A stretch of DNA of 50,468 nt from Chthoniobacterales bacterium. GTDB taxonomy: Bacteria > Verrucomicrobiota > Verrucomicrobiia > Chthoniobacterales > UBA10450. Where the stretch lies: the NCBI GenBank assembly GCA_013821455.1, contig JACDGS010000032.1, positions 1 through 50,468 on the forward strand, read 5' to 3'. Each line of letters opens with the position of its first letter. Position 1 is the stretch's first letter. A program made the position numbers and the translations under genes. Below are positions 1-50,468 of the stretch, one piece after another. A model generated the notes under the pieces. The model saw nothing but the letters and a program-made list of their open reading frames with translations, had not been told where the DNA came from and did not search any database.

Positions 1-33
1 GGCTACCAGCCCGTCCTCCCCGGAGGGGTAGCC
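1..33. repeat. Inverted repeat at left window edge
   Basis: GGCTACC at 1-7 is the reverse complement of GGTAGCC at 27-33, and an inner CCTCC/GGAGG pair lies between them, so the segment can fold into a hairpin. It sits downstream of the minus-strand hydrolase gene ending at 132 and could terminate it, but no T-run follows. A copy of the dispersed TCGTTAGGC word follows at 41-49. The left context is cut off by the window edge. Confidence 0.45.
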
Positions 34-131
34 GCCGTGCTCGTTAGGCGGGGGCCTTCGGAGAACGACTGTTGCCCGTTTCCGCACGCGACGACAGGAC
101 AGTTTCGCTACAAAACGGATAATTTTTAGAC

Positions 132-1574
132 TTACGGTCCCGGTGTGGGCGTCACTCCGGCGCGCGGTTGCGCTGGGGTTATGATTGTTTCCCCGGTCGA
201 GGTTTGCTGCACGCGTTGTTCGGTTTTCTCGACCCGGACCGGCGCGGCACCCTTCACTTTCACCTGTACGGAGCGAGCCGCCTGATCCGGCGCGGCCGCG
301 AGCCGGAAAAGCGCCGCCATGACCTGGCAGGAAGCGCTCTCGAAGATTGGTCCGTGGCCGGCAATGATATCCTTTGGAACGTGTAATACCCAATAGTTAG
401 TCTCGTTAGGCCCTTGTCGCTCGATGCGCCACTGCGTCCACGCTTGGCGCGTCCCAGTGTAAAGGGTTACATCCTCATAGGACCCGGGACGGTTCTTCAG
501 ATTCAAATCGAACGGCTCGGCGTCAAGCTCGGTTGTGCCCGTCGCGACTTTCACCAGGCGATGACTCTGGACAGCATCATTATGACCCGGCGTCTGAGTG
601 AAATAGTTAAACTGAGATGTGTCGTGGCCGGGCTGGTGATAGTCGCGAAATTCTCCCTGAATCAGTTTGGGGGTATTGGAGAGTTTGGTGCCGAGTGGGA
701 AGGCGAGACTGGTCGCCTGATCCGCATCGGAGCTAACCATGATGACGTGGGGCGCGCCACGCAGGGGCGTGGTGTCGCGATACATATCGATTAACTCCTT
801 TGAGTAAATCGATTCGGCCGCGGAGTTAACCAATAGAATAAGATCCGCGGGCTTAAAAACCTGGCTGGTGAGTGTCTTACTCCCACCCGCGACGAAAGGC
901 GGTTCATATAAGAGTGTCCCGACAAGCGCTTGCGAAAGCGCTTTCTCCAAAACCAGCGCGCCAAAAGAATGACCTATGACGATACAACGCGATATTCCCG
1001 GGGTATCGCGTCGTGCCGTTCTTATAAGTGTGAAAATCGCTTCTGTGATCGGTGTGCTGGAAGAGATGCGCGTCGCGGCGTTCTTGCGCGAATAGAAGCT
1101 CGACTCTTTCCCAAGCCAGGTAACTGCGTCCACCACGGGATTGACTTTATGCACGACTCGGCCGCGCCAACCCAGGAAGACGCCAAAGACTTGTAAGCCG
1201 GATTGCTGGACGGTTTGGTCCGCGGTCAGGCGCGCGAGCAGGCCACGGAATTGCGCGACGTCGTCAGCGTCTTTGACGTTGGAATTATTTTGCCAGCCAT
1301 GAATGTAGGTGACGAGTAAGACCGGACGACCGGTATCGCGAATGGCCTGGACTGTCTTATGCAGTTCATCGCGATCCCAAAAATCTCCCTGTTCGTCGAA
1401 CTCGATAAAACCAAGACGATAAATATCCTTGGCCGTGCTGCCCGCGGGAGTGACCGCGGTCTCGAGTGGCGCCTCGCCTAAGTGATAAGCTTGGTTCGCG
1501 GCGCAGCCCGCGAGAAGGAAGCATAGGCAATAGTTAATGAGTCTGTGGCGGCGGCGTGTTGCAGGAAAGCTCAT
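132..1574 (-). CDS. Alpha/beta-hydrolase lipoprotein
   Basis: A predicted lipid-anchored alpha/beta-fold hydrolase of about 480 residues; the substrate is unknown. The ATG at 1574 gives a basic N-terminus (MSFPATRRRHR), a hydrophobic stretch and a lipobox ending LLAGC, so export and lipid attachment fit well. An in-frame start at 1733 would put 53 extra residues ahead of the signal and is less likely. The core has an HGW oxyanion-type motif (YIHGWQNN) and a nucleophile elbow GHSFG. Related proteins are often filed as DUF900-like or serine esterases. The C-terminal tail is rich in Pro, Thr and Gln and looks disordered. The gene stands alone and its 3' end faces the left window edge. Confidence 0.75.
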   Translation of the reverse strand: MSFPATRRRHRLINYCLCFLLAGCAANQAYHLGEAPLETAVTPAGSTAKDIYRLGFIEFDEQGDFWDRDELHKTVQAIRDTGRPVLLVTYIHGWQNNSNVKDADDVAQFRGLLARLTADQTVQQSGLQVFGVFLGWRGRVVHKVNPVVDAVTWLGKESSFYSRKNAATRISSSTPITEAIFTLIRTARRDTPGISRCIVIGHSFGALVLEKALSQALVGTLLYEPPFVAGGSKTLTSQVFKPADLILLVNSAAESIYSKELIDMYRDTTPLRGAPHVIMVSSDADQATSLAFPLGTKLSNTPKLIQGEFRDYHQPGHDTSQFNYFTQTPGHNDAVQSHRLVKVATGTTELDAEPFDLNLKNRPGSYEDVTLYTGTRQAWTQWRIERQGPNETNYWVLHVPKDIIAGHGPIFESASCQVMAALFRLAAAPDQAARSVQVKVKGAAPVRVEKTEQRVQQTSTGETIITPAQPRAGVTPTPGP

Positions 1575-1709
1575 AGGACGGCTCTTTTGCACCTGAGTAA
1601 CAAGTGGCTGCTCGATCGTCAATCCTTCTTCTTTCCCGGGCGAGTGGATAATCGAGAAACGTCTCGCTACTCCTAAAGGAATCGAATATACGAAGCCAAC
1701 TCGCGAGCG

Positions 1710-1940
1710 ATGATCTTCCAATTGGTTTACCAAAGCGCAGCCGTCCGCTACTTCGTGTCTGGTCCCGCCGCCGTGCGCGACTTTCCAGATTGGACTATGG
1801 GCTTTCGCGATCTTGATCTGAGTAAAGCGGCCGTGAAAGGTTGGACGTCCTTTCTTGATCGGGACGATTTACCAGAGGACTTGGATGCTACCGCGAGTTA
1901 TGTTCGAAAAATCTTTGTCGCGTTCCGCGAGGAGGCTTAG
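1710..1940 (+). CDS. Possible small hypothetical protein
   Basis: A 76-codon reading frame in the space between the divergent hydrolase gene and the glycosyltransferase gene. Its composition is balanced and protein-like (a hydrophobic start, then acidic and aromatic residues such as FLDRDDLPEDLD), but I recognise no family and see no clear ribosome binding site. It would be divergent from the hydrolase if that gene starts at 1574. It could equally be chance coding in the 5' intergenic region. Confidence 0.25.
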   Translation: MIFQLVYQSAAVRYFVSGPAAVRDFPDWTMGFRDLDLSKAAVKGWTSFLDRDDLPEDLDATASYVRKIFVAFREEA

Positions 1941-1970
1941 GGAGTGAGGAGTGGTTCGCGCGAAACTGAG

Positions 1971-2091
1971 ATCGTCTTCCTGAGCGCAGCGGAGTCGAAG
2001 GATCCCGTGGAATTACCTCACAGTGCTGTTTCTTGCGAGCGTGCGCTTCACGGACACCCCACGGGATCCCTCGGCTGCGCTCGGGATGACA
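1971..2091. repeat. Palindromic intergenic element, copy 1
   Basis: Long imperfect inverted repeat. The left arm reads CTGAGCGCAGCGGAGTCGAAG and then GGATCCCGTGG; the right arm reads CCACGGGATCCC, then CTCGG, then GCTCGGGATGAC. The arms are separated by about 50 bases of unrelated loop. It belongs to the same family as the elements at 2846, 20323, 22215 and 24959. This copy lies before the GT2 gene rather than between convergent genes. Confidence 0.8.
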
Positions 2092-2123
2092 AATCATCGC
2101 ATGAAATTACTTAGCTAACACTT

Positions 2124-2825
2124 ATGCTTTCTTTCGTCGTTCCGGCTTTTAACGAGGAGCGCGAGTTGCCACGAGCACTCGAGGCAATTCACCTGGCAGC
2201 GAAGGCTTCCGCGCATCCTTATGAGATAGTGGTGGTCGATGATAACTCTACGGATAAGACGGCCGCGCTCGCGGAGGCCGCTGGAGCCAGAGTCATCACT
2301 GTGAGTCATCGGCAAATCGCCGCGGTGCGCAATGCAGGCGCACGCGCGGCGAGAGGTGATGTCCTCTTCTTTGTCGATGCAGATACCTGCATTAAACCAC
2401 CGCATGTCTCAGGAGCTATCGCGGCTTTGGAAGGCGGCAGTATCGGCGGCGGAGCGCACGTCGAAATATTGGATGAGGTGCCACCGTGGGCACGTGTCTT
2501 TATCTATCTTTTCACAAAGGTTTATTTCGCCGCGAATCTTGGCGCGGGCGCTTTCCTATTTACCAGCCGCAGCGGTTACGAACGCTGCGGCGGTTTCGAC
2601 GAACAATACTTTGCCGGCGAAGAGATTTATTTCACGCAGGCGTTGAAGAGACTGGGACGTTTCACCTTACTTAGGACGCCAGTTACTACTTCAGGCAGGA
2701 AGTTACGGATGTATTCCGGGCGCTATCTCCTGGGTCGTAGTTTGCAGATAGTCTTTGGAGGCACGAAGGCCGTGCGCTCGCGGGACAAGCTGGACCTTTG
2801 GTACGAAGGAAAGCGTGAGACTTAG
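2124..2825 (+). CDS. Family 2 glycosyltransferase
   Basis: A 233-residue GT-A fold glycosyltransferase that would transfer a sugar from a nucleotide-sugar donor. Visible motifs are the N-terminal VVPAFNEE strand, the nucleotide-binding VVVDDNSTDKT segment near residues 35-45, and the metal-binding FVDADT motif near 88-93. The acceptor-side GGFDEQYFAGEE, around residue 155, carries the acidic residues expected of the catalytic base. There are no convincing multiple membrane segments, so it is a soluble or peripheral single-domain enzyme. It is too short and lacks the membrane region of the hopanoid glycosyltransferase HpnI, although hopanoid genes lie 0.8 kb downstream. It stands alone between two palindromic elements. 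The acceptor cannot be inferred. Confidence 0.85.
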   Translation: MLSFVVPAFNEERELPRALEAIHLAAKASAHPYEIVVVDDNSTDKTAALAEAAGARVITVSHRQIAAVRNAGARAARGDVLFFVDADTCIKPPHVSGAIAALEGGSIGGGAHVEILDEVPPWARVFIYLFTKVYFAANLGAGAFLFTSRSGYERCGGFDEQYFAGEEIYFTQALKRLGRFTLLRTPVTTSGRKLRMYSGRYLLGRSLQIVFGGTKAVRSRDKLDLWYEGKRET

Positions 2826-2845
2826 AAGACTCTCGTAAACAAGCG

Positions 2846-2966
2846 TGTCATCCTGAGCCGGCGAAGCGCGGTAAAGGACCTCGCAAGCTTCCTTCGAAGT
2901 CACCTTCGCGGTACGAGGTGGCGCTTACTAACGCTCGCGGGGTCCCTCGCTCCGCTCGGGATGACA
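2846..2966. repeat. Palindromic intergenic element, copy 2
   Basis: Starts TGTCATCCTGAGC and ends GCTCGGGATGACA, so the outer arms are complementary; inner arms around AGGACCTCG and GGGGTCCCTCG extend the stem. It lies between the GT2 gene (+) and the CoA-binding gene (-), which converge, so it could act as a two-way terminator. The 146 bases from 2967 to the next gene show nothing recognisable. Confidence 0.8.
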
Positions 2967-3112
2967 TGCCTTTCTATTTATAAAACTCCTTCTCCAATTT
3001 ATAGATGGACTTCGCGCGGCTTCGCCGGTGAAGTTAGAGTTTTATGGCGAGCCCCTTTGGAGCGATGTCCGAAGCGGCTTTGTCCTTTGGCGGAACTGGG
3101 AAGCGCTTGCTG

Positions 3113-3496
3113 CTAGAATTGACCAGTCCGCAGCATAACCAGGGTGCAACCTTCCACCACCTCGATGCCGGCGCTGCTGGCCGCTTCCGCGAGCGCTTCG
3201 TTTTCCGCACCGGGATTCATGATGATCCGTTGCGGCTCGGCGGCAACGATCTCGTCGATCAAGGGAGTGGAACGGGGAGCTCCGAGATAAAGCGTGATGG
3301 TGCCGATCGGCTCTTTGATTTCAAAAACTCGAGCGACACAGGCAAGGCCTTCGATTTCTTCGAACCCCGGATTGACCGGGATCACACGGTAACCAGAACG
3401 AGCGAGTAAACGGATAGCCTGGTTCGAATACCGCTCCGGCTTCGGCGACGCACCGAGCACGGCAACGACTTGTTTCTCTTTGGGAAGGAGGGGCAT
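3113..3496 (-). CDS. CoA-binding domain protein (YccU-like)
   Basis: A 127-residue single-domain protein of the CoA_binding_2 (YccU-type) family with a Rossmann-like fold. The N-terminus carries the nucleotide-binding VAVLGASPKPERYS segment, followed by YRVIPVNPGFEEIEG, which is characteristic of the family. A central GAPRST and a late NPGAENE segment fit the same fold. The length matches the family. The exact function of these small proteins is not well established. The gene is monocistronic and diverges from hpnH, whose start lies 100 bases away. Confidence 0.8.
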   Translation of the reverse strand: MPLLPKEKQVVAVLGASPKPERYSNQAIRLLARSGYRVIPVNPGFEEIEGLACVARVFEIKEPIGTITLYLGAPRSTPLIDEIVAAEPQRIIMNPGAENEALAEAASSAGIEVVEGCTLVMLRTGQF

Positions 3497-3598
3497 CTGG
3501 GAATAGAATCGGGCGCGAACTCTCTCGCAGACGGGTCGGGCACCGGGCCGTCACGCTTCCATTGACAGCCCGGGCCTGCTCGTTACTATCCCGCACTT

Positions 3599-4903
3599 AT
3601 GAGATTTCCGCTCGCTCTCACGACGAAGATCGCCGCCTATATTGTCGGCCATAAGATTCGTGGGACGAAAAAATTCGCGACGGTTCTGCAGCTCGAGCCG
3701 CTTCACACCTGCAATCTTACGTGCACTGGCTGCGGCCGGATTCGCGAATATTCTACTTCGCTGAAAGATATTTTGCCGCTGGAGGATTGCCTCTCCGCCG
3801 CGCAGGAATGTAACGCGCCCATGGTCTCGGTCTGCGGTGGCGAGCCGCTGATCTATCCACAAATCGAAGCGCTCGTCGCCGGGCTGCACGATCAAGGCCG
3901 GATCATCTATATCTGCACGAACGCGATGTTCATGCGCAAAAAAATGCGCGAATGGCTGGCGGCTGAATATCCAAAACGCGCGGCATTTGTGGATGAGAAA
4001 ATCACGGCGCTGCTCGCGGGGAGTCTGATCACCGAGAAGGACGCGGCGGCGATTCGTTTGGGTCCGAAAGAACCTTCGAAGCCGACGATCGCTCCGAGCA
4101 CATGGATGTATTGGAATGTTCACCTCGATGGTTTGGAGCGGACGCATGATTTGATCGTCGAACGGGAAGGCGTCTTTAAGGAATGCATTCTCGCGATCAG
4201 GATGGCAAAGGAACTTGGCTACCAAGTCGCGACTAACACCACTATCTACAAAGAGACCGACATGGATGAAGTCGAGCAGATGTACGACTTCCTCAGCGAC
4301 CTCGGCGTGGATGGACATACCATCACGCCCGGCTATGAATATGATGCCGCGAAGAAGGATATGATCGAGCGGCTGGATCTGAAGCCGGAAAACTTCTTCC
4401 TGACCCGCAGCCTAACGAGGGAGAAATTCAGCCGGATGGAAGAGTGGATGAACCGATACACCTTCTTCGGCACGCCGGTTTACTTCGAATTTCTCGCCGG
4501 CCAGCGCGATCTCACTTGCTCGGCCTGGGCGATTCCTACCCGCAACATCGCCGGTTGGAAAGCGCCCTGCTATTTCCTTACCGATACTATAGGTAGCAAA
4601 GGCCACTACAATTCGTACGCCGAACTTCTCGAAGAAGTCGATTGGGATAAATACGGAGTTGTGAATGGTGTCGCGAAAGATCCGCGCTGCGAAAATTGCA
4701 TGACCCATTGCGGCTATGAACCGACCGCCAGCCTCGGGATAAACGCGCAGCGCGGCGACACTTGGAAAACTGTGCGCTTCAATTTCGGTGCGAAGCCCAA
4801 GCCTACAGGCAAGGGCAACGAGATTGCCGCTTACAACGGCGTCACTTCCGGCAACGGCCACCTCACAGGCAAGAAGGCGGAACTCGCCGCGCAAGCCTCG
4901 TGA
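3599..4903 (+). CDS. hpnH: Adenosyl-hopene transferase, radical SAM
   Basis: HpnH joins the 5'-deoxyadenosyl radical from S-adenosylmethionine to diploptene, giving adenosylhopane, the first step toward extended C35 hopanoids. The radical SAM cluster cysteines are C38, C42 and C45 (CNLTCTGC), followed by a GGEPL motif. The N-terminus (MRFPLALTTKIAAYIVGHKI) and the segment HTITPGYEYDAA are typical of HpnH. At 434 residues it is longer than many homologues; extra sequence lies around residues 115-165, and a Gly/Ala-rich tail follows the last Cys motif (CENCMTHCGYEP). The stop is immediately followed by the shc start, so the two form an operon. Confidence 0.92.
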   Translation: MRFPLALTTKIAAYIVGHKIRGTKKFATVLQLEPLHTCNLTCTGCGRIREYSTSLKDILPLEDCLSAAQECNAPMVSVCGGEPLIYPQIEALVAGLHDQGRIIYICTNAMFMRKKMREWLAAEYPKRAAFVDEKITALLAGSLITEKDAAAIRLGPKEPSKPTIAPSTWMYWNVHLDGLERTHDLIVEREGVFKECILAIRMAKELGYQVATNTTIYKETDMDEVEQMYDFLSDLGVDGHTITPGYEYDAAKKDMIERLDLKPENFFLTRSLTREKFSRMEEWMNRYTFFGTPVYFEFLAGQRDLTCSAWAIPTRNIAGWKAPCYFLTDTIGSKGHYNSYAELLEEVDWDKYGVVNGVAKDPRCENCMTHCGYEPTASLGINAQRGDTWKTVRFNFGAKPKPTGKGNEIAAYNGVTSGNGHLTGKKAELAAQAS

Positions 4904-6916
4904 GTGCCAGTCATGTTTAATCCTTCCGCGAACATCATCGCGCTCCCGCGCACGCGACCAGAAGAAAACGCGCCTCCCCTGGCGACTAACGAGGACTTGG
5001 CGGAAGCCATCTCGTTAGCCCAGGGAAATCTGCTCCGCCAGCAAAAGCCCGATGGCCATTGGGTCGGTGAGCTGATGGTCGATAGCACACTTTGCTCCGA
5101 TTACGTGCTCTTCATGCACTGGCTCGGCGAAGTGGATGACACATTGCAACGGCGCTGCGCGAAACACATCCTCAAACGTCAGCTTCCCGACGGCGGCTGG
5201 AACATCTACTACGGCGGCCCGAGCGAGATCAACGCCTGCGTCAAAGCCTACTTCGCGCTCAAGCTCGCGGGTCATAGCATAGATGCGCCTTTCATGCAGG
5301 AAGCGCGCGCCAACATCGTGCGCCTCGGCGGCATCCCGCGCATGAATACTTACAGCAAGCTCTACCTGGCATTGTTAGGGCAATTCCCCTGGAAATATCT
5401 GCCGGCCATTCCGGTGGAAATGGTTCTGCTGCCTAACTGGTGCTTCTTTAACATCTATAAGATGTCGTCCTGGAGCCGGGCCATGCTCACCCCGCTCGCG
5501 ATCATTAATCATTTCAAGCCGACACGGGAGTTAGCCGAGGATAAACAGTTACATGAACTGTATCCGGTCGGGACCGAGGGAAGCGATTTCACTTTGTCGC
5601 GCGACCAACGTTTGCTGACCTGGCGAAACTTTTTCCTCCGCGCCGATCGCGCTCTGAAAATGCTCGAGCCGATGCACAGCCGCTCTCTGCGCCAACGCGC
5701 GCTGGAGGAAGCCGAGCGGTGGATGGTGGAGCGGACCGGAGACGGGAGCGATGGACTCGCCGCGGTTTTTCCGGCGATGCTCAATTCCATCATCGCCTTG
5801 CGCGCGCTTAGCTATCCAAAGGAGCACCCGCTCTACCAAAAAGCGCTAAAAGATTTTCGCGGCCTCTTTGTCGATGACGCGGATGATTTCCGCATCCAGC
5901 CTTGTCTTTCCCCCGTCTGGGATACCGCGATTAATATTATCGCATTAGCCGAATCTGGTTTTCCCGCGCAGCATCCCGCGCTACAACAAGCGGCCCGCTG
6001 GCTGATTGATAAAGAGGTAAGACAACGTTGCGATTGGACCGCAAATAACTCGCACCCCGAAGCGAGCGGCTGGGCCTTCGAATACAACAATGTTTTCTAT
6101 CCGGATACCGACGACACGGCGATGGTGTTAATGGCGCTGCGGCTGGTTCGGCCTAACGAACAGCCGGAGTTGGCGACCCTCTTCAAACGCGCGCTCGCCT
6201 GGCAGTTGAGTTTCCAATGCGCCGATGGCGGCTGGGCGGCTTTCGATAAAGATGTCACCCGCCATTGGCTAGAGGACATGCCCTTCGCTGACCACAACGC
6301 GATCCTCGACCCAACCTGCAGCGATCTCACCGCGCGCACTTTGGAATTGTTAGGCTACATCGGCTTCGATCCCGGCCGGCCGCTCGTGCGCAAAGCCATC
6401 CGCTACCTGCGCGAGACACAGGAAGACGATGGTTCGTGGTATGGACGCTGGGGAGTGAATTATATCTACGGCACCTGGCAGGTGCTGCGCGGGCTTTGCG
6501 CGATCGGTGAAGACATGACCGAAGATTGGATTCTGCGTGGGCGCGATTGGCTGGAGAGTTGTCAGAACGACGACGGTGGATGGGGCGAGACCTGCGCTTC
6601 CTACGAGAACCCTGACCTCAAAGGCCAAGGCGCAAGCACAGCTTCGCAAACGTCGTGGGCTTTAATGGGAATCTGCGCCTGCGGCGATCTGGATCGCCCG
6701 AGCGTGCAGCGCGGTCTGCGTTACCTCCTCACCACGCAACGCCACGACGGTGCGTGGGACGAGCCTGAGATCACCGGCACCGGTTTCCCCGGCGTCTTTT
6801 ATCTGAAGTACGATATGTATCGTCAGAACTTCCCGCTCCTCGCCCTCGCGACTTACGTGAATTATCGCGGCGGCATTGGCCACTACCAAAGCTTCTATCG
6901 CTGGGCCGGGCGGTAG
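4904..6916 (+). CDS. shc: Squalene-hopene cyclase
   Basis: A membrane-associated triterpene cyclase that turns squalene into hopene and diplopterol. The 670-residue length is normal for the family. The protonating motif DTDDTA is at residues 401-406. Several QW repeats are visible: QLPDGGWNIYYGG near 100, CADGGWAAFD near 440, QEDDGSWYGRWG near 505, QNDDGGWGE near 550 and RHDGAWDEP near 615. The coding frame begins at a GTG directly after the hpnH stop codon; an ATG at 4913 is an alternative start. Its substrate could be supplied by the squalene-synthase-like enzyme encoded at 27364-28323. Confidence 0.95.
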   Translation: MPVMFNPSANIIALPRTRPEENAPPLATNEDLAEAISLAQGNLLRQQKPDGHWVGELMVDSTLCSDYVLFMHWLGEVDDTLQRRCAKHILKRQLPDGGWNIYYGGPSEINACVKAYFALKLAGHSIDAPFMQEARANIVRLGGIPRMNTYSKLYLALLGQFPWKYLPAIPVEMVLLPNWCFFNIYKMSSWSRAMLTPLAIINHFKPTRELAEDKQLHELYPVGTEGSDFTLSRDQRLLTWRNFFLRADRALKMLEPMHSRSLRQRALEEAERWMVERTGDGSDGLAAVFPAMLNSIIALRALSYPKEHPLYQKALKDFRGLFVDDADDFRIQPCLSPVWDTAINIIALAESGFPAQHPALQQAARWLIDKEVRQRCDWTANNSHPEASGWAFEYNNVFYPDTDDTAMVLMALRLVRPNEQPELATLFKRALAWQLSFQCADGGWAAFDKDVTRHWLEDMPFADHNAILDPTCSDLTARTLELLGYIGFDPGRPLVRKAIRYLRETQEDDGSWYGRWGVNYIYGTWQVLRGLCAIGEDMTEDWILRGRDWLESCQNDDGGWGETCASYENPDLKGQGASTASQTSWALMGICACGDLDRPSVQRGLRYLLTTQRHDGAWDEPEITGTGFPGVFYLKYDMYRQNFPLLALATYVNYRGGIGHYQSFYRWAGR

Positions 6917-7005
6917 CGGGTTGCTACGTTACTCCATACCCAAACGCTGCGAGCCGCGGTTGGTAAGGTTATTCATATTCGCAGCTCGGTCGAGAGATGC
7001 TGACA

Positions 7006-7105
7006 CGGCGGAATTGCTGATTCCGCCGACTAGCGTAACGAGGCCTGAAGGCATTAATTTCTGCGGACGCTTGGGAATGGCCGCGCCTCTGGTGGAGGCG
7101 CGGCC
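7006..7105. terminator. Two hairpins between convergent genes
   Basis: Two strong stem-loops lie between shc (+) and the carrier protein gene (-). CGGCGGAAT/ATTCCGCCG pairs 7006-7014 with 7020-7028, and GGCCGCGCCTC/GAGGCGCGGCC pairs 7079-7089 with 7095-7105. Neither has a long T-run, so intrinsic termination is only probable. A TCGTTAGGC-type word abuts the second stem. Confidence 0.5.
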
Positions 7106-7121
7106 TAACGAGTAAAGGCGC

Positions 7122-7361
7122 TTAAGTCGCGCTGGCCTTTTTCTTTTCCAGAAGGTCGCCGAGGCTGCGCAAAGTGGCGAAGTTTTCCGCCAGCAGTTCC
7201 TCATCTTCGATCCGAATGCCGAGGTCGCTCTCCAAGAAAGCCACCAGCCGAATCAAGCCTAACGAGTCTATCTGCAATGGCTCATCCGGATCGCTCACCG
7301 GCGGCAAAGGCGCACGCGCTGTGTCGAGATACTCTTTTAGTTTGGGCGGTATGTGATCCAT
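7122..7361 (-). CDS. Acyl carrier protein
   Basis: A 79-residue stand-alone carrier protein. The phosphopantetheine attachment site is in IDSLGLIRL near residue 31, followed by an acidic helix (SDLGIRIEDEEL) typical of carrier domains. It lies 12 bases downstream of the halogenase-like gene in the same orientation, so the two are very likely co-transcribed. The pairing suggests that the flavoenzyme works on a carrier-bound substrate. No ketosynthase, adenylation domain or phosphopantetheinyl transferase is nearby, so the loaded group is unknown. It is not the general fatty-acid AcpP by context, since no fab genes are close. Confidence 0.8.
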   Translation of the reverse strand: MDHIPPKLKEYLDTARAPLPPVSDPDEPLQIDSLGLIRLVAFLESDLGIRIEDEELLAENFATLRSLGDLLEKKKASAT

Positions 7362-7373
7362 AAGGCCAGGCGG

Positions 7374-8789
7374 CTAACTCGCGTGCACGGCTTCGCCGTT
7401 TTTCTCCACACCGCTCCCTTTTTTGATCCACGCCTCCGTGGTTTCGACCGGAGATTCCGGCTCCCAAAGCGGCGCCCGCTCTGGATGATAGCGCGAGCCG
7501 ATCGGCACAGAGTAGATATCGTCGTCGTAGGTCCGCGTGCGTTTGAGCAGCTTGCGGAACGCCATAATGGCATTCGAAGGTTGATGCTCGGATTCGTAAA
7601 TCCGGCCCGCGAAAGCGTCCGTCATCTCCTCGGTGTAGCGCGAGTGGACAAAGGTCGCAAAGGCAAAAGGCTGTTCCCAGAAAAGATCAATCATGTCTTC
7701 GAGGTTATCGATTCCCTTCTCGCAGGCGATTTCATGTTCCCGGAATGGGTTCTCGTGGTCGTCGAGTTTCCCGTCGAGGAAACTGCGAATAAGCGGCGCG
7801 GCCAGCTCTGCCTCGCGCATGGTCACAGTGACGCCGAAGGAAAAGATCGGATCGATAAAGCGATGCGAATCGCCGATGCAGATAAAGCCTTTGCCGGTGA
7901 AGCCGCGCACCTGGTAGGAATAATTCGGCACGACGTGAACTTTTTCGGAGAATTCCAGCGTCGGAAGGCGTCGCTTTAATTCTGGATTGATCGAATAGAT
8001 ATCCGAGCGGAAAAACTCTTCGGGCGTTTGTTTCTTCGCCAGAAAATCGGCGCGCGGCGTCACCATCCCGACACTTACAGTCTCCTTATCCACCGGGATA
8101 AACCAAGCCCAGTGAAACTTGTGATGGTAAAGAATGAGGGTGTTATCCTTCGCGTCCGGACCTGAGGTTCCGGTGTCGCGAATAGCGCCTTTCACATGGG
8201 TGAAAAAGGCCACTTGTTTGTCGTAGCTGCCGACATATTTGGGCCCGGTCACCTTTTGATTAGCGAGGAAGGTGGCCTGTCCCGAGCAGTCGAGCGTGAC
8301 CTTCGCGCGGATCTCACCGTGGGAGCCATCGGGCCAGCGCACCTGCACACCCGTGACCGCGCCATCTTCTTCGCGCATCGCTTTCGTCGCCGTCCCCTTC
8401 ATCAGCTTGGCGCCGCGCTTGATTGCTTCCTTCTGCATCATCTCGTCGAAATCGCTTCGGCGCACTTGCCAAGTGATGTTGTCGTAAAGATTCCAATCCG
8501 CATCGCGCGACGAGACCTTGACGTACCAACTATTCACGGCGGTCGATCCATAAACTTTCACGCCGTGCTTGATCGGATATTCGCGCCGCACCATCTCGTC
8601 TTCCAAGCCGAGACGGCGCAGCACCTGGGCCGACTCGCCGGTGAGCGACTCGCCGATATGAAAGCGGGGGAAATCTTCGCCTTCGAGAATGACCGGCGTG
8701 ATTCCCTGGCGCAGGAGAAACATTGCCGCGGCAGCACCGCCCGGGCCGCCTCCAATTATGAGAACATCAGTTTCAAGCGTGTTATTCAT
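7374..8789 (-). CDS. FAD-dependent halogenase-like oxidoreductase
   Basis: A 471-residue flavoprotein of the FAD-dependent halogenase/geranylgeranyl-reductase superfamily. The dinucleotide motif GGGPGGAAAA lies near the N-terminus and is followed by FPRFHIGESL, a hallmark of flavin-dependent halogenases. WAWFIP matches the WxWxIP motif that separates halogenases from monooxygenases, and FIDPIFSFG resembles a second halogenase signature. An IKHGVK segment could supply the catalytic lysine. The ATG at 8789 places the GxGxxG fold at the usual distance; a start at 8861 would add 24 unlikely residues. It is upstream of, and coupled to, an acyl carrier protein gene. The substrate and actual chlorination or bromination remain unproven; a reductase or hydroxylase is possible. 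Confidence 0.75.
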   Translation of the reverse strand: MNNTLETDVLIIGGGPGGAAAAMFLLRQGITPVILEGEDFPRFHIGESLTGESAQVLRRLGLEDEMVRREYPIKHGVKVYGSTAVNSWYVKVSSRDADWNLYDNITWQVRRSDFDEMMQKEAIKRGAKLMKGTATKAMREEDGAVTGVQVRWPDGSHGEIRAKVTLDCSGQATFLANQKVTGPKYVGSYDKQVAFFTHVKGAIRDTGTSGPDAKDNTLILYHHKFHWAWFIPVDKETVSVGMVTPRADFLAKKQTPEEFFRSDIYSINPELKRRLPTLEFSEKVHVVPNYSYQVRGFTGKGFICIGDSHRFIDPIFSFGVTVTMREAELAAPLIRSFLDGKLDDHENPFREHEIACEKGIDNLEDMIDLFWEQPFAFATFVHSRYTEEMTDAFAGRIYESEHQPSNAIMAFRKLLKRTRTYDDDIYSVPIGSRYHPERAPLWEPESPVETTEAWIKKGSGVEKNGEAVHAS

Positions 8790-9054
8790 GTTATGCAAAG
8801 ACAAGCCAGAGCGAAAAAAGGTTGCGTTTAAGTTTTCCAAAGACCGGGGCCTGGAAGCCAACGGAGAGCGGAACTGAGATTAAACCTCGCGATTTCCATA
8901 TCTGTCGCTCTTTCCAGAATGCAATCGCGAATAAGTCTCTAACGTAATGCGGACGTGTAATCAAGATGAAAGACGCAAATTTCTCCGCCGTGCCTCGTGG
9001 ATTTCGAAAATCGCTTGGCGTGATCTTGCTCTCGCGTAAGCTGCGCTCGCATCC

Positions 9055-9139
9055 GCCGATGTGGCGAAATGGCAGACGCAACGGACTTAAAATCCGTTGG
9101 GCTTAACGGCCCGTGCCGGTTCGAGTCCGGCCATCGGCA
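9055..9139 (+). tRNA. tRNA-Leu (anticodon TAA)
   Basis: Acceptor arms GCCGATG (9055-9061) and CATCGGC (9132-9138) pair, with A as discriminator. The anticodon stem ACGGA/TCCGT encloses the loop CTTAAAA with anticodon TAA. A long variable arm (GGGCTTAACGGCCC region) and GGTTCGAGTCC in the T arm fit a class II leucine tRNA. CCA is not encoded. Confidence 0.95.
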
Positions 9140-9188
9140 GGCGCGCGCCAATGACACGAAACGCCGCACCCGGGAAAAAGAAACTGCC

Positions 9189-9983
9189 ATGAAGGTTCCG
9201 GTGAAACTATCGAAGTGGTTCGGCGCGAAAGATCGCCCTAACGACGTTATCTCTCTGGATCCGGCCGCCGAAGTGGAACTGGAGCGAGTCGAAAAACTTT
9301 ACGGAATCGAAGACCCTTCTTGCCTCAGGAGCGCAGCCCTAATGAAAGCTCTGATGATTCACAGAACTCAGCCGATCTACGCACAGTTGACCACGCTAAA
9401 GAGAAAATATTCGATGCTGCATACGGACGTCCTGGCAGTGCTCTACTACCTCGGAAAACGCACCGAGGGCAATGCGCTGGAAATTGGCCCATATCTCGGC
9501 GGCTCGACCATGGCGACGGCGATCGGGCTGCGAGCGAGTGGGCGGCCGCGAGCATTCGTAACGGTCGAAGTGGGAGGCGAAGGTAAGCATCCCACCCTGC
9601 GCAGCCGGGATATCGTGCAGGACCTCAAACAAAACCTGGTGGATAACGGACTTTCCGATTTTGTCGAGGTCGTGGTAGGTCCTGTGCTCGAAAATGAAAC
9701 CGCGGCCCGAGTGTTCCAGTGCTTGCCGGCGCGGAGCGTTGGCCTGCTGACCATCGATGCCGATGGAGAAGTGCAAACGGTCCTCGACCTCTACCAGGAA
9801 CTGCTTCGGGACATTTGTTGGGTCGTGATCGACGACTACTACGCCGTCGCGATGGCAAAGGAAAAAGCGGCGCGCACGAAGTTGCAGGTCGATGCCGCGG
9901 TAGCCAAAGGTGACTTGGAGGAGCTCGGATTTTACGGCTGGGGGACGTGGGTGGGACGATGGCGTCGAAAAATTGCAGCGTGA
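9189..9983 (+). CDS. Class I SAM-dependent methyltransferase
   Basis: A 264-residue protein of the Methyltransf_24 type. The SAM-binding motif I is ALEIGPYLGGSTM near residue 95, followed by the acidic end of strand 2 (VTVEVGGE), and LLTIDADGE and WVVIDDYY supply the later acidic strands. The start at 9189 is chosen because the frame further upstream runs through the tRNA-Leu gene. The N-terminus is basic and not a signal peptide, so the enzyme is probably cytoplasmic. Family members methylate diverse small molecules, often near sugar or surface polymer genes; here no pathway neighbour identifies the acceptor. Confidence 0.75.
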   Translation: MKVPVKLSKWFGAKDRPNDVISLDPAAEVELERVEKLYGIEDPSCLRSAALMKALMIHRTQPIYAQLTTLKRKYSMLHTDVLAVLYYLGKRTEGNALEIGPYLGGSTMATAIGLRASGRPRAFVTVEVGGEGKHPTLRSRDIVQDLKQNLVDNGLSDFVEVVVGPVLENETAARVFQCLPARSVGLLTIDADGEVQTVLDLYQELLRDICWVVIDDYYAVAMAKEKAARTKLQVDAAVAKGDLEELGFYGWGTWVGRWRRKIAA

Positions 9984-10010
9984 TCGCCTAACGATCATGC
10001 ACGCCTCACG

Positions 10011-10388
10011 ATGAGCATCGAGGAGAGGTTGCGCCGGTTGGGTATTGCAACCGCCGATCTGGTGGAATCGTTCACCCGTTCGTCCGGCCCGGGTGGGCAG
10101 CACGTGAATAAAGTCTCAACCGCGGTCACGCTGACGCACAGGCCCAGCGGCACGAGTGTGACTGCTCAGGACTCGCGCTCGCAAGCGCGCAACCGCGCGG
10201 TCGCGCTGGAACGCTTACTGGATGCGCTGGAACGAAAACGCGACGAAAAACGAGCCGCACAACGCGCTGCCGCCGCCAAAATTCGCCGGCGCAACTCTCC
10301 TCGCCCGCCACGTTTGCGGCGCCGGATTCTCGAAGGAAAACGAAACCGGTCGCAACTCAAAAAACTTCGCGCCCGGCCGCTCGACTAA
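10011..10388 (+). CDS. GGQ peptidyl-tRNA hydrolase, ArfB/RF-like
   Basis: A 125-residue protein with only the catalytic GGQ domain of release factors. The motif is in [11 protein letters not shown] near residues 24-34 and is followed by a long Arg/Lys-rich C-terminal tail ([20 protein letters not shown]). Proteins of this build, such as ArfB, hydrolyse peptidyl-tRNA on stalled ribosomes, with the basic tail inserted in the mRNA channel. It has no codon-recognition domain. Its length is slightly below ArfB (about 140), and it may belong to the related RF-H-like group instead. The next gene starts 16 bases after its stop in the same direction. Confidence 0.8.
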
Positions 10389-10404
10389 CGTTATTCGTCA
10401 GGCA

Positions 10405-11478
10405 GTGAAAAAGAGAAAACTGCGCGTAGGAATTATCGGCGCGGGTTGGCCCGGCCAGCAACATGCGCGCGCGATCGCCGAGAGCGCTGAGGCCGAGGTG
10501 TATGCTTGTGCCGAGGCCGATCGCACCCGCGCGGAAGAATTCCAAAGCATCTTCGCGCCACAGAAACGGTACGCGGATTATCGGGACTTGTTAGGCGATC
10601 CCGGCGTCGATGCGGTCGTGATTTGTCTTCCCAATTTCCTGCATTTCCCCGCTACTCTCGCCGCGCTCGAAGCCTCCAAACATGTCCTTTGCGAAAAGCC
10701 GCCCACCCTCAATGGACCCGAAATGGTGCTCCTGCGCGAGGAGGCGGCAAAGCGCGGCCTGGTCTATTTTTTCAGCCGGCAATTTCGCTTCTCGCCCGCG
10801 ATGCGTCGTGCGCGTGAATTGATCGCGGAGCAGCGCCTCGGCCAGATTTATTTCGCGGAAGCGACCTGGGTTCGCTCGCGCGGCATTCCGTTAGGCGTCG
10901 GCGGATGGTTCACGGAAAAAGCCCGTTCCGGCGGTGGCGCGCTCATCGACATTGGAATTCACGCGCTCGATGCAGCTTGGTTTCTCATGGGGACCCCACG
11001 ACCACTGTCGGTTTCGGCGGCGGTTTTCCAGAACTTTCCGCATCTGGTCAAAAACGCAGTGTTTGATGTTGAAGACTCAGCCTTTGCATTCGTTCGTTTC
11101 GCCAACGGCGCAGTCGTGCAATTGAAAACTTCCTGGGCCGGCAATCTCACCGATGAGATTCCAGAGGGACAAATTTTTGGCCGCGAGCTGAACAACTGCA
11201 CGATTTACGGAAACAAAGCGACGATCCGATTGCGTCCGCTTACCCTTTTCGAGGATGTGAAAGGCAAGCTCGTCGATCGCGCGCTCGAGCCCGCGGACGA
11301 TGCGGATTCGTTCGTCCTCCAGATGCAGAATTTTCTCGAGGCGATCGCCGGCCGGGCTGCGCCGATGAACAGCGCCGAACAGGCCGTTTATCTCATGGAA
11401 ATGCTGGACGCGATTTACCTCTCCAGCGCCACCGGCCGCGAGGTGCCGATCGCGCGCGCGGGAAAAACTCCCGCTTAA
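10405..11478 (+). CDS. Gfo/Idh/MocA family oxidoreductase
   Basis: A 357-residue NAD(P)-dependent dehydrogenase of the glucose-fructose oxidoreductase/inositol dehydrogenase family. The Rossmann motif VGIIGAGWPGQQHA is at the N-terminus, the EKPP motif near residue 95 is the family's second signature, and a GGGALIDIGIHALD segment near 180 carries the catalytic-site His. A GTG at 10405 with TCAGG just upstream gives the expected N-terminus; the frame continues upstream but overlaps the GGQ gene. Substrates in this family are usually sugars or cyclitols. It is probably co-transcribed with the preceding gene. Confidence 0.8.
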   Translation: MKKRKLRVGIIGAGWPGQQHARAIAESAEAEVYACAEADRTRAEEFQSIFAPQKRYADYRDLLGDPGVDAVVICLPNFLHFPATLAALEASKHVLCEKPPTLNGPEMVLLREEAAKRGLVYFFSRQFRFSPAMRRARELIAEQRLGQIYFAEATWVRSRGIPLGVGGWFTEKARSGGGALIDIGIHALDAAWFLMGTPRPLSVSAAVFQNFPHLVKNAVFDVEDSAFAFVRFANGAVVQLKTSWAGNLTDEIPEGQIFGRELNNCTIYGNKATIRLRPLTLFEDVKGKLVDRALEPADDADSFVLQMQNFLEAIAGRAAPMNSAEQAVYLMEMLDAIYLSSATGREVPIARAGKTPA

Positions 11479-11529
11479 ATCCATCCACGCGGGCACTTGC
11501 GAGCGAATCGGGTTTGTAGCAACACCATT

Positions 11530-11709
11530 ATGAAAAAACTAACTCTATCCCTTCTTATCATTCCAGCCTTCGTCGTCGCCCTGTCGTCCTGCACGACCGT
11601 GGTGAAAGAACCCACCGCCACCACCACGACTCACACCGAATCGGCCGTGACGCGGACCCCGACGGAAACCAGCACGACCGTCACACGCCAAAGCACGGGT
11701 GGTTACTAA
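11530..11709 (+). CDS. Small Thr-rich lipoprotein
   Basis: A 59-residue predicted lipoprotein. MKKLTLSLLIIPAFVVALSSC is a textbook lipoprotein signal with lipobox LSSC, which leaves a mature peptide of about 39 residues very rich in Thr, with Ser, Val and Arg. No family is recognised; similar short Thr-rich lipoproteins are common in envelopes. The ATG at 11530 is preferred to an upstream GTG because it starts exactly at the signal peptide. A strong intrinsic terminator follows 22 bases after the stop. Confidence 0.7.
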   Translation: MKKLTLSLLIIPAFVVALSSCTTVVKEPTATTTTHTESAVTRTPTETSTTVTRQSTGGY

Positions 11710-11731
11710 CGCCAGGAGAGATTGATTCGAG

Positions 11732-11771
11732 AAAGGAGACGTCGGGTCGGCGTCTCCTTTTTCTTTTTTTT
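11732..11771 (+). terminator. Rho-independent terminator
   Basis: Stem AAAGGAGACG (11732-11741) pairs with CGTCTCCTTT (11751-11760) around a 9-base loop and is followed by a run of T broken by one C. It ends the small lipoprotein transcript and lies in front of the convergent 3' end of gyrA. Confidence 0.9.
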
Positions 11772-11799
11772 GTCGCGCAGCTCGGCCGAAGCGCGAGGG

Positions 11800-14385
11800 C
11801 TAAGTCTCCTCCGCCTCTGCGCCTTCTTCGATTTCCTGACTAACGACTCGGGCGATAGCCTGAAGTTTTTCGCCGCTCTTCAGGTTCATCAATTTCACAC
11901 CCATCGTATTCCGGCCGACCGCCCGGATCTCTGCCACACGAGTCCGCACCATCTGACCTTTGGTTGTAATCAGCATCAACTCATCCTGCTGGGTCACCGT
12001 CAGCGCTCCGACAACTAAGCCGGTCTTCTCGCCCGTCTTCATCGTGATGATACCTTTGCCGCCGCGCTTCTGCTTCCTATAATCGTCGAACGGCGTCCGC
12101 TTCCCGATCCCGTTTTCCCCCGCCACGAGAAGCATGGAATCGTGACTCACCAACGCGTTCGCCACGACGTGATCGCCTTTCTCGGGGCGAATCCCCCAAA
12201 CGCCGACCGTATTTCGCCCCTGATCGCGCAACTGATCCTCATGGAAACGCAGACTCATACCTTCGCTCGTAATCAGGACAATCTCATTGTCACCATTCGT
12301 TAGGACAACATCGATCAGGCAATCACCTTCCTCGATGTTGATGGCAATGATCCCGCCTTTACGGACATTACCAAAGGTTGAGAGATTCGATTTCTTCACG
12401 ATGCCAGAACGCGTCGCGAAAACGATGTGGAAGTTCTCATCCCATGTTTGATCGACTTGATTAGCGCCGTTGCCACTGCTCTTGGATTGAACGCGGATCG
12501 TGGCTGCTATTTTTTCCCCAGTACGTAACTCGAGCAGGTTGGCAATCGAGCGGCCTTTCGAGGAACGACTCATCTCCGGAATTTCATAAACCTTTTCCAC
12601 ATAAGTGCGGCCCGACTCAGTGAAGAACATGAGATAGTCATGAGTCGTCGCGGTGAAAAGGTGTTCGACGAAATCGCCTTCATCCTCCGAGGTCGCGCCC
12701 TCGCGCGTAGTCATCCCTATGACTCCTTTGCCACCTCGGCGTTGCGCGCGAAAAGCACTGACTGCGGTACGCTTAATAAAGCCGCCATGAGTGATGCTAA
12801 TAATACAACCCTCGTTAGCGATGAGATCCTCCATGTTGATCTCACCTTCGTCCGGCACGAGTTGGGTAAGGCGCGGGCTGGCGTACTTCTGTCGTATCTC
12901 CCGCAGCTCACCCTTAATGATATCAAACACGCGAATCTCTTTCGCGAGAATATCCTGTAAGTCTTTGATTCTCTCGATCAGCTCCTTGTATTCGGTGATG
13001 ATCTTTTCCCGCTCCAGACCCGTCAGCTGATAAAGACGTAACTCGAGAATCTGGTTAGTCTGATGTTCGCTAAAGGCATAGCGCCCTTCGGTCAGACGCG
13101 CGGGATTACGAATAAGAATACCTATCTGCTCGACCTGACGGCGCGTGAATTCGAAAGCGAGTAACTTAACCCGCGCTTCATCACGATTAGCCGAGCCGCG
13201 GATAATACGGATGAACTCATCCAAATTGGCGAGCGCGATGAGATAACCTTCCAAAGCCTCCGCGCGCTCTTCCGCCTTGCGTAACTCATAGCGCGTCCGG
13301 CGTAGAACCACTTCGCGACGATGCTCGATGAAAGCCGTATTCGCCTCCTTGAGGGAAAGCAGCTTCGGCCTGCCGTGATCGATCGCGAGCATGTTAACCG
13401 CGAAGGAAGATTCCATAGCGGTATGCTTGTAGAGATTGTTAATGACAACCTTCGGTAAGGCGTCGCGCTTTAACTCGATAACTACCCGCGTGTTTTCATC
13501 CGATTCATCCCGAATACCGGTGATATCAGTCAGGATCTTCTCGTTAACTAACGACGCGATCCGCTCCACTAATGTCGCGCGATTAACGTTGTAGGGTATC
13601 TCGGTGATCACGATCTGCTCGCGATTACCCTTTAACTCCTCCACGCCGGCGATCCCTCTCACCTTCATGCTGCCGCGGCCCGTTTCGATGTACTGTCTTA
13701 CGCCCGCTATCCCGCAAATCGCGCAACCGGTCGGAAAATCCGGACCTTTGACATGCTTCATCAGCCCTTCGGATGTTATCTCCGGGTCGTCTATCTGCGC
13801 ACAGATTCCATCGATGACCTCACCTAGGTTATGAGGTGGGATGTTAGTCGCCATCCCGACCGCGATGCCCGTGCCGCCATTGACCAGCATGTTCGGAAAG
13901 GCCGCTGGAAACACCGTAGGTTCGGTTAACCGCTCGTCATAGTTAGGGACAAAATCGACCGTGTCCTTCTCCATGTCGGTCATGAGCGCGGCGCCGAGAT
14001 GAGTCATGCGCGCCTCGGTATATCTCATGGCCGCCGGCGGATCGCCTTCCACCGAGCCGAAGTTACCCTGACCTTCCACCAGCATCTCGCGCATGGCCCA
14101 CGACTGCGCCATATGCACGAGAGTAGGATAAATTACCGCTTCACCGTGTGGGTGATAGTTACCACTCGTATCGCCACAGATCTTCGCGCACTTATAAGGC
14201 TTGCGGCCTGGATAGAGAGATAGCTGCTGCATCGCATAGAGAATGCGACGTTGTGAAGGCTTCAGCCCATCCCGCGCATCCGGCAGCGCGCGCGAGATAA
14301 TAACCGACATCGAGTAATCGAGGAACGACCTCGACACCTCTTCGGCGACGTTAATAGGTTCTATTTTTTCGTTGGCGTTATACAT
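11800..14385 (-). CDS. gyrA: DNA gyrase subunit A
   Basis: The breakage-reunion subunit of DNA gyrase, 861 residues. The catalytic tyrosine is Y122 (AAMRYTEAR), in exact register with Escherichia coli numbering. The C-terminal wrapping domain has a canonical GyrA box, QRRGGKG, and a second related copy, KRGGKG, so this is gyrase rather than topoisomerase IV. The quinolone region reads [10 protein letters not shown] at 78-87: position 83 is Ala and position 87 is Pro, where the Ser and Asp that hold the drug-bridging metal-water are found in E. coli. It is the last gene of a gyrB-relB-relE-gyrA run, starting 8 bases after the toxin stop. Confidence 0.97.
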
Positions 14386-14393
14386 GACAAATC

Positions 14394-14654
14394 CTACCGG
14401 TATACGAATCGCCTGTGTCGTACCCGTTCGATAAGAATCTTGCGCGACTTATCGTCAATCGTGTAGATGACTCGATAATCGCCCGCCCGAACCCGCCAGC
14501 GATCGCGCGTGTTCCGAAGTTTTTTACAACCAGAAGGCCGGGGTTGTATTGCCAGTCCATCAACAATTCGGCGAACTCTTTCCAGAACCGGTGACGGGAG
14601 TGCGATAATTTCTTTCTCGGCCGAGCGGGCCACGCTAATGACATAATCAGGCAC
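14394..14654 (-). CDS. RelE/ParE-type toxin inside gyrBA operon
   Basis: An 86-residue toxin of the RelE/ParE superfamily. The typical order is visible: an N-terminal helix pair (SAEKEIIALPSPVLERV), then GCKKLRNTRDRWRVRAGDYRVIYTID and a C-terminal basic strand (RVRHRRFVYR). RelE proteins cut mRNA on the ribosome, while ParE proteins poison gyrase, and sequence alone does not decide between these. It starts with GTG at 14654, overlapping the antitoxin gene by 8 bases, and ends 8 bases before gyrA. An overlapping frame (14378-14698) is a shadow. Confidence 0.85.
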   Translation of the reverse strand: MPDYVISVARSAEKEIIALPSPVLERVRRIVDGLAIQPRPSGCKKLRNTRDRWRVRAGDYRVIYTIDDKSRKILIERVRHRRFVYR

Positions 14655-14838
14655 GGAGTTTGCCGGCGCGCCGTAGCTTGCGCTTTACACTTTCCCAACT
14701 TTCGGTCGGCTCCTTTGCCCGCGTCTCCGCGATGAGATTATCGTAGAAGTCCTCCCAAAGCTCAGCATGCTTCTTGAGATCAATCAGAACCGCAGTTGTA
14801 TTTCCCTTATCGTCCACGAGAAATTTGATTCCGTTCAT
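14647..14838 (-). CDS. RelB-like antitoxin inside gyrBA operon
   Basis: A 63-residue antitoxin. The N-terminal half (IKFLVDDKGNTTAVLIDLKKH) resembles the DNA-binding strand-helix portion of RelB/Phd-type antitoxins, and the C-terminal half is a charged helix (KEPTESWESVKRKLRRAGK) suited to wrapping the toxin. It begins 6 bases after the gyrB stop and overlaps the toxin gene by 8 bases. No separate promoter is obvious, so it is probably transcribed with gyrB. Confidence 0.8.
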   Translation of the reverse strand: MNGIKFLVDDKGNTTAVLIDLKKHAELWEDFYDNLIAETRAKEPTESWESVKRKLRRAGKLRA

Positions 14839-14844
14839 ATCTAA

Positions 14845-17676
<2,832 letters not shown>

Positions 17677-19761
17677 CTATTTTGTCTTGCCTTCGATCTC
17701 ATCCGCGAGCGCACTCGCGTCATAAACTTTTCGCAGCGCTTCGCTAATCGCCGCGGAATCGACCGAGACCGCGCGCGCTATCTTATCATTATAAAGGTAG
17801 TCTAGGACAAGTGACTGAATGTTACCGTCGAAAATAATCCCAACGAATTCCCCTTCCCTATTCACCACCGGGCTCCCGCTGTTTCCGCCGATGATGTCCC
17901 CGTCGCAAACGAAGTCAAAGTTTGTGCCTAACGAGAGTAAGTCCTTTTTCTCTACCCACCGCTGCGGCAATTCGAAGGGCTCTTTGTTCTCGTGCTCGGT
18001 CGAACGCTGATAGAGACCGCCGAGGTTAGTGAAAGCTGGAATCTGCTTCCCATTCTCCTCATAGCCACGCACTGTGCCGTAGGAGAGGCGCAGAGTGAAG
18101 GTAGCATCCGGAGAGCTACTCGCGCCCTTGAGCGCGAAACGCACTTTGGCGATCTGCGCGTAAGCCTGTTGTTTCGTCTCATTGCTGGCATCGACTGTCT
18201 TGCGTGCCGCCCGCGCTGCCGGATCGATCAGAAGCATGAGACTAAGCATCGGGTCATTAGCGGCTTTGATCGCCGCGCTATCGCCCGCATAAAGCTTTTT
18301 GCGAAACGCCAGGTCCTTGAGTTTCGTTCCCTTAACAAGCTCTGCCGCGCGGTCGGCCGGTCCTTTGCCGGCCATGACTTGTTTCACCAAGGGATCCTCC
18401 GCGCCGAGATGGCCGATAAGATCTGTCAGCGAGTCGGTTAGTTGTAACTCTTCCAGATCGTCGTAGATCGGCTCCGTGGAAAAGAGAGCGAGCTCCAACG
18501 AATCAAGCGAGCTTTCACGAAACTCCGGAAGGCGCTCGCCGTTAGGCTTGTTATGTTCCTCGGGCGCACGCACGAGCAGCCTGGCGTAGTCCGCGAGGGT
18601 GCTGTGGAATGATAGCTGCCGCTCATAGTAATCGTAAGCAGGTGATACTTTCACGATAGCTTTCTGCGCGGTGGCAATCTTATCGTACGCTGCCAGACCT
18701 TCTTTGAACTTAGAATCCTGGCCGTGGTCTTTCATACCCTTCCGTAAGTTAGTTTCGTTAGTCAGAAGCAGATCGAAGATCATGGGGTCGAGGAGACCGG
18801 CCAGGCGACCGCCAAGCGCCTTACGGCTATTTTGCACCCCGAAGAGATCGTCTCGCGCGCGGCGCGCATTCTCGAGCGAACGCGCACTGTAACTCGTGAG
18901 GTTGACCTCCCGCCGGAAGAGTTGAGCCATTCTCGCCGGAAGTTGCCGGTCACGCGCGTCAGTCAGGACGGAAATAGTCAGTTCGCGATCGGTGCCGCCA
19001 GGATTACCACTTATGAAGACCAGATCGCCTTCCTTCGGACCCGCGGGGTTAAACTTAAGATAGTTATCGATGTGGGCCGGCTTGCCATCTTCGTAAACGC
19101 GAAAGATGCAGATATCCAAATCGTAACGCGGATATTCGAAGTTATCCGGGTCGCCTCCGTAGAAAGCCGCTTGTTGTTCGGGCGCAAAAACCAATCGAAC
19201 ATCGGTATATCTCTTATAACGGTAGAGTTGATACGAACCGCCCTCGTAAAGAGTAATGACGTTGCTGCGCAAACCAGTCTTATCTTTCGACTCCTTTTCG
19301 ATCTGGGCAATGATCGCGCGCCGCGCAGCCAGGGCCGCTTCCGCATTCATCGTTGGCTTGATCGCAGCATTGACGCGATCGGTTACATCCTCGACTGACT
19401 CGAGCACATTCAATTCCAGATCGAGCGCGCGCTGTTCCTCGGCCTGTGTCTTGGCATAGAAACCTTCGCGCAGATAGTTGTGCTCTGCGCTACTGAGCTT
19501 CTGCAAAGTATCGGCACCGACGTGGTGGTTAGTTATCGCAAGCCCATCCGCGGAAATGAAAGAGCCACTGCCACCGGAGTTGAATCGAACACTCGCTTTT
19601 TGAAGATGCTCCAGCCACTGCGGAGTAGGACTGAAGTTATACTTCTGCTGCAACTGCGCGGCCGGCGGATTGTTGAAAAGCCACATGCCTTCATCGGCAC
19701 GCGCACTAACCAAACCGAGACCCAATGAGAGAAGCAGAACGAGGCAGCGCAAAGAAATCAT
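17677..19761 (-). CDS. S46 family dipeptidyl peptidase (DPP7-like)
   Basis: A secreted or periplasmic serine exopeptidase of 694 residues, the usual size for S46. The N-terminus (MISLRCLVLLLSLGLGLVSARA) is a signal peptide. The catalytic His lies in TNHHVG near residue 80, the Ser in GGNSGSP near 630, and an Asp candidate in YPRYDLDI. In this family an Arg 18 residues after the catalytic Ser selects acidic P1 residues (DPP11), whereas Gly at that point goes with DPP7-type hydrophobic P1. Here the residue is Gly (IIFDG), so DPP7-like specificity is inferred. It removes dipeptides from N-termini during peptide feeding. The gene stands alone. Confidence 0.9.
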   Translation of the reverse strand: MISLRCLVLLLSLGLGLVSARADEGMWLFNNPPAAQLQQKYNFSPTPQWLEHLQKASVRFNSGGSGSFISADGLAITNHHVGADTLQKLSSAEHNYLREGFYAKTQAEEQRALDLELNVLESVEDVTDRVNAAIKPTMNAEAALAARRAIIAQIEKESKDKTGLRSNVITLYEGGSYQLYRYKRYTDVRLVFAPEQQAAFYGGDPDNFEYPRYDLDICIFRVYEDGKPAHIDNYLKFNPAGPKEGDLVFISGNPGGTDRELTISVLTDARDRQLPARMAQLFRREVNLTSYSARSLENARRARDDLFGVQNSRKALGGRLAGLLDPMIFDLLLTNETNLRKGMKDHGQDSKFKEGLAAYDKIATAQKAIVKVSPAYDYYERQLSFHSTLADYARLLVRAPEEHNKPNGERLPEFRESSLDSLELALFSTEPIYDDLEELQLTDSLTDLIGHLGAEDPLVKQVMAGKGPADRAAELVKGTKLKDLAFRKKLYAGDSAAIKAANDPMLSLMLLIDPAARAARKTVDASNETKQQAYAQIAKVRFALKGASSSPDATFTLRLSYGTVRGYEENGKQIPAFTNLGGLYQRSTEHENKEPFELPQRWVEKKDLLSLGTNFDFVCDGDIIGGNSGSPVVNREGEFVGIIFDGNIQSLVLDYLYNDKIARAVSVDSAAISEALRKVYDASALADEIEGKTK

Positions 19762-19879
19762 GCGCCATCATAGAGCGATAAATCCCACTTCGCCAAGACT
19801 TCGCGGAGCGCGCGAGTAATTTTTGGACGAAGACTCAGCTTCCTGAAGCAAAGCGCGCAAAACCGGTGTATTCGTGAGC

Positions 19880-20263
19880 ATGTCCGATCCACGAAATGTT
19901 GCCCACGATAAGAAAGTCCAGCAGGAGAAAGAGCACGAAAAGCCGGAGCCCGCGGAGGAGAAATCGAAGTCCGCCGCGGTCTCGGTGGTGAAGCCCGATG
20001 CGGAAACCGAGGATAAGGGTCCAGGTGATCACGAGAAATCCGTCGCGGTCCTTTCCAAGCTAAAGGAAATGGAGTTTCACTCCCGCGCGAACATCGAGAC
20101 CCTGGCGGGGCTCACCTTAACGATTGAAGACGAGCTGAAGCAAAAGGACTTCTCCGATCCCATCGGCGGGCTGTATGCCGCGCAGGATCAATTCCAAACC
20201 AAGCTCACAGAGCTGATCACTGGCTACCAGGCACACGTGGACACCCTCCGTCCGCCAGCCTGA
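19880..20263 (+). CDS. Hypothetical charged protein
   Basis: A 127-residue protein with no recognised family. The first 60 residues are almost wholly charged and proline-rich (Lys, Glu, Asp, Pro), probably disordered. The second half (from about residue 65) looks helical, with alternating Leu/Ile suggesting one or two amphipathic helices. No signal or membrane segment is visible. A GTG at 19874 is an alternative start two codons upstream. It converges on ku, with a palindromic element in between. Confidence 0.55.
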   Translation: MSDPRNVAHDKKVQQEKEHEKPEPAEEKSKSAAVSVVKPDAETEDKGPGDHEKSVAVLSKLKEMEFHSRANIETLAGLTLTIEDELKQKDFSDPIGGLYAAQDQFQTKLTELITGYQAHVDTLRPPA

Positions 20264-20322
20264 GAAGAGAGATTTGCGGCCTAACGAGTAAAGGACTGAA
20301 AGCCATCCTGGACATCGGCGCG

Positions 20323-20453
20323 GTCATCCGGAGCGGAGCGCAGCGGAGTCGAAGGATCCCGTTGAGTTTTTGGAAGCCCCGCTCGTTAGGCGCGTTTCTG
20401 CGCGCACGCTGTCCGGTTGTTCCACGGGATCCCTCGGCTACGCTCGGGATGAC
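20323..20453. repeat. Palindromic intergenic element, copy 3
   Basis: Outer arms GTCATCC and GGGATGAC, with inner arms GAAGGATCCCGTTG and CCACGGGATCCCTCGG, enclose a loop that contains a TCGTTAGGC word (20383-20391). It lies between the convergent hypothetical gene (+) and ku (-). Confidence 0.8.
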
Positions 20454-20482
20454 ACGGTGTTTACCCTTTGCTAGGCGATGGC

Positions 20483-21337
20483 TTAGGCCGCTACCCGCCG
20501 CTTCTGCTTCACCAGCGCGGAAGTGCTACGCGCGCTCGAGCGCGTGCCGTTGCGCTTCGGCTTGACCGATTGGTTTCGATTCAGGCTTTCCTGCAGCACC
20601 TTGACCAAGTCCACAACGTTGGTGGCTTTGGTCGCCGCAACGGGAGCAGCCGCGATTTCGCGCTTGTTGGCCTTTTGCTCGATCATCTCCAGAACAGCGT
20701 CGCGATATTCGTCGCGATACTTTTCCGGTTCCCACGGCACAGTCATGCCTTCGATCAAGCTCTGCGCCATCTTTAGCTCTTTATCGTTGATCTGGCTGGA
20801 CGATCCATTATTTAACTCACTAGGACTTAGGATCTCGCTCGCGAAATGCATCAGCTCCAAGATAAGGAACAGCCCATCTGGTTTTACCGAGGCGAGATGC
20901 TCACGGTTACTGATGACGACCTTCGCGATGCCAATCTTACCTGTGCCGTGTAGCGCCTTATGTAAGAGCGCGTAGGCTTTCTCCCCACCCTTTTGCGGTT
21001 CGAGGAAGTAAGGCTTGTAGAAAAATTTCGGATCGACCTGATTCACTTCGACGAAGTCGGTAATGTCGATCGAGTGCGTCGATTCGATCCGCACTTTCTC
21101 GAAGTCTTCTTCTTTTAAGACGATGAAATGACCGCGCTCGTATTCGTAGCCTTTGACGATTTGGTCGGCGGCGACTTCGGTCATGTCGGATTCGGCGACT
21201 TTCTTATACTTGATCGGACTCATGTCGCTGCCCCGAAGCTGACGAAAACTGAGCTTTTCTTCGCGAGTCGCGGGAAAGACCGCGACCGGAATATAAACGA
21301 GGCCGAAACTAATACTGCCTTTCCAAATTGCGCGCAT
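20483..21337 (-). CDS. ku: Ku DNA-end-binding protein
   Basis: Bacterial Ku, 284 residues, the homodimeric ring that threads onto double-strand break ends and recruits LigD for non-homologous end joining. MRAIWKGSISFGLVYIPV is the characteristic N-terminus, and YEYERGHFIVLKEEDFE lies in the beta-barrel core. The C-terminal 35 residues are highly basic (KPKRNGTRSSARS, KQKRRVAA), like the extended tails that help Ku slide or hold DNA. The partner ligD is 8 kb away on the same strand, so the two are not an operon. Confidence 0.93.
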   Translation of the reverse strand: MRAIWKGSISFGLVYIPVAVFPATREEKLSFRQLRGSDMSPIKYKKVAESDMTEVAADQIVKGYEYERGHFIVLKEEDFEKVRIESTHSIDITDFVEVNQVDPKFFYKPYFLEPQKGGEKAYALLHKALHGTGKIGIAKVVISNREHLASVKPDGLFLILELMHFASEILSPSELNNGSSSQINDKELKMAQSLIEGMTVPWEPEKYRDEYRDAVLEMIEQKANKREIAAAPVAATKATNVVDLVKVLQESLNRNQSVKPKRNGTRSSARSTSALVKQKRRVAA

Positions 21338-21434
21338 AACGAGAAAAAGGAAAGCACCTTACGTGCAAGCCGCCGCAAAAGTCAATCCAGACTAACGAAT
21401 GGGCGAAAACGGAAGGGTCATTCACTAAGATAAG

Positions 21435-22160
21435 ATGCAAAACTGGATCGGAACCTCAGGTTTTCAATACGCGGAATGGAAAGGGACTTTCTACCCTGAA
21501 AAGTTGCCCGCGAGTAAGATGCTCGGCTTTTACGCCGAACATTTTTCGACGACGGAAATCAACTACACTTTCCGCCGCATACCCAGCGCGCAGACGATTC
21601 AGCGCTGGGCGGAAGGCACGCCGGCGCGCTTCACTTTCAGTCTCAAGGCGCCGCAGCGGATCACTCATTTTTCGAAGCTGCGCGATTGCGGCGATACCTT
21701 GCGCTTCTTCTATAGTGTGGTTTCCGCGCTCGGTGAAAAGCTGGGGCCGGTGTTGTTTCAATTGCCGCCGAGTTTTAAGAAAGACGTGCCGCTGCTGAGC
21801 GATTTCCTGCGTGAATTCCCGGCGGGGATGCGCGCGGCTTTCGAGTTCCGGAATGTCTCGTGGTTTGCCGACGAGACCTATGCGGCGCTCGAGCAGGCAG
21901 GCGTCGCGCTCTGCGTGGCCGATAGTGAGAAAATCCAGGCTCCAGAAGTGACGACTGCGAAGTATGGATACCTAAGATTAAGGCGCGAAGACTATCAGGA
22001 GCCTGATCTTCAGCGCTGGGCTGAATTCGTTAGGCAACAACGGGATAAGTGGTCGGAGGCTTTTATCTACTTCAAGCATGAAGAAAGCGGCATGGGCCCA
22101 AAGCTCGCAGCGCAGATGATGACCGAGTTAGAACATGGCGATCGGTCAGGCTCCGACTAA
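21435..22160 (+). CDS. DUF72 family protein (YecE-like)
   Basis: A 241-residue TIM-barrel-like protein of the DUF72/YecE family. The N-terminus WIGTSGFQYAEWKGTFYPE, the TTEINYTFRRIPS segment and FEFRNVSW near residue 135 are diagnostic. The biochemical role of the family is not firmly established. It diverges from ku across 97 bases, and in many soil bacteria DUF72 genes sit near DNA-repair genes, but a functional link here is only suggested by position. Confidence 0.85.
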   Translation: MQNWIGTSGFQYAEWKGTFYPEKLPASKMLGFYAEHFSTTEINYTFRRIPSAQTIQRWAEGTPARFTFSLKAPQRITHFSKLRDCGDTLRFFYSVVSALGEKLGPVLFQLPPSFKKDVPLLSDFLREFPAGMRAAFEFRNVSWFADETYAALEQAGVALCVADSEKIQAPEVTTAKYGYLRLRREDYQEPDLQRWAEFVRQQRDKWSEAFIYFKHEESGMGPKLAAQMMTELEHGDRSGSD

Positions 22161-22214
22161 ATCGACCGCGCTACCTGCTTTGGTATTACAACTATTCTCG
22201 CTGCTCTAGCCCTT

Positions 22215-22321
22215 TGTCATCCCGAGCGGAGCGCAGCGAAGTCGAGGGATCCCGTGGCAGCTTCTGGCAGCATCGCTTCCGGAAAACCCGACGGGATCCC
22301 TCGACTTCGCTCGGGATGACA
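22215..22321. repeat. Palindromic intergenic element, copy 4
   Basis: TGTCATCCCGAGCGGAGCGC at the left pairs with the region ending CTCGGGATGACA at the right; inner arms GAGGGATCCCGT and ACGGGATCCCTC pair perfectly. It lies between the convergent DUF72 (+) and speA (-) genes. Confidence 0.85.
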
Positions 22322-22339
22322 ATTGGCGTCGAGTCCGCG

Positions 22340-24319
22340 TTAGTTACTCACTGGCGCGTTCGCCGCCGTGCCATTAACGGGCGCGCTCGCTCCGTTGAGC
22401 GATAAGTAGGTATAACCCTGCAACCCCTTCTCGTAGTCAGCGAGCAATTTCATGGCGTCGTTAGGCTTCAGCCGGTCGCTCTTAATCGCGGCATCGACTT
22501 GCATCTTTACCAGCCGCATCAGCTCGATCTTATCCCACTGAGTTAATGCCAGCACCTGACCGATCGTGCTTCCTTCGATGACCTCTTCGATGTACCAACC
22601 CGATTCTTCGTCCTCATCAAGAAAGACGTGCACTTCAGTCACGCGTCCGAAGAGATTGTGCAGGTCGCCCATGATGTCCTGGTAAGCGCCCACGAGGAAG
22701 ACGCCGAGATAGTAAATCTCGCCCGGAGCGATGCGATGCAGAGGAAGCGTCTCCTTCACATCCTGCAGATCGGTGAATTTGCTGATCTTGCCGTCGGAGT
22801 CGCAGGTAATATCGACGAGCGTGCCGTTGCGATCTGGCGCCGTCGTTAGGCGATGGATCGGCATGATCGGAAAAAGCTGACCGAGCGCCCAATGATCGAG
22901 GAGCGATTGAAAAACGGAGAAATTGCAGATGTATTGATCGCTTAACGAAATCTCCAACTCCTTCACTTCCTCCGGCACATATTTGAGACCGCGATGGAGC
23001 GCTACGACTTGCGCGGCGAGCTGCCAGTAGGCCGACTCGATCTTCGCTTTCGCTTCGAGATCGAGCAGCCCGAGGCTGAACATCTGTTGCGTCTCCTCCT
23101 TGATCTGCTGCGCGTCGTGCAACGTCTCGATCCGATTGCCGCGCTTCAATTTTCCCTGCACCTCCAGGATGTCGCGCAGCGGTTTCGGGTCCTGTTCTGT
23201 GGCTTCGATCGGAACCAGCGGCATGTCCTTTTCGATCGAGCCAAACGACTCGACCACCAGGACAGAATGATGCGCCACGATCGCGCGCCCGCCTTCGCTC
23301 ACGATGGCAGGATGAGCCACACCCTCGGAGTCACAGACCTCCATGATATTGTAAACGACATCGTTACAGTATTCCTGAAGCGAGTAATTGGTGGAGCTAT
23401 CGAAGCTGGTGCGCGAACCGTCGTAATCGACTCCTAACCCGCCGCCGACATCGAGGTAGCCTAACGAGTGCCCCATCTTCGAAAGTTTGGCGTAATAACG
23501 CGCCGCTTCCCGGACGGCGCGCTTGATCGTAGAGATATCCGGCACCTGCGAGCCGACGTGGAAATGGACAAGCTTGAGCGCATGCGCGAGCCCGGCTTTT
23601 TTCAACATCTCACTCGCCGCGACCAAATTCGTCGTGCTCAGCCCGAACTTGGCATTCTCGCCGCCGCTCGTCGTCCACTTGCCCGAGCCTTTGCTATGCA
23701 GCCGCACGCGAATGCCGATGAACGGCTCGACATTCACCTCCTTCGCGACGCGCAAGGTTTGCTCGAGCTCTTCCAGTTTCTCCACCACGATGATGACCGA
23801 CTTGCCGAGACGCCGGCCTAACATTGCCGTGCGAATAAAATCGCGATCTTTGTAGCCGTTGCAGACGATGAGACTCTCGGGGTCCTTATGCATCGCGAGG
23901 GCCGCGACCAGTTCCGGTTTGCTCCCCGCTTCGAGCCCAAAATGAAATTGCGCGCCGGCCTCGACGATCTCTTCAATCACCTCGCGGAGCTGGTTAACCT
24001 TGATCGGGAAAACGCCGCGATAAGAATTGCGATAACCGAATTCCTGCATGGCCGCGTGGAAAGCGCGATTGACTGTGATCACGCGATCGCGGAGCAAATC
24101 CTGGAAACGAATCACGAGCGGAAAGCCAAGGCCGCGCTCGCGCGCCTCGTTCACAACTTCGAGCAGATCGATCGAGCCGCCAGCTTCCTTCAGTGGTTTG
24201 GCGACGACATTGCCGGCACTGTTGACGGAGAAATAACCGCTGCCCCAACTCTCCACATTGTAGGTAGAGATGGCGGCTTCGATGTCCCAATCGGGCTTGG
24301 ATTTCTCGGGAGACGGCAC
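22340..24319 (-). CDS. speA: Biosynthetic arginine decarboxylase
   Basis: A PLP enzyme that decarboxylates arginine to agmatine, the entry to putrescine and spermidine synthesis. The 659-residue length matches SpeA. The PLP lysine lies in GVFPIKVNQ near residue 100. HVGSQVPD and the glycine-rich VGGGLGVDYDGS segment form the phosphate-binding part of the alanine-racemase-like barrel, and the C-terminal ICNFSVFQS segment is typical. No agmatinase or agmatine deiminase gene is adjacent, so the rest of the pathway lies elsewhere. Confidence 0.95.
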   Translation of the reverse strand: MPSPEKSKPDWDIEAAISTYNVESWGSGYFSVNSAGNVVAKPLKEAGGSIDLLEVVNEARERGLGFPLVIRFQDLLRDRVITVNRAFHAAMQEFGYRNSYRGVFPIKVNQLREVIEEIVEAGAQFHFGLEAGSKPELVAALAMHKDPESLIVCNGYKDRDFIRTAMLGRRLGKSVIIVVEKLEELEQTLRVAKEVNVEPFIGIRVRLHSKGSGKWTTSGGENAKFGLSTTNLVAASEMLKKAGLAHALKLVHFHVGSQVPDISTIKRAVREAARYYAKLSKMGHSLGYLDVGGGLGVDYDGSRTSFDSSTNYSLQEYCNDVVYNIMEVCDSEGVAHPAIVSEGGRAIVAHHSVLVVESFGSIEKDMPLVPIEATEQDPKPLRDILEVQGKLKRGNRIETLHDAQQIKEETQQMFSLGLLDLEAKAKIESAYWQLAAQVVALHRGLKYVPEEVKELEISLSDQYICNFSVFQSLLDHWALGQLFPIMPIHRLTTAPDRNGTLVDITCDSDGKISKFTDLQDVKETLPLHRIAPGEIYYLGVFLVGAYQDIMGDLHNLFGRVTEVHVFLDEDEESGWYIEEVIEGSTIGQVLALTQWDKIELMRLVKMQVDAAIKSDRLKPNDAMKLLADYEKGLQGYTYLSLNGASAPVNGTAANAPVSN

Positions 24320-24453
24320 GGGCAGGAACGCATAATCAATCAGCGCGCCTCACATGCAAGCGCACGTAAAAACAAATCCGCGCCCGCGCGCGACCGCCTC
24401 CGCCGCGAGGGGGAATTCTTGTGTTTCCGCGCCGTCTCGCTACCATCCCGACG

Positions 24454-24936
24454 ATGAACAAAACGGTCATCGAGGTGCAGGTGCGAGCCGTTCTGCCGAC
24501 CAGTGGCGGCTGCGCCGTTTTCCTCGGCAACAGCGACAAGGTTTTCATCATCTATGTCGATCAAAGCGTCGGCAGCGCGATCACGATGTTTATGCGCAGC
24601 ACGATGAAAGAGCGTCCCCTCACGCACGACTTGATGGGTCATCTCATGACCGCGCTCGGCGCGCAGGTCGAGCGCGTCATCATCAACGATCTTAAAAACG
24701 CCACCTATTATGCGCGCATGATCATCCGCGCGGAAAACGAGCTGCAGCAGAAAAAAATCATCGAGCTCGATGGACGGCCGAGCGATTGCGTCGCCATGGC
24801 CGTACAGCAGAAGGCGCAAATCTACGTCAGCCAGGAAGTGTGGGACGAGGTTGACGATATGAGCGACGTCCTGCGGAAAATGGAAGAGGACGGCATCCGG
24901 CCAGAAACGGAATCGGGGGAGAGCGCGGAAGAGTAA
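24454..24936 (+). CDS. Bifunctional nuclease family protein
   Basis: A 160-residue BFN/DUF151 protein. The core shows VFIIYVDQSVGSAITMFM, then ERPLTHDLM, and the family signature LDGRPSDCVAMAVQ. Members have been reported with RNase and DNase activity, and in plants they respond to infection; the bacterial role is unclear. The ATG at 24454 is chosen over an in-frame start at 24421 because the family homology begins there. The C-terminus is an acidic tail. It converges on hemW. Confidence 0.85.
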   Translation: MNKTVIEVQVRAVLPTSGGCAVFLGNSDKVFIIYVDQSVGSAITMFMRSTMKERPLTHDLMGHLMTALGAQVERVIINDLKNATYYARMIIRAENELQQKKIIELDGRPSDCVAMAVQQKAQIYVSQEVWDEVDDMSDVLRKMEEDGIRPETESGESAEE

Positions 24937-24958
24937 TTGTCGCTTGGTGCGGCCCAAT

Positions 24959-25104
24959 TTGTCATCCCGAGCGAAGTGCCGTTCGCGCAGCGAACGGAAC
25001 GCAGTCGAGGGACCCCGCGATGGAACGCAACGCCATGCCTAACGAGAAGCGCACATTGCATTGAGGGGTCCCTCCCTCCGCTTCGCTCCGGTCGGGATGA
25101 CAAA
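24959..25104. repeat. Palindromic intergenic element, copy 5
   Basis: TTGTCATCCCGAGCGAAG at the left pairs with a right arm ending GTCGGGATGACAAA. An extra internal hairpin, CGTTCGC/GCGAACG, lies in the left arm, and GAGGGACCCC and GGGGTCCCTC pair inside. The loop holds a TCGTTAGG-type word (25038). It lies between the convergent bfn (+) and hemW (-). Confidence 0.85.
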
Positions 25105-25122
25105 TTTTCGCGACGCTCGCGC

Positions 25123-26271
25123 TTACACGAACGCTTCCGCGACAGAATCCGCGAGCAATCGTCCCGACCGTGTGAGGACAACGCGACGTTCCTCGCACTG
25201 CAGCAATCCCAGATTCACGAACTCGGCGACCTCGTTAGGCCAGTCCTCCACCCATGCGACCGGCACTCCGAGACGCGTGCGCAAACCAAGCGCAATCGCT
25301 TCCGCGCGCTTCATTTCGGGCGTAAGAATTTCGTCGCCTAACGACGCTCCGCTTCCCGCGAGAATGCGCTCCGCGTAAGCGCGATAATCGCAAACGTTTT
25401 GCCAGCGACGCAGCCCCAGCGTCGAGACGGCGCTTGGCCCCAGCCCGAGATAATCTTCGCCCCGCCAGTAAGCGCGATTGTGGACCGATTCGAATCCCGG
25501 CCGCGCGAAATTGGAAATCTCGTACTGCAAAAATCCGGCATTCGTTAGGCATTCACCCGTCATCTCGAAAAAGGCGGCTTCCTCTTCCGAATCGGTGTGA
25601 AATTCTCCACGCGCGTGGCGCAGAAAAAACTCCGTGTCCTCCTCGTAAGTGAGGCAATAAGTTGAGATGTGCTCTGGCTCTAACGCGATCGCGCGCCGCA
25701 ACGTCTGTTGCCATTGCGCCAAAGTCTGACCGGGCAAACCGAACATCAGATCGATGTTCAAATTCTCAAAACCGCAACGGCGCAGGAGTGTAAAGGAATC
25801 TTCCGCCTGCGCCGCAGAATGCTCGCGCCCGAGCAGCTCGAGCAATGCATCGTCGAATGACTGCACGCCGAGACTAATGCGACTCACGCCCTGCTCGCGA
25901 AGCAACCGCGCTTTTCGGTCGGAGACGCTGCCGGGGTTTGCTTCGAAAGTCCACTCCGCGAGCTCCGACAAATCGAGCGTCGCGTGAAAGCCTTCCAAGA
26001 GCGCGGCGATTTGCAAACTCGTTAGGGCCGTCGGCGTCCCGCCTCCAAAAAAAATCGTCGTTGGCCGCAACGGCAACTGCCGCTCGTGCTGCGCCAGCTC
26101 GGCCAAAATCGCCTTGCAAAAGCGCCCGGTTTGCGCGGGATCGGCCCGCTCTTTGTAGAAGGCGCAATAAGGGCAAATCCGCGCGCAAAACGGAATGTGA
26201 ACGTAAATGTGCCGCAACGGTCCATCTCCGGTGCAGTTGTCATCCCCGCTCGTGCCCATAAAGTCCACCAT
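25123..26271 (-). CDS. hemW: Radical SAM heme chaperone HemW
   Basis: A 382-residue radical SAM protein of the HemN/HemW group. The cluster motif is CARICPYC at residues 29-36, and the following residues AF rather than xC fit HemW, which lacks the fourth Cys of HemN. HemW binds heme and passes it to apoproteins, whereas HemN oxidises coproporphyrinogen III. FFGGGTPTAL and FEANPGS are further family motifs. ATG codons at 26271 and 26259 are both possible starts. The 5' end overlaps the divergent DUF362 gene region by about 20 bases. Confidence 0.88.
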   Translation of the reverse strand: MVDFMGTSGDDNCTGDGPLRHIYVHIPFCARICPYCAFYKERADPAQTGRFCKAILAELAQHERQLPLRPTTIFFGGGTPTALTSLQIAALLEGFHATLDLSELAEWTFEANPGSVSDRKARLLREQGVSRISLGVQSFDDALLELLGREHSAAQAEDSFTLLRRCGFENLNIDLMFGLPGQTLAQWQQTLRRAIALEPEHISTYCLTYEEDTEFFLRHARGEFHTDSEEEAAFFEMTGECLTNAGFLQYEISNFARPGFESVHNRAYWRGEDYLGLGPSAVSTLGLRRWQNVCDYRAYAERILAGSGASLGDEILTPEMKRAEAIALGLRTRLGVPVAWVEDWPNEVAEFVNLGLLQCEERRVVLTRSGRLLADSVAEAFV

Positions 26272-27367
26272 CGCCGTTCGCCTTCCTCGCTCAATTGCTT
26301 TTCTGATCGCCGGTCTCTGCTGCGCTTGCCTGCTCCTCTGTGCTCCGGTTGCTCGTACGCAGGCGGCGCTCCCGCCACCGCCGGAGCTTCTGCCAGCACC
26401 GCCTGCGGTCTCGACCGTTTATCGTGCTTACAATCCCGCCGCCATTGACGGTTACCGGACAGATCCAATTGTCGTTAGGCGCATGGTCGATCAGCTCCTC
26501 CTGGCGGTGACGCATCAGCCGGATATTGCCAGCGCGTGGCGCTCGCTCGTCTCCCCGCACGATCGCGTCGGCATCAAGATTTCCGCGGCGGGTGGTGAGA
26601 TTTTTACCACGCATCGCGACGTCGTGAACGCCATTGTCGATGGTCTCGTGGCCGCCGGTCAGGCGCGGCAGAATATTATTGTTTGGGATCGTTCGTTAGG
26701 CGGAATCAAGAAGGCCGGTTACGACGGTGGCGAGGATTATCAACTGCGTTCGATCCCCCCGCGCGACGGCTATGATCCCAAGGTCACCGTCTCCGCGCCG
26801 TTTTTGGGAAATCTCATTTGGGGCGACCTCGATTATGTCGGTGGCAAAGGACAAGTGCCATTGCTCAGCGACGACACGAACACAAGCAGCGTCAGCCACG
26901 TCGCGCGGATCGTGACGAGCGAAGTCACGAAAATCATCAACGTGCCAGTGCTCAGCAACAGCGAGCGCAACGGCATCGCCGGCTGCCTCTACAACGTCAC
27001 CATTCCCAACATCGATAACTGGCGTCGCTTCGGCGTTCCCCCCGACTACGGAGCCTCGAGCATTCCGGACATTTACAGCGACCCGGTCATCGGAAAAAAA
27101 GTCGTGCTCAACCTCATGGACGGATTGCTCGCGCTCTACGCGGGCGGGCCGCAGTCGCAGCCTAACTATGCCGTGCAGTTCGACACGCTTTACGCGAGCA
27201 AAGACCCGGTCGCGATCGATGCCGTCGCCGGCCGGCAGATCGAAGTCTGGCGCAAGCGCGCAAAATTCCCCTCAATTATTCGCACCGGCGCTCATGTTGC
27301 GCTGGCGGCGCAGATGGGACTGGGCAATTCCAGCGCGTCGCGGATCGAGGTTCGGGACGTGCGGTGA
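26252..27367 (+). CDS. Exported DUF362 domain protein
   Basis: A 371-residue exported protein. A GTG at 26252 gives a good signal peptide (VPIKSTIAVRLPRSIAFLIAGL followed by CCACLLLCAPVA); an upstream ATG at 26207 would bury it. The body resembles DUF362 proteins: VGIKISAAGGEIFTTH, then a NIIVWDRS strand, TSEVTKIINVPVLSN and DPVAIDAVAGRQIE. Unlike many DUF362 proteins it has no ferredoxin-type cysteine clusters. The function is unknown. It shares 4 bases (GTGA) with the downstream squalene-synthase-like gene, so the two are translationally coupled. Confidence 0.7.
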   Translation: MPIKSTIAVRLPRSIAFLIAGLCCACLLLCAPVARTQAALPPPPELLPAPPAVSTVYRAYNPAAIDGYRTDPIVVRRMVDQLLLAVTHQPDIASAWRSLVSPHDRVGIKISAAGGEIFTTHRDVVNAIVDGLVAAGQARQNIIVWDRSLGGIKKAGYDGGEDYQLRSIPPRDGYDPKVTVSAPFLGNLIWGDLDYVGGKGQVPLLSDDTNTSSVSHVARIVTSEVTKIINVPVLSNSERNGIAGCLYNVTIPNIDNWRRFGVPPDYGASSIPDIYSDPVIGKKVVLNLMDGLLALYAGGPQSQPNYAVQFDTLYASKDPVAIDAVAGRQIEVWRKRAKFPSIIRTGAHVALAAQMGLGNSSASRIEVRDVR

Positions 27368-28323
27368 AAGCGATCCTGAAGTCGGTCGCGCGTTCGTTTT
27401 ACCTGACGATTCGGTTTCTCCCGCGACCGTTGCGCGAGCCAGTGGGTCTCGCCTACCTCCTCGCCCGCGCGACCGACACGATCGCCGATACGGCGGAAAT
27501 TCCAGCGACACTTCGCCTAACGACTCTGCATTCACTGGGACAGGTCGTGGCGGGAAAAGCGGAGCCCGCAACGATCGCGGGCGAACTTCGCGACTTCGCG
27601 GCCAAACAGCGAAATCAGTCGGAGAAAACACTGATCGAAAACCTGCCCGGCTGCCTCGATTACATAGCACGCACGCAACCGGCGGACCGCGAAGATATCC
27701 GCGCTGTTCTGGCGACGATCGTTAGGGGACAATCCCTTGATCTGGAACGCTTCGGCCCGCCTAACGAGACCACGTCGCTGCAGAACGCCGCGGAGCTGGA
27801 GGAATACACTTATCTCGTCGCCGGTTGTGTTGGAGAATTCTGGACCAAGCTCGGCTTTCGCGACGCGCCACCTTTTGCCAATCGTCCGCCTAACGAGATG
27901 ATTGCGCTCGGCGTCGCCTACGGCCAGGGCTTGCAGTTGCTTAACATCCTGCGTGATCGAGGCGCCGATCTCACGCAGGGGCGCGGCTACTTGCCGGCGG
28001 ACGACCTGGCGCATGCGCCCGAGGCCGAAGTCTTCGCGCGCTGGCTCGACCGTGCGGAAGCGGGCATCTCGGCCGGAATCGAATATTGCGCCGCCCTAAC
28101 GAACTGGCGCGTTCGCTTCGCCACGGCCCTGCCCGCGCTCATCGGCGGGCGCACGATTGCGCTCCTGCGCGTCGCGGGCGCGGCCGAGCGCAAAGTAAAA
28201 GTGCCGAGGCGCGAAGTCCGGCGCATCCTCGCTGGCGGCCTGCTCGCCTCGGCTTCGCCCATCGCGCTCCACGCCCTCTACGACCGCCTGCGCGCCGGGA
28301 GAGACGAGAAGGCCGCTGCCTAA
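27364..28323 (+). CDS. Squalene/phytoene synthase family enzyme, likely squalene synthase
   Basis: A 319-residue head-to-head prenyl transferase. Two Asp-rich diphosphate/Mg sites are visible: DTIAD near residue 38 and NILRDRGAD near 194. YTYLVAGCVGEFW near residue 150 closely resembles the YxYxVAGxVGE of one-step squalene synthases rather than phytoene synthases. It would join two farnesyl diphosphates and so feed the squalene-hopene cyclase encoded 20 kb away. Phytoene synthase or an HpnC/HpnD-type half-reaction enzyme cannot be excluded. It starts with GTG overlapping the DUF362 stop. Confidence 0.8.
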   Translation: MKAILKSVARSFYLTIRFLPRPLREPVGLAYLLARATDTIADTAEIPATLRLTTLHSLGQVVAGKAEPATIAGELRDFAAKQRNQSEKTLIENLPGCLDYIARTQPADREDIRAVLATIVRGQSLDLERFGPPNETTSLQNAAELEEYTYLVAGCVGEFWTKLGFRDAPPFANRPPNEMIALGVAYGQGLQLLNILRDRGADLTQGRGYLPADDLAHAPEAEVFARWLDRAEAGISAGIEYCAALTNWRVRFATALPALIGGRTIALLRVAGAAERKVKVPRREVRRILAGGLLASASPIALHALYDRLRAGRDEKAAA

Positions 28324-28410
28324 CGAAACTAACTCTTCACGGCCCTGCGCATTCCTTTTCCTGCTTGACGAACCGCGCCTGCAGCGCTGCAATCCGGCGG
28401 AGGAAAAATC

Positions 28411-28548
28411 ATGGCTCAGAAAAAAGAAATTAATCAGGACGGTGAGCAGCCCGAGGTGGACTTGAAGGATCTCATGCCGCCGGAAGATCCAAAGGGCGGG
28501 GCGAAACCAATCAAGCCCTTCAACCCGCAGCCCGATCCCCCGGCCTAG
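28411..28548 (+). CDS. 45-residue proline-rich peptide
   Basis: A short gene with an unusually good ribosome binding site for this window (GGAGG at 28399-28403, eight bases before the ATG). The peptide starts MAQKKEINQDGEQPE, has a charged middle (DLKDLMPPEDPKGG), and ends in AKPIKPFNPQPDPPA. It has no signal, Cys or membrane segment. A TTGACG at 28365 could be a -35 box, with a weak -10 (TGCAAT) 17 bases later. No family is recognised; the GG followed by a Pro-rich tail superficially recalls a leader/core arrangement, but no processing or export genes are near. Confidence 0.55.
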   Translation: MAQKKEINQDGEQPEVDLKDLMPPEDPKGGAKPIKPFNPQPDPPA

Positions 28549-28633
28549 CCGGCTGGGCCACGCGTAGTCGCCTAACGACGTCGCGCATCTGCAAGAAAGA
28601 CTTTGCTGGCCGTCGGGTAGCTCCGTCGGTAAT

Positions 28634-28999
28634 TCAGCTTTCTTGGATCGACACGATCCTCACCCCAGGCAGCCAATTGGAATTCGCCAGCGGCGTTTCC
28701 AAACGCTCCGCCATCTTCTCGTTAGGCTGCAACGGCTCGATCTCATCTACGAAAACCGCCTCGGAAGGATGTTTCACGACGCGGCGCATGTGGTCGCCCG
28801 CCAGGCCGACGATCGCTTTGTCGATCACGTCGAGACCAGTCACCGGTTCGGACACCTCCACCAACACGACAAAGTTTGCTTTCCCGACCGTGACCGTGGC
28901 TTTGAACATTCCCACGACCGGGGTGCTTTCAGTTTGATCCATCTCGCAATCTTCCAGTGCGCCCTCTTCCAAGGCAAATCTTACCAAGGCGCGGCGCAC
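28634..28999 (-). CDS. Hypothetical protein downstream of ligD
   Basis: A 121-residue protein without a recognised family. The central region (VVGMFKATVTVGKANFVVLVEVSEPVTG) looks like beta strands, and an Asp/Val-rich segment (AVFVDEIEPLQPNE) follows. The GTG at 28999 shares its G with the ligD TAG stop (TAGTG), which suggests coupling; an ATG at 28942 (MDQTESTP) is a plausible shorter start. Position suggests co-expression with ligD but gives no function. Confidence 0.55.
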   Translation of the reverse strand: MRRALVRFALEEGALEDCEMDQTESTPVVGMFKATVTVGKANFVVLVEVSEPVTGLDVIDKAIVGLAGDHMRRVVKHPSEAVFVDEIEPLQPNEKMAERLETPLANSNWLPGVRIVSIQES

Positions 29000-30636
29000 T
29001 AACCGATTTCGCGCGTGACTTCCTGCGGTTGCTTATCCTCGCGCAGAGCGAGGAATACAGGCTGGCGGAGTTTCCCGTCGCGGGTCCACTCGGCGAATTT
29101 TATCTGCGCGACGAAAACAGGATTTATCCAATGACATTTCCGCATCATCGCCGGTGTGATTCCCTGCACCCAATGGCCTCCTTGTTTCGAAGGCAGGTCT
29201 GCGAAGGGACACTTGTCGCGCGCTTCGGCGCGGAATTTCCCGCCTAACGACGCCAGCATTTTCGTGTCGAACCCTGTCCCAACTTTGCCCGCAAATAAGA
29301 GTCGGCCCTTTTCGTAATAGCCAACCAGGAGCGCACCAAAATGTTTTCGCGATCCCGCTGGCGGTGTGTATCCACCAATGACGAACTCCTGCTCATTCAC
29401 GCACTTTAGTTTGATCCACGCGCCACTCCGCCTCCCGGATTCGTAAACCGAATCGGCCAGCTTGCCGATGATGCCCTCGAGCCCGAGCCGCTTTACTTCT
29501 GTGAGCAGCTTTTGCGGATCATCACCCAATTGATCGGAGCGGCGAATGGGATCGGCCACCCCTTCGCAAAGCTGCCGCAGCGTCTCTTTGCGAATCGTTA
29601 GGGGCAGTCCCAGCAGATCCCGGCCGTTGAGCTGAAGCAAATCAAAAACGTAAAAGTAGAGCGGCGTTTTTTTTCCTTCCATCTCGCGCGCCTGCAGGAG
29701 TTGAAACGACGAACGGCCCTTGTCGTCGAGCGCCACCACTTCGCCATCGATCACCCAATCTTTTCCTGGCAGAACAACGAGTGCGTCGGCGACCTCGGTA
29801 AAGCGACTCGTTAGGTCATTTTCGTTACGCGAGATCAATCGCACTTTGCCGCTGCTCTTAACCGCGAGCGCTCGGACCCCGTCGAACTTCAACTCGTAGA
29901 TCCACCCGCGCTCGTTAGGCGGAGTTTCCCGCAAACGCGGCTTCATCGGATCGATGAAGCGCGCTTTGCCCGTCGGCAAGGTCGCGGGAAGTTTCGGCAC
30001 GGCGACTTCTCTCCTCTTCGCAACCGGCGGCTTTTTCTTTTCGTCGCCTCGATTCGATTGCCACTCCGCGTCGTGATCGCGCGCGATCTGTTTCATGCTC
30101 CGCACGGTTTTGACCGATTGGTCGTCGCGCTTTTTCGAGATTGGTTTGACGTCGGCATCGCTCTTTAAGAGCAGCCACTGATTCTTGCCGCCTACGTTGC
30201 GAGTGCGGATCAAGGCCCAATCGCCTTTCGCTTTTTCGCCTTCGAGAACCATGTGGATGCGACCTTGCGCGAACGCCTCGAGCGGCTTCTCGCCGTGAAC
30301 ATAATAATTGCCGCGATCCCAAACCATGACGGTACCGCCACCGTAGTTCCCCGCCGGAATCACTCCTTCGAAATCCTCGTAATCGATTGGATGATCTTCG
30401 ACCTCAACCGCGAGATGCTTTTCGCCCCGCTTCCAAGGCAGCCCTTTCGGCACTGCCCACGATTTCAAAACACCGTCCATTTCCAGCCGAAAATCGTAAT
30501 GCAGCCGGCTTGCATCGTGTTTCTGGATAACAAAACGCGACGCGCCCGCGACGCGCTTCGGCCGCGGCTTTTTTCCGCCACTTGGTTCCGCGGTCGCGGA
30601 AAAATTTCGTTTCTTTTTGTATTCCGTCAGGCCCAT
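28999..30636 (-). CDS. ligD: ATP-dependent DNA ligase LigD (phosphoesterase + ligase)
   Basis: A 545-residue end-joining ligase. The N-terminal 3'-phosphoesterase domain (about residues 25-150) shows FVIQKHDASRLHYDFRLE and the AGNYGGGTVMVWDRG segment. The ligase domain has the adenylation motif YELKFDGVRALA with its lysine near residue 245, a later EGIIGKLADSVYESGRRSGAWIK-type region, and an OB fold ending near FLALRED. There is no polymerase/primase domain, so any gap filling needs a separate protein. It works with Ku. The linker between the domains is Lys/Arg-rich. Adjacent genes moeA and the hypothetical lie on the same strand. Confidence 0.93.
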   Translation of the reverse strand: MGLTEYKKKRNFSATAEPSGGKKPRPKRVAGASRFVIQKHDASRLHYDFRLEMDGVLKSWAVPKGLPWKRGEKHLAVEVEDHPIDYEDFEGVIPAGNYGGGTVMVWDRGNYYVHGEKPLEAFAQGRIHMVLEGEKAKGDWALIRTRNVGGKNQWLLLKSDADVKPISKKRDDQSVKTVRSMKQIARDHDAEWQSNRGDEKKKPPVAKRREVAVPKLPATLPTGKARFIDPMKPRLRETPPNERGWIYELKFDGVRALAVKSSGKVRLISRNENDLTSRFTEVADALVVLPGKDWVIDGEVVALDDKGRSSFQLLQAREMEGKKTPLYFYVFDLLQLNGRDLLGLPLTIRKETLRQLCEGVADPIRRSDQLGDDPQKLLTEVKRLGLEGIIGKLADSVYESGRRSGAWIKLKCVNEQEFVIGGYTPPAGSRKHFGALLVGYYEKGRLLFAGKVGTGFDTKMLASLGGKFRAEARDKCPFADLPSKQGGHWVQGITPAMMRKCHWINPVFVAQIKFAEWTRDGKLRQPVFLALREDKQPQEVTREIG

Positions 30637-30689
30637 CTCGATTCTCCCTTCTCCAATAAAAACGACACTCCCGGGCTCGCACGCGCCGC

Positions 30690-31871
30690 CTAGGCGAAAA
30701 TCTCGACAATGACCGAAGCGCCCTTCGCCAACTCTTCGCCGGGTTCAACACTGAGGAGTGCATTAGCCTGGCTCAAACCGAAAAGCGCATGGGATTCCTG
30801 GCGGCCGGTCACCGTGAAAACGCCGGCGTGCAAACGCCCGCGGAGGTAATGCGGACGGTCGCCGCCGTTCGCGAGATCGCCCGCGAGTTGTGCCGTCGCC
30901 GTTCCCAGCCCGAGATTCTCCTCCGAGGCTCCCGCCATTTTGCGCAGCGCTGGCCTAACGAACCTAAGAAATGTGACGAAGGCCGACACAGGGTTTCCGG
31001 GCAGACCAAATATCGAACAACCTGGCGCGCGCCCAAAGAGAAACGGCTTGCCGGGTTTGATCGCAACCCGCCAGAGATCGATCTTCGCGCCGAGTGTGCC
31101 TAACGACGGCTTGACCAGATCGCGATCGCCCACGGATACGCCGCCGCTCACGATCAGGACATCACTTTGCAAACCGCGGCGGAGAATTTCCGTGAGCGGT
31201 TCCAGCCTGTCGGGCGCGTGCTCGACCATCGTGACCTCCCCGCCCGCGCTGAGGACGAGAGCCTGCAACATGATCGAATTACTCTCGAAGATCTGGCCTG
31301 GTAACGGCATGTCGCCGAGCCGCGCCAGTTCGTCGCCGGTCGCCACGATTGACACCCTGGGCCGGGCGCCAACTTCGATTTCTGCGATTCCTTGCGAGGC
31401 GAGCAACCCGAGAATCTGCGGGTTAATCTCGTCGCCGCGCGTTAAAATTTTTTGGCCACTGGCGAGATCGCAACCCTTGCGCCTAACGAATTCGCCTTCC
31501 GCTACAGCGCTGCGCACGACCACCGTTTCACCCTCGCGCGTCGCGTCTTCCTGCATCAGAACGGCATCCGCGCCCGAAGGCATCGGAGCGCCGGTGAAAA
31601 TGCGAATCGCCTCACCTGCTTTCATCGTTAGGCGAAGATCGAGTCCAGCCGACTGTTCCCCGACCACCCGCAGGCGCGCCTCCTCGCGACAGGACGCCGC
31701 GATTACGGCATAGCCATCCATCGCCGAGTTATCAAAAGGCGGCAGCGCGCGAAGCGCTCGCAGATCCCGCGCGGAAAATCGGCCTAACGAATCGATGAGC
31801 GGCGCACGCACGCCCGGCTTCGGGAAAATCTCGGCGAGGACCGCCGCCAGTGCTGCGGTCTCGCTGATCAT
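30690..31871 (-). CDS. moeA: Molybdopterin molybdotransferase
   Basis: MoeA inserts molybdate into adenylylated molybdopterin to form the molybdenum cofactor. The 393-residue protein has PPFDNSAMDGYA near residue 45, IFTGAPMPSGADAVLMQED near 90, VSIVATGDEL near 180, VSGGVSVGDRD near 245 and FGLPGNPVSAFVTF near 305, all standard. The start overlaps the stop of the upstream lipoprotein gene by 4 bases (ATGA), so the two are coupled. No molybdoenzyme gene is in the window. Confidence 0.95.
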   Translation of the reverse strand: MISETAALAAVLAEIFPKPGVRAPLIDSLGRFSARDLRALRALPPFDNSAMDGYAVIAASCREEARLRVVGEQSAGLDLRLTMKAGEAIRIFTGAPMPSGADAVLMQEDATREGETVVVRSAVAEGEFVRRKGCDLASGQKILTRGDEINPQILGLLASQGIAEIEVGARPRVSIVATGDELARLGDMPLPGQIFESNSIMLQALVLSAGGEVTMVEHAPDRLEPLTEILRRGLQSDVLIVSGGVSVGDRDLVKPSLGTLGAKIDLWRVAIKPGKPFLFGRAPGCSIFGLPGNPVSAFVTFLRFVRPALRKMAGASEENLGLGTATAQLAGDLANGGDRPHYLRGRLHAGVFTVTGRQESHALFGLSQANALLSVEPGEELAKGASVIVEIFA

Positions 31872-32206
31872 CGGTTCACCTGATCGCCGGTCATCGGCGT
31901 TCCGTCGATGATGTCCGCGGCCACAAACGGCCGTTTTTGTTCGGAGGTTGTTTTGAGGTGTGCGACTCCGCCCGCGCCGTTGTCAGAGGTCAGCACCAGC
32001 CCCGGCTCGGGAAGATAAAGATTGGAGCCGAGATCGATGAGGACGAAGCGCTTTTCCTGGTTCACGAGCGCGACCTGTCCGATGTGGACATGAGTGGGCG
32101 CGCTCGCCTTCTTTTTTGGCGACGCACATCCGGAGAAAGGGAAAAGAAAAGCCGCCACGCCGAAAGTCGTTAGGCAAAAAATCGGCGAGAGCAGAGCACA
32201 GCGCAT
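31868..32206 (-). CDS. Small lipoprotein, hypothetical
   Basis: A predicted lipoprotein of 112 residues. The ATG at 32206 starts the signal MRCALLSPIFCL with a lipobox ending FSGC, followed by a Lys-rich linker (SPKKKASAPT). The mature part contains a short beta-rich domain (HIGQVALVNQEKRFVLIDLG and LPEPGLVLTS), a pattern seen in small OB-like envelope proteins. An in-frame start at 32233 adds 9 residues. It overlaps moeA by 4 bases. Confidence 0.6.
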   Translation of the reverse strand: MRCALLSPIFCLTTFGVAAFLFPFSGCASPKKKASAPTHVHIGQVALVNQEKRFVLIDLGSNLYLPEPGLVLTSDNGAGGVAHLKTTSEQKRPFVAADIIDGTPMTGDQVNR

Positions 32207-32272
32207 GGTCGGAGCCAACAGGTTGACGAGCATGGGGTGATCCCACTATTCTCGCAACTTCGACGCGAACCG

Positions 32273-32363
32273 GGTGAGGTGGCTGAGTGGTCGAAAGCAG
32301 CGCTTTGCTAAAGCGCCGTACTCCAAAAGGGTACCGAGGGTTCGAATCCCTCCCTCACCGCCA
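32273..32363 (+). tRNA. tRNA-Ser (anticodon GCT), CCA encoded
   Basis: Acceptor GGTGAGG (32273-32279) pairs with CCTCACC (32353-32359), with discriminator G and an encoded CCA at 32361-32363. The anticodon stem GCGCT/AGCGC encloses TTGCTAA with anticodon GCT. A long variable arm is present (CCGTACTCCAAAAGGGTACC). A TCGTTAGGC word follows 8 bases downstream. Confidence 0.95.
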
Positions 32364-32392
32364 GCGTGATTCGTTAGGCGGGGGTGCGAAAT

Positions 32393-33073
32393 TCAGACCT
32401 CGATGGTCTCGCCGATCGCGGGCAGGAGCAATTCAAGTCCGGCTGCAGCCGCAGTTTTCTTCGCCAGCTCGTGATCGATCTCAATCGGCGGGAAGGTGTC
32501 GTAATGGACGCCAACGAATTTAGGCGCGCCGGCAAATTCCGCGGCGCGCACAGCATCGTCGATGCCCATCGTGAAATGATCGCCAATGGGTAAAACGGCG
32601 AAGCGCAATTTCGCCCATTCGCGGATGAGCTTCATGTCGTAGGTCAACGCCGTGTCGCCGGAATAATAGAAGTTCCCGTCTTTCGTCTCGACGAGGAAGC
32701 CGACTGGATTTCCGCCATAACTCTCGTCAGACATCGAGCTGCTGTGAATCGCCGCGGTCAGTTTTACTCGACCGAACTCGCTCCGAAACGAGCCGCCCGG
32801 ATTCAAACTCACGACGTTCTCGATTCCTCGTTCTTCCAACCACGAGCCGACTTCATACGCTGCGATCACCATTGCTTTCGTTTGCTGTGCGATCGCGACG
32901 GCATCGGCCATATGATCGTTATGCCCGTGCGAAATGAAGATAAAATCCGCATCGATTTTTTCCGGATCAATCTCCCGTGCGAGTGGGTTGGGCGTGATGA
33001 AGGGATCGAAGAGAAGTGCCTGCTCATTCGCCTCCACGGCGAAACAGGCGTGACCGTAGTACGTAAATTTCAT
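32393..33073 (-). CDS. UPF0173 metal-dependent hydrolase
   Basis: A 226-residue metallo-beta-lactamase-fold hydrolase of the UPF0173 (YtkL) family. MKFTYYGHACFAVE opens the fold, and the metal-binding motif HGHNDHM lies near residue 49. Further ligands are in AIHSSS, SGDTALTYD and the late GVHYDTFP. The length is standard. The physiological substrate is not known. It lies 18 bases downstream of the NYN-domain gene and is probably co-transcribed with it. Confidence 0.9.
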   Translation of the reverse strand: MKFTYYGHACFAVEANEQALLFDPFITPNPLAREIDPEKIDADFIFISHGHNDHMADAVAIAQQTKAMVIAAYEVGSWLEERGIENVVSLNPGGSFRSEFGRVKLTAAIHSSSMSDESYGGNPVGFLVETKDGNFYYSGDTALTYDMKLIREWAKLRFAVLPIGDHFTMGIDDAVRAAEFAGAPKFVGVHYDTFPPIEIDHELAKKTAAAAGLELLLPAIGETIEV

Positions 33074-33091
33074 TCCTGTTTTGCCCCACGC

Positions 33092-33913
33092 TCAATCGAG
33101 CGCGTGCACGATGTAAGTGCCAACTTGTTTGTCGCGTTCCAGTTTCAAGAGCCCTCGCTCCTGTGCTTCGAGGAGCAGATCGTTGAAGGCTTTGAAGCCA
33201 TGCGCGCGTTCGTTGAAGCCAGGCCATTGGCGCTTCATGGCCTGCTTGATCAACGAGCCGCGGATTTCATATTCGGCGCCTCGTTCCGCGCGCAGGGCGT
33301 CGAGCGTTTTCGCAAGCAACTCCAGTGCTTCGCCAGCGGAAGGCGCGGGTGGGATTTTGCGCGGCGCTTCCTTTTGCGCCGCGGTGGACTCGTTAGGCGT
33401 GGGCGCGCGCCGGCCGCGCTCTTTCCGGGCCGATTCGACCCGGACGAGATCGTCGTAATAAATAAATTCGTCGCAGTTGCTGATGAACAAATCTGAGGTG
33501 GATTGCTTCACGCCGACGCCGATAACGGTCTTGTCGTTCTCTCGCAGCTTGCTCACCAGTGGCGAAAAATCCGAGTCGCCGCTGATGATGACGAAGCTAT
33601 CAACGTGGCTCTTGGTGTAACAAAGATCGAGCGCGTCCACGACCATGCGAATGTCCGCTGAATTTTTTCCGGATTGCCGCACATGTGGGATCTCGATCAA
33701 CTCGAAGGCTGCTTCGTGCAGCCCGCGCTTAAAAGTCTTGTAACGTTCGAAATCGCAGTAGGCCTTCTTCACCACGATGTGACCTTTGAGCAACAGCCGC
33801 TCCAAAAGCTTGCGGACGTCGAACGGCGGAAAGCCCGCTTCATGCGCCCCGAGAGCAATGTTCTCGAGATCGAGAAACACCGCCATCGTGGCGTCCGAAT
33901 CAGAGGCGCTCAT
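33092..33913 (-). CDS. NYN domain RNase with C-terminal OST-HTH/LOTUS-like domain
   Basis: A 273-residue protein. The N-terminal NYN (PIN-like) nuclease domain shows VFLDLENIA near residue 12, NSADIRMVVDALD near 90 and ISGDSDFSPLV near 112, which supply the clustered Asp residues that bind metal. After a Lys/Arg/Pro-rich linker (residues 165-190) comes a winged-helix region like OST-HTH/LOTUS (GSLIKQAMKRQWPGFNER), which binds RNA in related LabA-like proteins. An RNA-processing role is likely. The preceding thiolase gene ends 15 bases away. Confidence 0.85.
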   Translation of the reverse strand: MSASDSDATMAVFLDLENIALGAHEAGFPPFDVRKLLERLLLKGHIVVKKAYCDFERYKTFKRGLHEAAFELIEIPHVRQSGKNSADIRMVVDALDLCYTKSHVDSFVIISGDSDFSPLVSKLRENDKTVIGVGVKQSTSDLFISNCDEFIYYDDLVRVESARKERGRRAPTPNESTAAQKEAPRKIPPAPSAGEALELLAKTLDALRAERGAEYEIRGSLIKQAMKRQWPGFNERAHGFKAFNDLLLEAQERGLLKLERDKQVGTYIVHALD

Positions 33914-33928
33914 ACAGCAACCGCGGCT

Positions 33929-35161
33929 TCAGGTTCCCCAGATCATGGCGACGCTTGTCGTTAGGCTGCCGCCCATGTTGAAGGTGAGGAATTTTTTTGC
34001 GCCTTCGATTTGGCGCGCTCCGGCTTGCCCGGTGAGTTGCTGGTAAGCGTCAACGACCTGACGCACGCCGGTCGCGCCCACGGGATGGCCGTCGCCAATC
34101 AGGCCGCCACCGGTGTTTACCGGAATCTCGAAATCGATTTTGCCGCTGACGTGTTCGCCGCGCACCTGCGGAAGCGCGGTGGCGCCGCTCTTGGCCAGCT
34201 CCGCGCCTTTGCCCGGCTCGGCGAGACCGAGGATTTCGTAGGCAACAATTTCAGTGATGGAAAAGCAGTCGTGCACTTCGGCGCCGTGCATGTCGCGCGG
34301 TTTCAGGTTCGCCATGCCGAAGGCTTTCTCCGCGGCTTTGCGCGCCGTCGTGAAAACAGGCGCGTCTTTTTTTTCCAACGCCAGGTAGTCGGTCGTGTGC
34401 CCGAAGCCTAACAATTGCGGCAGCTTCGATTTGTCGATGCCATGTTTGTCGAGGTATTTGCCTGAGACGAGCACGACCGCAGCCGCGCCATCAGTGATCT
34501 GAGAACAATCGGAGACGCGCAACGGCGGCGCGACGCTTGGATTTTTCTCCGAGACTTGTGAGGCGTCGCTGTAGGTGAGATCGGCGCCGCGCATTTGCGC
34601 CAGCGGGTTCAGACGCGCGTGCGCGTAATTCTTGTAGGCAACCGCGGCCAGGTCGTCGGGCGAAGCGCCGTATCTGTCGATGTAAATCTCGGCGATTTTT
34701 CCGAACAATTTCGGGAACATGAAATCGCCATACTCGGGCCTTTCCACATCGAAATCAGCGGCCGCGCCGAGGACATCGGAGCCGTCCTTGGACGACATCG
34801 TCTTCTGCTGCTCCGCGCCCACGACGAGGACCGCGTCGTGAAATCCGCCCATGATCCACTGTGCGCCTAACAATACCGAAAGCGCGCCGGAAGCGCAGGC
34901 CGCTTCCGTGTGCATCGTCGGGATGCCGTGCAACTTTTCGTCGATTTCGGGAATGAAGGCGCCGAGATGCAACTGCTTCGTGAACTGGCCTCCATTGAAA
35001 TTTCCCACCGCAGCGGCCTCGATTTCTGCCGGATCAATTTTTGCATCGGCCAACGCAGCGCGCCCGGCATCCTTGATCAAATCGCGCAGGGCTTTGCCCT
35101 CCTTGCGGAGGTTGCGCTTAAAGTCGGTTCGGCCCGCGCCGAGGATGTAAACAGGTTCCAT
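33929..35161 (-). CDS. Thiolase (SCP-x-like acetyl-CoA acyltransferase)
   Basis: A 410-residue thiolase-fold enzyme. The acylated cysteine is in EAACASGALSV near residue 90, a catalytic His lies in EVHDCFSITE near 300, and a GDGHPVGATGVRQ segment near residue 360 carries the C-terminal GHPxGATG signature. The overall style resembles SCP-2/SCP-x-type thiolases rather than the FadA/PhaA group at the right end of the window. The reaction is probably CoA-dependent cleavage or condensation of a 3-oxoacyl-CoA; the substrate is unknown. This is the last gene that belongs clearly to the backbone. Confidence 0.85.
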   Translation of the reverse strand: MEPVYILGAGRTDFKRNLRKEGKALRDLIKDAGRAALADAKIDPAEIEAAAVGNFNGGQFTKQLHLGAFIPEIDEKLHGIPTMHTEAACASGALSVLLGAQWIMGGFHDAVLVVGAEQQKTMSSKDGSDVLGAAADFDVERPEYGDFMFPKLFGKIAEIYIDRYGASPDDLAAVAYKNYAHARLNPLAQMRGADLTYSDASQVSEKNPSVAPPLRVSDCSQITDGAAAVVLVSGKYLDKHGIDKSKLPQLLGFGHTTDYLALEKKDAPVFTTARKAAEKAFGMANLKPRDMHGAEVHDCFSITEIVAYEILGLAEPGKGAELAKSGATALPQVRGEHVSGKIDFEIPVNTGGGLIGDGHPVGATGVRQVVDAYQQLTGQAGARQIEGAKKFLTFNMGGSLTTSVAMIWGT

Positions 35162-35308
35162 AATCTCTTATCCAGTTGATCTCATCTTTGCCCTGTGCAT
35201 TTCGAAGTTCCGCTCGTCGTGCGGGCAAAGTGCGGGCCAACAACTATTCAATCGGGGAAGGCCCATCGCAAGTCCGCGAACGCAGTCAGGGGATGCCACG
35301 GAGCGGAT

Positions 35309-35434
35309 CAAGCCGGCGCTGCTTTGCGCCCCGATCGTGAGGCGGAGCGTCCACTCCGGCAAATCCCACGCGGGAAAGACGGCGGAAGCCATTTCGACGA
35401 TGCCACCCGCGGCGATGACATACGCCACTGCCAC
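35309..35434 (-). pseudogene. Possible remnant of a membrane-anchored sensor/cyclase-type protein
   Basis: The reverse frame encodes VAYVIAAGGIVEMASAVF, then PAWDLPEWTLRLTI. This is the pattern of the first transmembrane segment in large TolB/TPR-type adenylate-cyclase or kinase-like proteins common in soil bacteria. The similarity stops after about 42 residues and no downstream domain follows. The rest of the gap from 35162 to 35541 shows no gene. It sits exactly at the change between backbone and the catabolic operon. The assignment is from memory of the motif and is weak. Confidence 0.3.
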
Positions 35435-35541
35435 GATGAACGATCGACCTTCGCCCCAAAATGCTTTTGTAGGATGGGGATTCTGGCGTTGAAATGGAGA
35501 ACTGATTGAGAGACACTAAGCCTTTTAACGGAGCCCCAACA

Positions 35542-37020
35542 ATGACACAGCCACAACCCTACGTCCCCACCGCACGCGAGCAGAAGTTTCTCGAGAGCGT
35601 CGAAGATGCCCGCTATGAGCGGGAAATTATCAGTGGGCTCGCCCCCTTCTTCCACGAGAAGGCGCCGGCGGACATGCTCAACTTCTACTCCAAGGACGAG
35701 GTGACACGCCTGCAAGCGCTCAAGGGCACCGATCGTGACGTTGAAGCCCGGATGCCCGTGAAGATCACGCGCCATTACTACGAGCTGGCCAGGACCAGCG
35801 CCGCGATCCAGCGCATCGTCAAGGCCGACCCCGCCGAGACGATGGATCTGGCGGGCTCGGAGGATCCCGGAAACCAGATGGACTACAGCCCCGTCGAGGG
35901 CCTGCTGCACAAGTACGAGATGGGACTCATGTATGTCGTGTCGACCTGCTCGGCACATTGCCGCTTCTGCTATCGCGAAGAATTGATCGCCCGCAAGCAG
36001 ATCAAGCGACAGGACGGCACCATCGCGAAGAAGGGTCTCGCGTTGATCCCCGAGATCATCCCCTACATCAAGCAGCACAACGCGGCCGTGGCGAAGAACG
36101 GCGGCGTGCACCCCGAAACCGGACGCGAGAAGCTGCGCGAGATCCTGCTTTCGGGCGGCGACGCGATGGTGCTGGGCAATGCAAAGATCGCGGCCTGGCT
36201 CGGCGCGCTGGCCGAAGCCGGCGTCGAGTCGATCCGCATCGGCACCAAGGATATGGCGTTTTATCCCCAGCGCTTCGACCGCACCTTCCTGTCGATGCTC
36301 GATCGGTTCCACGAGACCTACCCGCAGGTCGGCCTGCACATGATGCTGCACTTCGAGCACCCAGACGAGTTCCTCGCCAAGGATGCGGAAGGAAACTACG
36401 TCGAGGACGCGCAGGGCTTGAAGCAATGGGTCCCCGCGACGGGCGAGGGGATGCGAGGCCTGGCCTCGCGCGGCTGGCTCTCCGTGGAGAACCAGGCGCC
36501 GATCATGAAGGGCATCAACGATGACCCGGACGCCCTCCGCATTCTGCAGCGCGAGTTCAAGCGCGCCGGCGGCGAGAACCATTACTTCTTCTGCGGGCGC
36601 GATATCGTCGCCTACAAGGCCTTCAACGTTCCGATCGAGACCGCGTGGAATATTCTCAACGAATCGCAAAAGGGGCTGTCGGGCGTCGAGGCGCACGCGC
36701 GCCTTTCCATCACTCATTACAAGGGCAAGACCGAAGTTGCGGCGGTCACCAACGAGGCGATACCGGGACTCGCGGGCAGCGAGAATGGCGTCTTGATCTT
36801 CAAAATTCTTCGGAACGCCGGCAGCGCTCCCGACCGCGGCAAGGTCTGCATCGTCGGCCGGAACCCGGAGGCGCTCTGGTTCGATGACTACGAGGACCGC
36901 GTGCTGTTCGACGAGGCTGGCTTGTATCACTATGCGCGTGTGTCGAAATCCGGACAGGCGCCGGGTCGCGCCACTCTTCAACACGGTTCGCCCGCTCTCG
37001 CGCCCGCGGCTGCGTACTGA
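35542..37020 (+). CDS. KamA family radical SAM aminomutase
   Basis: A 492-residue lysine-2,3-aminomutase-type enzyme using SAM, a 4Fe-4S cluster and PLP to move an alpha-amino group to the beta carbon. The cluster motif is CSAHCRFC near residue 138, followed by LSGGDAMVL. A THYKGKTEV segment near residue 395 occupies the place of the PLP-lysine loop; the glycine-rich PGGGGK of clostridial KamA is absent, and the C-terminal zinc cysteines are not evident. The substrate may therefore be lysine or another amino acid. The ATG at 35542 is chosen over an earlier in-frame codon. The next gene overlaps its stop (TGATG). Confidence 0.8.
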   Translation: MTQPQPYVPTAREQKFLESVEDARYEREIISGLAPFFHEKAPADMLNFYSKDEVTRLQALKGTDRDVEARMPVKITRHYYELARTSAAIQRIVKADPAETMDLAGSEDPGNQMDYSPVEGLLHKYEMGLMYVVSTCSAHCRFCYREELIARKQIKRQDGTIAKKGLALIPEIIPYIKQHNAAVAKNGGVHPETGREKLREILLSGGDAMVLGNAKIAAWLGALAEAGVESIRIGTKDMAFYPQRFDRTFLSMLDRFHETYPQVGLHMMLHFEHPDEFLAKDAEGNYVEDAQGLKQWVPATGEGMRGLASRGWLSVENQAPIMKGINDDPDALRILQREFKRAGGENHYFFCGRDIVAYKAFNVPIETAWNILNESQKGLSGVEAHARLSITHYKGKTEVAAVTNEAIPGLAGSENGVLIFKILRNAGSAPDRGKVCIVGRNPEALWFDDYEDRVLFDEAGLYHYARVSKSGQAPGRATLQHGSPALAPAAAY

Positions 37021-37730
37021 TGATCGACAAGCGGGTCGCGAGCGCGGCCGAGGCTGTCTCGGACATTTTCGACGGCGCCACCATTATGATCGGCGGTTTC
37101 GGCGAAGCGGGCAGTCCAGTCGAGCTCATCCACGCGCTGATCGACCAGGGCGCCACGAATCTGACGACGATCAGCAACAACACCGGCAGCGGCCAGGTCG
37201 GCCTCGCGGCGCTGCTCAAAGCGGGCCGCGTTTCCAAGGTCGTCTGTTCGTTTCCGCGCACCGCCAACTCGACCGTCTTCCCCGAGCTCTACCGAAGCGG
37301 GCGCACGAAATTGGAATTGGTTCCCCAGGGAACGCTCGCGGAGCGCATCCGCGCCGGCGGAGCTGGAATCCCGGCGTTCTACACGCCGTCCGCGGTGGGA
37401 ACGCCGCTGGCGGAAGGCAAGGAATGCCGGGAATTCGGCGACAGAAAGTATCTGCTTGAGCACGGCATCCGCGCGGACTTCTCGCTCATTAAGGGGCGGG
37501 TCGCCGACACCCACGGCAACATCCTCTACAACAAGACGGCGCGAAACTTCGCCCCGCTGATGGCGATGGCGGCCGAGGTCACGATCGTCCAGGTCGCCGA
37601 GATCGTCGAGCCGGGCAAACTGGACCCCGAGTCGATCGTCACGCCCGGCATCTTCGTCGATCGCGTCGTAGCCATCGCCAACCCGGCCCACGAATCGGAA
37701 CTCGTCGAGGCAGGAGCGTCGTACCCATGA
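37020..37730 (+). CDS. 3-oxoacid CoA-transferase subunit A
   Basis: The alpha subunit of a family I CoA-transferase (AtoD/ScoA/PcaI type), 236 residues. GATIMIGGFGEAGSPVELI is the N-terminal signature; FPRTANSTVF, LELVPQGTLAERIRAGGAG and FYTPSAVGT are typical. It moves CoA from a donor such as succinyl- or acetyl-CoA to a 3-oxo acid. The gene overlaps kamA upstream (TGATG) and subunit B downstream by 4 bases, so the three are one translationally coupled unit. The operon suggests a 3-oxo acid derived from an amino acid. Confidence 0.9.
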   Translation: MIDKRVASAAEAVSDIFDGATIMIGGFGEAGSPVELIHALIDQGATNLTTISNNTGSGQVGLAALLKAGRVSKVVCSFPRTANSTVFPELYRSGRTKLELVPQGTLAERIRAGGAGIPAFYTPSAVGTPLAEGKECREFGDRKYLLEHGIRADFSLIKGRVADTHGNILYNKTARNFAPLMAMAAEVTIVQVAEIVEPGKLDPESIVTPGIFVDRVVAIANPAHESELVEAGASYP

Positions 37731-38413
37731 CGAAGCCGCCAGTGATCGGGCGAACGCGCGAGGAGATGGCGCAGCGTCTGGCGCAGGACATTCCCGACGG
37801 CTCCTATGTGAATCTGGGCATTGGCATTCCGGAGCTGGTCGCCAAGTTCGTGCCGGCGGGCCGCTCGATGATCTACCACACAGAAAATGGCCTGCTCGGC
37901 ATGGGCCCCGCGCCCAGGCCCGGCGAAGGCGATCCCGAGCTGCTCAATGCGGGCAAACAGCGCGTGACGGCGCTGCCGGGCGCCGCCTACTTTCATCACG
38001 CGGACAGCTTCGCCATGATCCGCGGCGGCCACCTGGATCTTTGCGTGCTCGGCGCGCTCCAGGTCGCGCAGAACGGCGACCTGGCCAACTGGTCCACGGG
38101 CGAGCCCGGCGCCATCCCCGCAGTCGGCGGCGCCATGGACCTGGTCGCGGGCGTGAAGTCGATCTTCGTCATCACCCAGCATTGCACCAGGGAAGGCGAA
38201 GCGAAACTCGTGCAAAAGTGCACCTTTCCGCTGACGGGATGCGCCGTCGTCAACCGCATCTACACCGATCTCGCCGTGATCGAAGTGACGCCGAACGGAT
38301 TTCGGCTCGTCGAACTGAGCCCAGGCATCGATTTTAATTTCGTGCAGGAGCGCACCGGTGCGCCTCTGCTTCGCACCCCGGAACGGATCAAAGCAGGCGG
38401 CGCAGAAAAATGA
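37727..38413 (+). CDS. 3-oxoacid CoA-transferase subunit B
   Basis: The beta subunit of the same CoA-transferase, 228 residues. The catalytic glutamate is in HTENGLLGMGP near residue 53; VNLGIGIPELVAKFV precedes it and GGAMDLVAGVKSIFV follows, as in AtoA/ScoB. The stop at 38411 is followed immediately by the left inverted repeat of the GxxExxY insertion, so an original link to the aminotransferase gene was probably interrupted. Confidence 0.9.
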   Translation: MTKPPVIGRTREEMAQRLAQDIPDGSYVNLGIGIPELVAKFVPAGRSMIYHTENGLLGMGPAPRPGEGDPELLNAGKQRVTALPGAAYFHHADSFAMIRGGHLDLCVLGALQVAQNGDLANWSTGEPGAIPAVGGAMDLVAGVKSIFVITQHCTREGEAKLVQKCTFPLTGCAVVNRIYTDLAVIEVTPNGFRLVELSPGIDFNFVQERTGAPLLRTPERIKAGGAEK

Positions 38414-38868
38414 TCTCGCGCAGAGACGCCGAGGCGCAGAGTTTGTCTGGAAATGAAAGAAAATGAAATTGGAACGACGCTGCTCGAAGCGGCTATCCAT
38501 ATTCATCGGGAGCTTGGGCCGGGGCTTCTGGAGGCGGTTTACGAAGTCATTTTGGCCCGTGAGTTGTCCGACCGTGGGTTAAGGGTGCAGCGGCAGGTCC
38601 CGGTGCCGATCGTCTTCAAAGGGATCAGATTTGACGAGGGCTTTCGGGCCGACATCATCATCGAGAATAAGGTTCTTTTGGAACTCAAGTCGGTCGAGCG
38701 AATCGTGCCGGCACACAAGAAACAGGTGCAGACCTACCTGCGTTTGACCGGACTGAAGCTAGGATACCTCCTGAACTTTGGTGAAGCTGTTCTCAAGAGC
38801 GGTATCACACGCTGCGTCAATGGACTGGAAGAATATAACCCTCAGCGTCTCTGCGTCTCTGCGGGAGA
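38414..38868. mobile_element. Inverted-repeat-bounded GxxExxY unit
   Basis: The 28 bases at 38414-38441 and the reverse complement of 38841-38868 match at 24 of 28 positions (common core CGCAGAGACGC). They enclose the GxxExxY gene almost exactly; its last dozen codons lie in the right repeat. No transposase is present, so the unit would have to be moved in trans or be a relic. It splits an otherwise overlapping operon between CoA-transferase B and the aminotransferase. Confidence 0.6.
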
Positions 38869-38881
38869 ATTGCCCACTTAA
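38453..38881 (+). CDS. GxxExxY protein (PDDEXK-like nuclease fold)
   Basis: A 142-residue protein of the GxxExxY family. The naming motif is in ELGPGLLEAVYE near residues 20-31. FRADIIIENKVLLELKSVE carries the D, then E-x-K residues of a PD-(D/E)XK nuclease-type site, and HKKQVQTYLRLTG follows as in the family. The C-terminus (NPQRLCVSAGELPT) is encoded by the inverted repeat itself, which is why it looks unlike a protein end. The function of the family is unproven. It is foreign to the surrounding catabolic operon. Confidence 0.8.
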   Translation: MKENEIGTTLLEAAIHIHRELGPGLLEAVYEVILARELSDRGLRVQRQVPVPIVFKGIRFDEGFRADIIIENKVLLELKSVERIVPAHKKQVQTYLRLTGLKLGYLLNFGEAVLKSGITRCVNGLEEYNPQRLCVSAGELPT

Positions 38882-38907
38882 AACAGCGAGGAACCAAGCA
38901 GCCTAAC

Positions 38908-40230
38908 ATGACCACACAAACCGACCTCTCGCGCAGCGCCGCCCTCTACGAGCGGGCCCTCAAAGTCCTTCCCGGCGGCGTCAGCCGCAACGCGATCCTG
39001 CGGGCGAGTCACCCGACCTACGTCGAGTGCGGCAGCGGCTGCCGCGTGACCGACCTCGAGGGCGTCACGCGCATCGACTTCTCCAACAACATGGCGTCCC
39101 TGATCCACGGCCACGCCTGCCCCGAGATCATCCATGCGGTGACGGAGCAGATGACCCGCGGCACCGCGTTCATGATGGGAACCGAGATCGAGGTGCGCTA
39201 TGCCGAGCACTTGTGCAGCCGCAACCGCTCGTTCGAAAAGATGCGCTTCATGAACTCGGGCACGGAGGCGATCATGGTCGCGCTGAAGGCGGCCCGCGCA
39301 TTTACCGGGCGGCCGAAGATCGCCAAGGCCGAGGGCGCCTACCACGGCGTCTACGACTACGCCGAGGTGAGCCAGGGCTCCACGCCGGCGACCTGGGGCG
39401 GCATCGACCATCCGCGCAGCGTTCCGCTGGTGCACGGGACACCCGAGTCCGCGCTCAAGGACGTCGTTGTCTTTCCGTTCAACGACACCGAGCGCACGCT
39501 GGCGATCCTGGACGAGCACGCCAAGGACCTCGCGTGCGTCTTGATCGATCTGATGCCGCACCGCGTCGGCTTGTGTCCGGCGGATGTCGAGTTCGTGACC
39601 GCGCTGCGCCAGTGGTCCGCGCGCCACGGGGTGCTGTTGGTGTTCGATGAAGTCATCACGTTCAGGGCCGAGCACTCCGGCTTGCAAGCGCGCTACGACG
39701 TCACCCCCGACATGACCGCGCTGGGCAAGATCATCGGCGGTGGATTTCCCATTGGCGCCGTCGCCGGCCGCGCCGAAGTCATGGATGTGCTCAACCCGCA
39801 GTCGCCCCGCTACGTGTTCCCGCACTCCGGCACATTCACGGCCAACCCGATCAGCATGACCGCGGGCATGGCGGCGATGCTGAAGTTCGACCGACCCGCG
39901 GTGGCGCGCCTAAACGCGCTGACCGATCGGGCCAGGAACGGCATCGAAGGCGCGATCCGCGCGACGGGCGCGCCCGCGAGCGTCACCGGGGCGGGCTCGA
40001 TGTTCCTGGTGCACATGAAGCAGACGCCGCCACGAAATTACCGCGATGCGTACCCGACGCCCGACGAGTCGCGCCGACTCAAGGCGTTGCTCGATCATCT
40101 CTACAACGAAGGTTGCATCATCATCAGCACGGGTGCGTGCACGTTCTCCACGCCGATGACCGAAGAGGAGATCGACACGCTGGCGGGGGCGTTCAAGTCC
40201 GGCTTTGCAAAGCTGGCTTCGATGGGCTGA
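38908..40230 (+). CDS. Class III PLP aminotransferase (GSA-aminomutase-like)
   Basis: A 440-residue class III aminotransferase close in style to glutamate-1-semialdehyde aminomutase. VLPGGVSRN near the N-terminus, NSGTEAIMVALKAAR at the PLP phosphate site, VFDEVITFR with the PLP-ring Asp, and ALGKIIGGGFPIGA with the Schiff-base lysine are all visible. As it follows kamA and CoA-transferase genes it is more likely a catabolic omega/beta-amino acid transaminase than HemL. It would turn a beta-amino acid into a 3-oxo acid. No heme genes are adjacent. Confidence 0.85.
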   Translation: MTTQTDLSRSAALYERALKVLPGGVSRNAILRASHPTYVECGSGCRVTDLEGVTRIDFSNNMASLIHGHACPEIIHAVTEQMTRGTAFMMGTEIEVRYAEHLCSRNRSFEKMRFMNSGTEAIMVALKAARAFTGRPKIAKAEGAYHGVYDYAEVSQGSTPATWGGIDHPRSVPLVHGTPESALKDVVVFPFNDTERTLAILDEHAKDLACVLIDLMPHRVGLCPADVEFVTALRQWSARHGVLLVFDEVITFRAEHSGLQARYDVTPDMTALGKIIGGGFPIGAVAGRAEVMDVLNPQSPRYVFPHSGTFTANPISMTAGMAAMLKFDRPAVARLNALTDRARNGIEGAIRATGAPASVTGAGSMFLVHMKQTPPRNYRDAYPTPDESRRLKALLDHLYNEGCIIISTGACTFSTPMTEEEIDTLAGAFKSGFAKLASMG

Positions 40231-40381
40231 GCGAGCATGGTCGCGTCCTCGTCCGTTTCTGGTTTTGGGTGAAACACGGATGCCACAACACCAAACCACG
40301 CGAGGAGACAGGCCGCGCGTTGTGCGCGTTCAATGCGACTGATACATGGCGCGTCGGTGTATACTCTGGCTGCATCTTCTC

Positions 40382-41029
40382 ATGACCTTAACAAAGTCCA
40401 AGCAACGCGTCGCTGACCACGGGGAGGTCTTCACCCCTGCTTGGTTGGTTGAAGCCATGCTCGATCTCGTGAAGGACGAGACCGAGCGCATTGACTCGCG
40501 CTTTCTGGAGCCCGCCTGCGGGGACGGCAACTTTCTCGTGCCGGTTTTGCGTCGGAAGCTTGCGGCGGTTGAACTCAAATACAGGCAGTGCGATTTCGAG
40601 CGGCGGCATTACGCCTTGCTAGCACTGATGTGCGTTTACGGCATCGAGCTGTTGCCAGACAACATCAAGGAGTGCCGCGCGAACCTGCTGACGGTCTTCG
40701 CCGACTATCTGCAGCTCGACGTGTCCGACGATTTCTACCGCGCCGCCGTCTGCGTGCTTTCGGTGAACCTCATCCACGGCGACGCCCGGACAATGCTCAC
40801 GTGGGACGGTTTGCCGATCACGTTTGCTGAGTGGGCGTACCTTTGGAAGGGCCGCTTCCAACGGCGCGACTTCAGTTTGAAAAGCCTTACCTTATCGTCG
40901 GCGTTTAGCACGGAGGGCGAACTCTTCGCTACTCTCGGCAAACACGAGATCTTCACTCCCAACCCGAAAGTCTACCCGCCGATGACCGTCGGTGAGTTAG
41001 TGGCGCTGGCGGACGACCCAACCCTGTGA
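40382..41029 (+). CDS. N6-adenine methylase-like subunit with motif I only
   Basis: A 215-residue protein resembling the N-terminal part of Eco57I-type DNA methylases. GEVFTPAWLVEAML comes first, then the SAM-binding motif FLEPACGDGNFL at residues 41-52, then GIELLPDNI and a LIHGDART segment. The catalytic NPPY motif and target-recognition region are missing, so alone it should not methylate. A -10-like TATACT at 40360 lies close upstream, with no clear -35 or ribosome binding site. The stop overlaps the next methylase gene by 4 bases (GTGA). It is the first gene of the defence module. Confidence 0.7.
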   Translation: MTLTKSKQRVADHGEVFTPAWLVEAMLDLVKDETERIDSRFLEPACGDGNFLVPVLRRKLAAVELKYRQCDFERRHYALLALMCVYGIELLPDNIKECRANLLTVFADYLQLDVSDDFYRAAVCVLSVNLIHGDARTMLTWDGLPITFAEWAYLWKGRFQRRDFSLKSLTLSSAFSTEGELFATLGKHEIFTPNPKVYPPMTVGELVALADDPTL

Positions 41030-42607
41030 GCCCACCTACCCAAACCAGCTTCACGTTGCGCGGGCGTAACCCGGACGTGCTGACGTGCATCGCGAACCTC
41101 TCCAACGACGAGGTGTTCACCCCGCCGGAGTTTGCCAACCGAATGCTCGACACGCTGGCCGAGGCATGGGCCGTCAACCACGGCGGCGCGAACCTCTGGG
41201 CGGACAAGACGGTGAAGTTCCTCGACCCCTGCACGAAATCCGGCGTGTTCCTGCGCGAGATCGCCAGCCGCCTCACCGCCGGACTGGAGCACGAGATTCC
41301 GAACCTCGAAAAGCGCGTGGATCATATCCTGACGAAGCAGGTCTTCGGCATCGGCATCACGCAAATCACGAGCCTGCTCGCGCGGCGCAGCGTTTATTGC
41401 TCCAAGCACGCCACCGGTGAGCACTCCATCGCTACTTCCTTCTCCAGCGACGAGGGGAACATCTGGTTCCAGCGCCTCAAGCACTCGTGGGATGGCGATC
41501 GGTGCAAGTTCTGCGGCGCTGGAAAATCCGTTTTCGACCGGGGCAAGGGGCTTGAAACCCACGCCTACGCATTCATTCACACCGACAACATCAAGACTCG
41601 GCTCACCGAGATTTTTGGAGGCAACATGCAATTCGACGTCATTATTGGAAATCCACCGTATCAGTTGGCGAGTGACGGCGGAACTCGCGACGTGCCGATC
41701 TATCAGCTTTTCGTCGAACAGGCGAAGGCACTTCAGCCACGATTCCTCGCGATGGTTATTCCGTCGCGTTGGATGGCTTCCGGTTTAGGTCTGAGTGAAT
41801 TCCGCGGCACGATGTTGAAAGATCGGCGCATTCGCGAACTCGTGGACTATCCGGCAGCAAACGACGTTTTCCCCGGTGTCGAGGTAAAGGCTGGCGTCTG
41901 CTACTTCCTTTGGGACGCATCTCACGACGGCGATTGCAAGGTCACAACGATTCGTGGCGGTGACGTCCAGGGACCGACTCGGCGAAATCTCGGCGAATAT
42001 GATGTCTTTGTCCGCGACTCCCGCGCCGTGTCGATTCTTCACAAGGTGCTGGCGTGCGATGAAGCTCCCATCAACACGATCCTTGCGCGCGACAAGGAAT
42101 TCGGATGGACATCGAACTTCGACGGATTTCACGAGAAGGAGCGTTCAGGCGATGTGCCGCTCTACTACATCCGCAAAATGAAGCGCGGCATCGGCTACAT
42201 TGAGCGAGAGAAAGTTACCAAGAGCGCCGCTCTTATCGACACGTGGAAGGTTCTAGTTCCGGAGGCATTCAATGGCGGCGACGGGATTCCGCATCAAATC
42301 ATGGGCAAGCCTTTGATTGCTCCGTCGCCCTCAGTATGCACGCAGTCGTTTCTGTTCTTTCACGTTAACTCACGCAAGGCGGCCGAAAGCGTCCAATCAT
42401 ATTACAGGACGCGTTTCTTCCGATTCCTCGTCTCCCTACGAAAGATTACTCAGCACGCGACCCATTCGACTTACGTGTGGGTGCCAATGCAAACATGGAA
42501 TCGCACTTGGACCGACGAAGCTCTTTACGAGAAGTATGGCATCACACGAAAGGAACAGGCTTACATCGAGTCTCAGGTGAGGGAAATGAACCTCGATAAC
42601 GGCTACG

Positions 42608-42615
<8 letters not shown>
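41026..42615 (+). CDS. N6-adenine DNA methylase with NPPY and altered motif I
   Basis: A 529-residue Eco57I-like methylase. DEVFTPPEFANRML opens the fold. The motif I position reads FLDPCTKSGVFL (65-76) instead of the usual DPxCGxG, so SAM binding may be weak or indirect. The catalytic motif NPPY is at 209-212 (VIIGNPPYQL). A small Cys cluster (CSKHATGEHS near 125, CKFCGAG near 162) may bind zinc. The C-terminal half, with LAMVIPSRWMASG and WTSNFDGFHEKER, looks like a target-recognition region. It overlaps its neighbours by 4 and 8 bases. Confidence 0.85.
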
Positions 42616-45145
<2,530 letters not shown>

Positions 45146-45216
45146 ATGATATGCGGTCGATTAGTATTCCTACCAATCTGCGAGCGGACGGACAGTCACA
45201 TCGAAAGCGGTAGGAA

Positions 45217-46581
45217 ATGGACACTATTATGAACACGGCCGAGACAGACGAAATTCAATTGGAAGGCGACGAAGCGCAAGAATCGCCCGACTTGAGCGCT
45301 CCTAGTGAAGAGCGCGAGATTCTAACGAAAGCCGGCGATCCCGAAATCTGCGCCCTCCACGACAAGTATAAAAAAGGTAAGTTGATTTTGCAGCCAGACT
45401 TCCAACGGCAATTTGTTTGGGACCGCAAGAAATCCAGTCGCCTCATTGAATCGGTTCTGTTGAGCGTTCCGCTACCGATCATCTATTTGTCGGAGCAACC
45501 AGACGGCAAAGAGTACGTCATTGATGGGCAGCAGCGCCTCACTAGTCTCTTTTCATTTATCGACGGTAAGTTTCCGTCTGGAGAAGAATTCCGTTTACTC
45601 GGTCTGAACCCATATCGAGAACTCAACAAATTATCGTTCAAGGAAATTCCCGAACAGCTACAGGACAAGATTGCGCACTACACACTTCGCAGTGTCACGC
45701 TCTTAAAACAAAGTAGCTCCGATCTAAAATTCGAAATCTTCGAGAGGCTCAACACGGGGTCGGAACCTCTGAATGACCAGGAACTCCGCAACTGCGTCTA
45801 TCGCGGATCGTATAATCGCCTGCTTAAGGAACTCGCGGCGGATCACGATTTTCGCGCCCTCCTCGGCCTCCAGGGTTCCGACCGGAGAATGAAGGATGCG
45901 GAGCTTGTTCTGCGCTTCGCTGCATTCTTTCATGCCACTTATTTGAAGTATCAGCCCCCGATGAAGCGCTTTTTCAATCAAGACATGGAAAAGCATCAGA
46001 ACATCTCAGATGCCGACGCATCTTCGCTGCGGGCTGCGTTCAAGAATTCGATTTCCATTATCAAGTCACTTTTCGGGACTGATCACGCATTCAAGCGGTT
46101 TTACGGTGGTGATGAACAAAACCCTAGCGGCCGATGGGAGCCAAAAAAATTCAACGCATCCCTTTACGACGTTTTGATGGGCGTTTTTCACGACAAAGAC
46201 AAGAACCAGGTCTATGCCGCTCTCGATTCATTGCGTGAGGCAATTGTCGATTTGATGGCAACGAATCGACAATTTAACGATGCAATCCAGCTGAGTACGA
46301 GCTCCATCGAAAACGTGAAACTGCGGTTCGATATGATGCGGCAAACGGTCGAGGGAGTTTTGAAAGATCATGTCGTGCAGCCCCGGTGCTTCTCGCGTGC
46401 GCTGAAGCAGGAGCTATTCGACGGCGACCAGACATGCCAAATCTGTCACCAGACGATTCAACAACTTGATGACGCCGCTGTTGATCACATTGAGCAATAT
46501 TGGCGTGGTGGTAAAACCATCCCGGAGAACGCAAGACTGGCGCACCGCTATTGTAACTGCGCCAGACCGCGAAGTGATTGA
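45217..46581 (+). CDS. DUF262-HNH nuclease (GmrSD-like)
   Basis: A 454-residue protein with an N-terminal DUF262 domain. [22 protein letters not shown] comes first (near residue 60), then [11 protein letters not shown] at about 100-112, the ParB-like NTP-using motif, then [19 protein letters not shown]. The C-terminus is an HNH nuclease with CQICHQ near 407, [10 protein letters not shown] near 421 and AHRYCN at the end. Related GmrSD and BrxU proteins cut modified phage DNA with NTP help. It follows the helicase gene after 71 bases and may be part of the same system or an independent companion. A second ATG lies at 45229. Confidence 0.8.
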
Positions 46582-46627
46582 TCTGTTCAGATCACCACGA
46601 TTTCCAGCGCCGGCCAGACGCAGCCGG

Positions 46628-46816
46628 GATCAACTCTTCGGCCAGTTCCAGCGTTGCCACGAAATCCTGCGCCAAACTCCGGTGCAGGCAGATTCAGTCG
46701 AGCATTTACGGAAACTGCTCAATGTCGCGAGCGGCGGCGTGGTTTTTACCACCATTCAGAAGTTCACGCCGGAAGAGAAAGGCGGGAGGGCGCCGCTCCT
46801 CTCCGAGCGCCGGAAC
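46628..46816 (+). pseudogene. hsdR: Fragment of type I restriction subunit HsdR
   Basis: Sixty-three codons encode [20 protein letters not shown] and then [17 protein letters not shown] and PLLSERRN, a segment just ahead of the helicase DEAH motif in HsdR proteins. No start and no remaining domains exist. The frame is cut precisely where thiolase repeat copy A begins (46817). It is a remnant of a type I system formerly at this place. Confidence 0.75.
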
Positions 46817-46903
46817 TCGAACGATCTGACAGTCAGGCCCACTTCCAAACTCCCTGCCGTTCGAAGACCGTCGCCAAGCCTTGTCCTACCCCGACGCAGA
46901 GCG
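46817..46903 (-). repeat. Thiolase 3'-end repeat, copy A
   Basis: 46821-46903 matches 49921-50003, the 3' end and downstream flank of the thiolase gene, with only a few changes; one removes the equivalent of the stop codon. It contains the 11-base palindrome CTGACAGTCAG. It shares the bases CTCGA before this with copy B. It interrupts the hsdR fragment. Confidence 0.85.
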
Positions 46904-47002
46904 CGCGTGGGTGGGAAAGGTGCCCCTTTAAGCGGTCTTTCGCGGCGTCTTTCGGCGAAAGATGCCGTATCCAGCCTTTTATGTGGCGCCTTTCTGGTAA
47001 TC

Positions 47003-47019
47003 GTGCCACTTTATGGCAC
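47003..47019. promoter_or_regulatory. Palindromic operator at fic start
   Basis: GTGCCA (47003-47008) and TGGCAC (47014-47019) form a perfect 6-base dyad with a 5-base spacer, directly before the ATG at 47022. As the Fic protein has an N-terminal winged-helix region, self-repression through this site is plausible. Confidence 0.5.
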
Positions 47020-47021
47020 TA

Positions 47022-48398
47022 ATGCCGAAGCAGTTTTCAGAGCCGGAACTCGACGCGATCGTGGAGGTTGTGCGCCGTTTTCCCGATGGTGCCCGTCTCA
47101 GCGACCTTGCCGGCCTTTTGCCGAAGAAGCTGCCTTACCGTTCCTTGCAGCGCCGGCTTGCGTCGCTCGTCTCGCAAAAGCGGCTACTGCTCGAAGGCTG
47201 GGGACGTGGTAGCCGCTATCGACTACCGCAAAGCGGCAAGATCGCAGCGCCAGTGGAAGTGCCTCCGACGGCCGCGCAGCTTCCGGTTTCGCCCCAAGGT
47301 GAAGCGGTTCGTGCGGCGGTTCGTGCGCCGATCTACGAGCGGAAGCCGGTCGGATACCGACGCGAATTTCTCGAAAGCTACCGGCCCAACGAAACGGCTT
47401 ACCTTTCGCCCAAGGTGCGCCAGCGGCTCGCCGAAATGGGAACTTCGCCCGAAGGTGAACGGCCGGCGGGAACTTATGCGCGCCACATTTTTAACCGCCT
47501 GCTGATCGACCTCTCGTGGAATTCCAGCCGGCTCGAAGGCAACACCTATTCGCTGCTCGAAACCGAGCGCCTGCTCGAGCTCGGCCAAGCCGCGCAAGGC
47601 AAGGATGCGCGCGAGGCGCAGATGATCCTCAATCACAAGGCGGCCATCGAGCTACTCGTGGAGCAGGCCGCGGAGATCGGCTTCAACCGCTACACCGTTT
47701 GCAATCTGCACGCGTTGCTCGCGGAGAATTTGCTCGCCGATCCACAGGCTGGCGGACGGCTGCGCGCGATCGCGGTGAACATCGGCGGCACCGTTTTTCA
47801 GCCGTTGGAAGGGCCGCAGCGCATCGAGGAATGCTTCGATCAAATCCTCGCCACGGCGACGGCCATAATCGATCCGTTCGAGCAAGCGTTCTTCGCGATG
47901 GTGCATCTGCCTTACCTCCAGCCGTTCGAGGACGTGAATAAACGGGTCTCGCGTTTCGCCGCGAACATCCCGCTCATCCGGCGCAATCTCTGCCCGCTGT
48001 CTTTCGTGGACGTGCCCGTGCGCGATTACATCGACGGCATCCTCGGCGTGTATGAATTGAACCGGCTCGAATTGCTGCGGGACGTATTCGTGTGGGCGTA
48101 TGAACGCTCGTGCGCGCGCTACGCGGCCGTGTCCCGCTCGCTCGGCGACCCAGACCCATTCCGCCTGCGCTGCCGCGAATTGATCGCGCAAATCGTCGGC
48201 ACGATCATTCGTGAGGGAATGAATCGGGAAGCCGCGATCCGCTTCATCCGCCGCGAAGCGGAACAAGCCGCGGTGGAGGATCGCGCGCGGTTGATCGAGG
48301 TCACGGAGACGGAAATCATGAGTTTGCACGAAGGAAACTTTGCGCGCTATCGCGTGCGGCCTTCCGAATACGCGGCGTGGCGTGCCGCGTGGCGGTGA
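47022..48398 (+). CDS. Fic family protein with N-terminal winged helix
   Basis: A 458-residue Fic-domain protein. Residues about 1-65 resemble a winged helix ([20 protein letters not shown]). The inhibitory helix motif SSRLEG is at about 168-173. The Fic loop reads [14 protein letters not shown], with Gln at residue 300 where the catalytic His of HPFxxGNGR normally stands, and with Val-Asn-Lys for Gly-Asn-Gly. It belongs to a Fic subgroup whose AMP-transfer activity must be doubted. The start at 47022 is preferred to 47013 because it leaves the operator-like dyad outside the gene. It occupies the space between repeat copies A and B. Confidence 0.85.
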
Positions 48399-48516
48399 TT
48401 CGTTTTCTACGCAGGATGCCGTGCGCATCGCTCTGAGCGGCGCAGATCATCGCAACGAGTCTCCGATTCGCGTAGCGACCGTCGATCGCGGGATGCGTTG
48501 CAGAGGCGCCGGGCGC

Positions 48517-48667
48517 TCGAACGATCTGACAGTCAGGCCCACTCCCAAACTCACTCCCGTTCGAAGACCGTCGCCAAGCCTTGTCCTACCCCGACGCAGA
48601 GCGACGGGATGCCGCGCGAGGCGCCGGTGCGAGCCATCTGGTGGATCAGCGTCGTGGCCAGGCGGGC
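48517..48667 (-). repeat. Thiolase 3'-end repeat, copy B
   Basis: 151 bases nearly identical to 49917-50067, covering the last roughly 39 codons of the thiolase gene plus about 30 bases beyond its stop. It contains the palindrome CTGACAGTCAG. Its right end forms the last codons of the Phd-like antitoxin gene. Confidence 0.9.
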
Positions 48668-48885
48668 CACTCCTCGTCCGTCAGCGGTTCGGTTGCGTCA
48701 TAATGTAGAACCACCTTCAGCGTCGGATCGGTTCCGAGCGGATCCCGCACCGGCTTGGCTGGCGCCTTCAATTCCGCGACTGGTTTCCCATTGCGGCAGA
48801 TGCAAACCACCTCGTTCTGCTCCTCCACAGCCTTGAGAAGCGCCGAGAGGCGGGTTTTCGCCTCGTGAGTGTTGACCGTGATCAT
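48646..48885 (-). CDS. Phd/YefM-type antitoxin without toxin
   Basis: A 79-residue antitoxin of the Phd/YefM family: [20 protein letters not shown] is the DNA-binding start, then [16 protein letters not shown] and a C-terminal toxin-binding tail ([14 protein letters not shown]). The last seven codons and the stop lie in repeat copy B. The partner toxin, usually a PIN-domain VapC starting at once downstream, is absent; the repeat stands in its place. The gene is probably an orphan left after truncation of the pair. Confidence 0.75.
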
Positions 48886-48908
48886 CGGCGGGACGCTAAA
48901 CTAAGCCT

Positions 48909-48970
48909 AGCCCACTTCCAAACTCACTCCCGTTCGAAGACCGTCGCCAAGCCTTGGCCTACTCCGACGC
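48909..48970 (-). repeat. Thiolase 3'-end repeat, copy C
   Basis: About 61 bases match 49937-49998 of the thiolase 3' end, with two base changes (TTGGCCTACTCC). It is the shortest copy and lacks the CTGACAGTCAG palindrome. Its right boundary cuts the relE-like gene and supplies that fragment's stop codon. Confidence 0.85.
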
Positions 48971-49114
48971 TTCCACCAGTTTGCGGCAGCCGTCGGGCCG
49001 CGGCTGCATCGCCAGTCGAGCGATTGCGCGCAACAAGCGCCGTTCAGTCCCAGCACCGAGCCGACGAAGGTCCTTGTCAGTCGAGCGGCGAAGACTAACG
49101 GCGTACTCGGCCAT
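48959..49114 (-). pseudogene. Truncated RelE-type toxin
   Basis: The reverse frame from the ATG at 49114 encodes 51 residues: MAEYAVSLRRSTDKDLRRLG, then RLAMQPRPDGCRKLVEASE, and a stop. This is the first half of a RelE/ParE toxin, very like the toxin between gyrB and gyrA; the half with the catalytic strands is missing. Truncation falls at repeat copy C. It overlaps the upstream antitoxin gene by 20 bases, the usual toxin-antitoxin coupling. It should be inactive. Confidence 0.75.
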
Positions 49115-49298
49115 TGCGCTTCGGACGGCGTTTCACTTCAGCGAGCGGGATAGGTGGCTCGTCCTTGCGGCGCGCAATGACTGCGAGGTCGTGCAAATCC
49201 TCCAGCAGCTCTTCATACTCGGCGATCGGCAAGATGACGGCCGTCGGTTTGCCGTTCTTGACCAGATATTCTGCTTTGGGATCGAGCGCCTTCATCAT
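49095..49298 (-). CDS. RelB/Phd-like antitoxin paired with truncated toxin
   Basis: A 67-residue antitoxin from the double ATG at 49298/49295. MKALDPKAEYLVKNGKPTAV and ILPIAEYEELLEDLHDL are typical of Phd/RelB proteins, followed by a basic C-terminal end (KRRPKRNGRVRR). A start at 49349 would add 17 residues and is less likely. Its toxin partner is broken, so the antitoxin may persist only as a DNA-binding protein or neutraliser of related toxins. Confidence 0.7.
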   Translation of the reverse strand: MMKALDPKAEYLVKNGKPTAVILPIAEYEELLEDLHDLAVIARRKDEPPIPLAEVKRRPKRNGRVRR

Positions 49299-49410
49299 TG
49301 TTAATTTAGGCCTGAGCTGATTGCGCGACAACCGCATCACGGGATGCATCTCCCAGACCTGCGAGAAGGAGGAAGGAAGAATGCGGAAGGTAGAAATCGA
49401 GTGGCGCAGC

Positions 49411-49668
49411 TCAAAAGCGGAAGTTGTTGTACTCCTCGTGCGTGCCGATCCAGAACCAGACGATCAGGTCACCTGAGCGTTTCCCAAGGGCGCGGTAGTG
49501 ATCGCCAATGCGAACGGACCAGACGTTTCTCCCGAGCGGCTTAAACATCATCGATGGGTAGAAGGGATCGCGCGCCCAGAGCCGATACTTCTCGCGGGCG
49601 AGCGCCTGCGCATCCGCGGGTAACGATTCAAAGAGACGCCAGAAGCGCGCTTCTGTCCGCGAAATCAC
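49411..49668 (-). CDS. RelE/HigB-like toxin
   Basis: An 85-residue toxin of the RelE/ParE superfamily. RFWRLFESLPADAQALAREK forms the helix pair, followed by FKPLGRNVWSVRIGDHYRAL and VWFWIGTHEEYNNF, which resembles the HigB/ParE-like subgroup ending in a HxxYN-type strand. It looks complete. The start overlaps the antitoxin stop by 4 bases (ATGA). The pair lies directly next to the thiolase 3' end. Confidence 0.8.
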   Translation of the reverse strand: MISRTEARFWRLFESLPADAQALAREKYRLWARDPFYPSMMFKPLGRNVWSVRIGDHYRALGKRSGDLIVWFWIGTHEEYNNFRF

Positions 49669-49865
49669 GGCGTTTCGCGCAGCCGCCCAGCGTGGACATC
49701 TTCATCCACTTGGCGCAGAATCTGGTCGAGCTTGCCAGAGGCGATGTCGGCTTTCATCTGCGCGTCCCATTCGTCGTCACCCCAGCCGTGAAACCACGCC
49801 GCTAGCTCAGCCCGTTCCTCCAGGGACAACTCTGCGATCGCGGACTTGATTTGTTCGACGCTCAT
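49665..49865 (-). CDS. Antitoxin of RelE/HigB-like pair
   Basis: A 66-residue antitoxin. IKSAIAELSLEERAELAAWF is a helical N-terminal region found in small addiction-module antitoxins, and the acidic tail (DEWDAQMKADIASGKLDQIL) would bind the toxin. It precedes and overlaps the toxin gene by 4 bases. Between its start and repeat copy D are about 50 bases that may hold the promoter. Confidence 0.75.
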   Translation of the reverse strand: MSVEQIKSAIAELSLEERAELAAWFHGWGDDEWDAQMKADIASGKLDQILRQVDEDVHAGRLRETP

Positions 49866-49916
49866 TGCACTCGATTCTAGCTTTTATCACCGTGGCCCGC
49901 AATCTTCCTGCTCGGT

Positions 49917-50067
49917 GCAAACGATCTGACCGTCAGGCCCACTTCCAAACTCACTCCCGTTCGAAGACCGTCGCCAAGCCTTGTCCTACCCCGACGCAGA
50001 GCGACGCGATGCCGCGCGAGGCGCCGGTGCGAGCCATCTGGTGGATCAGCGTCGTGGCCAGGCGGGC
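49917..50067 (-). repeat. Thiolase 3'-end repeat, copy D (parental)
   Basis: This is the in-place 3' end of the thiolase gene and its downstream flank, matching copies A, B and C. It has CTGACCGTCAG where A and B have CTGACAGTCAG, an 11-base palindrome about 20 bases beyond the stop codon. Confidence 0.9.
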
Positions 50068-50468
50068 GCCGCTGCAACCAAGCGGGTGACCGATCGCAAT
50101 CGCGCCGCCGTTGACGTTCAATTTTGCGTTGTCGATGCCCAGCTCGCGCTGGCAGGCGAGGGCCTGCGCGGCGAACGCCTCGTTCAACTCGAACAGGTCG
50201 ATGCGGTCGAGCGTCAGTTTCGCGCGCAGAAGCGCCTTGCGCATCGCGGGCACGGGTCCGAGCCCCATGAACGCGGGATCGACGCCGGCCGCGGCGCTCG
50301 GACCGATGAAGGCGATCGGCTGAAGACCCAGCGATTTGGCCAGCCCGGCTTCAACGATCAGCAATGCCGCCGCGCCGTCGTTGATACCCGACGAATTGCC
50401 CGCGGTCACCGTGCCTTGGTCGTCTTTGGAGAATGCGGGTTTCAGCTTGGCGAGATTCTCCAGCGTCG
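49951..50468 (-). CDS. Acetyl-CoA acyltransferase (thiolase), partial
   Basis: The C-terminal part of a FadA/PhaA/PcaF-type thiolase; the 5' part runs off the right window edge. [48 protein letters not shown] with the catalytic His, and the terminal [13 protein letters not shown] are diagnostic; the C-x-G motif carries the second Cys. It could act in the same pathway as the CoA-transferase and aminotransferase at 35.5-40.2 kb by cleaving a 3-oxoacyl-CoA, although it is on the opposite strand. Its 3' end is the parent of the repeats to its left. Confidence 0.92.

Follow-up and report, generated by a model that had tools for sequence, protein, structure and literature searches.

A GxxExxY gene between tandem-core inverted arms: probably one of a family of minimal mobile elements

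Free-standing homing endonucleases include PD-(D/E)XK members. In REP-RAYT systems, long inverted repeats border some of the RAYT genes (PMC3733652, PMC8266576, PMC3116915), and the 23S rRNA intervening sequence (IVS) of Coxiella is a selfish element that carries an S23p ORF preceded by tandem heptamers and is excised by RNase III (PMC4990558). Here we describe a unit in which a GxxExxY gene lies between inverted arms within an operon, found in a 50,468-nucleotide stretch of a Chthoniobacterales genome (the window). GxxExxY genes and repeats of such types are common in bacterial genomes; the literature searched, which covered few subscription papers, mentions GxxExxY only in passing and prints none of the arm strings looked for, and as far as we have found the family is widespread and undescribed there. 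Our main reading, to which we assign a probability of roughly 0.6, is that the window unit belongs to a family of minimal mobile elements ('GxxExxY elements') with the PD-(D/E)XK protein as cognate enzyme. Its mobility is supported throughout by comparison; the role of the enzyme, and the level (DNA or RNA) at which it would act, we infer.

The whole unit occupies 455 bp (38414..38868, + strand). A repeat search returned inverted arms of 28 nt at 38414-38441 and 38841-38868, complementary at 24 of 28 positions (86%) and 399 nt apart, in agreement with the initial annotation. Each arm holds three tandem cores, a feature which that annotation lacked. Read inward, the left arm (+ strand, period 8) contains CGCAGAG (38419-38425), CGCCGAG (38427-38433) and CGCAGAG (38435-38441), and the right arm, inverted on the - strand, contains CGCAGAG (38857-38863), CGCAGAG (38849-38855) and CGCTGAG (38841-38847). 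The first base of the left arm directly follows the stop codon of the upstream host gene, CoA-transferase subunit B (37727..38413, + strand), which the unit separates, as had been described, from the downstream host gene for a class-III aminotransferase (38908..40230, + strand). The GxxExxY gene itself (38453..38881, + strand) encodes 142 amino acids. The right arm lies inside the 3′ end of this ORF and does encode the final residues of the protein, as first noticed; judging from same-armed relatives (L041 and L043), in which the stop codon comes ahead of the arm, the overlap is incidental. Further downstream in the window, split methyltransferase genes (40346-41029 and 41026-42615) and a helicase-type gene (42608-45145) resemble a type IIG restriction system in fragments (40346-45145 overall).

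The window arms are not a product of chance, since an unbiased scan of 445 kb of the source genome, a stretch that takes in the window, yielded 16 tandem-core inverted units (that of the window among them) against no tandem-triple inverted pairs in simulated sequence of the same dinucleotide content. Named by eye, the 16 are mostly gene-less hairpins, together with GxxExxY units, four-helix-bundle units and one VOC-like pair. In this last case (L292:13942-14521), a ACAGGATT arm pair surrounds a VOC/glyoxalase-like ORF and no GxxExxY gene, perhaps the trace of a capture event. A terminator or simple operator was rejected as an account of the arms, which stand on both sides, have three cores each and recur without the gene.

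In profile searches the protein (P0001) scored 136 bits against TIGR04256 (cut-off 35) and 138 bits against PF13366 PDDEXK_3 (cut-off 22), bearing out its earlier description as PDDEXK-like. Its AlphaFold2 model (pLDDT 89) resembles Cas4-like 4ic1 (Foldseek E 2e-4), BpuSI (Z 9.5) and a Hjc-type resolvase (Z 6.4), the PD-(D/E)XK fold matches comprising Cas4-like SSO0001, BpuSI and archaeal Holliday-junction resolvases. Among 70 relatives (26-80% identity to the window protein), G24, E27, Y30, D67, K79 and N108 are invariant and E77 is kept in over 90%, so that E27, D67, E77 and K79 are all conserved. By the core fold of the model and an acidic-x-K active site, the protein is assigned to the PD-(D/E)XK superfamily and is predicted to be nuclease-like. 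Sequence comparison gave no significant link to T7 endonuclease I (E 0.46), and PADLOC returned no defence family for the protein, leaving a role in anti-phage defence without PADLOC support. The protein may act like a resolvase on arms that extrude as a hairpin or cruciform.

An empty site was found in the related genome G014 (L059), in which the CoA-transferase and aminotransferase genes are joined and the unit is absent. At the orthologous junction G019 carries another insertion, ~140 bp long, which has ACAGGATT arms and no gene; the orthologues in G014 and G019 of the window aminotransferase gene are 93% identical to it. By this comparison the window unit is an insertion into the operon, and the original proposal of a small mobile unit is upheld by the empty site in G014, by the same arms in other phyla and by same-site transfer between genera. 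Empty sites, which the initial annotation had suggested looking for together with target duplications, also occur at nuoF-nuoG and metK-ahcY in several genomes. Target duplication is not general, the outer flanks at 48 independent sites being no more alike than cross-locus pairs; at the window, GGAACGGATCAAAGCAGGC (38380..38398, + strand) and GGAACCAAGCAGCC (38890..38903, + strand) are possible left and right copies of one imperfect and uncertain duplication. No defined cut site was found in the family.

The GxxExxY gene set was drawn from the source genome, 57 relatives and 17 loci of the GTDB collection, four of which (L054-L057) are false partial matches and were given no weight. Inverted arms are present at 82% of the 120 GxxExxY genes having both flanks, the same score being reached in 4% of cross-locus pairings and in none of 99 controls placed 850-1100 bp outward. 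Tandem triple cores occur in about 90% of arms, compared with 8% of shuffled arms. The cores measure 5-7 bp, with about three tandem copies per arm, and their sequence agrees between the two arms of one locus while varying widely among loci (CGCAGAG, CAGGAA, ACAGGATT, ACAGAAT, CRCAGATT, CRCGGAT, CACGAAG, CGCGAAT and others). Matching anatomy was found in Nitrospirae, in Verrucomicrobia and in named records of Bacteroides, Sphingomonas, Gemmatirosa and Bernardetia; it was not clear in records of Treponema, Fusobacteria and Prevotella, and tblastn gave no match in phages. On one Fusobacteria plasmid (L267), two direct repeats (AGATTTAATCCGTGTACCTAT), and not inverted arms, flank the GxxExxY gene. 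Almost all gene-bearing units have GxxExxY as their sole gene, and it appears to encode the enzyme of the element itself, so the terms first applied, 'cargo' for the gene and 'non-autonomous' for the unit, are not supported; the non-autonomous members would be the gene-less hairpins.

Such hairpins are dispersed through the genomes. Of 20 arm-only matches inspected, about 15 (counted by reading) consist of an inverted pair around a short loop and measure 80-110 bp overall. The presence of a class gene was compared with the number of arm cores elsewhere in 58 genomes. With kinship among the genomes ignored, the median count was 16 with the class gene and 2 without it for CAGGAA (p = 1e-4; within family 0.014), 14 and 0 for ACAGGATT (p = 2e-4; within family 0.0025) and 7 and 2 for GCAGATT (p = 0.02), the GCAGATT link being absent inside the family alone (p = 0.44). 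Two genomes depart from the pattern: the source genome (G000) has 44 ACAGGATT double-core matches, but a gene of that class was not found in it, and CRCGGAT hairpins occur in G010, which has no GxxExxY gene. Both sets may be relics, since congeners have the genes. For the core class of the window itself, exact CGCAGAGACGC matches in the source genome included no paired gene-less copies; its other CGCAGAGACGC matches were rejected as element copies, being unpaired and looking like chance. In G055 there are 238 GCAGATT double-core matches, far above any other relative, an abundance that looks like a recent burst. A GxxExxY protein of that genome (L021), which is without a proper arm pair and is nearest to the CRCAGATT class, makes together with these copies a suggestive case for the link between gene and hairpin. 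The initial annotation had held that GxxExxY genes lacking these arms, or arms occurring without the gene, would count against its reading. Both are literally found, yet neither speaks against mobility, because the arms are specific to each protein class and copies without the gene are the derivatives to be expected.

Across the family the left arm begins a median of 2 bp past the upstream stop codon. At 34 sites with unambiguous neighbour strands (by codon-use score), the neighbours are ++ relative to the unit in 28 cases, -- in three and -+ in three. The simplest cause of this bias would be selection for read-through expression and against disruption, although it could instead reflect an RNA role. 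In the same genomes, TIGR02436 four-helix-bundle genes, which encode the type of protein found in 23S rRNA intervening sequences, also possess inverted arms, built of tandem motifs with a period of about 7 that differ by locus (70% for self pairings, 3% cross-locus; loci L215, L229 and L232-L261, for example L253, L256, L249 and L246). These armed genes, with the Coxiella heptamers, support an end architecture common to unrelated single-gene elements, and they also keep alive an explanation at the RNA level. The unit would then be an IVS-like RNA element, the arms of which pair in the transcript into a long stem, to be removed from the operon mRNA by RNase III or by the protein itself, spread being passive. 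We regard this as rather unlikely. It agrees with a predicted RNA fold in which the arms close the entire unit (z -1.95), with the strongly co-directional orientation, with the co-evolution of arms within a locus, and with the similar arms on four-helix-bundle genes beside the heptamers and RNase III excision of the Coxiella IVS (PMC4990558). However, taken alone it leaves unexplained the dispersed gene-less hairpins, the class link between gene and hairpin and the invasion of one site by different lineages, and the active-site residues that are conserved belong to a DNA-type nuclease fold, although RNA can also be a substrate for this fold.

Arm class and protein lineage were compared on the protein tree, where arm class changes 19 times over 95 tips, compared with a mean of 68 and a minimum of 60 in 1000 shuffles. 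Many same-class loci represent one orthologous site, and the test was therefore redone with one element per site, giving 16.3 changes against 28.2 when shuffled (minimum 22). That the arms are an artefact of orthology is thus partly true, as regards the shared sites, yet the signal persists. At shared sites, with flanks fixed, the arm of a species agreed better with its own partner than with the median arm that other species have at that site (43 cases to 10), which shows, within these comparisons, that the two arms of a unit change in concert. Indirectly, it is also supported that the GxxExxY protein belongs with its arms, since the type of arm goes with the clade of the protein, and arms without a gene are more frequent where the gene class is present. 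These observations bear on the view that some other enzyme, encoded by the host or by an element, moves the arms, and that GxxExxY and four-helix-bundle genes are captured cargo. Arms of similar style do surround the unrelated four-helix-bundle genes, so such arms do not require a GxxExxY protein; moreover, one arm pair encloses the unrelated VOC-like ORF, and hexamer-array hairpins lie at a junction that the units also use. Cargo, however, would not be expected to show an arm class that tracks the GxxExxY tree, a gene presence that predicts same-class gene-less arms, or a retained active site, and we consider this view unlikely.

Comparative evidence of movement came from shared operon junctions. 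Depending on the genome, the nuoF-nuoG and metK-ahcY junctions hold the unit, another small insertion or nothing but a clean gap, a few tens of bases long. For the 17 CAGGAA elements that sit at nuoF-nuoG, the flanking genes group by genus and the elements do not. Tested on the flanks, the element grouping G029+G017+G005 is rejected (p-AU 4e-73); tested on the elements, so is the grouping by genus of G017, G029 and G035 (p-AU 0.001). Both p-values are optimistic, as the groups were picked after an earlier protein tree had been seen. From this conflict between element and flank trees, units are judged to have entered the junction more than once; ordinary recombination exchanging short tracts may be an alternative source of the conflict. 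Overall, the comparative sequence evidence for mobility is strong.

Other insertions share these junctions. The nuoF-nuoG gap holds gene-less hairpins of inverted hexamer arrays (GAGCAC/GAGCAT type) at L193, L195, L200, L202-L205 and L207, in the position occupied by GxxExxY units in other species, and other small inserted genes, aspartic-protease-like and HicAB-like by eye, lie at L192 and L199 (nuoF-nuoG) and L221 (metK-ahcY).

Class-specific home junctions, of which nuoF-nuoG with its CAGGAA elements is the example, invite a further explanation, namely homing by recombination, in which the empty junction would be cut by the protein and the unit carried over when the cut is repaired from a resident copy, the arms mainly protecting or regulating the gene and the gene-less hairpins being decay products. 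The tree conflict, the patchy empty sites and the lack of target duplication are all consistent with it, but gene-less hairpins stand at many sites unrelated to the home junction, which decay in place cannot explain, and we hold it improbable. Old, vertically inherited insertions with no present mobility, their arms kept as operon terminators or attenuators, would suit the many loci of one class that are one orthologous site, but are very improbable and already disfavoured given the conflicting flank and element trees and the occurrence of arms plus gene at unrelated sites across phyla.

For a mobile GxxExxY element, we propose that the protein would recognise the repeated core, whether in the arms of its own unit or in those without a gene, and would cut or resolve the hairpin or cruciform formed by the inverted arms. 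Host repair or replication would then copy the unit to a new site or back to the home junction. Having no promoter of their own and depending on read-through, units would persist mostly between co-directional genes, which would account for the orientation bias. More tentatively, and at less than even odds, GxxExxY proteins may be the enzymes of an unrecognised class of autonomous elements, with class-specific readout of the arms, homing to operon junctions and mobilisation of hairpins in trans. If so, GxxExxY elements would rank among the smallest autonomous mobile elements, and the four-helix-bundle (IVS-type) elements would form a second, parallel lineage with the same ends. The finding assigns the GxxExxY family a testable role and would account for a class of dispersed hairpins; the paired proteins and arm sequences offer a natural series for studying how DNA or RNA is read by a PD-(D/E)XK protein. 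The ends of 23S rRNA intervening sequences, with the repeats that they bear, may be part of a wider end architecture.

Several known systems share parts of this description. Like the window unit, the 23S rRNA IVS is a selfish unit of ~430-500 bp with one small gene and paired ends, with tandem heptamers before the start codon and a patchy, horizontally spread distribution (PMC4990558), whereas the window unit lies between protein-coding genes rather than in rRNA and encodes another protein fold. Free-standing homing endonucleases resemble GxxExxY elements as small nuclease genes that repeatedly occupy one site in divergent genomes, but GxxExxY elements have inverted arms at their ends and dispersed copies that lack the gene. 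A parallel with MITEs and their parent insertion sequences lies in the gene-less inverted-repeat derivatives of a gene-bearing parent; of the hallmarks of these elements, terminal inverted repeats and empty sites were found here and a general target-site duplication was not, and GxxExxY elements differ in being without a DDE transposase or general target duplication and in having ends that are tandem-core arrays differing in sequence between classes. The closest systems are REPtrons and TIRtrons (PMC3733652). REP-RAYT (TnpA-REP) systems likewise place one small enzyme gene between inverted repeats, have dispersed gene-less palindromic copies with repeat class matched to enzyme class, and show no evident target duplication (PMC3733652, PMC8266576, PMC3116915); here, dispersed gene-less copies were seen for other GxxExxY classes and not for that of the window. 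They rely on an HUH/Y1 tyrosine transposase and GTAG-tagged palindromes, whereas the only gene of the window unit is PDDEXK_3 and its arms are CGCAGAG-type tandem cores; GxxExxY units also differ in occupying operon gaps and revisiting a home junction. As enzyme family and repeat signature differ, the GxxExxY element is not a REPtron, and the best reading is that it operates in the manner of REP/RAYT systems and, in part, of homing elements.
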